Source of the DNA: Hamiltosporidium tvaerminnensis
Lineage: Eukaryota > Microsporidia > Dubosqiidae
Assembly: GCA_022605425.2 (NCBI GenBank)
Contig: CM061253.1
Coordinates: 384,501-448,500, forward strand
Direction of reading: 5' to 3'
DNA length: 64,000 nt
Below, piece by piece: positions 1-64,000 of this stretch. The notes below the pieces were generated by a model. The model worked only from the letters and a program-made list of their open reading frames with translations. It had not been told where the DNA came from and did not search any database. A program made the translations under genes and the position numbers. Each line of letters begins with the position of its first letter. Position 1 is the first letter of the stretch.

Positions 1-240
1 TATTATTTCATAGAAATTCAAGTAAGAATATCTATTAAAGTAATTCAAGTAAGAATATCTTTTAAAGTAATACAAGTAAGAATATTTATAAAAAATAAAA
101 ATATCTATAAAAGCAATACAAGTAGAATATTATTTCATAGAAATTCAAGTAAAAATATTATTTCATAGAAATACAAGTAAAAATATTTATACACACTATT
201 ATTCCAAGTAAAAATATTTCAAATCAAAAAAATATAATTT
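1..240. repeat. AT-rich tandem repeat
   Basis: The stretch is built of imperfect units sharing the core CAAGTAAGAATAT or CAAGTAAAAATATT, separated by TTTCATAGAAAT or TAAAGTAAT variants, at roughly 24-30 bp spacing. It abuts the stop codon of the VAP-like gene. No ORF is seen. The left edge is cut by the window. Confidence 0.75.
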
Positions 241-699
241 TTATTTAAAACTGATAATTTTCCATATCAAAAACATAAAAGCATAACCAATCACACACCA
301 AGACATTGCATCCACAATTTCAAATTGTTTTCCATTTTCTTTAATCTCATCTCCTATTTCAATAGATAATTTATGAGACATGAGAGGTTTGACACTTTGA
401 TCTTTTAAAAATTCTTTAAAATCGTCCTGTGTTTTACGCCAGTCAAAATCATATATTTCCACCATAAATTTATGATCACTGGCTGGTACAGCAGTTTCAT
501 TAATAAAAAGTTGTATTTCTACAGTCTGAAGTGGTATTATTATACCACTTGTAGGTTTCACTAAATATTCTTTTGGACGTGTCGTTCGTATTCTAAATCC
601 TTTACCTTCTACACTTGAGTTGTATATTGTTAGTATTGATACTCTTTCTCCTTCTTTTATTGTTATTTTGTCTTGTGGTCGTATTATAACTTCTGACAT
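241..699 (-). CDS. VAP/Scs2-like MSP-domain, tail-anchored ER protein
   Basis: This 152-residue protein looks like a VAMP-associated protein (VAP/Scs2). In eukaryotes such proteins sit in the ER membrane and tether lipid-transfer and other proteins through FFAT motifs. Residues about 3-110 read as a major sperm protein beta-sandwich: an opening IIRPQDKITIKEGE strand, an RIRTTRPKEYLVKPTSGII stretch that matches the family pattern of T.P..Y.V.P..G.I.P, and a later VEIYDFDW strand. The last 20 or so residues (WCVIGYAFMFLIWKII) form one membrane helix, as expected for a tail anchor. It is shorter than yeast Scs2 because the linker between domain and anchor is nearly absent. The ATG at 699 was chosen because the frame upstream has only a GTG and because an ACCCT motif lies just 5' of it. 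Family assignment is by pattern only. Confidence 0.85.
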   Translation of the reverse strand: MSEVIIRPQDKITIKEGERVSILTIYNSSVEGKGFRIRTTRPKEYLVKPTSGIIIPLQTVEIQLFINETAVPASDHKFMVEIYDFDWRKTQDDFKEFLKDQSVKPLMSHKLSIEIGDEIKENGKQFEIVDAMSWCVIGYAFMFLIWKIISFK

Positions 700-701
700 T
701 A

Positions 702-706
702 AGGGT
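702..706 (-). promoter_or_regulatory. CCC-type motif at start codon of VAP-like gene
   Basis: On the coding strand TACCCTTA directly precedes the ATG at 699. Such C-rich motifs adjoining the start are a known microsporidian signal. Here it also supports ATG-699 over an upstream GTG. Confidence 0.5.
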
Positions 707-714
707 ATCACATA

Positions 715-1280
715 GACATGTTAAGTCTGTAAGTAAGAAACGGTATGTATGTTGTTTCAGTATATAAAGGGGTATTTAAAGGGTGTTAGTCTTAAGAGGG
801 TGTTATTTATTTTACTGATTAGTAAAGGGTGTTGGTGTTAATAGGGTGTTAATAATATGTACTCATAATTAAAGGGTGTTAGTTTTAAGAGGGGTTAACA
901 ATATGTACTATTAATTAAAGGGTGTTAGTTTTAAGAGGTGTTAATAATATGTACTAATTATAGGGTCTTAAAGAATATTTATTTAAAGGGTTAGTGTTTA
1001 AGGGGTGTTAATACAAGGAGATGGTATTTAAGAGGTGTTAATAATATGTACTTATAATTAAAGGGTGTTAGTGTTATGAGGTGTTAATAATATGTACATA
1101 TAATTAAAAGGTGTTAACATCATTACTTATAATAAAGGGGTTTTATTAATTACTACTGCAATAAAAGGGTGCTAACCTTAACCCTTATATTTAAAGGGGT
1201 GTTAATATCAATACTTATAATAAAGGGGTTTTATTAATTACTACTTATAATAAAAGGGTGTTAAGAGACAAAATAACTAA
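715..1280. repeat. AGGGTGTTA-type spacer minisatellite
   Basis: The spacer between the VAP-like and Gid8-like genes is filled by imperfect 40-65 bp units. Each unit has AAAGGGTGTTAGT, AAGAGGTGTTAATAATATGTACT and TATAATTAAAGGG segments. The same AGGGTGTTA word recurs in other spacers and, in frame, inside the Gid8-like and Dis3 genes. No ORF is seen. Confidence 0.8.
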
Positions 1281-1369
1281 AATACTTTCTAACTATAAAA
1301 CCTTATAAATACAAAAATCTAAAATAATTTACAAATATTTTATTTTCGTAGTAAAACAGAGTTTAGAAG

Positions 1370-1660
1370 GAAGGCTACCTCTTATACCAACCCTCTTACA
1401 CTAATACAATACTAACCTTCTTATACTAATACATTACTAAACCTTATACCAACACTTTTACACTGATAGATTACTAACCTATTATACCAATACATTCCTA
1501 CCCTAACCCCAACCCTAACCCTAATATATGCATAAACACTATAACCCTAACCCTAATATATGCATAAACACTATAACCTAACCCTAATACATTACTACCG
1601 CTTATCTAACCCTAACCCTAACCCTAATATATGCATAAACAACTATAACCCTAATAAACC
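1370..1660. repeat. Interstitial telomere-like CCCTAA runs
   Basis: Runs of CCCTAACCCTAACCCTAA alternate with TATATGCATAAACACTATAA spacers, at least four times between about 1,498 and 1,650. They are preceded by CTTATACCAATACATTACTAAC repeats. CCCTAA is the reverse complement of the common eukaryotic telomere unit TTAGGG. The run lies inside a gene island, so it is an interstitial tract or a repeat that merely resembles a telomere, not a chromosome end in this window. Confidence 0.7.
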
Positions 1661-1672
1661 ACCATTAAAATC

Positions 1673-3052
1673 CTATGAATTATAACTCCTAAAACTAGGA
1701 AACTTATACTTCCTACTAAGCTTACTCTCCCCTACAACAATACCCTTTAACACCTCTTTCAACTCACTACTATTACCATCATATATACTCATTAACACTC
1801 CATTAACATACCCACCTACTCTTCTTCTTCTCATTTCTATACTATCTCCTTCTCCAAATACAAAATATTCCATTAAATCTTCTAAATTACTTACTAATCC
1901 ACTGTTACTCTCTACAATAGGTGCTAATTCACTTTGTATAAAATTTAAAGCTTTATCTACTAAATCATCCTTAAAATGTAAATTGTAATCTTTAAAAGAA
2001 GTATTGTTAGTAGTGGATATAGTGTTAGTAGATAGAGTGTTAGTACTAAGAGGGTGTAAGGTATTAGTACTGTTACTAACAGGGTCTTGTTCATAGGTAG
2101 TGTTACTAACAGGGTCTTGTTTATTACTACTATTACTAACAGGGTGTAAGTTATTTCTACTGTCGTTAACAGGGTGTAAGGTATTAGTACTGTTGTTAAC
2201 AGGGTCTTGTTCATTAGTACTCTTGTTAAGAGGGTGTAAGGTATTAGTACTGTTGTTAACAGGGTCTTGTTCAATAGTACTGTTGTTAACAGGGTCTTGT
2301 TCATAGGTACTATTAATAACAAGGTGTAAGTTATTAGTAATGTTGTTAACAGGGTCTTGATTATTACTACTGTTACTAGCACCCTTATAATCATTTGACT
2401 CGTTATTATCACCCCCCTCTATCCTACTACTACTAATACCCTTATAATCATTTGACTCCTTACTAACACCCCCCTCTATCCTACTACTACTAATACCCTT
2501 ATAATTATTTGACTCCTTATTATCACCCCCCTCTATCCTACTACTATCCCTAACACCCTTATAATCATTAGACTCCTTATTATCACCCCCCTCTATCCTA
2601 CTATTACTAATACCCCCTTCTATCCTACTATTATTATCACCCCCCTCTATCCTACTATTACTAACACCCCCCTCTACTCTATTATCCCCTACAACTATAC
2701 CACACAAATGACACTCATTAATATACTCTGCTGCCTTATGCTGCATAAGAGAATAATACATATCAACACTACTATCAAGTATACTACTATCAATATCATT
2801 AATACGTTGTATTGCTTCATCAACACATCCACGTTCTAAACACTTACGTAACATATCTCTATCTTTAAATAATTTATCATTTTTAGGAATTAAATTTGTT
2901 TCTAAAGCAAATGTATGATACATATCGTATAATCCTTCATAATAGAAATAGTCTAGTATTAGTGTGTTATGAGATAAAGGTGATATTAATGACCAAGGGT
3001 GTTGCCATTCTGTGTGTGATAAAGAAGGTGTTTCTCGTTTAGAGTGTCTCAT
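1673..3052 (-). CDS. Gid8-like LisH-CTLH protein with low-complexity insert
   Basis: The 459-residue product resembles Gid8/TWA1, a scaffold subunit of the GID/CTLH E3 ubiquitin ligase that in yeast degrades gluconeogenic enzymes. A LisH-like motif lies at about residues 27-52 (LILDYFYYEGLYDMYHTF). A CTLH-like helical block follows at about 63-115 (DMLRKCLERGCVDEAIQRI, then a MYYSLMQHKAAEYI segment). A CRA-like tail covers about 350-459 (ALNFIQSELAPIVES and later helices ending in KYKFPSF). Between CTLH and CRA, about 230 residues are repeats of SRIEGGDNKESNDYKG and NNSTNEQDPV/NTLHPV. Without them the protein would be about 230 residues, the usual Gid8 size. The ATG at 3,052 has a CCCC motif just upstream. 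Other LisH-CTLH-CRA proteins (RanBPM, Gid9) are possible, but the length minus insert favours Gid8. Confidence 0.78.
   Translation of the reverse strand: MRHSKRETPSLSHTEWQHPWSLISPLSHNTLILDYFYYEGLYDMYHTFALETNLIPKNDKLFKDRDMLRKCLERGCVDEAIQRINDIDSSILDSSVDMYYSLMQHKAAEYINECHLCGIVVGDNRVEGGVSNSRIEGGDNNSRIEGGISNSRIEGGDNKESNDYKGVRDSSRIEGGDNKESNNYKGISSSRIEGGVSKESNDYKGISSSRIEGGDNNESNDYKGASNSSNNQDPVNNITNNLHLVINSTYEQDPVNNSTIEQDPVNNSTNTLHPLNKSTNEQDPVNNSTNTLHPVNDSRNNLHPVSNSSNKQDPVSNTTYEQDPVSNSTNTLHPLSTNTLSTNTISTTNNTSFKDYNLHFKDDLVDKALNFIQSELAPIVESNSGLVSNLEDLMEYFVFGEGDSIEMRRRRVGGYVNGVLMSIYDGNSSELKEVLKGIVVGESKLSRKYKFPSFRSYNS
1985..2690 (-). repeat. In-frame repeat insert in Gid8-like gene
   Basis: Two repeat families stay in frame within the gene. 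The C-proximal one encodes NNSTNEQDPV/NTLHPV units (about 30 bp or multiples, containing AACAGGGTCTTGTT or AACAGGGTGTAAG). The N-proximal one encodes SRIEGGD-NKESNDYKG units (CCCCCCTCTATCCTACTA words). Unit lengths are multiples of three. The first family also occurs in the Dis3 gene. Confidence 0.85.
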
Positions 3053-3059
3053 TAATAAA

Positions 3060-3063
3060 GGGG
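3060..3063 (-). promoter_or_regulatory. C-rich motif at start codon of Gid8-like gene
   Basis: The coding strand reads ACCCCTTTATTA immediately before the ATG at 3,052. This is a microsporidian-style C-rich start-proximal motif. Confidence 0.45.
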
Positions 3064-3115
3064 TAGTTAAATAAAAGGAGAAGAAGTTAGTTGTAGGGTA
3101 ATAGCAGGGTGTTAC

Positions 3116-3440
3116 TATATAGTAATAGGTATAGGGTTATAATTACTAGGATGGTTATAGGGTTATAATAATTACTAGGATGGTTATAGGGTTATAATAA
3201 TTACTAGGATGGTTATAGGGTTATAATTACTAGGATGGTTATAGGGTTATAATTACTAGGATGGTTATAGGGTTATAATTACTAGGATGGTTATAGGGTT
3301 ATAATTACTAGGATGGTTATAGGGTTATAATTACTAGGATAGGTTATAGGGTTATAATTACTAGGATAGGTAAGAGGGTGATAATTACTAGGATGGTTAT
3401 AGGGTTATAATTACTAGGATGGTTATAGGGTTATAATTAC
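3116..3440. repeat. 26-bp minisatellite
   Basis: At least eleven near-perfect direct copies of TAATTACTAGGATGGTTATAGGGT-type units occur, with occasional 3-bp TAA expansions and single-base variants. The tract lies in the divergent spacer between the Gid8-like and dUTPase genes. There is no spacer diversity between copies, so it is a tandem array and not a CRISPR. Confidence 0.9.
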
Positions 3441-3445
3441 GGTCT

Positions 3446-3722
3446 AATAACTAACACCCTCTTATCTACTAGTACTACTTATTATTAACACCCTCTTATC
3501 TACTACCCTCTAACATATCCTTATTATTAACACCCTCTTATCTACTACCCTCTAACATATCCTTATTATTAACACCCTCTAACTTATCCTTATTATTAAC
3601 ACCCTCTTATCTACTACCCTCTAACATATCCTTATTATTAACACCCTCTTATCTACTACCCTCTAACATATCCTTATTATTAACACCCTCTTATCTACTA
3701 CCCTCTAACATATCCATTACCC
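3446..3722. repeat. 42-bp AACACCCTC minisatellite
   Basis: About six direct copies of a 42-bp unit are built from TAACACCCTCTTATCTACTA and CCCTCTAACATATCCTTATT. Shorter deletion variants are present. It carries the same AACACCCT word found inside the Dis3 and Gid8-like coding repeats. Confidence 0.88.
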
Positions 3723-3763
3723 TCTACCACATATATCCCTACAATATACCCTAACCCTTTACC

Positions 3764-3915
3764 ATGAATGTCATTACAACCTGTAATACTCCTTATATTC
3801 TAACAACAATATAAATACTTCTTACCCTAACCCTTTACCATGAATGTCATTACAACCTGTAATACTCCTTATATTCTAACAACAATATAAATACTTCTTA
3901 CCCTCACCCTTTACC
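3764..3915 (+). repeat. Two 76-bp copies of the dUTPase gene start
   Basis: Two tandem 76-bp units begin with ATGAATGTCATTACAACC at 3,764 and 3,840. The third register, at 3,916, is the real dUTPase start. Each unit continues with TACTCCTTATATTC.AACAAC, a segment of the gene that lies 22 bp further on in the gene itself, so the units look like gene-derived copies with an internal deletion. Each is an ATG-led reading frame of 16 codons ending in TAA, and each is preceded by CCCTAACCCTTTACC. They may act as upstream ORFs or alternative starts, or be passive repeats. Confidence 0.85.
3901..3915 (+). promoter_or_regulatory. CCC-type motif at dUTPase start
   Basis: CCCTCACCCTTTACC directly abuts the ATG at 3,916, and almost the same string precedes each upstream 76-bp copy. 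It fits the C-rich motif seen at the other island genes. Confidence 0.5.
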
Positions 3916-4293
3916 ATGAATGTCATTACAACCGGTAATATAAAAAAGAATAACACTTCATACTCCTTATATTCCAACAACAACTACACATTAAAACCTA
4001 AGACCCTACAATATATACATACAGGTGTTAATATTTCAATACCAAATAATAATTTTGGTTTACTTACAAGTACTAAGTATAAGATAATGGGTGGTGTTAT
4101 AGATAGTGATTATAGAGGAGAAATAGTTGTTATGATTTATAATATATATGATGAGTGTATATGTGTTAGTAAGGGTGATGAGATATGTAGAATGTATGTT
4201 GTTAGTATTTGTACACCTGAGCTTGTTATGGTGGATGAGTTAGAAGAGAGTGAAAGGGGGGATAAAGGGTTTGGATCAACAGGAAGGAAATAA
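3916..4293 (+). CDS. dut: dUTPase-like protein (dUTP pyrophosphatase)
   Basis: The 125-residue protein is a trimeric-type dUTPase homologue. The family hydrolyses dUTP to dUMP and pyrophosphate, keeping uracil out of DNA and supplying dTMP synthesis. Motif 3 is intact (GVIDSDYRGEI, with the catalytic-type Asp in GVID), and so is the C-terminal motif 5 (RGDKGFGSTG). The motif 1 position reads NTSYSLYS where the family has DAGYDLYS. Motif 2 reads LLTSTKYKI instead of the PRSG-type phosphate-binding loop. Motif 4 is GDEICRM, where GDRIAQ(L/M) is usual. At 125 residues it is slightly short for the family. The altered motifs 1 and 2 leave enzyme activity uncertain. The ATG at 3,916 is the third of three 76-bp registers and the only one that opens the full frame. 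Confidence 0.82.
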   Translation: MNVITTGNIKKNNTSYSLYSNNNYTLKPKTLQYIHTGVNISIPNNNFGLLTSTKYKIMGGVIDSDYRGEIVVMIYNIYDECICVSKGDEICRMYVVSICTPELVMVDELEESERGDKGFGSTGRK

Positions 4294-4337
4294 AGGGTTA
4301 TATTTTTATAGTAGGGTTATAGGATAATGAAAGGGGG

Positions 4338-4538
4338 ATAAAGGGTTTGGATCAACAGGAAGGAAATAAAGGGTTATATGTTATAGTGGATGAGTTAGAA
4401 GAGGGAATAAAGGGTTTGGATCAACAGGAAGGAAATAAAGGGTTATATGTTATAGTGGATGAGTTAGAAGAGGGAATAAAGGGTTTGGATCAACAGGAAG
4501 GAAATAAAGGGTTATATGTTATAGTAGGGTTGTAGGAT
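4338..4538 (+). repeat. 69-bp repeats derived from the dUTPase 3' end
   Basis: Three units of 69 bp (GATGAGTTAGAAGAG, then GGAATAAAGGGTTTGG, then ATCAACAGGAAGGAAATAAA) repeat the last codons and stop region of the dUTPase gene. A short deletion relative to the gene shifts the frame, so the motif-5 DNA now reads GLDQQEGNKGLYVIVDELEE in an open 23-residue periodicity. That frame has no independent start of note, and I do not call it a gene. Confidence 0.85.
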
Positions 4539-4549
4539 AGTAGGGTTTA

Positions 4550-5079
4550 TTGATTAAATTAATGGGTTTTAACACATTTTATTTACTTATATTATAACAC
4601 CCTTATAATATTACTATTTACTATATTTATATTATAACCCTTTTATTTACTTAGTATTTCTACTTATATTTATAACCCTTTAATACTTACTTATATTATA
4701 ACCCATTTTATTTCTACTTATATTTATAACACCCTTATAATATTACTATTTACTATACTTATATTATAACCCTTTTATTTACTTACTATTACTACTTTAT
4801 TATAACCCTTTAACTTACTACTTATATTATAACCCTTTAATACTACTTATATTATAACCCTTTATTACTACGTATATTATAACCCTTTAATAACCCCTTT
4901 AATACTACTTATACTATAACCCTTTTACAACCCCTTTAATACTACTTGTATTATAACCCTTTAACTTACTTATATTATAACCCTTTAATACTTACTTATA
5001 CTAATACTAACACCCCTTTATTCCCTACCACATCCCTATAACTAACCCCCTTATCTCCTTTATATTTATAACCCCTTTA
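4550..5079. repeat. TATAACCCTTTAATA-type spacer repeat
   Basis: The spacer consists of imperfect copies of ACTTATATTATAACCCTTTAATACT of about 25-45 bp. It ends in CCCCTTTATTCCCT before the Swi3-like start. No ORF or RNA gene is seen. Confidence 0.75.
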
Positions 5080-5089
5080 TTCCCTACCC
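5080..5089 (+). promoter_or_regulatory. CCC-type motif at start of Swi3-like gene
   Basis: TTCCCTACCC runs directly into the ATG at 5,090. This is the clearest example in the window of a C-rich motif touching the initiation codon. Confidence 0.5.
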
Positions 5090-6748
5090 ATGCAAAATAT
5101 TTTCCCTTTCCCCGAAGAAATAGAATACGAAGAAATCTACGGACAAACCCTACCAGATGCACACCCACCCAAGCAACAACACACACACAACCTAAAGAGC
5201 AGTGGTAGTATTAGTAATGGTAGTATTAGTAGTATTAGTAATACCAGTACTACTTGTAATACAAATACCAGTACTAATACCAGTACAAATACCAGTACTA
5301 ATACCAGTACTAATACCAGTACTAATACCAGTACTAATACCAGTACTAATACCATTACTAATACCAGTACTCCCCCCACTAATACCATTATCACCATCCC
5401 TTCATTCTCTAAATGGTTTTCTTTTACTTCTATACACAACATAGAACACCAAGCATTTCCAGAAATAAAAAAAGACATTTCATTTTCAAATATATACATA
5501 CATTACCGTAACACCCTTATAAATACATATCAAAATAATACCAAAGTATATTTAACAATAACATATTCTCGTAAATTAATTTCTTGTAATTTACATATGT
5601 TAATACGTATACATTCTTTTCTTGAGAAGTATTGTCTTATTAATTATAAGGTAGAACATAGATATGTGTTACAAGGAAGAGAGGATATTAAAAGGATAAG
5701 AATTGAACAACTAGGGGGTATAGTGGGTATTAATTGTGATAGTAGTAATAAAAGGGATAATATAAGGGATAATAGTAATATAAGTAATAGTAATATAAGG
5801 GATAATATAAGGGATAATAGTAGTAATATAAGTAATATAAGGGATAATAGTAATATAAGGGATAATAATAGTAATATAAGTATAAAAGATAATAATAGTA
5901 ATATAAGTATAAAAGATAATATAAGGGATATAAGTAACACTAACCAAATAAATAACCCTACTAATAACCCTACTAATAACCAAATAAATAACCAAATAAA
6001 TACGCAAGATATCCCTGACTTTACTACGCTTAGGTGTGGGTGTGGTGGGGGTTTGAGTGAGTGTTGTTATTATTGTGATAAATTAAATATATTTATATGT
6101 GGGGAGTGTTATGATAAGGGTATATATCCTATGGGTTGTGTAAGTGATATGTTTATAAAATATTCAAAATCTATTATTACTTGTGAGAGGTGGAGTTTAA
6201 AAGAAGAATTACTATTATTAGAAGGAATAGAGAAATATGAAGATGATTGGAATAGAGTGAGTGAGTATGTAGGTACTAAGAGTATGGAACAGTGTGTATT
6301 ACACTTTTTAAAGATGCCTATAAGTGATGATATAATATATAAAAATATAGAAATGTGTAAAGATGTAAGTATAAGTACATCTACAAATCCTATAATGAGT
6401 GTTATAGCGTTTATATGTAGTTGTGTACATCCTAGTGTTGCTAGTGAGGCAAGTAAATGGGCAATTCAGAGGTTTTCTGATGATATAGCAAAAATGACAG
6501 GTGTCATTTTTGGAGTGGCTGGGTATAAAGCGATGGAACAGAAGTGTGTGGAAGAGAAGAAGGTTGAGAGGTTGTTACAGGTTCTTGTTGAGAGTCAGAT
6601 TAAGAAAATGGAGCTTAAAATTGAAGATTTTAAGGTGTTGTGTGGTGTTGTTGAGAAGGAGAGAAGTGATTTGAATAGAGCGAGAGATAATTATAGGAAG
6701 GAGATTGAAGCAATAAAGGAGAAGATTGTGAGTATGAGAAGGGGGTGA
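5090..6748 (+). CDS. Swi3/Rsc8/SMARCC-like SWIRM-SANT chromatin remodelling subunit
   Basis: The 552-residue product has the domain order of the Swi3/Rsc8/Moira family, core scaffold subunits of SWI/SNF-RSC nucleosome remodellers. A SWIRM domain covers about residues 103-190 (PSFSKWFSFTSIHNIEHQAF, then a LINTYQNN-type helix). A ZZ-like zinc finger covers about 314-350 (CGCGGG, CCYYCD, CGEC). A SANT/Myb domain covers about 366-410 (RWSLKEELLLLEGIEKYEDD, TKSMEQCVLHFLKM). A conserved helix follows at about 434-460 (IMSVIAFICSCVHPSVASEA), and a charged coiled coil covers about 488-552. Two low-complexity stretches interrupt it: TSTN repeats before SWIRM (about residues 60-98) and NIRDNSNIS repeats between SWIRM and ZZ (about 222-305). 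The protein is expected in the nucleus. Confidence 0.88.
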   Translation: MQNIFPFPEEIEYEEIYGQTLPDAHPPKQQHTHNLKSSGSISNGSISSISNTSTTCNTNTSTNTSTNTSTNTSTNTSTNTSTNTSTNTITNTSTPPTNTIITIPSFSKWFSFTSIHNIEHQAFPEIKKDISFSNIYIHYRNTLINTYQNNTKVYLTITYSRKLISCNLHMLIRIHSFLEKYCLINYKVEHRYVLQGREDIKRIRIEQLGGIVGINCDSSNKRDNIRDNSNISNSNIRDNIRDNSSNISNIRDNSNIRDNNSNISIKDNNSNISIKDNIRDISNTNQINNPTNNPTNNQINNQINTQDIPDFTTLRCGCGGGLSECCYYCDKLNIFICGECYDKGIYPMGCVSDMFIKYSKSIITCERWSLKEELLLLEGIEKYEDDWNRVSEYVGTKSMEQCVLHFLKMPISDDIIYKNIEMCKDVSISTSTNPIMSVIAFICSCVHPSVASEASKWAIQRFSDDIAKMTGVIFGVAGYKAMEQKCVEEKKVERLLQVLVESQIKKMELKIEDFKVLCGVVEKERSDLNRARDNYRKEIEAIKEKIVSMRRG

Positions 6749-7040
6749 TATGAATAGTGGGTGTTAGTATGAGTATAGGAAGGAGATTGAAGCAATAAAG
6801 GAGAAGATTGTGAGTATGAGAAGGGGTGATATGAATAGTGGGTGTTAGTATGAGTATAGGAAGGAGATTGAAGCAATAAAGGAGAAGATTGTGAGTATGA
6901 GAAGGGAGTGATATGAATAGTGGGTGTTAGATGAGTATAGGAAGGAGATTGAAGCAATAAAGGAGAAGATTGTGAGTATGAGAAGGGGGTGATATGAATA
7001 GTGGGTGTTAGATGAGTATAGGAAGGAGGGTATGATATAA
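6695..7040 (+). repeat. 81-bp repeats derived from the Swi3-like 3' end
   Basis: The final coding segment (AGGAAGGAGATTGAAGCAAT up to the TGA) plus about 30 bp of 3' flank is repeated. Units start at 6,695 (in the gene), 6,777, 6,858, 6,939 and, partly, 7,020, giving periods of 82, 81, 81 and 81 bp. The copies outside the gene do not extend it, because the stop codon is copied too. Confidence 0.9.
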
Positions 7041-7352
7041 GTAAGTGTTAGTATGAGTAAAGAGTTTATAAGTAAGTGGTAAGTGTTAGTATAAATATAA
7101 GTAAGTATATATAAGTAGGAAGTAAAGTAAGTAAGTAAGTATAACTAGATATATAAGAGTATAAGATACTATATATATAAGTAAGTAAGAATAGGTGTGT
7201 TTTAAAAGGTTTTAAAAATTTATTAAATTGTGTTGTTTTACTGTTATTGTAAAAAATACTTTATATTAGGTGAAGAGAGGATAACCACTGTAGATGGGTT
7301 TTACTTTTATAATCAAAAGTATTTTATTATAGTATTATAGTATATTATTACT
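7041..7352. other. Spacer, GTAAGTATA-rich, no gene seen
   Basis: A simple-sequence stretch of AAGTAAGTA and TATATAAG words runs to about 7,190 and is followed by ordinary AT-rich DNA. No ORF, RNA or known element is seen. It marks the change from gene island to transposon-rich sequence. Confidence 0.6.
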
Positions 7353-8079
7353 TTATTTAAAAGTATAACATCTTTTTTTTAAAACAGTGGCAAGTGTTAT
7401 ATTTGTTTTCATGACATTAACGCAGTTCTAGGTTTAACATAAATAACTATTGTTTAACAGTTCATCGGTGCTTCTGTAATACCTATGTTACTTATATTTT
7501 CATCTACCAGGTGTGTAGAACCTAATTACTAGGCGAGGCAGTTGCCCGGGGTTCGTTAATGTCCGTTGCATGGAGTGTGATCGAAGGCCGAAGCCCCCCT
7601 GGGCTCCCCCAAGACTATGCAGCATTCCCACTTACTCTACACTTTCTGAACCCAATAAACTTCTAGCTAAGATATATTTCAGAGATTTACATGGGGTCCA
7701 CCTAGACAGTGCAATGGTATGCCAACAGGTATGACCTGCTAATTAGCTTTCCCGGCTTTTAATGGTTTTTATTTTTATATCTCCCAGGCGCTAAGTCTTT
7801 TGGCCCGAGTGAGCAAGGCTTGGTTTCCATGCTTTTACATGGCAATTATCTACAAGTTTAGCTGCTATCTGCAATCTGGTTACATAAAAAACTACAATAA
7901 ATTTGTAAAAATGGTTTCGCCTTTTCTTAGACCACTTCCCCTAATAACAACTCCCATGGAACAACCGAAGATGTAGTGTGGTTGTATTCCACCAAAAATC
8001 CAAACCGTGACTTTACACCAGTTTCACAGACTCATTACCAAGCAGAAAGTTTTTTATGTGGGTATCCTCTTTCCACTAA
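7353..8079. repeat. About 730-bp dispersed repeat, copy 1
   Basis: This block is clearly richer in G+C than its surroundings and is repeated in the same orientation at 55,478-56,208 with high identity, and in decayed form at 41,165-41,800. Shared landmarks are GGCAAGTGTTATATTTGTTT, GACATTAACGCAGTTCTAGG, TACCAGGTGTGTAGAACCTA, ATGCAGCATTCCCACTTACT and TTTCCATGCTTTTACATGGC. No long ORF is conserved between copies, so it may be a non-coding element (SINE- or MITE-like) or part of a larger one. On the minus strand it lies just downstream of the retrotransposon fragment at 8,095-8,705. Confidence 0.8.
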
Positions 8080-8094
8080 TATTTTTTATTGTAA

Positions 8095-8705
8095 TAAAAT
8101 TCAGGGTTAAAATATTTTTACCATTTTTTTATGTTTTCTTCTAGCTCTTTAACCACTGCTGTCTCTTCTTCCAAATCCGACTCTTCATTTATGTTGTTGG
8201 TCGGTTCCTCTAAAGTGGTCCTCCTTCTGAAATAAGGGGTGTATTATTTTTCGGTTTAAAATTTTTTGCACCACCTTCCTCTCTCTTCGCTTCTTTTAAA
8301 GGAGGTGTTGGTTCCTCATGCATCTCTGCTCTCATAATAACACCCATTGACGCTCTCTCGCAGCTCTCTTCGGCATTTAGTCCTGACTCAAATCCTCCTT
8401 GTCGATCAAAGGAAATTGTTTCGACTTTCTTCTTAAGTACTATAGACTGAATGTATGCCTCTAGATTCATGAGTATTTCAAGTCTTTTAAAAAGATCTTT
8501 ATGGTATTTTGTCACAATACCGCCAGGTCATGACATAAGGGATTACCTCAACACCACACTTATAAATAAGACCCAACTCATTGGCTAGCAGGTCATACTT
8601 CCTAAGTTTTTTAGTTTCAACCATTTGAAGTGAACATTGGAAAGTGATTTCTACTTCAATGAGTGTTATCTTATTCTTCTTCTTATCTAAAATAAATATG
8701 TCCGG
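8095..8705 (-). mobile_element. 5'-truncated retrotransposon 3' end
   Basis: On the minus strand this matches the last 0.6 kb of the retrotransposon copies at 28,443 and 48,857. It starts inside the endonuclease segment (GPDIF-type, LDKKKNKITLIEV), continues through YIQSIVLKKKVETISFDR, and ends with the non-coding tail AATATTTTAACCCTGAATTT. The abrupt 5' loss is typical of incomplete target-primed reverse transcription. The reading frame is broken. It adjoins the 730-bp repeat. Confidence 0.85.
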
Positions 8706-11700
8706 TCTGTAATTATAAAATATACAATAAATATTAAAAATATAGGAATAAATTTCATGTTTTTTTCCTTCGAATTTCGTTTTTTAGTTTTAGACTCAGA
8801 ACTGCTAAATGCATTTAAAATTTTATTTTTTATAAATTATTTTAATCAAACGAAATTTTTGGTATTTTCTATATTTTTAGCAAAAATCCGATAAAATAAA
8901 ATTGCTTTTTTTTTATATTTTAATTAGAATCACTTTTGAATTCGAACAAAAATATTATGTTTTATTTTCTAGAAACTATAGCATGCTGCAGGTTTTTAGG
9001 CATTTTGATGGAGAAAAAACTCGCAAAATATTTCATTATTTGTGCTTATTGCGTTTGATTTTGTCAAAAGTCGAACTTCTGTATTTGATACTTTCAAAAA
9101 TATATATATTTGATACAGACAAAAGATTTCTAGATATATTTTTTCACGTCAAATCGTAATAAAAAAAGTGTTTCCGTGCAAGGCTACTATAAATTTGAAT
9201 GTTATAAAGTTCTCAAATGAATTTAATAAATATTAGTATTACCTCTATATATGTGTATGAAGAATTACGAAAATTTGTGATTGTAGGTTTATTTTTATGA
9301 ATTTATATCATTTCAAATCTGCGTAATTGAATTTTTATATTTAGATTAAGAATAAATTTTTTTTCGTATTTTGAATTCCAGGTTAAATATATTTGGTCTC
9401 CTTTATCAAATTTATTAGCAATATTATTTAAATATTCTATATCAGAGCTCGATTTATGTGCATTACAAGTTTCTTTTATCAGGGTTTGTTTATCTAAAAT
9501 ATAAATGTAATGTTTTTAACTGTTTAACATCAATAATCGGTACTGAATTGTGATCAACAGGATAAATATTTAGATACGAGAACATTTAGAGTTTTTTACG
9601 ATATCTAAACAATGCGTTTAAATTTCTGTTCGGCTTTTATTTGATTCGGATTCAAGTCTTTTCTCAAGAGAACTGGTTTCTATATTATTTTTATAATGTT
9701 GTTTCAGATATAAAAGTTTCTATCTTTACAGGTATCTGGTTGATTTAACGATACACTACAGAGGGATTTGTCATAATACATTTTCAGTTATCACATTCGA
9801 AATTATCTCGATAAAAATTTATAAATGAGCCCGAATGCTTGATTCAATAGGTATTACTTTGTTGTTTAAACGGTTGAATTAATTAAATTGAATTGTTTCA
9901 AGTAATTTTTAGATTCAGAGTGTAATCTTGTTTATACTCTCGTCTGGAATAACATATATGGCCCTATTATCACAAATTTTGATATCAATATTATTATGTA
10001 AACAATTGTATCATACGCATTAAGAGATTTTTCTATAATTAAAAGACCTCAATTCGTATTAAAGACGTGAAATAATATCTATATAAGAGAATTGGATATC
10101 CAATTAGCTTATTTTAACGTCGAGTTTATTCTGATCAGGGCATTTTTTATGAACCAGTAGCATATAGCTCTACCGAATGTCTAAAATGTTCTACTGTGTT
10201 ACACTTTTCCTATTCATCTCTAAATGCTATTTCTCTCGAACGTAGCAATAAATCGCGTTTTTTTCTTTGCACTTGTGTTTAATATTAAGACTTTTGATTA
10301 TTATCAATATCCTAGCATCTATTTCTAGAATTATATAACTTTAAATTTAGTTTCAGACTTTCATTTTAATCAAGAAATTCACTAGTTGAGTCCCTAATAT
10401 TTGTCTCGTGATATTATATTCTATACTATATTGGAATTTAATACAGATTTAGTAGAGCAAGGTAGGTTTGCTATATTTTTCAGTTTAAAACTTATGTTTA
10501 AAAAATTTGAATATCATTCCATATCCCAGCAAATCGAATAATTTCCAAATTTGCATCCACTAAGCAATTCATAATCGTGCAGATATCTTCAGAATGTATT
10601 AAAAGAGGCTAATTTGCGCTCTACATCATGCTATAGATATGTCTTTTTAGTCATCAACTCTAAAGTAACACTCGTACCTAAATAAGTCGGCAGTTAAATG
10701 AAAATGATCTGAATGATAGCTTGATAAAGATATTTTAGTTATTTATTTATTTCTTAAAATAATATTTTTTTATTTCATTTTATGTGAAGAATTCATTTTT
10801 GTAGAGTGTATGCAGAATTTCTACTTCTTCTTGAAATTTAAGAAATTTTAATATTTACTACTATTTTATACTATTTATTTGCATTCGTAAAAAAATAATT
10901 ATACTTACATGAATAACGGTATCTTCACAGTCATTATCATTGTCGCTGAACTCTCTTCATAAATTTTAGCTACCAATTTGTCTAAAAAATTTAACTTATT
11001 CGCTATCATTATTCCCAATCTTCGTCTTTCATTTCAAAAAACCGCAGGAAATCAATTAAAAAGCGATTATTCGTAGAAAGAAAACTTTTGTTTGTATTGC
11101 TACTTTTGTGTATTTAATATTTAGAAGAGACTTGGAAACTTTATAAAAAAGACAAAAATAAGAAAATAATAATTATTTCATTGTGGTATTAATATTCATT
11201 TTCAATATTCACATTCTTTCGGGTCTACTTAAATATATATTTTTTTCCTTTTTAAATCAATAAAGATCAAAATCTGACCAACATGATTGGTATATAATTC
11301 TTTTTTGACATAAGCATAATTTCTGAAATCATAATTGTGTTTGAATACATATTTTCTTTTGCTTTTCATATTATTTTTATTAAAAGCAAAAATAGAAAAA
11401 TGGTTTTTTTTGAGATTTGACATTCTCTACTGTTTTTACTAGTTATCTGAACACAATCCTCGTTTTTATACCCTCAAGCCAAATTGTTATGATACTTCCG
11501 GTATAAGTTTATACAAACGTGGGAAAATGATTTATATGATCGGTATCTCGTAGTAACTGGTTTTTGTAATATAGCACACAAGCTTGCTACAGAAAAGAGG
11601 AGCTTGTAACGTGTTGCAAGTTAATAATTTTCGTAATATAATCTAGATATTTATTAAACTTCGTAAACCTTTTCATATTCAATTATGAAATGAATTCAAG

Positions 11701-13150
11701 AAAGATTCTAGTTCTGAAGTAAGTTAAGGATTTGAAAAATCTTGCAAAAAAAACAATGTTCAAATAGATCAAGAAAAAATATGTATGATAATCTTTGTTG
11801 TTGTCTATACCAAAGGTCTTGATCTATCACTGGAACAAAACTGCCAATCTCATAGCAAATATATATTTGCACGAATTTCAAAGTTTTGATAACTTACGAT
11901 AAATTCTAACTAGGAATAGATAGAAGTTACGAGATTTTTAAATCGCGTTTACTTTAATATTCAATGCTATTTGGTGTAATACTAAAAAAATCAATTATCA
12001 AAAACAGAGCCTTTCAAAAATAATGACGCGGCACTATTTTAGATTAACGGCGCAAGTTTTTCTTTTTAGAATCAAGAGTTTTCCCACCAGGATTTTATCG
12101 AAAAGATCTTTATTACGTACGGGATATGTAATTTCACTTTCATGTTTTGTTTATAGGCGAATCTAGGTTTTCATTTCTTTTTAATTTTTTATTGTATATA
12201 TTTGCGCCTAAATCATACACGCTATAAAGTTTTTATAGCAATGGCGAAAACCTGTCTATTAATTTGAAAATCAAAGTGTATTTGAACGATACTATTGCAT
12301 TATTAGCCGGAAGTTTTATTCTCTGTAATCAACTAGCAAATTAATTTCCACTATTTCTTAATTACTCTCAAATACTCATCTCCCAAAGTCATATAACAAG
12401 CAGATTCGCCCAAAAAGTATAACTGCTACAAAATATTACATTTGAAGGTTTATTTTAATAATCATACTTCCATATCCTTAATATGTTTTATTATGTACAT
12501 TTTTACTATTTCGATTTTCGAGGTAAATATAATCTTTCGCATGTAACACCATAGAAGTTCTGAAAAGTCTTTTTAGGCATTTTATAAAATTTATCTTTAC
12601 TTTTAAACAAAAGAAATAGACAAACCCACTTTACTGTTTCTACCTTGTTCGATATGAGCAGTAAATGTATGAGCCGGTTTGCTAATGCATAATTGTTGAA
12701 TGCTGCTGTTCCTCGTATCTTTGGTTAATTTATAGATGAAGGACCTGTTACAATAGAGTGAAATTTGCAAGGCATCCCATGTATGACGTTAATTCAGAAA
12801 ATTCTTCGTTTTTTTATCAAAACATGCGTTTAAGGTGATATAGTTAAAAATCAGCGAAAGATAAATTCTCAAAAAAAAATTTCAACTTTTCTAGAACTTT
12901 TAGTTTCGAATGAGTTTTCGCACGTTTTTAGTTGCTTTATTTTTAATTTATTTTGTGTTTAAACATGATTTTTTCTTACATCATAAAGACATTTAACTGC
13001 AGATTTAATTTTTTCAAAACACATAATAAATTTAGAAATTTTACGAATACCAAAAAATACACGCATATAGCACTTATAGTACAAGTATATCGGTTTATTT
13101 TTTTCTTTAATAACTAAAATGAAAAATTTTAAATATAAATCAGATGCATT
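8706..13150. other. AT-rich region without recognisable genes
   Basis: About 4.4 kb of AT-rich DNA. The reading frames found are short (85 codons or fewer), unlike any family I know, and of unbiased composition. Homopolymer runs are common. I see no repeat array, RNA gene or transposon remnant in it. Confidence 0.55.
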
Positions 13151-14632
13151 TTATTGTAAAACCGTTAGTAATATGTCCAAAGAGGATATAGCATTTCGTA
13201 AAAGACAATCTAAAATAGCAAACATAACGTTTTCATCTGTCATCACGCCGTTTTTCCTATATTTATACCGAATAAAAAAATAACTTGAAATAGTCTCGAG
13301 ATCTTCTTTTAAAGAAGGTAAATTTTCCAAAATTTTTTTCTTAAGTAATTTAGCAGCAATATCTTCATTGACACCTTTCGAACCATCTATATTGTTTTGT
13401 GCGTCTTTTTTAAAAATTTTATTTTCCTTCTTTTGATCTTCAAGCACCTGCTTACACCAACATTTGAGATTTAAAAAAATATTGGCTAAGCTTTTTACAG
13501 ATTTTTCTTTGAGAATCCCGATTTTTTCATCATTTCTTGTTTTTATAGAATTGTTAGTCATCATTTCTATTATCGGAGTCGCTAAATTTTTCAGTTTCTC
13601 TTTTGCAACTTCTTCTTCATATTTTTCGATATGCAAATATGAGCGAAAAACTACACGAATAGAAGTTTCAAATATAATATTAAAGAAATCTAGAAAATCT
13701 TCTACTTTTTTATGTTCCTCAATATCATTTATTCGCTTGCTTAAAATTGAATCACTCTCAGAAATTACACTTGATTTATTTAAAAATATTGAATAAAACA
13801 GATATTCGTATGATTCATAAGCTTTTTTAATGAAATTCTCAAAATTTGTCAAAAGCATGGTAACAAGTTGAACTCCTACAATGTCTAAAATTTTCAAAAA
13901 ATATTCCTGCAGTCTATTTTGATGAGATTTGTACATAATAAATATCAAAAAGCCCAGCAGTGGATTCTGTTTGGATCGATCGGGAATCCTCGAATATCTA
14001 ATACTACAATCAAAATCATACTTATCTTTATATTCTAAACTATAATATTCTATATCTACACAGTTTTCATCAAAAGTTTGTTCAACCATTGGAAAACCCG
14101 TCTCAAGGTTAATCATTTTTTTATTGAAATTACCGATATATTCTATAAAAAACGAAAATAACGTATTTTTTCGATAAAATAACAATCCAATATTTGTAAA
14201 TATATTTACTTTATATTGTTGCCCCAATTTTTTGAATTTAGGAATGTCAAAAATATATGGTAAATTTATGTACTCCAGTTTATCAAAGCATTCTATTGCC
14301 CAATCATACTCACGTGGGTTATTCTGCGAAATTCTTATACTATGCAGAATATCTAATATTTTTCCATGTATGTTTTTTTGTTTGGCACAAACACTTAGAG
14401 CTGGTGTAATCTGAAAATATTCTTCGACACCGAAAGTGGTAACTACATTAATCATACCAGAACATTTTTCTAAAATCAAAGCACCTTGTTTGGAATTTAT
14501 AAATTTTTCATATTCTTTCTGAAAATTTTCCGATCGTTTTTTTGCACTAAAGATGCAATATGTGATGAATATTGCTAGAAATAGAAAAATTCCTCCTATT
14601 ATAAGTATTCTTCGCCGTGTTTTTTTATCCAT
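13151..14632 (-). CDS. Uncharacterised membrane-anchored protein
   Basis: This is an intact 493-residue frame that I do not recognise. The N-terminus is KKTRRRILIIGGIFLFLAIF followed by about eight more residues to ITYCIF: a positively charged start and one hydrophobic helix (about residues 8-28), either a signal anchor or an uncleaved leader, leaving the rest probably luminal. The remainder is charged and helical, with a Lys/Glu-rich part at about 330-440 (EEHKKVEDFLDFFNIIF and later KKENKIFKKD). There is no visible zinc, nucleotide-binding or protease motif. A stretch near residues 55-75 (GMINVVTTF) faintly recalls the start of ubiquitin proteases but lacks their Cys box, so I do not assign it. 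The ATG at 14,632 was chosen because the frame upstream has only a TTG. It has no C-rich start motif, unlike the island genes. Confidence 0.75.
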   Translation of the reverse strand: MDKKTRRRILIIGGIFLFLAIFITYCIFSAKKRSENFQKEYEKFINSKQGALILEKCSGMINVVTTFGVEEYFQITPALSVCAKQKNIHGKILDILHSIRISQNNPREYDWAIECFDKLEYINLPYIFDIPKFKKLGQQYKVNIFTNIGLLFYRKNTLFSFFIEYIGNFNKKMINLETGFPMVEQTFDENCVDIEYYSLEYKDKYDFDCSIRYSRIPDRSKQNPLLGFLIFIMYKSHQNRLQEYFLKILDIVGVQLVTMLLTNFENFIKKAYESYEYLFYSIFLNKSSVISESDSILSKRINDIEEHKKVEDFLDFFNIIFETSIRVVFRSYLHIEKYEEEVAKEKLKNLATPIIEMMTNNSIKTRNDEKIGILKEKSVKSLANIFLNLKCWCKQVLEDQKKENKIFKKDAQNNIDGSKGVNEDIAAKLLKKKILENLPSLKEDLETISSYFFIRYKYRKNGVMTDENVMFAILDCLLRNAISSLDILLTVLQ

Positions 14633-16757
14633 GCAAGATTGCAAAAGAAGAAGAATTATTTATATTTCTCTAATTGATCGAAAACAAATGATGTTTATAT
14701 TTGATTGTGAAAAAAATTTTATTTGTTGATTTTCATCGAAATATAATTCAATTGGTAGTTTTAGATTTTAATTTATTTACAAACCCAATTATTAAAGATC
14801 AATTCCCTTTTGAATGATCAGCCAATTATTTTAAATTCAAATAGAAATTTAGAAATTAAATACATTTTTGGACCCAGAAAAAATAGATATAAATATAATA
14901 ACAATAAGAAGTTCGATTTGTTTTTCCTAAGTATTGATTTGATAAGCAGTTTCTAGGTAAATCGATATCTTTATATATAAAAATCTGACTATTTAAATGT
15001 AGTCTATAATTATTGATTTTTTTCATTATAATGAAGTACAATCGCAGTTATTTTGATATTCGGTTTACATTTAATAAATTATTTGTATTATAGGTTGGTT
15101 TATTCTACTCTTTTAACTGCATCATAGATATCTTCACTATCACATAAGCTTGAGTCTCTTTTTCAACTTCGCCTAAATGCATCATTCAAAATCAAGGTTT
15201 GATATTTTGCATGTTTGGTTTTAAAACATGCTGTGTGTTTTCTAGTTAAAACACACAAATTCCTTATAGCATCAAGCGTTGCTCTTGCATTCTCATTGGT
15301 ACAAATGCTTTTTTGATTAGGCATATATATTTCACTAAATAATAGTTTAATGCTTGGGAAATACAGAATGTAATCAAGCATATTCCTTTTTCCTACCGAT
15401 AATCACATATCACGGAATAATGTAGAATATTGTTGAAGGTTATTCTTTTACAACTTTAATTTTAAACAATGTACAATCCATCTAGAAAAATACCGAGGTT
15501 TATAGATTCTTCCAAACTTAAGCTGTATAGATGGAATAAATACCATATACAGAGTAAAATTCAAACATAGCTAAAACAATGTACCGAAATATTTTAAAAT
15601 TCCAGCTTTGGAAAAAAGCCCGTTGGGATTTATAATTGAAATTTTGTGATAATCAACTGAAGTAAATTCACTTTTATAAATAGAGAAATCTTCGGTGCTA
15701 AAGAATAGATTTCTCTGTGATATTTTATCATAAATAATCTTAAAAAATTTGAAATATAATTCTTAAAAACCGTTTTAGAATATAGCATTTTGATAGTAAT
15801 CTATAAAAAAATCTCAAAACCTAACTTAAAATAAATAAAGAAGATATTTAGTTTCTTTATTGATAATATTTATCGTGGTTCCTTTACTTTAAAAAATTCT
15901 TGCTTTTATATACTGTTAGAAAAAATCGAAATTACAGTTCAAACCTATAAAAAATTATAAAAAAAACAGAAACATGCATTTTATTGAGTTTTTTTTTGCA
16001 AAAAAATATCAAGATTGCTCTGGAAATTTTGAAATAAAAGTTTTTTTTACCTATTTTCTATAACTTGGAACTCATTAATTTATAACGAGATAGTAGTCCC
16101 AGAGACTATATTTGTCTAAAAAAAAGAATTCTGTTATTTTGCGCATTTCGCATTTCTTTCCGAAATTCTTTTAAAACAAACTTGCGATACGGAAATTATG
16201 GTGATATATCAAAGATAAATTTGAATGAAAACATACAAAGTAAACAATAATGATTTTTATTGGATTATTCTGTTTCAATCATGGAGAATAATGAAAAAGA
16301 TTCAAAAACATGCACATACCACAAATGAAAGAGCTACAGTACCAGATTGTTTCAGCGAAAAATAGTTATGAATAAGCAATAAAATAGTTAGAACGTTATA
16401 GAACTTCTTTTGTGTGAAAGAACGGAATAAAAATTTAAATACAGATTATAAAAGGAGAATTGCTGATTTTAATACAAATAAATTTTCAGTAAAGCAATTG
16501 CGATAAATAGAAGAAATTTTCGCAATTGTAGATTTAATAACGAATTTTCAGATATATTTAAATTAAAATAGGAAATTAAATTAAAATTCTATATTTAAAA
16601 TAATATTCCGTTTTGATTGCAAATTCTACAATATTAATTAAAATAAAGAATTTTAAATTAAATTATGTGTTTTATCAGTTCAATTTTTTTGTTTTAATAT
16701 ATTTTTAAAGATAAAAAGAACAAAAAAAATATTTAAAGAGATGTAAAATGTAGATCC
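14633..16757. other. AT-rich region without recognisable genes
   Basis: About 2.1 kb between two divergent accessory genes. The longest frame is 72 codons (15,163-15,381, minus) with no family resemblance. No repeats or transposon remnants are recognised. Promoters of both flanking genes must lie here, but no clear motif is seen. Confidence 0.55.
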
Positions 16758-19235
16758 ATGTATTCCTTTGGCTGTTTGCAAAATTTTTTTAGCTTGTATC
16801 ATGTAAAAAAGAATGGAATGTCTTACATGAATATGATAATGTTTATGATAGTGTGCCGTTGGTTTTTTGCTAGCACTTGCTGTTTAAAAGGCGTAAAATG
16901 CGCTACTCCGGCGAATAACGATCGAATAAAGTTTGGGTTAATAGATATCAATTGGAGAGACATGATTAGTGTAGAAGACCTTGCTTCTGTAGAGTATTGG
17001 TTGTCGCGTCCAATGGCAGGTGAAAAATCATGTTTGTGTTCCGGAAATCATTTCTTTATTGAACATAAGATACATCCTAAGTTTTTTGTTTGTTCTCTCG
17101 ACATTGCTTTTGAAAATCATGAACCACTACATATTTTTGAAGTTGATTATCGAGATGATTGGAATGTAAGATTTCGTGTCTTGAATGAATATTTAGCTAA
17201 AAATGAAAAGAAACCTTTTGTGTTTAAAGGTTCTTTTTGTGTGACGTATCAGTTGTTTAATGTTTTTGTCAAATATATGAAATGTGATTCGATTATTACA
17301 GGCCATAATTTATCTTACAAATTGTTCTATAGGCTTATAAAGCTTATAGATCTGCTTGATCCTGTTAGTAGTGAGTGTCTGAATGAATTTTATACGAAAT
17401 TATACCAAAATGGATTAATGAACGTTAGTGCTGTTAATATTCTGAAAGATCCCAAGAACTACAGAATACGTTATTTTAAAGAAAAAAGACGACAGAGGCC
17501 GTTTATGTACTTCCTTGGGGCAATAAATGAATCATTAAATGCGTGTCTAATTCCTGATACTTCTATGGTTTCAATATTTCAGAAAAAAAATCAAAGTATT
17601 GATCAGTGCTTTAGATATACAGAAAGTGTCCATAGACTGGTTTTAAAGATATCAGCTAACTCGTTAGAAATACTTATGGCAGCAATTACTGACAAAATGC
17701 GTGTCTTTAACTGGCTTTTGACTGTTACAAAAATTTCTGGGTATTTTTTTGATAATACTGAGTATACCTTTAATCCTATTAGATATCATAATATTTGTGG
17801 CTTTTTAAACTCAGATGCACCAAAAAAATGTTCACCTCCTTTAAAAGCTTTATCGTATGACTTTTTCGCATATTTAAGTGACGAAAATACACAAAGAATT
17901 TCATATTTGAAGTTCATGAATGTTGAAATAGATTTTGATCTAATTGGTACACTTTTTGGTGGAAATATTCTGACTGATTTTGAAGTATCTTTTTGTTCTA
18001 TTGGTAAATCTCAAAAAATAACAGAATTGTTAACGGAAATGCCGAATTTAAATGTTTTAATTTTACGCGGCTTTGAAATATTTCCAGATGATGTTGAAAA
18101 TATCCTTTGTTCAAAGATAAGACTTTTGGTTTTATATGACTGTGCAATGTGTCAAAATTCAATATGGAAACCACAAAAAAACCTTGTCTCTGGTTACGAA
18201 ATACTAAATAATTTAAGAACATTAAATATTTCCTATTCCAGACTTCCTTTTAATCTGGTAGAATTTTTGTTGAAATCAGTGAATCTCAATGATTTATTTC
18301 TTAATTTTTTTGAATTTCAACCTTCTGTTTTAACCTTTTCGGTATTGAGCTTAAAAAGACAATGGGATCGTTTGGAGATGAATGGATATGTTCCAAATGA
18401 CTATTTAAGCAAGTTTTTCATCGAAAACTCTGTTGAAGTTTTGAGTTTGTCTCAGATAAAAAAATTTAGTGATGTAAGGTTTATATTCTTTGTGCATTCC
18501 CTAAAAAAATCGGTTATCTCTTTGAATTTAAGTGATAATTCGATGGAATCTAAAGATTTTGAGTTGATTGATAACTTTAAGAATCTCGAAAAACTTAATC
18601 TTGCTTCTAGTCTTCCTTTAGACATTAGTAACATATCTGATTTAAGAATATTCGAATTGATAAATTATTTGGATATATCAAGAAATATCGTTGGTTTGGG
18701 AAATTCGGGTTTTATTTGTAGCTTTAAAAATTTAAGTTCTTTGAGTCTTGCTGGAGTTAAGATAGAGGCTGAATTGTTTAAAAGTATTTTTACAGACGTT
18801 TTATGTGATTCATTGGTTTCATTGGATCTTTCTGGCGTTGATTTGTGTTCTTCTGGATTTCAAAGAATTTTGAACTGCAAGAAACTTGAGGTATTACGCC
18901 TCAAAGTCTCCGCCGAAAATTCTCTGTCATATTATTGTGATTGTCTTTTGTCTACAACTGCTAGACATAATTTAAGTATTTTAAATCTAGAATTTGAGGA
19001 AAGAATTGATTTTGATGATCTCTTAACTCTAGCTGGTTTTTCGAATCTTTACGAAGCCAAAATTTCATGCAGTGAATTCGTGGGCATAGGTGTGGATGAT
19101 ATGAAAGAGTGTAAATTCAAAAATTCTAATTTTAGATTAGAGTTATGCTTAAGTGAATATAATGTTGATTCTTTTGCATTACAAGTCTTGTGTGATATGT
19201 TTAGCAAATATATGGTTTCCATTGTTTGTGTGTGA
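16758..19235 (+). CDS. Large secreted or membrane leucine-rich-repeat protein
   Basis: An intact 825-residue protein. A hydrophobic segment at about residues 21-42 (MNMIMFMIVCRWFFAS then TCCL) is a likely signal peptide. If the ATG at the MNM or the nearby MSY were used, that leader would be terminal, so the first ATG may not be the real start. Residues about 45-370 are a Cys-containing region of unknown fold. From about 375 to 820 there are irregular leucine-rich repeats such as VISLNLSDNSMESKDF, LEKLNLASSLPLD, SLSLAGVKIEAELFKSI and VSLDLSGVDLCSSGF. Microsporidia are known for expanded LRR families thought to be exported to the host interface. The ligand is unknown. A decayed relative lies at 53,036-55,345 (minus), sharing the pattern LKISANSLEILM and then WLLTVTKI versus LRLNDFNAKKLSKLM and then VFLLKITRI. 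It lacks the C-rich start motif. Confidence 0.82.
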   Translation: MYSFGCLQNFFSLYHVKKNGMSYMNMIMFMIVCRWFFASTCCLKGVKCATPANNDRIKFGLIDINWRDMISVEDLASVEYWLSRPMAGEKSCLCSGNHFFIEHKIHPKFFVCSLDIAFENHEPLHIFEVDYRDDWNVRFRVLNEYLAKNEKKPFVFKGSFCVTYQLFNVFVKYMKCDSIITGHNLSYKLFYRLIKLIDLLDPVSSECLNEFYTKLYQNGLMNVSAVNILKDPKNYRIRYFKEKRRQRPFMYFLGAINESLNACLIPDTSMVSIFQKKNQSIDQCFRYTESVHRLVLKISANSLEILMAAITDKMRVFNWLLTVTKISGYFFDNTEYTFNPIRYHNICGFLNSDAPKKCSPPLKALSYDFFAYLSDENTQRISYLKFMNVEIDFDLIGTLFGGNILTDFEVSFCSIGKSQKITELLTEMPNLNVLILRGFEIFPDDVENILCSKIRLLVLYDCAMCQNSIWKPQKNLVSGYEILNNLRTLNISYSRLPFNLVEFLLKSVNLNDLFLNFFEFQPSVLTFSVLSLKRQWDRLEMNGYVPNDYLSKFFIENSVEVLSLSQIKKFSDVRFIFFVHSLKKSVISLNLSDNSMESKDFELIDNFKNLEKLNLASSLPLDISNISDLRIFELINYLDISRNIVGLGNSGFICSFKNLSSLSLAGVKIEAELFKSIFTDVLCDSLVSLDLSGVDLCSSGFQRILNCKKLEVLRLKVSAENSLSYYCDCLLSTTARHNLSILNLEFEERIDFDDLLTLAGFSNLYEAKISCSEFVGIGVDDMKECKFKNSNFRLELCLSEYNVDSFALQVLCDMFSKYMVSIVCV

Positions 19236-22200
19236 TAAAGTGAAATCATTCCCTGGTGATGTTTTTCGAATAAAGTTTATAGTATATTTTTGTTTCTTAT
19301 ATAAATATTTCTCTTTCTCTGCTAATTTAAAAATATATAATCGTTTTTTTTTAAAAAAAAGGTAATTTTACTATATCATATAAGCCTAAGACTTTACGTG
19401 TTTAAAATCAATATAGAAACTGTAAACGTCATTAAATTATAAAAAAAGTTTGCAAAATAATTTCATAGCAGAAAAAAATTTTAAAATTCACATTTAAACT
19501 AAGTTCTGATAGAATCAGTTAATTTAAAACCATAACGAATTCAAAATTCATTCTAAAAAAAATACCTGTGGCTATATAGTCAAAGAATATAGACAATGAT
19601 AATATAAATTGATCAAATAATCATAATCTTTTATAGAAGTATAAAGATTAAAAAAGAAACATACATGCGTTAAAATTATATAGGGAAAGACAATCTTAGT
19701 ACATAAAACTATTCTTTTTGATACATTATCTAGAAATCAGAAGAGAGTTACTTGCCTCTTCAAAATCCGAGCCAATTATTAAGTCGGTGAATTGACAGTA
19801 AATGTTGTATTATAATCCATGGCTTTAACATTTGCCTTTACCTTGTGTATGTATATATTTACGCCTTTCTTCTGCAGAAATGAGACTCTGTAAAAGAACT
19901 TTAAAAAATGCACCGTCGGAAAATTGAATCTCTTCGGATTAATTGAATAAACAACTACCCGATCCTTTTCCCATTTAATAAAAAATTTTAATAATAGGAC
20001 GCATATTTAAAAACTTAATATATATTTATATTTACAAGTACCTTTAGAATAATTATCTTTAATTATTTAGAGATTCAATATAAAAAAGTCAATTGGCTCA
20101 CTTATGAAGCAACTTAGTAAAATATAAAACAATTATTCGACTTCAAGATGCTCATTTGTGGCTGAAAAGCTAATAATTGTTCCGAAATTTAACAAGAAAA
20201 AGTTTATATAAGATTACGTTGGAGTAATTGAAAAAGACTGGAATTCTAATGATTAAATTTTGCTTGAAATACGACTTGGTCTACATAAACAACGTTTGGA
20301 AATTCTTTTGGCCATTTAATAATGTATGTTGTATCTAGAGTAGCCTGTCTTTAAATATGACAATAAATCATATAATTTAGTCGAGCTAGATAACAAAATC
20401 GAAATTAAGTTATTTGCTTTAAAACAAGCGAAAGCTAGTTCAGATTGCAAACGTTTTAAAATAGCATCTTTATCCGGTAAAGACTACGCAAATAAAATAC
20501 TCTATATTCGTAATATATCGGAATATCGTGTACATAGAAATATTCAGGAATAATCACAAATTTATTTTTATTTTAGTGATGTATATGAATAAATTAACAA
20601 AGAATAAAATATATTCGACTAACAAAAAGAAATTCAATGCTATATAGAATGTAGAAATAATGAGAACATACATAAAAAAAATTTTTATACCAAAACACGC
20701 AAATAAAAATAATTTCAATGTATTTCTTTGATTACATTCTATCTTTTTAGAAACATTCTATGTTATATTTCTTTCATAGTATTTACCAGCGTTTTTGGTT
20801 GTATATAGACAACAAAATTCTTCAACCAAATATTGTAAATTTAAAACTACATTCGAAAGTTTTCAATTTAAAAGTGTAAAATTAATCAAAAAGGCAGTAT
20901 TTACCCGAATTTGTTTATATAAGTTGCCCAAAATACGATCACAAGTCGGAACACAGCTTGGAATCCCCAAGACCAGCAAAACTTCCACTTAGTCTATATC
21001 TTTTCAAATAAAACTTCCAGATAAGAAATATTTCGGAGACTTACATTGAAGTCTATTTAGGCGCACCAATACCATAATTATATTTTTAATTTCATTTTTC
21101 TTTATGGCTTGTTAGCGTTATAAACACTTTTCTATTAGGTGCTAAATATTCTATATGAATGAGCAAGTCTAGATTTCTAGTCCAATTTAGTTGCCAAAAG
21201 TCAATCGTGGTTTCAAATCTAGTTGTAATAAATTACTAAATAGATTAGCAAATATAAATAGATATCTAGACGTTTTATGTCAATATATAAATTCAAATGA
21301 ATCAATCGAAAATCCAAACTAACAAAGTTACTAAGCACTTTTTTCTAATTGAAGCCAAGCAGATTGGTTTTAAATGTAGTTATTATCTCACTTAATACGA
21401 ATAACGGATGAAAAAAACAAACAATTTATTTACAGTAATATATAATTTTTTTATCTACATATAACTTTTCTATCTACAAAAAAACTTTTAATATCGAATT
21501 CATTCAAATATAAAAAAATGAATTAAAACAATTCTTTTTGCGCAAATAGAAGATAAAACAAAAAATTTTTAAGTTGAATTTATTGTTTCAAAATCCATAT
21601 CTAATTATTAATACAAAAAGTTGCTAAAAAGTTTATCAAAATAAGGAATTTGGAAATTTAAAAAGGTATTATATTTTACAAGCGCTATTTCACAAAATAT
21701 TTATTTTTATTTTACAGCGATTTATAAAATTTTATATGATTAGCTATTAAAAAATTATATATCCACTAATATTACAACGCATACGCTAATCTGCTGAAAA
21801 ACTTAGATTTTTTAATACCGTTTTTACTTTGTATGATTTATGAGAAGATGTGCGTAATCTTTTATTCTTGCTTTTTAGTTTATATACGACATTTCCGTAG
21901 TATAAAGAGCCAAGCTACAAATTGAATATACTTGATAACTCTCTTTTAAAGGTCGAAAAACTAAAAAAACAACAGATCTTATAAACCTAAAATACTAGTA
22001 ATAACTCGAATAAGATTTCTTATTTTTCCGATAAATAATCATTGAATACTTTGGAAAGTTTAATGATAATTATATTTTTCAATAATAAATATATGAGGTT
22101 TGGCTCAACGAAAAAAATACAGTAAAAAGAATCAATTTCAATCCGGAATTAAAAGATATCAATTTTTGAAAATGATTGGAACATTAAACCATAAATTGAA

Positions 22201-23160
22201 TTTCTTTAAAGTTTAGAAAAAATAGCTTCATGCAGAATTTACTTCTATTAACAAAATAATATTTATTAGATCAAGTATTTCTTTACAAAGACTTAGTAAA
22301 AATTTCTATCATAAAAAATATTGATTTGATTTAATATTTTTTTGTAAATATAAAATTCTATTTCACTTCTAAGAAACAAGAAAAATGTTTTTTTGCAATA
22401 TCTTGTTTTAATATAAAATATAAAAATAATTTTAGTCGATTTGAGCTTATTACTTTAAATTGTTTTTCAATCATGTTTTTTATAAGTTTATTGATCTTTA
22501 ATAGTTATTTCATTATTATGTCCTTTTCATCGTATCAAGTATAAAAATTCATGAAAAAACAATATCAAAAACAAAAATCAAAAATTGATTCGTTTAAAAC
22601 TGTCAATAAATTTCTTTTGCTATGCACAGATCAAAGAATATACTTAAAATTACCCTTACCTGTTACTTTTAAGCCATATTAATAGTTTAATATATAAATA
22701 AAGACCTCTTGAAATATTAAATAAAAGATTCTATTATGCTTCTAAGTTGATTAGTTTGTTTAGAGAAAATCATAAATAAGCATTGTATACGTTCATGGCT
22801 TAATTATTTTGTTTACTAAGCGTACCATTATAATAAGTGTAAAAATTTTGATTTCATTGTAAATGTTCTTTAATATATCTTTTAAAATTCGATGCAACAT
22901 TATAATATTTCTGAGGAAAGAATCAAAATATATGCCTATGAGCCTACTTTATTATAAGTTAGCTATATTAATCGCAAATAAGAAAGATTTTTTTTGAATC
23001 ATACAGTTTATTTGATTCAAAGATTTGTATTTTTCGAATGTATTTAATATTTAAAAACCGCGAATTAGTAAAACTTAAACATTATTTTAATACCAAAGCA
23101 CATTTTTATGCCTCTTCTCTTTAATTTATAGGGATTTACTCATAATATTGGGTTTAGGTT
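19236..23160. other. AT-rich region without recognisable genes
   Basis: About 3.9 kb of AT-rich DNA downstream of the LRR gene. The ATG frames are 70 codons or shorter and resemble nothing I know. No tandem array or transposon fragment is recognised. Confidence 0.55.
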
Positions 23161-23164
23161 TTTT

Positions 23165-23515
23165 TGATTTACTTAAATTGACGAAGAGGACGTGAGTCAT
23201 GACTAAATGCCAAATAGAACAGTGAAAGTGCGTAAATAGGTGTTATTAAGAGATCTGAGATACCCTAAGAATCAACACCTTCTTTATAACAAGCCAGTAA
23301 CGACGAAGATGATGGTAAACATTTAAAAGCAAAGGATAATACATCTCTCTTTTCTCAAAAGGAGGAACCACGTTAGAGGAACCGACGATAAACATAAATC
23401 AAGACGGATTCGAAAGAAGAAACGGTAGTAGTAAAGAGGTAGATGAAAATACATATGAGAATGGTAAACACATTTAAACCCAGAAATTTATTAAATAAAT
23501 CTTTTATGGATTTAA
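23165..23515 (+). mobile_element. Decayed retrotransposon 3' end
   Basis: A relic of the C-terminal part and 3' tail of the RLE retrotransposon on the plus strand. Segments such as GACGAAGAGGACGTGAGTCA, TCAAAAGGAGGAACCACGTT, AGAGGAACCGACGATAAACA and TTTAAACCCAGAAATTTATT match the element end at 52,330-52,640 with many changes and small gaps. There is no open frame. Confidence 0.8.
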
Positions 23516-26500
23516 TAAAAAAATATTGAGTTTAATTTTACAAAAATGACTTGGATTAATATTTTTATCAGTAAATGGTTTGTTTGAAAAATATTTTATC
23601 TGTCACTAAAATCAGGAATCTATTTTAATATTTAATTTGTTTTTTAAAAACTTTTTAAGTACTTTCATTGTAAAATTATCGAAAAAACCAAATTTAGAAG
23701 ATAAACAGCAATAAAATGACGGAAATAACATTCAGAGAGTTTTTTTATTTATTTGATATGATAAATCAAAATTCTTCGTTTTTTTGTAATCTTGTGGTTA
23801 TGGACTAATAAATATACACAAAATGTTTGTAATATAATATTTTTATTACCATTAATTTATTGATTTTCTCTAAAAATCTATGGTTTATAAATTCAGTTGA
23901 TTCATGGAAAAAATAATTGTTCTCGAGTATACACATTTAAAGACTAGTTTTTTTTATAAAATATTTAAAGTACAATATCAATCTATATACATGTGGTGAA
24001 TCAAATTATTTTCTAATCTATATTTTCCTGACTTTATAATTGAAATTTTATAATCTTCTCTCGTTTAATAAACAACATTTGGATCCTATTATTCACATAA
24101 TAAATTTCGGCTATAGTAGAAAAAGTATGATCTGGTTTAAATATCATAGAATTGTGCAAGTGTTTCATACTTTTCTTTGCTCTTATAATTATTTCAAAAT
24201 TTCATTTGATTGATCCTTATTTTCGATTTATATTTATGATTTTGCAACTTAATAAAAGTACGCTTTTTGGTTCATATGTATCTGATACAAAAGGGTATCT
24301 CATTACCAAATTAATATCATTATATTAGGCTCTTTAAATTCTTGACTTTTTACAGTTGTGAATCGACGCTTAGACATTAAAATTTCCATTTTTTTTCTGT
24401 TTTAACATTACCGCTTCAGGTAATTTATTATAATTCACATTATTATTAGGAATATTTATGTTTTCTTCTTTTTTGAAATTGATTAGAAATTTTTCTTTTA
24501 AAAGCTATTTCATAATTCTTTTTAATTTCTATATAAATTTTCATACATTTCTATAAGCCCCAGTAGAAGAAAGCTGGTATCAGGATTCGTATGCATTTTT
24601 ATAAACGAATTTGAAATTTTTCTATAATACATGCTAAAAAAATCATTTACATTTTACATTCACTGTTTTCATTTAAATCGACTTTTTTAAAAAATTCTGG
24701 TGGCTTTTCTGATTTCCTGATACCAGCTATTCATTCTATAAAAATTTTTTAGGGTTTTAATCACAAAATAAAAAAAATTGAGTTCGAAGTTTTCAGCAGT
24801 ATATAGCACATGCTTTTAATCCAAGACTTTGTATTTTTACACAGTTTGACACCTTTATTGCAAAACATTTTCATATTTTAGGCATCATTTACACAGTGAC
24901 TATTTATTCTTCTATTTCATTTACTATCAGACAATTTTCTGGTAGAATAAGCCATTTATTATCATCAGTTAAGGCTTATGCTATCCGATATACGGGTGAA
25001 TGATTTCATTTCTGAAAGACACCTGCTTATTTCTTGGTATCTGCTTAATAAACAGATAGTATTTCCTTTGGATTATTCATAAAATATGGGGTTTTTCGAC
25101 GTATAAATACTTTTTTTTGAATGAAATTTATGTCCGAATAAGGAATATTTGTATTTAGTATTCGTTCTATGATGTTCTTCAATTTATTTTTGGAAATTAA
25201 TATAAATAAAGAATATTCTAATTTATTTTTTGAGTAGCAATTGCATCATAAATAGCAAAAAAATACAATTTTTATACCCTTCGAAATAAATTTGTTTAAA
25301 ATAAAGTCAATCCACAACACATCAAATATTTTAAACTTTATAATTATATTTAGGTTTTTGAATACAAATTTTGTTAGAAAATTGATAATAATTTATCTAT
25401 GGTTGACTTTAAATTTTACAGATTAGAAAAATACAATATTTTGTATTCATCTTGATCTTAAACATAACACATAATTTTTATAAAATTTTACTAGTATCGT
25501 TCTATTAAATTTGTAAATTGGCAAAGATATGTCCAAAATATTAAGATCTTTATTAAAAAAAGTTGAATATTGAATACGAACTTTAACTTGAATAAATATT
25601 TTGGAATTTTTCGGTTTTTAGATCTTCATTCACAATATTATAATCTGAAAACTTTATAATGCGTTGCTGGATGTGTGAAAAAAATGATTTATCATTTCAA
25701 TAGCTAAATCATTCATTCGATCACTCATAAATTACAGAAAGCTATGTTATTAAATTTACGTGATTTCACAAATTATAGTTAATATAATATTAAGACTAAT
25801 ATCGAAGACATGCGATTTAAATTGTGTTTCTTGAATAGCCCGAGGCAACCAACTCTTTCTAAATTTATTTTGAAAAAATTTCATCAAAAACTACTTTGAA
25901 TTCAAAAATCGAATTTGTTATTTTAATATTTGAAAAACTTTTGTTTAGAATCATAACGAGAGCAATATATTTATTTTACGTTGCATTATATAATCTACTT
26001 AGACCAAAATAAAGTGGGTTCTTTTTCTAAAAAGATACTATATTGAAAATATAAAATTAAATCTTAACATTCTTGATAATCAAAATTAATAAGAATATAT
26101 TTATCATTGATTTGCAAAGAATTGTTTCTTAATCACTTGTATAAGAACATAATTTATATTTAAAATTATGTTCTATCTTTTTTTATTAATTAATTTATTT
26201 ATTTTTGTATTTGTAAAGTATTTTTAACTGCAATAAAAAGCGCTATAAAAGTTACTGTCCTTTATTCTAACAATACAAATATAATAAAGACTTTATGTAT
26301 TTAACTTTTAAGAAATTAGCTCTAGTGTCACAAGACGAAAGTTATATTTTGCGTTGAACAAAATAATTTGAAAGGAAATTTCATTATGAGTTGTTATTAA
26401 ATTGATATCATTAGTTTAATTCAAAATCACAATATTTTTTTTTTAATGATCAGAAAAAACGTTCAAATCTTCATAATTAGCTAAAAATCTGTAAAATTTA

Positions 26501-27180
26501 TGAGAACCATAAAAAAGAAAGATCCTTTCCTTGTATTTGCATGTTTTTTGTGTTTCATCAAATCTTTAGAGTAATTCTCAAAGGAATACCCCGAATTCTT
26601 TTTAATTATTTAAATTCTCTAATCTTTTTAGAAAATTATTCAAAATTTATATAAATATCTTTTGAAATATGGTATTTTGAATGTTGAAAAAAAATAATTT
26701 ATTAGAGTGTTAATACTAATTTAGTACATCAAGAAATATTTGAAATATAGAAAAGATGGATTTACGAAATCAATTGAATAAATCGCTATTAAATTGTGCG
26801 ATCTTCTAATGAAAATATTTAAATTTAATAAACTTTTTTTAAGTATAAGAATTATTAATGTATCAAGATGACAGAAAATGGCTATTTCATGTATAAAAAA
26901 ATTTTATATTCGTAAAGAAGGTGTCTTTTATATAAAATTATTTTTAAGCAAAACATGGCTTGTATAGATTCTAGTAACAAAGAAAACACGGCTTAACTCG
27001 TAGAAACCATAGGAATTTATCCACACCTTCTCTGAAAATTTTCTTATATCTTAAGTCTATATTACGAGAAAAAGAAATCAGAATTTATATTATCCAAGTG
27101 CCTACAAAAAAATAAAAATCAATTTCTGTCACTTTAAAGTTCCATATAAATATTTTATATGAAAAATCAGACAAATAACA
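23516..27180. other. AT-rich region, one MITE-like inverted repeat
   Basis: About 3.7 kb without recognisable coding sequence. The only structure seen is the inverted repeat at 24,572-24,728, listed separately. Confidence 0.55.
24572..24728. repeat. MITE-like inverted repeat
   Basis: AGCTGGTATCAGGA at 24,572-24,585 is mirrored exactly by TCCTGATACCAGCT at 24,715-24,728. They enclose about 130 bp of AT-rich DNA. A 14-bp perfect inverted pair at this distance could be the ends of a short non-autonomous DNA transposon. I see no clear target-site duplication and no second copy in the window. Confidence 0.5.
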
Positions 27181-27397
27181 TAAAAGAATGTAGTACGGAT
27201 AATTCTATGGAGGAAGTAGGTAAAGATCTACTTATTCTCCAGGCCATAACTCTTTAGAAATAACAAAAAATAAATCTTCAAAGTGTTGAGTCATAAATAG
27301 AAGATATTCTTCTACAACTTTTTTTTGTCAAAAAACAGTAAACAGTTATCATGAAAAGAACAGCAATTCTCAAAGTGAAAATACTAATAAAATCCAT
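27180..27397 (-). pseudogene. Relic of small leader-peptide protein family
   Basis: An ATG at 27,397 opens 39 codons whose hydrophobic start (FTLRIAVLFMITVYCFLTKK) resembles the leaders at 63,838 (LFYYIGFAISMDVYCLLTFY) and 44,263. Beyond the stop, a GGCCTGGAGAATAAG segment (GLENK) matches GLENS of the copy near 44.1 kb. The frame is broken and no further similarity was traced. This is a tentative third member. Confidence 0.4.
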
Positions 27398-28387
27398 CTT
27401 ACAATAAAAAGTCTTTTTAAAAGTATATTTAGGATAAAAAAGAAGTTCAACTTGAAAAATTATATAGTAAGGCAAAAAGAGAAAAAAAAATCTAACTTAT
27501 ATAACGTTCAAATAAATAAGCTTTTGTATATAAAGTGACTCCGAAATATAGTATACGAAGGAGAATATGGCCATGTGATAAACCGGTGTTCTGACACACG
27601 CAACATAGACGTGTATTTGATAAGCAAAAAGAAAATATAAACTATGTAGTTTTTCCAAATAAAATGCTAGAATATTTGCCACTCGATGCGAAAAAATGCT
27701 TGAGGCCAGGAAAAGAACACACTATAAGACTTAATGTGTATATAGATTAATCTGCATACTAATTCTAAATAAATACAAATTCAAATCTACAAAACACTAG
27801 AAGTCAATTGGTCCAAGATCGAATTGATAAGGAGTAAACTGAATCATGAATGCATAGTAGAATACAACTGATGTAAAGATTCGGAATTATAACCGCAAAT
27901 ATTTGTGTAAATAAGAATTATTATATTACCACTTATTCATAAAAGAATTACACCCACGATTCAATTCAAATAGACTAAATCGGAAACATAAAGTAATATA
28001 ACCTATTATCATAAATATTAGATTATATATGATTGTGAACTTGAGATTATTCATTTGTGATATCTCGGTACGGTATTATGAGAAAATGCCACGAGATATA
28101 CATTTAAAAATTGCAAATACCATAAATATATAAGGTATAATTTAGTCGATATATTTCAAAAAGCCAGTAGAGATAACGTATTTACTCATAAAACAGATTA
28201 TGCATTATAAGTTTCAATAAGAACTAGAAAAGACTATCTAGGAATTTAAAAAAATAAACACAAAAACCCGAAACTTTTGTTACATGAGGCACTACACAAG
28301 AAGAAGCGGTTTTATCAAATAATACTAAAATACAGAACAAATGACCAAATCAATGACCTATAACATAACAAGAACCAAACAAAATAT
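27398..28387. other. AT-rich region without recognisable genes
   Basis: About 1 kb between the small-gene relic and the left end of the DNA transposon. Frames are short and unremarkable. Confidence 0.5.
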
Positions 28388-28445
28388 CATAATTTTTCGA
28401 TCAATATCATAATCCTTGCAATCAATAAAATAATTATTTTTTAAA
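28388..28445. repeat. Left terminal inverted repeat of transposon
   Basis: Contains TTTTTCGATCAATATCATAA and CCTTGCAATCAATAAAATAA, the inverse of sequence at 33,520-33,590. Relative to the right end it lacks about 20 bp. The retrotransposon tail begins at its inner edge. Confidence 0.75.
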
Positions 28446-31400
28446 AATATTTTTATTTAATAAAATTCTGGGTTAAAATATTTTTACAATTTTTATATTT
28501 TTTCTTCTACCTCTTTAATCACTTTTGTATCTTCTTCCAAATCCGACTCTTTATTTATGTTATTGGTCGGTTCCTCTAAAGTGGTTCCTCCTTGTGAAAT
28601 AAGGGGTGTATTATTTTTTGGTTGTAAATTTTTTGCACCATCTTCCTCTGTTTTCGCTTCTTTTAAAGGGGGTTCTAGTTTCTCATGCATCTCTGATCTA
28701 ATAATAACACCAATTGACGCTTTCTTCCAGCTCTCTTCGGCATTTAGTCCTGACTCAAGTCCTCTTCGTCGGTCAAAGGAAATTGTTTCGACTGTCTTCT
28801 TAAGTACTATAGACTGAATGTATGCCTCTACATTCATGGGTATTTCTAGTCTTTTAAGATGAGATTTATGGTATTTTGTCACAATACCGTCCCAGGTCAT
28901 CACATAAGGGATTATCCCAACACTACACCTATAAATAAGACCCAACTCATTGGCTAGCAGGTCATACTTCCTAAGTTTTTCAGTTTCAACTATTTGAAGT
29001 GAATCTTGGGAAGTGATTCCTACTTCAATGAGTGTTATCTTATTCTTCTTCTTATCTAAAATAAATATGTCCGGTCTGTTATTCCGAATTTTAACATCGG
29101 TTTAAATTCTGGTGTCCACTCTTATCTCTGCATACTCATTATCAAGAATTTCTTGAACTGAGTGACTCCTTATTCGTTTGGAAGACTTAAACTTATATCT
29201 ATTTAGAAGAAGTAGGTGTAGGAATCTAACCACTTCATTATGCCGTCTGGTGTAATCATAGCCTAGCTTTTTTTCATATCTAGTCGCTAGATGATCTACA
29301 GTCTTACCAGACTTCCCGCAATATTGACACATACCATCTGCTCCCCAGAATACATTTCTATCCTGGATATAGCAGAACACAGCTTCATTGCGTGGCCTAA
29401 TATTCCCTTTCTTTAGCCGTCTTGAAGAGTCACTAACACTTACAAGCTCATTTTTTCTTGCATTATATAACTTTGAATGAAGTTTCGTTTTTCTATTTCG
29501 TTATAGCATTTTGCGAGTTGAGCTTCTTCTAAACTTTTCTTAGTGACTTCTTCTACCAATCTGTACTTTACTTTTAAGAAGCCTTTTATTAGTGCAAGAT
29601 GGGTTTTATTATTATTCTCCACCTTGAGGATTGCTGCTCGTCTAGTTGATATTTCTTTACTTTTTTCCAGACAATCCAAGAGTTGCAGAAGCATATGTTC
29701 GCTTCGCAACTCAACACTATGTAGGCCTCTTCCAAGTTCTGTTCTAGGAAGATACAAACGCTCTTTACATCCTGGGCGGAGATTTATCTTATTCTTCACC
29801 AACACCGCACGCACTGCATCATCTAACTTAGAGAAGTCAGTCGGTTCGAGTTGAAGTACTCCTATGTGGTAGTTGATTAACGATATCGCATGTTGATTGT
29901 TTGCAGAAAATAAATTTTTTGCATTTAATCTTGTGTGACAAAGTCTTTCAACTCTTGATATAAGTTTGCTTTGTACTTCTTCAAATGAGCTACGTGTTGG
30001 GATTCCTCTGCTATCTTCTATTATTCCTAAATATTTGTAAACACTAACACCTTCTAGAAGAGTTGCAGTATCTTCACAACACGTATCATTTGTGGCTGAC
30101 TTCTCTTTGTTAATCTCTAAGCCAATCACCTCTAAAAATTCCTTTGCCTCGCCTGTCATAGCACTCAATGTGGAGCTGTCTTTTGCAAGGAGCTTAAGAT
30201 CATCAATAAACAAGAGATGATTAGTAGAATGGGATTCTGCATCTGTTTGTACTGTCACTTTTGTGTATTTTTCATTAAGCTTTCGGCTTAATGGATCCAT
30301 ACACAAAACAAATAACAATGGTGACAAACTATCTCCTTGTAGAATCCCTCTATCAATCTTCTTGCTCATGATTTTTTCAGGCCCTACTGATATATCAATT
30401 TTCCATTTTTATATAATTACCTTAATAAATTTCAGGATCCAATCAGGTAAATTAAGGTTTTCAATGCATTGAGTTAAATAAGCATGATCTATTGAGTCAT
30501 AAGCTTTTTTAACATCAATCCATGTTGCCTTAAGATTATTTCCATACTCTTTATTTAAGGCAATATTCAGTAGAGCCTGCTCTTTCGCTCCCAGCACACC
30601 TCTTACCGCCCCTAATTGGTTCTTTGCAATCAACCCTCGCCTTTCCACTTCAAGTTGAACGACTTTCGTTACAACTTTTGTCGTTAACTTATAGAGGTTG
30701 GACATACAAGTGATTGGCCTGTAGTCAGAGCCTCTTCGTGGAATTCCTTTCGGTATCAAATGCGTAAGCCCGCAGTAAAACTAATCAGCTTGAGGTGTTC
30801 CTTCTAAACATATAACTTTCACAATATCATAAATATATTTGTGAAGAGTTGTAAGTTTCTTAATGAAAAAATTGTAAATACCATCAATTCCAGCAGCTTT
30901 CCAATTCGGAAGCCAATTAATGATATTTACAAATTCATCAAGTGAAGGAAACGTGGTCGGATGATTATCTGATACAAATGGAATCAAATAATCATCATAC
31001 GTGACTGTGTCATCATTTTTGTTCCACATTGTAGACCAAAAACTCACAATTTCATCACGACTAACCACATGCTCGGATTCCACACGCTCAGATAACCCAC
31101 GATAGAATCGACCTCGGAAAAGCTCAAACATACGATTCTCTTTTCGGAATTGCTTCCTACTTTCATGCATCGTAATTTTTTTCTCGTACACATTCAAAGA
31201 CTCATTCTTCTTAACTAAAGCCTCAGAAAGATCAGTTACACTGCTCAAGTTTAAATTAAACTTTCGCATGATTTTCTTAAGGCTCTTCGTTTCCGAAGTG
31301 GAGAGCTTTTCCTGCTAACGAGCCTTCTCGAGAAGATCTTTGGAAAGTACTAACTTAGAAATTTTAATTTCTATGTTTTCCTTCCAAGCGGATCTAGGCT

Positions 31401-32253
31401 TCTCTTTACGTATTACCTCGTCATAGCATACCTGGGCTGCCTGGATTATCCGTGCCACTGCAGTTATCGTCATCGGCACACAAGAATCAGCATACTCACC
31501 GATAATTCGATTAATGAGATCCAGGACTTTACTATCAACCAATTCATTTGGATGTTTTCTAGTTCGGACCACCACTTTTCCAATTTCGTTCTCCGAGATT
31601 TCTTTGATTTTACTCAAGAATTTATCTCTCAGGTTTATGTACTACGTGGTGTCGGTCAAGGTGCATGTATCAGCGAGACAAGTGGCGATTCTACGTCGCT
31701 CTCTATTCTCTTCTGATTTTACTTCCTTTCCCATCTCACTTTGTGCCAATTTCTTTAATACTTCGAGAGTTTCAGTGCAGCCGAATTTCTCATTATAGTA
31801 CCTGTGAAGCTCTGTCCAGCCATTTCTTGGCATTCTTTCAAACCTTGTCTGTACTGCAAAAAAAACAATTCGAGGCCATTCCTTCGGGTCGGCTGTTACA
31901 GAATCGAATATCGACCGCAATGCCATTAGCCTGTTACCTTCCGGAATAGCTAGAGTACAGGTGCTTGTCATGTCGTACGATGGCTCGCACGCAGAGACTT
32001 CAACCGAAGAGGGAACTGGTGTATTAAGCGAAGGTAAAGTGTCAAGCCCAGTATTTTGCATTTTACTGCATGTTTGGCTTGGTGGTGGAGGTGTTCTTGT
32101 TGTGTAGAGGGAGGAAGGTAGGGAAATCGCCGGTGGGTGTAGCTTACATTTTTGTACTTCATATTCACTCTTCTTCACCTCATCAGCGTCGTTTGCAGCC
32201 TTTATTTTGGTATTTTTCGATATTTCGTTTCTAACATTTTTCTTTCTACCCAT
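28443..32253 (-). mobile_element. Non-LTR retrotransposon (RLE type), near full length, inactive
   Basis: One long minus-strand frame of about 1,250 codons can be followed from the ATG at 32,253 (GRKKNVRNEISKNTK) to about 28,493. It comprises an N-terminal basic/Pro-rich region, a reverse transcriptase (GIDGIYNFFIKKL, PKGIPRRGSDYRPI, WIDVKKAYDSIDH, RGILQGDSLSPLLF, active site LLFIDDLKLLAKD), a CCHC-like knuckle (CQYCGKSGKTVDHLATR, where the last Cys is Tyr in this copy) and a PD-(D/E)xK endonuclease (RPDIFILDKKKNKITLIEV across the join at about 29,060-29,100). RT followed by CCHC and RLE is the layout of the R2/R4/CRE/NeSL groups, which cut specific targets and prime cDNA on the nick. The copy is dead: in-frame stops at about 31,642, 31,315, 30,781, 30,409 and 29,102, and a frameshift near 29,460. 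The 3' tail AATATTTTAACCCAGAATTT has no poly(A). Confidence 0.9.
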
Positions 32254-32379
32254 TTATAGTTCAGATTTTAAAAAATAAAAATTTAAAATAAAATTATAAA
32301 TAGTACTTGAGATTTATTATTCAAGAATCACTTGCCCTACTTAAGCCTTTTGCAAGTACCCTAAGAATTTAAGGTAAAA
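32254..32379. other. Junction between retrotransposon 5' end and transposase 3' flank
   Basis: This AT-rich stretch has no similarity to the sequence 5' of the other long copy at 48,857. Recognisable homology between copies therefore stops almost exactly at the ATG, implying a very short 5' UTR or truncation just upstream. Confidence 0.5.
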
Positions 32380-33480
32380 AGAACTACAATGTTCTCCCGT
32401 GATCTCACTAAATTTTTCTCAAATTAATATTCTCAACTGAGGCTCAGTATCAGCACCACCTCGAATTACTTTATTTTAGACTGAGAATACATTCTCAATT
32501 GGATTAAGAAATGGAAAGTAAGATGGAAGATATTTTATTCGATACGGAGCAATTTCTTGATCATCATTCAACCCACGATAGTGATGAATTCTAGCATTGT
32601 CCATTACAAATATTGGAGTCAAAATTCCTTGCCGTTGCCAACTTTCATGAATCTCCTTAATGGATAATTTGAAATCTTCACCATTTACGACCCTCTCATG
32701 AATCTTATGGTATATAATACCATATTTGTTTATTGCTGCGACTACTGAAAAATTTCTACTTCGGGCTGCTGTTACAGATAAGTATGCAGATTCACCTCTC
32801 ATATTACGACCTCTACTGCAGCGTGTTACTACCGCGAACCCAACTTTATCTAAACAGACAAAGTTTTTGTCATCGTTATCAACCTCAAACTCACGAAAAC
32901 TGGTTGCGTAATTGGTTCTTAGCTCAATTGTTGAAAGTGTATTTCTACGCTCAGGCACTAATGTTACACGCTTTAGAGTGTAATGGAACTCCCCTAGTGC
33001 GCGATCAATTGTACTAGTTGACACATCAATATTAAATGTACATTTGACCCATTCTGCCAACTCATACGGGGTTTTTGTACATTCTAAATCAACATAGGTT
33101 TGTAAGCTCTCTTTTATTTCCAAAGGTAGCTTTGAGCGCCTATCACCACCTCTTTTCTCGACAAATACCAGGCCGGTTTTTAAATATGTAACAATACTAT
33201 TAACCATCTGGTAATTTATTCGATACATCGAGGCAATTGCAGACATAGAATGGCCTTTCAATGTCTTTTCAACTATGCATTCCCGATCATTATTAAAAAC
33301 TTTTTGTTTCCTCAGAGTTGGAATAGTGGTTAGTGGGAGATTTTCATCATGTGATCCCGATTTTTCCACAAGACACTTCAAAACATTGTCATTTTCACAC
33401 TCTATACATTCCGGTGTTTCACCGACATGAAGATCCTATTTGTTCTCGTTGGTATTTTTACCTGAAAAAGAATTTGACAT
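32380..33480 (-). pseudogene. DD34E transposase (IS630-Tc1-mariner superfamily), broken
   Basis: The long open part (32,476-33,381 and beyond) has an N-terminal helix-turn-helix region (MSAIASMYRINYQMVNSIV). The catalytic triad reads FVCLDKVGFAV (first Asp), FVMDNARIHH (second Asp) and LPSYFPFLNPIEN (Glu), with 34 residues between the second Asp and the Glu. The family cuts and pastes DNA, generally at TA sites. The native ATG is probably at 33,480 (MSNSFSGKNTNENK), but a TAG at 33,436-33,438 interrupts it 14 codons in. A frameshift plus stops after NVFSV (near 32,476) cut off the VIRGGADTEPQL tail. It lies inside its own terminal inverted repeats. Confidence 0.85.
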
Positions 33481-33519
33481 GGGAGTTAATTTTATAATGA
33501 ATAGATTATTTTTTTAAAA

Positions 33520-33625
33520 TAATTATTATATTGATCGAAAAATTATTTTAATGATTGCAAGAATAATGATATTGATCGAAAAATTATGATATTGATTGCA
33601 AGGATTATTATATTGATCGAAAAAC
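33520..33625. repeat. Right terminal inverted repeat of transposon
   Basis: Three alternating copies of ATATTGATCGAAAAAT and TTGATTGCAAGGAT(TA)-type words appear. The inverse occurs at 28,388-28,445. Such subterminal repetition is common where a transposase binds several sites. The outer edge is near 33,625. Confidence 0.75.
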
Positions 33626-33870
33626 CCTATATAAATAAAAGTCAAATAAAACAAAAGAAGAACTAAAAACCCCACCGTTAAATAAAATTTATTACATTCC
33701 TATAATATTCTACCCTCTGTATTCTAACCTTATAAATAAACTTCTACTCCATCCTTCTACTATCACACAGATCCTACAATAAAATCTTTCCATTTCCCTT
33801 AACTACTTCTGTCTAAAAATCCTCTCCCTACTAAAAACTCATCCATTCCCTCTAATTTACCCCCTCTTTT
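33626..33870. other. Spacer, no gene seen
   Basis: A C/T-rich stretch (TTCTACTCCATCCTTCTACT) follows the stop of the Dis3 gene. Composition switches back to gene-island style at about 33,640. Confidence 0.5.
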
Positions 33871-36800
33871 CTACCCTTTTACGATTTCAAAGTCATACCC
33901 CCTTCCACTAAAAAACTTTTTATCATTTCCACCTACCTTAACCCTTATATTATCAAATAATTTATATTTATTCTCTTCTTCCACCTTAACAAACCCTTCT
34001 ACATCACAATCAGGTATATAAATAATAACACCATTATCTTTAACACCAACAACACACCCTTCCATAACACTACCACTTACTTGATAGTATATTTTTAACA
34101 TTCTACTTTCTCTACTCACAACTTTAGCACTGTAATTCTTATCATTAAGCCGATTAACAGTGCAATCAGAAAGAATAGTAATATTATTGTTAGTATTGTT
34201 AGTACTACTGCTACTATTATTATTTTTGTTATTATTAGTAGGTGAGTCGTTATTATTATCAAATCTACTAGTAATACTACTACCAGTATGATTCTCAATT
34301 CTATTATTAGATATTTCAGTGTTGATAGTATCACACCCACTGTTATTACTACACACCTCATATAATTGCCTGTGAACTAATATGTCTGCATATCTACGTA
34401 TTGGTGATGTAAAATGTGTATAAACATCTAATCCTAATCCATAATGTTTTAACTCTTTAATATTACCATTATTAATGAAATATTTTGCTCTGTCCATACA
34501 TCTTGCCATATAACTTCTCCATACCTTAATATCAACATTACTTGGTCTTATAATATGGTGTTTAGAGGAAATATTGTTAATATCCTTTGTATCTTTAAGA
34601 TCTTTTATATTATCTTTATAATTAACACCCTTTAAATTACTATCCTTATTATTAACACCCACCCCTCCCTTTATACTACTATCCATATAATTAACACCCT
34701 CCATACCCTTTATACTACTATCCTTATAAGTAACACCCTCTGTACACATTGAACGTATTGCTTCACTCTCAGTATGAATTCGTAACAAGCAACCCTTTCC
34801 TCTCTTCCTAATCAATTCTTTACCAACTAAAGAATTAGTAAGAACCATAATTTCTTCTACAAGAAAATTTGTTAGAATACCACCAACACTTAAATCCATA
34901 GCTTCTTTTTTTCTTTCATTTCTTATTATTTCTACTATTTTCCATAATAAATTCATATCTTTAGAATATTTATTTTTTATATTTTTTATATTTTCAAAGG
35001 CTTCTTCGTATGTAAAAGCTTTGGTGTTTTTTATTAAAGATTTGGTAAAACGTACATTTGATATTCTTACTGAAGTAAAGGTATTAGATAGATTGTTGTT
35101 AGTATAAGTAGTATTGTTAAAGGGGGGTAAGGTATTAGATAGATTGTTAACAGGGTCTTGTTTATTGGTACTGTTACTAACACCCTGTTGTTTACTAGTA
35201 CTATTACTAATACCCTCTAATTTACGTTCCATATTATTAATACCCTTTAATTTATTATCCTTATTACCAACACCCTCTAATTTACTATCCTTATCACTAA
35301 TACCCTCTAATTTACTACCCATATCATTAACACTCCCTAATTCCCTACCACTATTACCAACACCCTTTATATCATTATAACACTCTACCTCTATAATAAC
35401 ACTGTAAGCATATCTTCTACATCCTTCTCTTAAACTACATACATCACCACTTAACCATTCCTCTATCATATCTACTCTACCGCCCTCTACATATACACTT
35501 GTTCCTCTTCTCATAGCTCGTTTGTCCATTTCACTACCACTTTGTACAAAATGACTTACATCTGCAATATGAACACCTATTTCAACAGTTGTGGTGTTAG
35601 TTAAAGGGGTTTTAGTATCTGTACTAATGTTCCGAGGGGTGTTAACAATACTACTGTTGTCCAAAGGGGTGTTAATAATACTACTGTTATACAAAGGGGT
35701 GTTAACACTACTACTGTGATCTAAGGGGGTGTTAATAATACTACTGTTATCTAATGGGGTGTTAATAATACTACTAGATAAGAGGGTGTTAACACTACTA
35801 CTGTTATCTTTTAGTATTCTTACACTTATTGCATCATCAATATCTGTACATCCTAATGGATCTATAGAGAATACATTTAAATACGTTAAATCTTCTCTTT
35901 TACTATCTGTTACATTACTACCTTTAAGAAATGGAATACTACTCTCATAAACATCTAAATCAAAGTAACTAACTGTCTTATTAGAAGATATAGCACAAGT
36001 ATTTATGCAAGTATTTAGGGTTAGAGTAGGGTTAGGTTTTATGAGAGTATTTAGGGTTATACTAGGGTTAGGGTCTATATAATTCTTATCTCTATTTATT
36101 GTATTTATTATCTGAGTACATCCTCTTCTTATCCTTTCAATATCTATACTATCATATTCTATACAATGTTTAAGTAATAAACACTGTGTCTCTACAAACA
36201 TATCACCTACATTTCCTAATACATTAATAATTTTACCGTAAATCCGTTTATTACTTAAATAAGGTAATATTCTTACTGTTATTTTCTTATTAAGTAATTC
36301 TTTATAATTAACAGTCTTTATTCTTATTAAAGGTATTTTTAAGTCACAGGGAACAACAATAGAATAAGTTCTATCAGTAATATTAGTGGTATTAAAGGGG
36401 TGTTGTTTATCAGTATTCTCGTTAACACCCTTTATACTACTATCATTATTATTAACACCCTTTATATCCCTATCATTATTATTAACACCCTGTTGTTCAT
36501 TTGATAGCTTATTAACACCCTGTTGTTCATTGGATGACTCGTTAACACCCTTTATATTACTATCCTTATTATTAACACCCTTTATATTACTATCCTTATT
36601 ATTAACACTCTCCAGTATGCCTCTATCACTACTATTCTCTTCTATTTCATCATCTAAAGAACTATTTTCATTATAAAATATATAATCCTTAAAACAACAC
36701 ACAAACTCCTTATCTGTTCTATTAATAACACTTATAATCTTACTATCTCTAATACTAACAGTATCATTATCTATTGCACCGTTATTATCATATATTTGTA

Positions 36801-37719
36801 TTTTTTTATTATTTATTTTAATATAACCTGTATAAGGTGTTATTGCATTGTAAATTAAAGGGGTTTTATAAGTAAGTAAAGGTAGTGTTAATATATTGTA
36901 AGAAGATAAAGGGTAGATGTTCTTTAGATAGGTTATAACTCTAAGGATGTTATAGTGAGGGGGGTATTGAGTAGTATTGTTATTAGGGGGGTATTGAGTA
37001 GGATTGTTATTAAGAGGATATTGAGTAGTATTGTTATTAAGAGGGTATTGAATAGTATTGTTATTAAGAGGGTGTTGTTCAATAGATAGCTTAGTAACAC
37101 CCTGTTGTCCATTAGTACTGTTGCTAACACCCTCTAATTCATTAGATAGTTCACTAACACCCTGTTGTCGATTAGTAGTGTTGCTAACACCCTCTAATTC
37201 ATTAGATAATTCACTAACACCCTGTTGTCGATTAGTAGTGTTGCTAACACCCTCTAATTTACTACTCTCCCCTCTATCTCTATCACCCTTTATACTGCAT
37301 ATACATGTTGTGTTATTACAGTTATTATAAATACATTCTAAACTGTTAAGATAAAAGGTATTAACACCTAACTGATAAGAATTTAAATATTTAACACCAA
37401 CAACATTAATATCAAACAAATCAAGTATATAAATAACACCTGTATACGATATATACTGTTTAATTCTATAAAATCTTTTTAAATTAATATTTTGTATTTT
37501 TCTTAATTCTGATTGCAATATAATTATATTTTTAGATATTTTTAATAATTTATTTATATCTACGTAGAGAAGAAGTGTAGATGTAGGTAGTATGTAGGGT
37601 ACTGTATCATGTGTATGGTCTATATGTGGTGGGTCTATGTAACGGGTGTGGTTAAATAATATTGTTTTTTTTAGCTTTTTACGATTTGATATTTTTCTAG
37701 TGTAGGTGTGTGTTATCAT
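33871..37719 (-). CDS. Dis3/Rrp44 exosome 3'-5' exoribonuclease
   Basis: The 1,282-residue protein is the catalytic exosome subunit Dis3/Rrp44 (RNase II/RNB family), which degrades and trims RNA 3' to 5' in nucleus and cytosol. A PIN-like N-terminus covers about residues 45-150, with YVDINKLLKI (Asp at about 54) and IILQSELRKIQNINLKRFYR resembling the Rrp44 PIN. OB-fold/CSD parts follow, including YGKIINVLGNVGDMFVE. The RNB domain covers about 615-1,130 with the metal-binding motif FSIDPLGCTDIDDAIS, then IGVHIADVSHFV, RRGTSVY and the late THFTSPIRRYADILVHRQLY. A C-terminal S1-like domain ends the protein. All catalytic Asp residues of the RNB core are present. It is about 300 residues longer than usual because at least five in-frame repeat blocks (GVSNTTNRQQ, GVNNKDSNIK, NTPLDNSSIV types) interrupt it. 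It has ATCCCTT directly before the ATG. Urm1 lies upstream on the same strand. Confidence 0.93.
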   Translation of the reverse strand: MITHTYTRKISNRKKLKKTILFNHTRYIDPPHIDHTHDTVPYILPTSTLLLYVDINKLLKISKNIIILQSELRKIQNINLKRFYRIKQYISYTGVIYILDLFDINVVGVKYLNSYQLGVNTFYLNSLECIYNNCNNTTCICSIKGDRDRGESSKLEGVSNTTNRQQGVSELSNELEGVSNTTNRQQGVSELSNELEGVSNSTNGQQGVTKLSIEQHPLNNNTIQYPLNNNTTQYPLNNNPTQYPPNNNTTQYPPHYNILRVITYLKNIYPLSSYNILTLPLLTYKTPLIYNAITPYTGYIKINNKKIQIYDNNGAIDNDTVSIRDSKIISVINRTDKEFVCCFKDYIFYNENSSLDDEIEENSSDRGILESVNNKDSNIKGVNNKDSNIKGVNESSNEQQGVNKLSNEQQGVNNNDRDIKGVNNNDSSIKGVNENTDKQHPFNTTNITDRTYSIVVPCDLKIPLIRIKTVNYKELLNKKITVRILPYLSNKRIYGKIINVLGNVGDMFVETQCLLLKHCIEYDSIDIERIRRGCTQIINTINRDKNYIDPNPSITLNTLIKPNPTLTLNTCINTCAISSNKTVSYFDLDVYESSIPFLKGSNVTDSKREDLTYLNVFSIDPLGCTDIDDAISVRILKDNSSSVNTLLSSSIINTPLDNSSIINTPLDHSSSVNTPLYNSSIINTPLDNSSIVNTPRNISTDTKTPLTNTTTVEIGVHIADVSHFVQSGSEMDKRAMRRGTSVYVEGGRVDMIEEWLSGDVCSLREGCRRYAYSVIIEVECYNDIKGVGNSGRELGSVNDMGSKLEGISDKDSKLEGVGNKDNKLKGINNMERKLEGISNSTSKQQGVSNSTNKQDPVNNLSNTLPPFNNTTYTNNNLSNTFTSVRISNVRFTKSLIKNTKAFTYEEAFENIKNIKNKYSKDMNLLWKIVEIIRNERKKEAMDLSVGGILTNFLVEEIMVLTNSLVGKELIRKRGKGCLLRIHTESEAIRSMCTEGVTYKDSSIKGMEGVNYMDSSIKGGVGVNNKDSNLKGVNYKDNIKDLKDTKDINNISSKHHIIRPSNVDIKVWRSYMARCMDRAKYFINNGNIKELKHYGLGLDVYTHFTSPIRRYADILVHRQLYEVCSNNSGCDTINTEISNNRIENHTGSSITSRFDNNNDSPTNNNKNNNSSSSTNNTNNNITILSDCTVNRLNDKNYSAKVVSRESRMLKIYYQVSGSVMEGCVVGVKDNGVIIYIPDCDVEGFVKVEEENKYKLFDNIRVKVGGNDKKFFSGRGYDFEIVKG
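34600..37265 (-). repeat. In-frame minirepeat blocks inside the Dis3 gene
   Basis: Blocks at about 34,600-34,735, 35,090-35,370, 35,590-35,815, 36,385-36,610 and 36,955-37,265 consist of units of 30-60 bp with TAACACCCT, TTGTTCATTAGTACT or CCTTTATACTACTATCC words. They sit between conserved domains or in loops and preserve the frame. Some peptides (NSTNKQDPVNNLSNTL) are close to those of the Gid8-like insert. Confidence 0.85.
36005..36080 (-). repeat. Telomere-like hexamers inside Dis3 coding sequence
   Basis: TATTTAGGGTTAGAGTAGGG and TTAGGGTTATACTAGGGTTA lie in frame and encode ITLNTLIKPNPTLTLNT. The words resemble the interstitial CCCTAA tract at 1.5 kb. Confidence 0.6.
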
Positions 37720-37720
37720 A

Positions 37721-37725
37721 AGGGA
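37721..37725 (-). promoter_or_regulatory. CCC-type motif at Dis3 start
   Basis: The coding strand reads TATATCCCTT immediately before the ATG at 37,719, matching the start-proximal C-rich motif of neighbouring island genes. Confidence 0.5.
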
Positions 37726-37904
37726 TATATTTATAGTGATAATATAGGGAGAGGTGTTATAATATGGTGGGGATATTATAGGGATAGAAGGGTGTTATTT
37801 AGCTAGGTATGTTTTTAGGGGTAGAAGGGTGTTATTTACTAATATTTATTAAAACTGGTATTTACTATCACATTCTTTCACATGAATAACCAAAAAATAA
37901 AACT

Positions 37905-37993
37905 GTTATATAGATACAAAGAAATACAGAAATACAAAGAAATACAGAAATACAAAGAAATACAGAAATACAAAGAAATACAAAGAAATACAT
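37905..37993. repeat. AAATACAGAAATACAAAG minisatellite
   Basis: About five head-to-tail copies of an 18-bp AAATACAGAAATACAAAG unit with deletions lie in the short Dis3-Urm1 spacer, downstream of the Urm1 stop. It has no coding role. Confidence 0.85.
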
Positions 37994-38028
37994 AAACCAT
38001 CATAGAAGGAACATCTTTATTTCTCTTT

Positions 38029-38313
38029 CTATCCACCATGCATCCTGGATATAAAATATATACTATCTGTATGACACAAAGAAGCATGTTTACCGCCAAG
38101 AACTTCCCATTCACTTTCATTAATAACACACAAATTTCCGTTTTTTAGATCTTCACCGGTAAATAATTCGTTACTTTTTGGAAAATGTTGTGTTAGATAA
38201 GATATAAGATTTGACATTGTTTTTATGTTGTGTTCTTCCACTGTTGAAGATGTAAGTGTCAAGTTTGAAGTGTCGAAGTGCACATTTAAACCGCCTTGGA
38301 AGAATATTTGCAT
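38029..38313 (-). CDS. URM1: Ubiquitin-related modifier 1 (Urm1)
   Basis: This 94-residue protein has the size and features of Urm1. It starts as a beta-grasp fold (QIFFQGGLNVHFDT), has the family's middle helix (MSNLISYLTQHF), the segment VINESEWEVLGGKHASLC (family form is I.D.DWEL.G...), then SIYFISRMHGG with a free terminal Gly-Gly. Urm1 is activated by Uba4 as a thiocarboxylate and serves both as sulfur carrier for thiolation of wobble uridine in some tRNAs and as a protein modifier. The mature GG end needs no processing, as in other Urm1 proteins. The ATG at 38,313 has TACCCTTTTACA just upstream. It is divergent from its right-hand flank and 0.3 kb upstream of Dis3 on the same strand. 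Confidence 0.9.
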   Translation of the reverse strand: MQIFFQGGLNVHFDTSNLTLTSSTVEEHNIKTMSNLISYLTQHFPKSNELFTGEDLKNGNLCVINESEWEVLGGKHASLCHTDSIYFISRMHGG

Positions 38314-38319
38314 TGTAAA

Positions 38320-38323
38320 GGGT
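38320..38323 (-). promoter_or_regulatory. CCC-type motif at Urm1 start
   Basis: TTTACCCTTTTACA precedes the ATG at 38,313 on the coding strand. Confidence 0.4.
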
Positions 38324-38837
38324 AAAAAATAAAAGATGTAAAGAATTGATAAGTAATGTATAAAGATGTGTGATAATATATATGAAGTAATGGTGGGAGT
38401 AGGATTAGGATTAGGAATAGGTGTGTAATTTGATGAAGTAGTATGATTAGAACTAGAATCGTTATAAGTATATAGTAGAAATATAGATTTAATTTATTTG
38501 TTTGATAGATTAAAAATATATTGATGGATTTATTTGGTAGATTTATTTGGTAAATTTATTTATTTAATATAGAAATTAAAATTTGTGCTTTTTAAATACT
38601 TTGTTATTGATTCTAACGAGTTTATTTTATTTGTAAATTTAGTAAAATTATAGACTGGAAATCTAGGAAATATGGCTTTTTTAATTATGAGATTCTATAT
38701 TATTATAATCATGGATTCTAATATTTTTGTAGGTGTAAAGGTGCTTTTGGTTTTTACGAAACTATTTGATATAATTTATCTATGATTTAAATTATTTTTA
38801 AGTTTTTAAAATTTATTTTACATATTTTGAAATACTA
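38324..38837. other. Spacer, island to transposon transition
   Basis: No gene is seen. A short AGGATTAGGATTAGGAATAGG run lies at about 38,400, followed by plain AT-rich DNA up to the truncated retrotransposon. Confidence 0.5.
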
Positions 38838-40505
38838 TCGATTGGGTTAGAGATTAACAAAGAGAAGTCAGCCACAAATGGTAAATGTTGTGAAAATACT
38901 ACTACTCTTCTAGGTGGTGTTAATGTTTGCAAATATTTAGGAATAATAGAAGATAGAGAGGAATTCCAACACGTAAGTCGTTTGAGGAAGTACAAACCAA
39001 ACTGATAGCGAGGGTAGAGAGACTTTGTCACACTAGATTAAACGCAAAAAATTTATTTTCTGCAATCAATCAACATGCGATATCCTAAATCAACTATCAC
39101 ATAGGAGTACTTCAACTCGAACCGACTGACTTCTCTAAGTTAGATGATGCAGTGCGTGCGGTGTTGGTAAAGAATACAATACATTTCCGCCCAGGATGTA
39201 AAGAGCGTTTGTATCTTCTTAGAACAGAACTTGGAAGAGGCCTACATAGTGTTGAGTTGCGAAGCGAACATATGCTTCTGCAAGTCTTGGATCGTCTGGA
39301 AAAAAGTAAAGAAATATCAACTAGACGAGCAGGAATCCTTAAGGTGGAGAATAATAAAAAAACCCATCTTGCACTAATAAAAGGCTTCTTAAAAGCAAAG
39401 TACAGGTTGGTAGAAGAAGTCACTAAGAAAAATTTAGAAGAGGTTCAATTGCAAAACTATATAACGAAATAGAAAAACGAAAACTTCATTCAAAGTTATA
39501 TAATGCAAAAAAAAAGCTTGTGATGCTAGTGAATCTTCAAGATGGTTAAAGAGAGGGAATATGAGGCCGCGCAATAAAGCTGTATTCTGCTATATCTAGG
39601 ATAGAAATGTATTCTGGGGAGCAGATGGTGTGTGTCAACATTGCGGGAAGTCTGGTAAGACTGTAGATCATCTAGCAACTCGATGTGAAAAAATGCTAGG
39701 TCATGACTACACCAGACGGCATAATGAGGTGGTTAGATTCCTACACTTACTTCTCTTAAATAGATATAAGTTTAAGTCTTCAAAACGAATTAGGAGTCAC
39801 TCAGTTCAAGAAATTCTTGATAATGAGTATGCAGAGATAAGAGTGGACACCAGAATTAAAACTGATGTTAAAATTCGGAATAACAGACCGGACATATTTA
39901 TCCTAGATAAGAAGAAGAATAAGATAACACTCATTGAAGTAGGAATCACTTCCAAAGATTCACTTCAAATAGTTGAAACTGAAAAACTTAGGAAACAAGA
40001 ACTGTTCGTCAATTTGTTAGGTTTTATGTATAATTTAGTATTGAGATAATCCCTTATTTGCTGATCTGGGACGGTATTATGACAAAATACCATAAATCTC
40101 ATCTTAAAAGACTAGAAATACCATGAATGTAGAGGCATACATTCAGTCTATAGTACTTAAGAAAAAAGTCAAACAATTTCCTTTGTTCGACGAAGAGGAC
40201 TTGAGTCAGGACTAAATGCCGAAGAGAGCTGGGAGAGAGCGTCAATGGGTGTTATTATGAGAGCAGAGATGCATGAGGAACCAATACCCTCTTTAAAAGA
40301 AGAGAAGAGAGAGGAAGATGATGCAAAAAATTTTAAACCAAAAAATAAAGCACCCTTTATTTCACAAGGAGGAACCACTTTAGAGGAACCGACCAATAAC
40401 ATAAATAAAGATTCGGATTTAAAAGAAGAGACAAAAGTGGTTAAAGAGGTAGAAGAAAACATATAAAAATGATAAAAATATTTTAACCCTGAATTTTATT
40501 TAATA
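38838..40505 (+). mobile_element. 5'-truncated RLE retrotransposon
   Basis: The copy begins within the reverse transcriptase after the FIDD active site (GLEINKEKSATNG) and runs to the family 3' tail (AAAATATTTTAACCCTGAAT). It keeps the thumb region (RPGCKERLYLLRTELGRG), an intact CCHC-like knuckle (CQHCGKSGKTVDHLATRCEK) and the endonuclease core (RPDIFILDKKKNKITLIEVG). Frames are interrupted near 38,960, 39,090, 39,470, 39,600 and 40,045. The remaining pieces are close to the copy at 48,857, so the insertion is fairly recent. Confidence 0.88.
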
Positions 40506-41164
40506 AAATTTTACAAATATAGAAAAAAGAATAAAAATATTGAATATCTTTTCCATGGTATTGTCATTTTTATTATATTAACAAATGCATTTTTGCTACA
40601 AATAATTATACAGGCTGTGTTAAATAAAAATTTCACGTTTATATTGCATTAAAAACTATATACTTTGATATTTCTTAAAAATTGTTCTATGATTTATTGA
40701 TGTTTTCAAAGTTCTTTTTTATAAAAAAATATTTTATTCATTTTTTAAAATTGAAAATTAGTATTATAACGATTTTTTTCTTTTTAGATTTGATTTCTTC
40801 AAATTAAATGCATATTAAAGGTATCTCATAAAAAGTACTAGTATCTATTAAATACTTTCTGGCTATATTTTTTATATCGTTTTTCACCAACTAAGTTCTG
40901 CATTACTATTATTTTTTAATATTTTCATTTTGCGCTTTAATGTTTCCAAATTAGCCAATATTAAGTTATTTGATTATGTTTTACGGTTCAGCTAATTATT
41001 AATAAATCCTTATGTCTTTTTTCTCAAATGCTTATAAAAATGTTTTTAAATTGTTCTATAGTTATTTACTGTTGTTTGGTAGCGAGGATATTCCGCTCTA
41101 ACAAGCTATTTATGTCAAAATTTAAAGTATATTTCCTTCTATTGCTATATCTGAGGAAATTTTA
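40506..41164. other. AT-rich spacer, nothing recognised
   Basis: About 0.65 kb without ORFs, repeats or transposon similarity. Confidence 0.5.
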
Positions 41165-41800
41165 TTCAAACAATATCACATCTTTACATTGGCAACCGTA
41201 ATTTTTTTTATAACATTAAGAAAATTCTAGGTTTAATGTATACCATGCTTGTTTTCTCCAATACTCTATCGGGATCTCTTACGATACTTTAACTCCTAAG
41301 ATTTCGCCTACAAAGTTTAGGGCGTATTTTGTGAGCGCGCTGGTTGCCAGAAGTTCGTTTATTATATTTGTTGCCAGTGTGTGATCGCAGATCTAAACCA
41401 CTCTAGACTCTTAAGACTTTGCATTATTTCTAATTAATCTAGAATTTCTAAACTCAATAGACTTCTAGATATAAATATCGGGCCTACTCATGAGTCTACT
41501 TAGAAATGCATGCCATACCAAGATCTTTAAGCTGCCTTTTGGTTTCCTGGTTTTTAAAGTTAATATTTCTGTATTTCTAGAGCGATTAGTCTTATAACTT
41601 GAGTATGCCAGTCTAGTTTTCCCCTATTAAAATTCTAAATACATATAAGTTCGGCAACAGGCAGCGGTCTAGTTTTATAAAAAAAACATTAAAGCTGAAT
41701 TATAGCAAACGGTTCAGCAAGTTTTTTCTCTTTTTTAACAACCCATGAATAAACCAAAAATCAAACGTGTTTTTATTCTCACCTAAAATTCTAAACTTAT
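41165..41800. repeat. About 730-bp dispersed repeat, decayed copy 3
   Basis: Collinear with copies at 7,353 and 55,478 but strongly diverged. Landmarks include TATCACATCTTTACATTGGC, AACATTAAGAAAATTCTAGG, GTGTGATCGCAGATCTAAAC and AATAGACTTCTAGATATAAA. It lies 135 bp from a plus-strand retrotransposon relic, whereas the other copies adjoin minus-strand relics. The repeat is therefore probably independent of the retrotransposon. Confidence 0.65.
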
Positions 41801-41934
41801 ATCTACATGCATTTAACATGCTCTTATGAAAGCAGAAAAATTTTATTGTAGTTAATCTCTTCCAAAAAAATAAAAACGAAATATCTTATTCGATAATTAT
41901 GTAATATAAACATAATTTGATAAGTAGATTATTT

Positions 41935-42600
41935 AGCGACTCGATGTGAGAAAATCCTATGTTTTGTCTATCCAGGTGGCATAATGAAATGGTAAGATGT
42001 CAGCATTATATTATTGTAAATAGCATTAAGTGCATTTCTACAAAACGAATATGGAGTCACACAGTTTAAGGAACTCTTGATAAAGAATTTGGAGAATTTA
42101 GAGTCGAGAGCGGCATTGAACACAAATCGAACTTCGAAATAATCTTCTCGATATTTCGTTCTGGACAAGATTCACAATACAATAACCTTCATTGAAGTAG
42201 GAACCACGACCTAAGATTCATTTAATGTAGTTGAATAAAAAAACTTAGAAAGTATGGTCGATTATTCAATGAGTCGGGTCTTACTTATAAGATTGGTGTC
42301 GAGATAAACCCTTAAAGAATAACACTGAAATGTATTTTGACAAAGTACCACACAATATACCTTAAAATAATTCAAATAAACAGGAATATAGAGGCATACA
42401 TTCAGTCGATAGTATCCAATATGACAGTAAAACTATTTCCTTTGATCGGCCAAAAAGACTTTAGTCTGGACCAAATGCTGAGAGAGTTAAAAGAAAATTT
42501 CAGTAAGTGTTATTATCAATGTAGAGATTCAAAACAACCAACTCTTCTTTAAAGCAATTAAAACGAAGAAAATAGTGTTAAAAAATTAAAGGCGAAAAAT
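41935..42600 (+). mobile_element. Decayed retrotransposon C-terminal relic
   Basis: Degenerate plus-strand match to the knuckle-to-end part of the element. GCGACTCGATGTGAGAAAAT corresponds to LATRCEK, GGTGGCATAATGAAATGGTA to RRHNEVV, and ACATTCAGTCGATAGTATCC to YIQSIV. Many substitutions and frame breaks are present. It is the first part of the segment duplicated at 61.56-63.86 kb. Confidence 0.8.
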
Positions 42601-43965
42601 ATTTTCTTCTGTAATATTTTAGATGGCATAACTACTCAAGGGACCCGCCAATAGATAAATGAAGTGTTTTATGCGGTGGAGGTGGTTACATTGTTTAAAT
42701 GGTGGAATAAATTTTTTAAAAGATAAAAAATTTGATAACCCAGAGCTTAATTAAAAAATGAAATATTTATAATTCATGTCAGGGTCAAGGTTTGATTTCA
42801 AGTAAAAGTGCAATTGACATCTAAGTTATCTAAAAGCGTTCATAAGCTTATAGATAGTCTGAAGGTAAAAATTATTTTATTTATTGTTTCAAATAAAAAA
42901 CCACTTAAACAAAATGACATTAATCTTGGCCAAAATAGAAAAAGAAACTAACAAAAACAAGGCTTTATATAGAAATCTAAAAGAAAACTCGTACTTTTAA
43001 TATAGTTTGAAATAAGATGTGCGTTGATACGAAGAGATTCTTTTATATGTCTTAAATATAAACATAAAAAGACAATTAGAATCTTATAAATGGCATAAAA
43101 AAAACTATGTATAAAAAAAGAGAAAACCCTTGAACCATCCTGATGGCATAAGTCGAAACGCGAGAAACACAGGCGATTTCGAAAATAAATCGGTAGAGTA
43201 CGAATGAAAAAATGTGTTTCTGATATTAATCAATAAAATATATTTCATTAGTCAAGCAACTAAAACTCATTACTTTTAAGTAGATAAATGACTATTAAAA
43301 AACCATATAATCTAATAAATATCTAGGTATTCTTCTGAAGAATTTTAACGAAAATAGTAGAGAAATAGAAAAGATTATATACAGGATATAAGGCATACAT
43401 ATACTTCCTAGGCAATTGGAAATCGATCATCATAATTCTATAATCGGAACTATGAAACATATGAAATCCTTCTTAGATATAGAAATGCTTGTGAGACCTA
43501 GCAATTTGCCAAATTAATGATGCGATGATAGTAATTTGGTGATGTCAGTTTAAAGAAAATATACTACACAGTAAAAAATGTGAAAGATACTGAGAATATG
43601 CGGCAATATCGTTTTCAAAAGTTGCTATTAGAATTCAAATTTGTAAATAAAGTCACAAGAACCAGGACCAAGCGTAGTAATGTTGGGGAAAAAGAGAAAT
43701 TTAAATATTCAAATACTGTGCGTGTAAATTCGAAGGTTGAAGATGATATTTCATATGAAAAGTAGATTGCTGAATGAAATGAAAAAGTAGAATCGGTATA
43801 GATGAATATTAAAAGGTTTCTTGATAGCAAAAGGTAATAGTTTACATAAAACCAGGTTCTAGTTTTTAAGTCGCCTCGAAGTCATAGAGTAAGTTGCTAT
43901 TTCAGTAACACCGTAACTTTCAAAAATTATTAAATTAAGAATAAATTATACTTTTTGATAATATA
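42601..43965. other. Degenerate sequence within duplicated block
   Basis: No intact gene is seen. A YLGILLKNF-type reading near 43,320, with YLGIPKRII at the matching place in copy B (about 62,900), recalls the YLG motif after the active site of non-LTR reverse transcriptases, so part may be an ancient second retroelement. A 61-codon frame at 43,580-43,765 shares the FKFVN pattern with copy B but is not intact there. Confidence 0.4.
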
Positions 43966-43969
43966 AAAG

Positions 43970-44263
43970 AGAAAAGGGATATATTTTAATTAGATCTGAT
44001 GAAATGGTTCAAATTCTGGGGTTTCGGAGCTGGTTTTTTTTAGCCAATTTTTCTATATCAGATATAATGTTCGGAACACCTATTTCTATTTTTTTTTGTT
44101 TAACAGCGAACCCATGTGGCTATTCTCCAAGCCATTGTTATTACAATAAAATTTAAACATATTTTCTCTTCCGTTTAGGTATACCATCAAATTTAAGAAG
44201 AGAATATACGTCCATTGAAACAGCAAAACCTATAAAATACAACCAGGTAAGAATATAATACAT
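43970..44263 (-). pseudogene. Broken paralogue of small leader-peptide protein at 63.5 kb
   Basis: The ATG at 44,263 opens a hydrophobic leader (LYFIGFAVSMDVYSLLKF). After a frameshift the next segment reads NNNGLENSHMGSLLNK, against NNNDSENNLNSSRLNK in the 63.5-kb gene. After another shift it reads EIGVPNIISDIEKLAKKN, then a TGA, then TISSDLIKIYPFSLLYY. Two frameshifts and one internal stop make it a pseudogene. Residue-level conservation across the breaks shows the ancestor was coding. Confidence 0.75.
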
Positions 44264-44290
44264 ATCTACTAAAATTTAAAATATATATAT

Positions 44291-47200
44291 ACTTTTAAAT
44301 TTAATTAAATTAAAAAATATTTTTTGATGATTCAAATTTTTTTTGCAACATTAAACATAATTAAGTCTTTATTTTTAGTCAATAAATGATTTAGAACGAA
44401 TTGAAAAATATGCTCCATGTAATCTTTAATATATAAATCTTAAATTAAAATTTATTTTTATATTCCCTTCAAAAACCAATTTTGGGATTTATATTTTTGC
44501 AAATGAACTATAACGTAGTTTGGTATAATTATACCAATTAAAACCATATAAATTTTTATTGTGGCATAATAAATGTAAATGTAGAACCGAAATTTTTTAG
44601 TAAAAAATAGAATAATTGGGCTGATTTCCAATAAATCCTTAAATTCTTCTAAAGTTTTTACATACTGCTCTCAACTATAATAAATTGATTACTTAATATT
44701 TTATTTAGGGATTATTTTCTATAATTTATAGTTAATTAAAAATATATTAATTTTGTTTTACTCAAATTAAATAAGTTAATTTGAACGAATGGATAGTCGA
44801 AAGACATAAATTAAAAAATTCCGATACTAACTTAAAAGAGAATATACAAATTTAAGTTTGCTGTATTTTTTTAAAAATTAAGTAATTTAAGATATACAAG
44901 AAATAATTTAATTGTAATTTTTCGATAACATAGCAAGATAAAATATTTTTAATTATAAATTGTTTATATTAAGATTTTAATGAAAAAAACTATTTTTGCT
45001 ATAAAAAAATCTTACATTGTTACATAAGTGAAAATTTGATTAAGATCAGCGTAATAATTTAAATAATATTTAAGTTAATATTACACCGGTAAAATTTAGA
45101 TTGGTTATCCAAAAATATAGGACAAAAACTCATTAAGACGGGTATGCTTTTGAATTTTAGACCAATCCAAAATCAAGATTTATCTGTGCTATTGCTGTTA
45201 AACCTTTGTCTCTACTTAAATACTTGGTGGCATAATTCATACCAGCAGAACAGCATGATTTCTATAGTATATTTGCTTTCCCAAAATAACCCAAATAGTA
45301 ATGGTTCTGAATTTTCAAAAAAATATATATCTCTTCAAACTAGCTTTTATAAAAAAACGAAATTTCCCAAGAGAAATATTAGAAAATTATAGACAGTATC
45401 TTTGAATTCTACATAATCGGAAAACGTACAGTAAAAGAAAAATATAAGACCAATGGAATAAAACAAGTCAAAAAAAAAGTTAGCAAGTTTTAATTTCAAC
45501 ATAAACTTGATATTTATGATTTAAAAGAAATAATCCATGTTAATTAAGAATATTTAAAGAAAATGCTATAAGTAGTATTTGTAAGAATCACATATTTATA
45601 AGCAGGTTAAAAATTTAGGGGTATATAAGGTAAATAGCCCTGAAAAGAAAATAGTCTATATCTAAAAATCTATGAAACATCTATTATACATAAAGTGAGA
45701 TTACGTTTAGAAATACTTGAATGGTAAGAACTGCACTTTCTTGAAAGGAAATATTGGTTAGTAAATTTCAATGCTGGAAACGTGAGAATGGTTTCGAAAA
45801 GTGTGTATGAAAAACAAAATTCATGACCTAAAGTAAAAAAACATACAAATTATAACTGCAAAGCAGGATTCTAACTAAATGATTGGTACGTATAACATTA
45901 AATCTAAATTTTAAAGTAACAGTCTAACACCCTGCTATACAAATATATACAAAAAAGATTACGAAAGCTCTTTTTTATTTCAAATTTGTAAATTTTTTTT
46001 AATAATAAAAATTAGTACGTTAACTTGAGGGTATATTTGTAACTTTTTGAAAAAGGTTTAGAAAATCTATACGCAAGATGATATTGAGAACTTTTTTCCA
46101 AAAGTAAAAGTACATTTTTTATGTTGAATTGGCATTTCGTTGTACAATAATTGAGATCTGTAGTGCAAAGTCTTCAAAACCTAAACAACGAATGAATTTC
46201 TATCATAAGCCTGTCTTTTATATCACCTCTTTCTAATTCTTTTATTGCAACACGATTTACACTTGAACATGAGTTTGCCAAGTTTTAACATTCTAAAACA
46301 TTTTTTTGCTAGTTTGGTTGTTAGCCAAACGCAAGACTTCCATGTTTGAAAGATAACTATCATGTCAGTAAGTAATTTATTCACCATAAAAAAGTTAATT
46401 GCGATATACTCATTACTTGCCCATTTCCTATTAAGCCTTGTACATATTTAGACATGATTCTGATCTTTTATAGAGACTCATTATAAAATTCTTTATAAAT
46501 AATATATTTTATTGTAAGGTAATTATTCCCAAAAAATATAGCGTTTAGTTTTTGACTTATATCATTTTCTTTTGGCTAGAATTTATATTAATAAGTATAA
46601 TTTCAAAAAAATAGCAAATTCCAAACAAAGATACATCGATATTTTTTAAATAATAGTTGGAGTTCTTGAAACATGTGTTCAGTATTCAAGATGATGTTTT
46701 TTTTTTCAAAGAGATGTTCCACGGTTCAAATTAATGATTGTGAAAGTAGAACCAACCCTCAGTTTCGCGTCATCGATTTGGTATATTTTAACGCTAATAT
46801 TTTACATATATATCTCTGATTATTTATGTTGCAAAATCTCTTTATAGTAAAAAAAATGTATAAGAGACCAAACCATTGAAATAAAATATCGAGTAAATAA
46901 GCCATATCCAATGTTTCCGATTTTTCCCAAATTTTTTGTTTATTGAAACTGTTAAAGCTATAACTATAATATTAATAGTACAGAATGAACTTATTCTGTT
47001 GATTATTTTTATTTAGTTTTTTGTTTTTTTAGCTTTTCACAAAATTTATTTATATGGGCTTAATTCTAATTCAATAGAATAATAGCAACCACTAATAGAT
47101 ATAGAAAACAAGAGGATGAACTTCTTCGTTTGCTTATACATATTTATAGGATAATTATCACGCTTACGGTTTTGAAATAAAACAAAATATAATAATTCGA

Positions 47201-48129
47201 AAAAATAACGATAATAACGAGAATCGAAACATATTTGACAAATTACAAATAAATCCAATATTGGATTAATCTTTAATGCTAGCAATAAAGATGAATTTCG
47301 TATTTTAATCATTTGAATTTAAAATGATATACCACAGCATTTCACTAAATCAATAAAGCGGAATAAATTTTATGGACAAGTAAATTTGACCTTCATTGTA
47401 ACACATGTATAAAAGCTTGAATTTACTTAGTTACTAGGCAAATATATGTTTGAGCTTATATTAAACTTAATATACTAATTCAGAACAATATATTACACCC
47501 ATATCGATTCAAATATTTGGTTTTATACCGATTTGTGTTTATTAAAAATGCAATTTTGTATAAAAAGTGTCAAAATATCTATCGTAGAGAACGCTAGCAT
47601 TCTTCATAAAATGTTCTTAAAACAAACACATCTAAAATAAAATTTCTATGAAAGCCAGAAACTTAATTTTAGTCTGTTTTGTAGGTTTTTAAACAAGAAT
47701 TTTTACGTAAAACAAACAAATTTTTATAGAAATATCGAAAACCATTATTTCATGCAAACACTAAGCCCATTATGAATTTTAAAATTATATGTAAAGAAAT
47801 GTATTAGATTGATATAATCGACGAGTCTTTATGACTATAATATCTATTAAAATCAAACAATTGTAGTGCCTCCTCTATATCTTACAATAAATCCATAGAA
47901 GCCGTTTAGAGAATTAAATTCGAACATTATGCTTAATAATTTTTGATAAGGAAACCTATAAAAAGTATCAGATATATAAAAATTATTTTTTTTATAGTGA
48001 TATACCCAGAATTTTTGATTCCTAGGAATAAATTAAGCTCGATAGGATAAAAAAAACAATATCCTGGATTTCTTCTGATTTATAAAAATGATAATACCAG
48101 ATTCTTGACAAGATTTTAAATGAAAGTCA
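44291..48129. other. AT-rich region without recognisable genes
   Basis: About 3.8 kb. Frames of up to 88 codons (for example 47,046-47,312 minus) show no recognisable family, and no repeat structure was noticed. Confidence 0.55.
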
Positions 48130-48440
48130 TGTTTGTATTCATTCATTCATCTTTGGCACTAAAGTCTTCATAAGCCTAGGCCTCCGTCATTAATACCGCC
48201 CGTGTTATCTCTCCAGTAGGTTTGTTTACATTTTTAAGTATCGTAACTGGGTGGGTTTAAATTGTGAGTTATTGTTAGCCCTAGGCCATAGTCCAACCTG
48301 AGGGACCAGTCCTTTTTAATTGCCTCTTTCAAAGCAGAGAATACACCAAGCCAATTCTGCCCCCGGCATGCTGGGGAACATGATTATATAGATGTTTTAG
48401 ATGGTTCACTGTACATATCTCAGAAATATATATTTCAAAA
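48130..48440. repeat. Isolated G+C-richer block, nature unknown
   Basis: The stretch contains AAGCCTAGGCCTCCGTCATT, TTAGCCCTAGGCCATAGTCC, AACCTGAGGGACCAGTCC and CTGCCCCCGGCATGCTGGGG. Its composition differs sharply from its flanks. There is no long ORF and no second copy in the window. It lies 0.4 kb upstream of a retrotransposon. Candidates are a SINE-like element, a transposon end or transferred DNA. I cannot decide between them. Confidence 0.4.
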
Positions 48441-48856
48441 TAATCTTAAGTGCATGTCCAGCTCCGAAGAAAATGTGTAAATAATATTAAATTGATTTTA
48501 GTTTTTATAAATTTGAATTTAACAACTATCATAATTTTTATTTATATATTTTTTCTTGTATAAAATCTAACTAGAATCTTAGATGCTGATCTGATTCAGT
48601 TATTTGTTGCATTTTATTAAAAATTGCACAATTTTAAACCAAACATATGCAAATATATATTTAAATGTTAATATAAATTTCTTGATGTCTTTATAATTCC
48701 ATACTATTTTCCTTCTTAATACTTAAAGGATTCTTGATTAATATAAAGAATATTTACTCAAATAGACTTGCATTTTCAATTAAATATGTTTTGTTATTTA
48801 TTTTATTTTTTTTAACAATTCTTTTAATTAAATAATATATATTTTAAAGTGGTTAC
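48441..48856. other. AT-rich spacer
   Basis: Plain AT-rich DNA between the G+C-richer block and the retrotransposon start. No promoter-like sequence shared with the other long copy is seen. Confidence 0.5.
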
Positions 48857-51800
48857 ATGGGTAGAAAGAAAAATGCTAGCAGCGAAATATCGAAAAATAC
48901 CAAAATAAAGGCTGCAAACGACGCTGATGAGGTGAAGAAGAGTGATAGTGAGGTACAAAAATGTAAGCTGCACCCACCGGCGATTTCCCTACCTTCCTCC
49001 TCCTACACAACAATAACACCTCCACCAAGCCAAACATGCAGTAAAATGCAAAATAGTGGGCTTGACACCTTACCTTCGCCTAATACACCAGTTCCCTTTT
49101 CGGTTGAAGTCTCTGCGTGCGAGCCATCGTACGACATGACAAGCCCCTGTGCTCTAGCTAGTCCGGAAGGTAACAGGCTAATGGCATTGCGGTCGATATT
49201 CGATTCCGTAACAGCCCACCTGAAGGAATGGCCTCGAATTGTTTTTTTTGCAGTACAGACAAGGTTTGAAAGAATGCCAAGAAATGGCTGGACAGAGCTT
49301 CACAGGTACTATAATGAGAAATTCGGCTGCACTGAAACTCTCGAAGTGTTAAAAAAATTGGCACAAAGTGAGATGGGAAAGGAAGTAAAATCAGAAGAGA
49401 ATGGAGAGCGACGTAGAATCGCCACTTGTCTCGCTGATACATGCACCTTGACCGACACCACAGAGTACATAAACCTGAGAGATAAATTCTTGAGTAAAAT
49501 CAAAGAAATCTCGATGAAGGAAATTGGAAAAGTGAGGGTCTGAACTCGAAAGCTTCCAAGTGAATTGGTTGACAGTAAAGTTTTGGACCTTATTAATCGA
49601 ATTATCGGTGAGTATGCTGATTCTTATGTGCCGATGACGATAACTGCAGTGGCACAAATAATCAAGGCAGCCCAGGTATTCTATGACGAGGCTACACGTA
49701 AAGAAAAGCCTAGATCCGCTTGGAAGGAAAACATAGAAAGTGAAATTTCTAAGTTAGTACTTTCCAAAGATCTTCTCGAGAAGGCTCGTAAGCAGAAAAT
49801 GCTCTCCACTTCGGAAACGAAGAGCCTTAAGAAAATCATGCGAGAGTTTAATTTAAACTTGAGCAGCGTAACTGATCTTTCTGAGGCTTTAGTTAAGAAG
49901 AATGAGTCTTTGAATGTTTACGAGAAAAAAATTACGATGCATGAAAGTAGGAAGCAATTCCGAAAAGAGAATCGTATGTTTGAGCTTTTCCGAGGTCGAT
50001 TTTATCGTGGGTTATCTGAGCGTGTAGAATCCGAGCATGTGGTTAGCCGTGATGAAATTGTGAGTTTTTGGTCTACAATGTGGAACAAAAAAAATGACAC
50101 GTTCACGATGATTATTTGATTCCATTTGTATCAGATAATCATCCGACCACGTTTCCTTCCCTTGATGAATTTGTAAATATCATTTATTGGCTTCCGAATT
50201 GGAAAGCTGCTGGAATTGATGGTATTTACAATTTTTTCATCAAGAAACTTACAAATCTTCACAAATATACTTATGATATTGTAAAAGTTATATGTTTAGA
50301 AGGAACAACTCAAGCTGATTGGTTTTACTGCAGGCTTACGTATTTGATACCGAAAGGAATTACACGAAGAGGCTCTGACTACAGGCCAATCACTTGTATG
50401 TCCAACCTCTACAAGTTAACGACAAAGTGTGTAACAAAGGTCGTTCAACTTGAAGTGGAAAGGCGAGGGTTGCTTGCAGAGAACCAATTAGGGGCGGTAA
50501 GAGGTGTGCAGGGAGCGAAAGAGCAGGCTCTACTGAATATTGCGTTAAATAAAGAGTATGGAAATAATCTTAAGGCAACATGGATTGATGTTAAAAAGCT
50601 TATGATTCAATAGATCATGCTTATTTAACTCAATGCATAGGAAACCTTAATTTACCTGATTGGACCCTGAAATTTATTAAGGTAATTATATCAAAATGGA
50701 AAATTGATATATCAGTAGGGCCTGAAAAAATCATGAGCAAGAAGATTGATAGAGGGATTCTACAAGGAGATAGTTTGTCACCTTTGTTATTTGTGTTGTG
50801 TATGGATCCATTAAGCCGAAAGCTTAATGAAAAATACACAAAAGTGACAGTACAAACTGATGCAGAATCCCATTCTACTAATCATCTCTTGTTTATTGAT
50901 GATCTTAAGCTCCTTGCAAAAGACAGCTCCACATTGAGAGCTATGACAGGCGAGGCAAAGGAATTTTTAGAGGTGATTGGCTTAGAGATTAACAAAGAGA
51001 AGTCAGCCACAAATGATACGTGTTGTGAAGATACTGCTACTCTTCTAGAAGGTGTTGGTGTTTACAAATATTTAGGAATAATAGAAGATAGCAGAGGAAC
51101 CCCAACACGTAGCTCATTTCAAGAAGTACAGAGCAAACTTATATCAAGAGTTGAAAGACTTTGTCACACTAGATTAAACGCAAAAAAATTATTTTCTGCA
51201 ATCAATCAACATGCGATATGGTTAATCAACTATCACATAGGAGTACTTCGACTTGAACCGGCTGACTTCTCTAATTTAGATGATGCAGTGCGTGCGGTGT
51301 TGGTGAAGAATACAATACATCTCCGCCCAGGATGTAAAGAGCGTTTGTATCTTCCTAGAGCAGAACTTGGAAGAGGTCTACATAGTGTTGAGTTGCGAAG
51401 CGAACATATGCTTCTGCAACTCTTGGATTGTCTGGAAAAAAGTAAAGAAATATCAACTAGACGAGCAGCAATCCTAAGGTGGAGAATTATAATAAAACTC
51501 ATCTTGCACTAATAAAAGGCTTCTTAAAAGTAAAGTACAGGTTGGTAGAAGAAGTCACTAAGAAAAGTTTAGAAGAAGCTCAACTTGCAAAACTATAAAA
51601 CGAAATAGAAAAATGAAAACTTAAAACAAAGTTATATAATGCAAGAAAAAATGAGCTTGTGTGTGTTAGTGACTCCTCAAGAATGTACAAGAGAGGGAAT
51701 ATTAGGCCGCGAAATGAAGCTGTGTTCTGCTATATCCAGGATAGAAATGTATTCTGGGGAGCAGATGGTGTGTGTCAACATTGCGGGAAGTCTGGTAAGA

Positions 51801-52660
51801 CTGTAGATCATCTAGCAACTAGATGTGAAAAAATGCTAGGCCATGATTACACTAGACGGCATAATGAAGTGGTTAGATGCCTACATCTTCTTTTTCTAAA
51901 TAGATATAAGTTTAAGTCTTCAAAACGAATAAGGAGTCACTCAGTTCAAGAAATTCTTGATAATGAGTATGCAGAGATAAGAGTGGACACCAGAATTAAA
52001 ACTTATGTTAAAATTCGGAATAACAGACCGGACATATTTATTTAGATAAGAAGAAGAATAAGATAACACTCATTGAAGTAGGAATCACTTCCCAGGATTC
52101 ACTTCAAATAGTTGACCCTGAAAAACTTAGGAAATAAGCACTGTTCGTCACTTTGTTAGGTCTTATTTATAAGTGTAGTGTTGAGATAATCCCTTATGTG
52201 ATGACCTGGGACGGTATTGTGACAAAATACCATAAATCTCATCTTAAACGAGTAGAAATATCCATGAATGTAGAGGAGGCATACATTCAGTCTATAGTAC
52301 TTAAGAAAAAAGTCGAAACAATTTCCTTTGATCGACTAAGAGGACTTGAGTCAGGACTAAATGCCGAAGAGAGCTGGGAGAGAGCGTCAATGGGTGTTAT
52401 TATGAGAGCAGAGATGCATGAGGAACCAACACCCCCTTTAAAAGAAGAGAAGAGAGAGGAAGATGATGCAAAAAATTTTAAACCAAAAAATACAGCACCC
52501 TTTATTTCACAAGGAGGAACCACTTTCGAGGAACCGACCAATAACATAAATAAAGATTCGGATTTAAAAGAAGAGACAATATTGGTTAAAGAGGTAGAAG
52601 AAAACATATAAAAATGTTAAAATATTTTAACCCAGAATTTTATTACATAATTTATAACAT
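48857..52660 (+). mobile_element. Non-LTR retrotransposon (RLE type), near full length, inactive
   Basis: This is the best copy for reading the family. From the ATG at 48,857 to the stop at 52,609-52,611 it is collinear with 28,493-32,253. The reverse transcriptase shows GIDGIYNFFIKKL, PKGITRRGSDYRPI, RGILQGDSLSPLLF and LLFIDDLKLLAKD. The knuckle is complete (CQHCGKSGKTVDHLATRCEK). The endonuclease reads RPDIFI and then KKKNKITLIEVGI. Breaks are a CGA-to-TGA stop at 49,541 and frameshifts near 50,095, 50,592 (one A lost in the VKKAYDSIDH codons), 51,475 and 52,040 (one C lost inside the endonuclease). Different lesions from the other copy mean the shared ancestor was intact. The tail is AAAATATTTTAACCCAGAAT with no poly(A). 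Confidence 0.92.
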
Positions 52661-53035
52661 AAGAGTATATACAGCCTCTTCAAAATATCTTAAAATATTC
52701 GATCGAAAAATATAAAGACAAATATCGATATAACATTAATTTTATTCTAAAATTAGAAACGAGAGACTAAGAATAGTAACTTTAAATGGAATTGTTTTCA
52801 ATATTTTGTCTAATAAAATGTCAGAAAAGCATCGAAATTTAAACAGTTTAAATTTTTCTTTATATTTTAATCTATAATGAAAATTAAATTTCATTATGAT
52901 TAATAAGTATTTGTTCGATTTCAATTGACGTAAAATTTTCAGAAAAAAAAGGGTATTTAAGCGAAAAATAGATACCGATTTTTTATTGTTCAAATTTAAA
53001 ATATACTAGAAATATTTAAAGCATAAGAAATTATT
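52661..53035. other. AT-rich spacer, nothing recognised
   Basis: No feature is seen between the retrotransposon end and the LRR pseudogene. Confidence 0.5.
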
Positions 53036-55345
53036 TATTTAAGGGAAATTATACATAAATTCGGAATCTAGGTATGCATTAACTTCATTTGATCTTTCAC
53101 TTCGAATTGGTTTCATTAAGACGAATTCTGTATTCTTAAAGTTTTTTCTACTAATGTTTTGAACAATTTTATAATCAACTGTATCTAAAGCAATAGATAA
53201 ACTTAATAAATTTTTGTATGATTCCAAAAGATGGATGTCATCAGGCGTAATTTCAGCAAGATGTATCGTTATAGAGATTACTGTATCGAATAAATTTAAA
53301 TTCTCGAAAACTTTTTTAAAGGTTATTCTTTCGGTTAAGCCGTAAAAATTTATATCAACAACTTTTAGTTTGTTCATTTTTGGGAAAAATGTATAATCAA
53401 TTTCTGAAAATCGATAGAAAGTTAAAAATATCGAGTTAAGTCTTGAAAAATCATAAATGTCAGATAAAAAATAAAGAAAGTTTTTCAATTGATCATTCAT
53501 ATACGTTGATTCTAAATCCAAATGTTTTAAAAATATCTTTTCTTTCTTATTTTTACTAAAAAAATCAAGAAAGTTGTAATACGACTTTCTCAAAGCTAAT
53601 TTTTTATAATTAAAATGTGTCTTTTCCATTTTAAAATGACAAACACATTTAAACTTTGACAAATAACTTAAAAGTCCAATTCGATACAAAATTTAGAATT
53701 AGAAAGAATTAAAGTCTTTAGATTGAAATTTATAGTAAAATTTCTATCAACCACTTTTTCGTTGTAGAAACACTCGAAATTCTTTATTTCGATAGAAAAT
53801 AATGAAGTTGTTTCTAAAATATATATCAGTAACTCATTAGATACGATTATATTTTCAAAATATATATGCTTTAGAGTTTTAAAATATCTTAAAGCGACAT
53901 AAACTTGGCTATCAAGTTTTTGTGGATATAATGTAACGAGCATATAAATCCTAATTTTTTTAGTATTCGTACATTCGAAACTGGATATATCGTAACCATA
54001 TCTAAGAAAATTGCCGTAGAAATACATATGATATGCATTTATAAATGGAGTTTGGTTTGGAGGATTGCCTGTTAAATATCCACAAATTTTGCAATACATA
54101 GGAAAAAAACAAAAGGTTATTTGGCATACATTTCAATATACCCGGATCACTATTATCATAAATATAGTCTGATGAAACAACCTTATATGATGTATTCAAA
54201 TTCTCAGAACAGAAATCTATTAAAAATCGCAAAGTATTAAAATCGATTTTACGTGTTTTTATTGAAATTTTTAGCATGTTTTTGTAAGACACTAATATCT
54301 CTTTAAATTCCTCCAAGGTGAAATCAAATAAAAACTTCAAAACTTTTAAGTTTTTTAAAAATATATGATTTTCATTTTTAAAAGTGGTTTTGTCGCATTT
54401 TTTATTGAATGAATATAAAATATTTCCGAAGGAAGGTTTGCACCAGAAAAAATTTCAAAAATACCTTTAAGTGTTTCTTCTAATGCAAATGCAAAGTAAA
54501 TAAAATCTATTCGTGTAATTTTAAGTAAAAAAACCCAAATATTACGTAGAAGATATGAGGTCATCAACTTCGATAATTTTTTTGCGTTAAAATCATTTAA
54601 TCGTAAACAAATTTTATTTCTTTGAAGCATTTTGTTTTTTTCCTGATAAAAAACAGAACCTTCAATCTTGAAACATGTTATCTTATTTTCTTTTAAAACA
54701 AGATAGTGCTTGGTCCTGTTTTCTTTAAAATAAACTGATTCCATGAAAAATACCAATAAATCTCTCGATAATGATCGCCTTGTATCATGGATAATATAAT
54801 TATAATAACTTTCATTGAAATAAAAACCAAAAGACAATGTATTCAGACCATATACAAGACTTCTTAGAAATTCTTTAATAAATAGATCTCTCTGCTTAGA
54901 TTTTTTAATATCTAATATAGTAATAATTCTTAAGATTTCCAGAAAAGCCTTAATCGTTATTTGATATAGAAAGAATATTCGATTTCTTCACCAATTCAAG
55001 GAAAAGAAGAAAATTTGAGCTTGAAATATTTTTAATAAACAGTCTAAAAGTTGTTTTTTCTCTATCAAATAAGGATATTAAAAGTGTAAAATTGAGAAGC
55101 ATATTTTTCGTGTATGGCAGTGTTATAATATCTGGATTTTAATATTTTGTTGTTCGAAACTTACGTTCATGAGATAATATGTTGTTTTGAAACAATGTAA
55201 TTTTATTATTCTTATTGAAATATTCTATATTTTCATTAATAAACATGTTTTCAATAGTATGAGCGCTTTCTATTAGATTTGAAATACTGTTCTCTTCGTT
55301 TACAATATAAAAGGATACGCTTGTAAGAGAAGCTATCAGCACATA
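53036..55345 (-). pseudogene. LRR-family gene relic
   Basis: Minus-strand reading can be followed across five lesions. A leader-like start (LIASLTSVSFYIVN) lacks an in-frame ATG. An in-frame TAA follows at 55,139-55,141. Frameshifts lie near 54,947, 54,360 (inside an A-run), 54,100 and 53,680. Fragments read NKICLRLNDFNAKKLSKLM then VFLLKITRI, HIFLKNLKVLKFLFDF, LKTLKHIYFENIIVSNE and FLKHLDLESTYMNDQLKNF. These are leucine-rich-repeat style and similar in layout to the intact 825-residue protein at 16,758. Short spliceosomal introns do not explain the shifts, as no 5'/3' splice signals flank them. A 730-bp repeat lies just upstream of its start. Confidence 0.78.
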
Positions 55346-55477
55346 TTAGTAAAAAGATAAAATATAGGGAAAAGGAATTGCAGTAAGCCATTTTTTATGT
55401 GGAATGTATATGGGTTTCATGTAATTAATAAGTTAATAACTGAAAAAATATATCAGTTTTTATTTATTAATAAACTA

Positions 55478-56208
55478 TTTATTTAAAAGTATCACATCTT
55501 TTTAAAATGGTGGCAAGTGTTATATTTGTTTTTATGACATTAACGCAGTTCTAGGTTTAACATAAATGACTGCTACCCCAACACTCCATCGGTAACCCCT
55601 GCGATACCTACGTCCCAAAGCCATTCATCTACCAGGTGTGTAGAACCTAATTAATAGGCGAGGAAGTTGCCTGGAGTCCGTTAATATTCGTTGCATGGAG
55701 TTTGATCGAAGACCGAAGCCTCCTCTAAGCTCCCCCAAGAATATGCAGCATTCCCACTTACTCTACACTTCCTGAACCCAATAAACTTCTACCTAAGATA
55801 TATTTCAGAGATTTACACGTGGTCCACCTAGACAATGCAATGTCATACCAACAAGTATAACCTGCTACTTAGCTCTCCCAGCTTTTAATGGGTTTTTTGT
55901 TTTATATTTCTTAGGCGCTAATTCTTCTAACTCGAGTGAGCAAGGCTAGGTTTCCATGCTTTTACATGGCAATTACCTACATGTTGAGCTGCGGTCTGCA
56001 ATCTGGTTACATAAAAAACTACAAATAATTTTGTAGAAAAAGTTTCGCCATTTCGTAGACCTCTCCCCCTCATAAAAACTCCCATGGAACAACCAAAGAT
56101 GTAATGTGGTTTTATTCCCACCAAAAATCCAAACAATGATCTCACACCAGTTTCACACACTCATTGCCAAGCAGAAAGTTTTTTATGTGGTTATCCTCCC
56201 TCCAACAT
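55478..56208. repeat. About 730-bp dispersed repeat, copy 2
   Basis: Same orientation and length as copy 1 at 7,353-8,079, with high identity and a G+C-richer centre. On the minus strand a 77-codon frame (55,927-56,160) exists only in this copy, as the equivalent frame in copy 1 is broken. I do not call it a gene. As for copy 1, a minus-strand retrotransposon relic lies immediately to the right. Confidence 0.8.
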
Positions 56209-56249
56209 CATTTAAGTAGACATAATTATTTTATTATATAATTTTAAAC

Positions 56250-57785
56250 AAATTTCTCTATTATATCTTGATTACAGAGAATAAAAGAAATAATCACTAA
56301 CCGCTCTCAAATCCCAATTAAATATAATTATAGGTTAATAGTTCTTTATTAATATTTTTTCCTATTATTTTACACTTCAAAGTCTTCCTCTTAATTCGAC
56401 ACACTATTCAAGTTTATTAATGGTTCCTCCGCATGTTTATCCCATCTAAAATATTAAAGAATAAAATTTGTATTTAGTCGTTAGACACTATATTCCGCTT
56501 ATTTATTTGCTATAAAGTAATTATGGCTGATTATGCGACTCGGCTCTATAATAACACTAGATGACGCACCTATAGCTCTCTTAAGATTTTAGTTCCGACT
56601 TAAGTTTTCTTCGTCGATCAAAAGAAATTGACCGATCGTCGTCATATACACTACCAATTGGATGTATTCCTCTACATCCATAAGATGTTTGCAGTCTTTT
56701 GAGAAAAGTCTTATGGTATTTCGTTGCAATATGGTCCTAATTCATCGCTCACAGAAGTATCTTCGAACTAATTTATAGTTAAGACTCAACTCATTTCTAA
56801 TAGTTCATAATTATTAAGCTTCTCTGTTTTAACTATTTGAAGTGGATCTTAGAAAGTAAAACATTTTTAAATGAGGGTTATCATATTCGATCGTCTGTCC
56901 AAAAATAATATACCAGGCTTATTATTCCAAATTTAAGCATCAGTTGATATCCTATTGTCTATACCTGCCTTTGCCTTCTGGTTATTATGAATTTTTTGAA
57001 CTGGGTAATTCCTAATGTGTTTGAAGATTTATATTTATATCATTTTATTAGGAGCAAATGTATGTATCGTGTCTCTTCTGTATTTTGTTTAGGTATAGTC
57101 ATGACCAACTATTTTTTCTCATCTCGTTGCTTAACTTTCTACTGTTACCCAAATTGATTACAGTGTTTAACATACTTTTTGCCCTCCGGAATATATTTTA
57201 GCTTAGATATAGCAGCAAAACAGTTTCTTATATTCCATTTCCTCGCCATTAGAGGATCAATAACACTTACAAGCTCGTTTTCTTTGACGTATATAAATTT
57301 TTGTAAGGTTTTCGTTTTTTTAATTTAATGTAGAATTTTGCAAGTTGAGAAGCTACGGAATTATTTTATCTACTTATAAATTAAATCAAAGAAGTTTCTA
57401 AAAAACAATATGGGAATTTTTTGTATTATCAGCTTAAGGATTTATGGCTTCAGAATTATATTTCTTAACCTTTTTTTACCGGATAATTCTATACCGGCAG
57501 AATCATATTGTAACTTCGACTCGAATTGTAAGGCCACTTCTAAGTTCCAAATAAAAAAGGTAAACTCTCTTTCTCACTAGTCCGAAGTGTATAATTTTTT
57601 TTGCCAACATCGCACACACTACATCATTCAAGTTAAGAGTGCACAACCTGTTCAAGTCAAAGCGGTCTATATGATAAATAATTAACGATATTGATTTGTT
57701 AATTTGCAAAAATAACATTGTTTTTGATGCTATCTCTAACGACAAAGCCTTTCAACCCTTTCTATTTGCTTCTGTGGTGCCTATT
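56250..57785 (-). mobile_element. Decayed RLE retrotransposon relic
   Basis: Old minus-strand copy. A frame at 57,503-57,745 reads ISLIIYHIDRFDLNRL and LNLNDVVCAML, against ISLINYHIGVLQLEPTDF and KLDDAVRAVL in the good copies. Further down the strand the knuckle region (about 57,090-57,190), TTGAACTGGGTAATTCCTAA (HSVQEIL) and the C-terminal FDRRR/SGLNAE equivalent (about 56,590-56,630) can be traced. There is no long frame. Confidence 0.78.
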
Positions 57786-58012
57786 ATAATGATTAACAGG
57801 AAAATCACCTTTTATATCTTTTTTATACTCATCTATTTAAAAAATCAACATCTAAAAAAATGGGAGTAAAATTACGCCACGGTTTTTTTGTCTTCGATCT
57901 CCCAGTTTTAATTCTAAAAATAATAACAGTTAAAAACCATTATTCGTCAGCTCTTGTAAAAATAGCAACAATAAAATATATAAAAAAAAAATATATCAAC
58001 TCAATAGAAGTT
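57786..58012. other. AT-rich spacer
   Basis: Nothing recognised. Confidence 0.5.
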
Positions 58013-58586
58013 TTAATTTTTTACCAAAATATTTAAAAAAATGCGCAACATAAAAATATTCACCAGTATAAAAAAAATGGAAAGACCAAACACTAGATAA
58101 TTGAAATCTTTACTTCCTCTCATATATTTGTAAAATATAAATAGAATTATCATATAGTAAAGGGATAAAACAATTGTAAAAATGTCATTATTATTTGACA
58201 TTACTGATAAAGATATGAAAAGTGTATTTTCAATCAAAAGCATGAAAATATATGTAAATTCTAGCTTTAAAAACGCAAATGTTGTTTCGATGACTATTTG
58301 ATGATTCAAAATTCAAAATTCGAAAACTATTATCATTATCAAATTCTGGTATGATCGATAGCTGAATTAGTGTTCGTTCGGCTAGAGAATAGGTAGTAAC
58401 AACAATATTGTTATTTATACGATTTTGGTCAAGTTTGCTAATACTCTGTTCACTTGTTGATTGAAAAGCATTTGCTCTTGTTCCATTCCTATAGCTTTCA
58501 TTTTTAGATATACTACTTAAAATCAGACACCTATTCATACCCAACGATTTATTTGTTACTATATATATTACTGTCAAAAAAATCAA
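58013..58586 (-). pseudogene. Probable frameshifted multi-pass membrane protein
   Basis: Two minus-strand frames overlap and appear to be one gene with a single frameshift near 58,300. The first (58,230-58,586) has a hydrophobic start (LKLIFLTVIYIVTN) without ATG, then a polar Ser/Asn-rich stretch. Its first ATG is at 58,538. The second (58,013-58,309) has three hydrophobic segments (YIFMLLIENTLFISLSVM, FTIVLSLYYMIILFIFYKYM, YLVFGLSIFFILVNIFML). I recognise no family. The lack of an ATG for the leader and the frameshift suggest a dead gene, but a sequencing error or two small genes cannot be excluded. Confidence 0.45.
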
Positions 58587-59695
58587 TTTTAATTTATTTA
58601 ATGTTATCTCGATTTCCTTTTTTTATCGCATATCATTATTAATTAAAAAAGAGAAAGTTTTTTGTATCATAGCTTCAAAATTTCTTTTAAAAAGCTTTCT
58701 CTATAATGATTTGAGTTTATAACTGCAAATGAGGACTTTCTTTGGACAGTAAAACAAATTTTCCTGAGATAGCAATCTTCTTATTAAAAGATTAACTTAA
58801 TAAATAAATTTTATACAAGTTTAGGTGTTTTTCGTTTCCCAGTAAATGCCCTCTTTATCTTTCGTTCGGAAAGTTTGCGCTAGGCTGACAACCTAATCAT
58901 TCAAAGGTAATTTGTCTTTAGAGCGCCTATAACACGTCGAAGTTATGATTCATCGTTGAATTGTGTTTAATCCGTAGAGCAGAACGACTTATTAAAAAAA
59001 TTTGGCTATTTCGTTATGTTTTGGATTGCTTTATTTAGCATAAAAATCTTTTTATCAGTTTTTTTTTACTATAGATAGTTTTTATATGTTTTGCTTTTGT
59101 TTGGTTTTTTCATCTCAGAAACAAATATTGTAAAAATAGTGTTCTTTTTTAAAGAGCGCGTTCTATTCACCAAATTACTCGTAAAATGTTTACTATTATG
59201 TTCCGAAGACCCTAATGGCAAAACAAGAAGTATATAAAAAGGCCTGGTGTCATGCAAGAAGATGCCTTCTTGAAACCTAGATAATTTGAAAGTAAAATAT
59301 ATCAGGAAAGTTTTGAGTATTTATCTTGCAAAGATCTCCCCGGGAATGCCTAAGAAGTAAAACCTATCGCTTCGAAGAAAAAATATTTACAAAAACCAAG
59401 GAAGGCATAATTTAAGATGAGCAGTTTAGGTGATCTTCAATTGCTCTTATTTAAAAGAAAGACGATAGAAATCTTTAAGAAAAAAAAAATGAGAAATATG
59501 AGAGTAGAGAGTGATACATAAAAGATAAACTATGTTTGTGTTATGTTATGCTAAAGTTGCGTTTTTCGCCTGTTATCTAGGTATGAAACATCGAGCTTCG
59601 TGTCAAACGTAACGAAGTTTTAATCAGCAGTAAAACGAAAAATACAACTTGTGTACATATGATTAGTGTTTGGTTTCATTTGTTCGGGTATTAAT
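58587..59695. other. AT-rich region without recognisable genes
   Basis: About 1.1 kb with only short frames. No repeat or transposon similarity was noticed. Confidence 0.5.
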
Positions 59696-59699
59696 CAGG

Positions 59700-62270
59700 C
59701 CATTTCATTCATTTGATCGGTCTTCGGATATCATTTATCTGTTATACAAAGAAAATTTCCGAATATTGCAAAATTATATTTCAAAAATGCTGCGATTCTT
59801 CCTGTATACTTTATGAAATTCTACAAGTACTATGTTTGGAAAGACCCTTTGGGTCTAAACTTAGTATTATAAGCAGCTATCTGATACCCGACTTTAGACT
59901 AAAGCAAATTTCCGAGCATTTAGCCTATATATTTCAAACTTGTATAAGCCGAAGTGAGAAATTGTGACGAAAGTTGTAAGTAACAGAGTGAAATACCAGG
60001 GTTCTATCAGATACTCAGTTGGGTGCAGTGAGAAGAAAAGTAAAACGTCATAATTGCATTTCTTTAATACAGAAAACGAGAACATCCTTAGACAATATAG
60101 GACTATAGAAAAACTGATTAGAATCAGTACTTTATAGTTATCTAACAGAATGCATCGAAAGATTTATTTCCTGAGTAGATATAATTTTTGGTAAAAAGAA
60201 TGAACTGGAAAATTAAATTAGAAAAGTAAAAAATTATAAAAGAACATATTAAAGAAAATAGTGCTTTACTATATGTATTTACCTCATTTTTTTGTGTTTT
60301 ATATGTATTTATTAAGCTAAAAGCCCACCGATAAATACAAAAAGGTGACAATAAAAACAGATCACGAATTCACTCATTATTTATATCGAATTTATTATTG
60401 ATTTTGAGATCCTAGCAAAAGTTAAATAAAAATCAAAAAAAAAGACTGAGAAGAGTAAAAGACTAAGAAAAACATGGGATTGGAAACATACAGAGAGTAT
60501 TAAGCCCCAAACGATCCATTCTCATAAAATAAAGCACCTCTTCTTGAATAATAACTGCTTGAAACTACCCTGTAGTAATAAAATATATCATTGGTACCCA
60601 GCAAGCAGTTCATTTAAAAATAAAATATCAAACCGTTTAAGGATTAGAGAAATCTTATAAGATTGAATTAAATCAAGAAATATATTCTAAGCAATCAAGA
60701 ACCAGGAAACCTTTTCTATAACGCATCGTATATCTGTACTATGGCTTCGACCAGGCGAATTTTTGAATTTGAAAGAATCAAAGTGCCTTGCTAATTAAGA
60801 AAAAAATACATCAATCATAACTATGTAAAGAACTTCTAAATGTCCAGCTGAAAATATTGAAGACTTTAAGTCAGTATAGAGTTCAAAGTAAAAATATAAT
60901 CAAAGCTACTTTCCGATAATCAAAGATAGAAAGAAACATCATAAAAAAAGCAGAAATTCTACGTGGTAGAGAAATAACAAACATGATATTGTACTTATAT
61001 AAAACTTCTTAAAGGTGAAATAATATTTTAAATGAAAATTCGAGAAATGAGATGAAGAAGCTTAGTCACTTAACTTATTAAAGAAATAACAATATAAAAC
61101 CAATATGAAAATGACATTATCTATGAAAAAAAGGGCTAGGTTAGGTAAATTACTCCCTAATATGGTCAAGAAATCTTTCTAAAGACCACGTGAGAAGAGT
61201 ATTCTATATATTTTAAGTATATATGTATTATGGTCAGCTTATATATATGTAACATCGTAGTCAGTCATTAAACATTACGCTTTTAGCAACAAAACGATAA
61301 AAAGGATGAGATTGTTATAACGTCTCGCCCGCTATCAAAATTAAAACAATCTTTGATAGATACTACTTCTATTTTCGAAATATCCATTTGCAACGGGTAA
61401 CTAAGAATTGTTTAGAAATATTTTTTCTCAAAAAAAGTAGTATTGTTTTTAGAATTATTATATTCCTTACCCTTTTCTATCATTGATAAGTTAAATATGA
61501 TATAATTTTATAGTTATTAAAAATTATTGATTAGTTATTATGTAGTAGAATTTCATTTTTAAGAAAATTCGACGGCATAAGGAATGGTTAGATATCTCGA
61601 GCATCTATGTATTTGCATATAGATTAAGCTTGTAAAAAAATAGGTCTAAATCCGTTGAATGACTCTTTGAAAATGAGTTAGAGATAGAAAAGAGAAATAC
61701 AGATAAAACAGATATCGATTGTTGCAATAAAGGGTTTAGAAATTTATTTTTGATCAGAGCAAAAATTGATGATCCACATGGAGTGAAATAAGAACTAGAG
61801 AAATATTTTAAATGATTTAACAGAGAAACGAACAAATTTGACGCTTCAAAAACAGATTAGATTACATAATAAATATAAGGTTATGGTAATCCTCTATTCA
61901 ATAACATAAATGGTGTATTTTAAAAATACAAAAAGAAGTAGCGTGAAGACTAAAAATTTTAGGAATTATGAAGCATATATTATGTCGAAAGCTTATAAGG
62001 AGAGAATGAAACTATTTTCTTTGATAGATAAAGAGAATAGCAGTCAGAAGACAATTCCGAAGAGAGCTATTAAAGTGAGCCATAAAGTTGTATTTTTAAA
62101 TCTTAGATTCTTTAACTATCAAAAAACTTCTTAAGGCAAGCGAATAACAAAAAATATGTGTTAAACAAGCAAATACAGAAAAATATTTTATTTTTTATTT
62201 TAGATGTCATAACATCTTTGGAGGAACAAGCCTATTTAAAGAATCTTTACAATTTGAAGAAAAGTAGAGG
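59700..62270 (+). mobile_element. Long, heavily decayed RLE retrotransposon relic
   Basis: A plus-strand trace covers reverse transcriptase to C-terminus. Near 59,800 ILYEILQVLCLERPFGSKL and SSYLIPDF correspond to the VKVICLEG and YLIPKG region. Near 60,010 SDTQLGAVRRKVKR matches AENQLGAVRGVQGAK. Near 60,140 LTECIERF matches LTQCIENL. At 61,572 GGCATAAGGAATGGTTAGAT matches RRHNEVVR, and at about 61,970-62,010 the YIQSIV/ISFDR equivalent appears. It is too broken to be active. Confidence 0.75.
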
Positions 62271-63535
62271 GTGTTAAAAATGATCAAAAAAATTGTAAAA
62301 AAAATAGAATATTTGTTAACTAAAAATAAATATAAACATAATTTATTATTTGTTTCATGTCTTGTGAAAATTTGATCAAGAATATGGGTGCAATGATATC
62401 CAAGCTTTGCAAATATTCATAAGTTTTGAAATAATCCGAAGTTAACTGACATATTTTATTTATCCTTTCAAATGAATATTGTACAAAGTGACAAATATAG
62501 TATGCCACGTAGAAAAATAGCATAATAAAGCCTAATCAACAAAGGTTTAAAATAAATTCGGCAAGAAAAGGTGGTTTCAGAAAGTTTGTTAAGTGCCATG
62601 CTTTGATACAAAGAGATTCTTGGTTTGTCTTAAATTAAAGCTCTAAAAATCTATTTTAATCTTAGAAATAACATGAAAGAAACTCTGTAAAAAAAGATAG
62701 GATCGTTGATCTATCCTCAAAACATCGGTAGAATAGTGAGAAATTCAGGCGATGCTTGAAAAGAAATAAGAAGAGCAAATATGAAAAAAATTGGTCCAAA
62801 TAAATGAATAAAAGCACGTTTATGTGATTAACTAGGTATTAACTATACCTTAAACACCGTAAATATTGTTTAAAAACCATCTAATCGGATAGTATCTAGG
62901 TATCCCAAAAAGAATTATAACTAAAAGTGCACAGGAAAAGTAAAGAATTAATTTAGTATTACTCCCATACATGAACCTACTGTAAATTGTAAATCTTTTA
63001 AAATTAAACGATGGTAGCAAAGACATATATCAAGCTTTTCTTAGACATAAGAATACATGCTTGTAAGACATAGAAATTCGCCAGACGTAACGAAGCGACG
63101 ATGGATGTATGGTAAACCATCTTTAATTATATGTAAGAATTAGCAATAACCTATTAAGATGACTTAGAACTTGCGGGAATATCGGTTCAAAAAATACATA
63201 GAAATTTCAAATTTGTAAACGAGGTCGAAAAAACCAGATATCAGATGCGCTATATTTAAAAACGTCGGAAATTCGAGTATTAAAAATAACTTAAAATGTT
63301 ATTTCGACCGTTGACGACTTTATTTTCGTAAAAAAATTACTTGCATAAGGAAATATAAAAATCACATTATCCTTTGTAATAAACAAATATTACAGTCTAT
63401 TGATCACAAAAAGTAGAATTTGTAGAAAACAAGGTTTAATCTCTAAGTCAGCTCTAAGCCATTGAGCAAATAAGTTGGTAAGTAACAACACGTTTAGATT
63501 AAAAAAAAATTAATTTTAAAACAATATATACTTTT
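62271..63535. other. Degenerate sequence within duplicated block
   Basis: No intact gene is seen. Homologous to 42,600-43,965. Contains the YLGIPKRII reading at about 62,900. Confidence 0.4.
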
Positions 63536-63838
63536 TTAATTATACAAGAGAAAAACAGGATAGGAGTTAATCAGATCTAAGGAAATGGTTAGAGTCACGG
63601 GGTTCTGGAGTCGTTTTTTGCCTTTTTCAATATTTGATATAAGCCTCGGAACATCTATTTCTTGCTTTAGTTTGTTTAACCGCGAACTATTTAGGTTATT
63701 TTCTGAGTCATTGTTGTTATAATTTAAATCCAATTTGTTTTGTGTACGTGTAGATTTACCATAAAACGTAAGAAGGCAATATACGTCCATCGAAATTGCA
63801 AAACCTATGTAATAGAACAAAGCAAGAATAGAATTCAT
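63536..63838 (-). CDS. Uncharacterised small leader-peptide protein
   Basis: A 100-residue frame opens at the ATG at 63,838. It starts with a hydrophobic leader (SILALFYYIGFAISMDVYCL, about residues 3-22), then a polar Asn/Ser-rich stretch (NNNDSENNLNSSRLNKLKQ), then EIDVPRLISNIEKGKKRL and a C-terminal hydrophobic DLINSYPVFLLYN. I do not recognise it. The broken copy at 43,970-44,263 keeps EIxVPxxISxIEK, TISxDLIxxYP and the leader despite frameshifts. This supports real coding ancestry and suggests the present C-terminus is natural. It could be secreted or a small membrane protein. Confidence 0.6.
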   Translation of the reverse strand: MNSILALFYYIGFAISMDVYCLLTFYGKSTRTQNKLDLNYNNNDSENNLNSSRLNKLKQEIDVPRLISNIEKGKKRLQNPVTLTISLDLINSYPVFLLYN

Positions 63839-63860
63839 AGTTACAAAATTAAAAATAATA

Positions 63861-64000
63861 TTTGTTTCAATTTAAATTTGAAATTAAAAATATTTTTGAG
63901 GATTTCTAAATTTTCTTCCAACATTAAAAATTCATATATCTTTATTTTTATTTTATTAAATAATTTAAAACGAATTAAATATATGTCGCCATGCATATTT
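63861..64000. other. Window end, AT-rich
   Basis: No feature is recognised upstream of the small gene before the window ends. Confidence 0.4.

What the first reader, a model, noticed from the sequence alone, without database searches (positions are those of the whole stretch)
1985..2690. In-frame repeat peptides shared by unrelated genes (Gid8-like and Dis3)
The Gid8-like insert (SNSSNKQDPVSNTTYEQDPV, NTLHP) and a Dis3 block (SNSTNKQDPVNNLSNTL) are nearly the same peptide although the proteins are unrelated. The DNA word AACACCCT/AGGGTGTT is also the spacer minisatellite word. This looks like a repeat able to spread among genes and spacers while keeping the frame, comparable in effect to protein-inserted palindromic elements of Rickettsia but without known machinery.
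Basis: partly seen in the sequence, partly recalled or inferred. Interest (0 to 1): 0.8.

Follow-up and report, generated by a model that had tools for sequence, protein, structure and literature searches.

The report
Shared protein-coding minisatellite in microsporidian genes
In a microsporidian parasite of water fleas, one family of 30-base DNA repeats sits in frame inside many unrelated, otherwise conserved genes, adding floppy repeat loops to their proteins; how it got into so many genes is open.

Summary
The window lies in Hamiltosporidium tvaerminnensis. The Gid8-like and Dis3 ORFs share a 30-bp (10-aa) unit, typically xAG-GGT-GTT-ART-AAY-AGT-ACT-AAT-AAA-CAA, with a second core form CAC-CCT-GTT. 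RAGGGTGTTA occurs 2,911 times in the genome (reversed control 75). Units were extracted from 43 ORFs; proteins carrying them include Rpb1, Prp8 and Sec7. Most silent sites are fixed by position in the unit (Lys is AAG at one position in 22 of 22 ORFs, AAA at another in 32 of 34), so the sharing is at DNA level, not a convergent peptide. Core spacings are multiples of 3 in 630 of 659 cases in ORFs, 89 of 177 in spacers. In a Dis3 model the arrays are disordered loops. G-core units precede C-core units in 148 of 153 mixed arrays. All 36 arrays compared between database records exist in both, often with different unit numbers: dispersal looks old, turnover continues. Published RT-PCR found that in-frame inserts in this organism stay in mRNA. 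Best reading: an old, polar coding minisatellite dispersed by DNA copying and kept in frame by selection; RPE-like in effect, not an RPE. The copying mechanism and the polarity are unexplained.

The parts
1673..3136 (-). Gid8-like ORF, 487 aa stop to stop
   Evidence: PDB phmmer to human GID8 E 1.1e-7; Pfam CTLH 20.9 bits, below its cut-off of 26
1958..2716 (-). repeat insert of the Gid8-like protein, residues 141-393
   Evidence: between residues matching human GID8 114 and 119
2367..2669 (-). G arm of the Gid8 insert on the coding strand (57-bp period)
2047..2375 (-). C arm of the Gid8 insert on the coding strand (30-bp period)
33871..37794 (-). Dis3/Rrp44 ORF, 1307 aa stop to stop
36962..37259 (-). 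Dis3 array 1, G then C
   Evidence: polymorphic by 20 aa
36422..36608 (-). Dis3 array 2, G then C
35590..35802 (-). Dis3 NTPL array, the unit read in antisense, 71 aa absent from three homologues
   Evidence: polymorphic by 9 and 10 aa in and beside it
35077..35382 (-). Dis3 array 3, G then C, holds SNSTNKQDPVNNLSNTL; 102 aa absent from three homologues
34625..34740 (-). Dis3 array 4, G-type units only
776..1264 (.). spacer G-rich array with AGGGTGTT
1381..1654 (.). spacer C-rich arrays; 1511-1654 telomere-like
3130..3440 (.). spacer G-rich array, 26-bp unit
3478..3715 (.). spacer C-rich array with AACACCCT; its reverse complement resembles the coding G unit
4258..4525 (.). spacer G-rich array, 69-bp unit
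4587..5000 (.). spacer C-rich arrays
5072..6748 (+). SWIRM/Myb ORF with two matches to the unit and repeats of its own

Best explanation
It is a protein-coding minisatellite family of Hamiltosporidium. A short polar block (G-core units such as LEGV/YKGV/QQGV followed by C-core units such as QHPV/LHPF) was copied at DNA level into many genes and spacers before H. tvaerminnensis and H. magnivora split. Since then arrays have changed in place, often by whole 30-bp units (slippage or unequal exchange). Selection removes copies that break the frame, carry stops or hit folded parts, so that in genes mostly one phase and loop positions survive. SHOWN: shared DNA units in many ORFs, mostly fixed silent sites, frame keeping, disordered position in Dis3, polarity, unit-number differences between records. 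INFERRED: the copying step (most likely ectopic templated repair), the single ancestral polar block, and selection as the cause of the single phase.
For: Core words far above the reversed control genome-wide. Position-fixed codons in 43 ORFs. Closest unit lies in another locus for 167 of 477 units, 53 ties. 22 of 26 word-selected sites in ORFs of 300 aa or more are in one phase; in ORFs 684 of 745 cores in phase 0 and 630 of 659 spacings multiples of 3, in spacers 89 of 177. G before C in 148 of 153 mixed arrays. Junction exactly 30 bp in 41 of 62. Two discrete core states: GGG 360, CCC 177, mixed G/C 2 of 565 slots. 36 of 36 arrays shared between records, unit number different in 22. Arrays have low confidence and no regular structure in the Dis3 model. 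Arrays absent from three Dis3 homologues.
Against: No new insertion was seen, so copying is inferred. Most stretches were chosen by protein similarity to the Gid8-like protein or by a core word. Units are on average closer to units of their own locus (2.9 against 3.4 mismatches, 257 of 477 strictly closer). Cross-locus excess may partly reflect subfamilies. Silent sites are not fixed at position 4, nor for Ser at position 6. Nearest opposite-run switches counted up to 400 bp show no G-to-C excess in ORFs (191 against 198; 154 against 84 within 60 bp). Of 65 indels scored in repeats only 22 are multiples of 10 aa, 14 are single residues (probably alignment noise), and 11 indels lie outside my repeat mask.
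Confidence: 0.6

Rival explanations
1. A non-autonomous transposable element (MITE-like, with ends GGG...CCC) inserted many times and its ends grew into tandem repeats; the G-to-C polarity is the mark of inverted ends.
For: Polarity looks the same from both strands and is seen in family arrays of genes and spacers; NTPL arrays read the unit in antisense.
Against: No fixed border upstream of 69 arrays (information at most 0.60 bits per position before the core); HPV-type C units keep the orientation of G units instead of being their reverse complement; no empty site, so no target duplication could be looked for.
Confidence: 0.2
2. Two-ended break repair: both 3' ends of a break were extended with G-rich, telomere-like repeats and joined, giving G on the left and C on the right; the arrays later diverged.
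For: Telomere is TTAGGG (PMC10542269); AGGGT is the commonest GGG context (spacers 398 of 660, ORFs 1411 of 1888, background stretches of the window 27 of 158); telomere-like words in genes and spacers. Break-site telomeric insertions are known in vertebrates (PMC8537989, abstract seen).
Against: After AGGGT comes GTT far more often than telomeric TAG (spacers 186 against 10, ORFs 707 against 117); junctions are in register; arrays without the family word show no polarity (4 against 3).
Confidence: 0.1
3. The arrays have a function of their own, in RNA (hairpin) or as peptide.
For: G-core and C-core words are complementary; fold energy is low against dinucleotide shuffles (mean z -2.5, s.e. 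0.30, 26 of 28 eligible arrays).
Against: Permuting unit order hardly changes the energy (mean z -0.39, s.e. 0.24); flanking bases of the two arms do not covary (p 0.19 to 0.72). Peptide function was not tested.
Confidence: 0.06
4. Independent slippage in each gene from similar local composition.
For: Tandem arrays and unit-number changes are what slippage makes; units are on average closest within their locus.
Against: Same amino acid takes opposite codons at different unit positions, alike in most ORFs; cross-locus neighbours within 2 mismatches 138 against null means of 24 and 56.
Confidence: 0.04

Closest known systems
[quoted passage not shown] 2009, PMC2784321; passages and sections 10 and 13 read)
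   Same: Same organism (O. bayeri is the earlier name, PMC10542269); in-frame inserts between conserved motifs of conserved proteins; RT-PCR found none removed from mRNA.
   Different: Inserts of 15-57 aa in 14 proteins, not described there, in what I read, as one shared repeat; no polarity, silent-site or spacer link. I did not show that those very inserts are this family; a kinesin frame split by arrays is suggestive.
Rickettsia palindromic elements (PMC10969869, passages and section 4.2 read)
   Same: One repeat family in frame inside unrelated genes.
   Different: RPEs are elements of about 150 bp in a bacterium; here 30-bp tandem units in a eukaryote, with arrays of median 269.5 bp.
[quoted passage not shown]
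   Same: Tandem coding repeats thought to shuffle within genomes; DNA with dyad symmetry.
   Different: 25-residue amphipathic motif in ORFs lacking assigned functions across distant taxa; here 10 residues, in conserved genes, hits from one genus only.
Coding minisatellites (VNTRs)
   Same: Tandem units, copy-number variation.
   Different: Usually one locus, one unit (recalled); here one unit family across many loci with a fixed order of two core types.
Low-complexity inserts of Plasmodium and Toxoplasma proteins (named in PMC2784321)
   Same: In-frame inserts in conserved proteins.
   Different: As I recall, not one shared DNA unit; not tested here.

Membership tests
Rickettsia palindromic element | single element of about 150 bp with defined ends | tested here: not met
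   tandem 30-bp units, span median 269.5 and maximum 917 bp, no fixed upstream border
Rickettsia palindromic element | palindrome that folds into a hairpin | tested here: inconclusive
   core TAACA-GGG-TGTTA is quasi-palindromic by eye; arms do not covary, unit order does not matter for folding
Rickettsia palindromic element | in frame in unrelated genes | tested here: met
Rickettsia palindromic element | also present outside genes | tested here: met
Rickettsia palindromic element | occurs in Rickettsia | tested here: not met
   organism is Hamiltosporidium; repeat hits are all from that genus
PARCEL | 25-residue amphipathic repeat | tested here: not met
   commonest token spacing 10 residues, 1077 cases
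PARCEL | in ORFs without assigned function | tested here: not met
   carriers include Rpb1, Prp8, Sec7, Dis3
Coding minisatellite | tandem units in an ORF | tested here: met
Coding minisatellite | copy-number variation | tested here: met
   unit number differs in 5 of 11 arrays between H. tvaerminnensis records; short-read misassembly of a record not excluded
MITE | terminal inverted repeats and target-site duplications | tested here: inconclusive
   no border signal; no empty site to show duplications
Interstitial telomeric sequence | TTAGGG repeats | tested here: not met
   for the main unit: AGGGT is followed mostly by GTT; a minor second family is telomere-like

The most novel reading that the evidence does not exclude
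A eukaryotic repeat has essential genes as its main habitat: a 30-bp unit with two discrete core states (GGG and CCC), copied between genes, nearly always ending up with the G side 5' and the C side 3', and readable in the host frame in either state. It would be a selfish protein-coding minisatellite that invaded much of the core proteome of one genus, perhaps through a two-ended break-repair route.
Probability: 0.25. Interest if true: 0.88.

Novelty: new variant of a known kind. Interest (0 to 1): 0.74.

Why it matters
One DNA repeat appears to have reshaped many unrelated, conserved proteins of a eukaryote, with DNA-level rules visible beneath the protein code. It offers many natural replicates to ask where proteins tolerate insertion, how minisatellites move between loci, and whether this adds to the longer proteins reported for this large-genome microsporidian. 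It also warns that sequence similarity between proteins of this genus can be nothing but the shared repeat.

Tried and rejected
mRNA hairpin with pairing arms as the driver: arm flanks do not covary and unit order has almost no effect on fold energy.

C arm as reverse complement of the G arm (fold-back copying): does not fit HPV-type units, which keep the orientation of G units and differ at the core. It does fit the NTPL array of Dis3 and, by eye, the spacer array 3478-3715.

G-to-C polarity of repeats in general: arrays without the family word give 4 against 3.

Empty sites between records: 12 record pairs tried, one without an anchored array, none found. Weak points: arrays of two tokens, the overlapping records P0134 and P0005, and possible short-read misassembly.

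Ribosomal RNA near 7400-8100: no Rfam match at gathering cut-off in window 1-40000.

Not in print: the lists shown by searches held no paper that describes a shared repeat of this kind in the genus; only the top 8-25 titles of each were shown, subscription journals are mostly missing, supplements were not read. Passages of PMC12449221, PMC11878562 and PMC12134460 did not mention it either.

Full report
WHERE IT IS. The window is contig C8:384501-448500 of a 21,638,905-base genome in 17 contigs. This agrees with the published Hamiltosporidium tvaerminnensis assembly (21.64 Mb, 17 contigs, (TTAGGG)n telomeres; PMC10542269, first of five parts and passages read). Annotated H. tvaerminnensis proteins lie on contigs with exactly the lengths of C2, C3, C11, C13 and C17, and C8 begins with (CCCTAA)n. 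It is a microsporidian parasite of Daphnia.

THE OBSERVATION. Both peptides are present, and the two proteins share more than local composition explains: Smith-Waterman 177 against a maximum of 129 in 500 shuffles, BLASTP E 2e-10. The Gid8-like protein matches human GID8 residues 11-114 and, weakly (5.1 bits), 119-216, so about 250 residues of repeat sit between neighbouring positions. In Dis3, four stretches of at least 20 residues (60, 25, 71 and 102) are absent from Vairimorpha bombi, P0015 and Chrysoperla homologues, and all four are repeat. The exact word AACACCCT/AGGGTGTT occurs only once inside the Gid8 insert; the link there is the unit, not that word.

HOW WIDE. The own-genome search with the Gid8-like protein gave 104 matches (itself included) in 64 open frames by my hand count of contig and frame length (frames, not genes), on all 17 contigs; 98 of 104 have no stop inside. 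Only the best candidates are scored there. Core words against the reversed control: RAGGGTGTTA 2,911 (75), CAGGGTGTTA 612 (4), TAGGGTGTTA 262 (31), CACCCTGTTA 434 (6). Protein searches with the Gid8-like protein and with a repeat-rich protein returned Hamiltosporidium only, 9 of 9 and 41 of 41 (query included), with about 8,000 candidates scored in each. Source names include Rpb1, an RNA polymerase beta subunit, Prp8, poly(A) polymerase, Sec7, IKI3, myosin, VPS13, USP7, TFIID subunit 2 and Spc97/98; arrays were counted in each. The spread is patchy: of 9 TCP1 frames one is clearly split in two pieces (content not read), and a kinesin frame of 1140 aa is split where one search found arrays.

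SHARED AT DNA LEVEL. I extracted 477 units with exactly 10 codons between core tokens from 43 ORFs in 33 merged stretches, 191,869 bases. Codons 0 and 1 are set by the token definition; codons 2-9 are free. Val at position 2 has GTT as majority codon in 43 of 43 ORFs (background 0.45). Lys is AAG at position 5 in 22 of 22 ORFs but AAA at position 8 in 32 of 34. Leu is CTT at position 2 in 17 of 21 but TTA at position 9 in 17 of 17. Ser is AGT in all ORFs at positions 3, 5 and 7 (35, 37, 30), but at position 6 AGT in 16, TCT in 7, TCA in 3; Asn at position 4 is mixed. Cross-ORF silent identity exceeds the codon-usage expectation at seven of eight positions; position 4 is below it (0.514 against 0.579). 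In 167 of 477 units the closest unit is in another locus (257 within, 53 ties); 138 have a cross-locus neighbour within 2 mismatches against means of 24 and 56 in two shuffled nulls. Part of this may be subfamily structure. Convergence on a peptide does not make such a pattern; common descent or copying does.

FRAME. The word-selected sample, the first 30 CAGGGTGTTA sites, all on C1 and partly in one gene, has 26 in ORFs of at least 300 aa: 22 in phase 0, 3 in phase 2, 1 in phase 1. In ORF clusters 684 of 745 cores are in phase 0 and 630 of 659 spacings are multiples of 3; in spacers 89 of 177, with 28, 29, 86 and 26 among the common ones. T before AGGG would make the stop TAG in this phase: 4 of 522 G cores in ORF clusters against 22 of 186 in spacers. 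Matrix matches: 881 sense phase 0, 13 sense phase 2, 68 antisense, 184 in 70,294 spacer bases (the matrix was trained on sense phase-0 units). My spacers are stretches without a 150-aa ORF and may include frameshifted genes.

PLACE IN THE PROTEIN. The AlphaFold2 model of Dis3 residues 449-1307 (mean pLDDT 60.1, pTM 0.62, 400 of 859 residues at 70 or more) has seven segments below 50. Four, model residues 124-180, 223-280, 364-453 and 562-636, hold repeat of the telomere-like, antisense, main and main kind; 1-39 holds the end of array 2; 704-756 is N/S/T-rich without the unit; 516-523 is short. Foldseek finds Rrp44 first. So these arrays look like disordered loops between folded parts. For Gid8 only the alignment speaks.

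POLARITY. In 51 Hamiltosporidium proteins (P0013 left out as near copy of Dis3; several are orthologue pairs, so not independent) there are 188 clusters: 153 mixed, 28 G-only, 7 C-only. G-type tokens come first in 148, C-type in 2, equal in 3; 108 are fully separated. In DNA, GGG precedes CCC within 150 bp in 43 of 46 ORFs (2 opposite, 1 equal) and 10 of 12 spacers (1 opposite, 1 equal); at 300 bp in 47 of 51 (4 opposite) and 15 of 21 (5 opposite, 1 equal). A cruder count of neighbouring switches gives 154 against 84 within 60 bp but 191 against 198 within 400 bp in ORFs, as alternating blocks would. By tandem-array neighbours: family word on both sides, coding 16 against 1; on one side 11 against 4; spacers 6 against 1; pairs with one array in each 4 against 2; without the word 4 against 3. 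So polarity belongs to the family. In the G arm, CAG units lie nearer the centre than GAG/AAG units (p 5e-7), and the first unit is GAG 45, AAG 24, CAG 5, out of phase 8. The G-to-C junction is 30 bp in 41 of 62. The core is GGG or CCC with almost no mixed state (360, 177, 2; 26 others, of 565). I read this as descent from one polar block with two discrete unit types; a switch at the quasi-palindrome TAACA-GGG-TGTTA may have made the C type. Pairing of the arms in RNA is not supported.

TIME. Dis3 in two H. tvaerminnensis records differs by indels of 20, 9 and 10 aa, all in arrays, none in 797 aligned residues outside. Over 12 record pairs, 65 indels fell in masked repeats (22 are multiples of 10 aa) and 11 outside the mask, in three pairs; by eye several of those 11 are in other tandem repeats. 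Thirty-six arrays had anchored flanks; all 36 are present in both records, with unit number different in 5 of 11 within H. tvaerminnensis and 17 of 25 between the species. So these sites are older than the split and unit number still changes. No recent jump was seen.

WHAT IS KNOWN. Corradi et al. 2009 (PMC2784321; passages, sections 10 and 13 read) reported insertions of 15-57 aa in 14 conserved proteins of the same organism, all in frame, and RT-PCR (data not shown) by which none is removed from mRNA. In what I read they are not called a shared repeat. RPEs (PMC10969869, section 4.2 read) and PARCELs (PMC2996958, abstract and outline) are the nearest systems by effect; membership fails for both.

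VERDICT. Real, found in one genus in the searches made, mechanistically open. The finding is widened in extent and cut back on one point: spread looks old and is not shown to be current. The strongest new facts are the position-fixed silent sites, the single reading phase and the G-before-C rule.

Noticed in passing
1511-1654 and 36002-36072: A second, telomere-like family: CCCTAA followed within 3-6 bases by TGCATAAAC, 47 sites in the genome against 0 in the control, in a spacer of the window; Dis3 and other proteins carry the related peptide NPTLTLNTCIN/NPNPNKCIN.
   Followed up: partly
6685-7028: The 3' end of the SWIRM ORF (81 bp) is repeated about four times, running on past its stop codon.
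   Followed up: no
5203-5371 and 5739-5936: The SWIRM ORF has in-frame repeats of other kinds (TNTS, IRDN/NNPT).
   Followed up: no
P0147, P0153, P0158 (IKI3): Another coding tandem repeat with a unit of about 25 residues (containing NPLSIPSVAAI) varies between records, outside the family described.
   Followed up: no
L051, L052, L053: The word CAGGGTGTTA also lies in a repeated frame (AELNNRVLASS) in another phase, perhaps a transposon protein.
   Followed up: no
7200-28492 and 38494-64000: Family units are absent from these parts of the window, so arrays cluster around the genes that carry them.
   Followed up: partly
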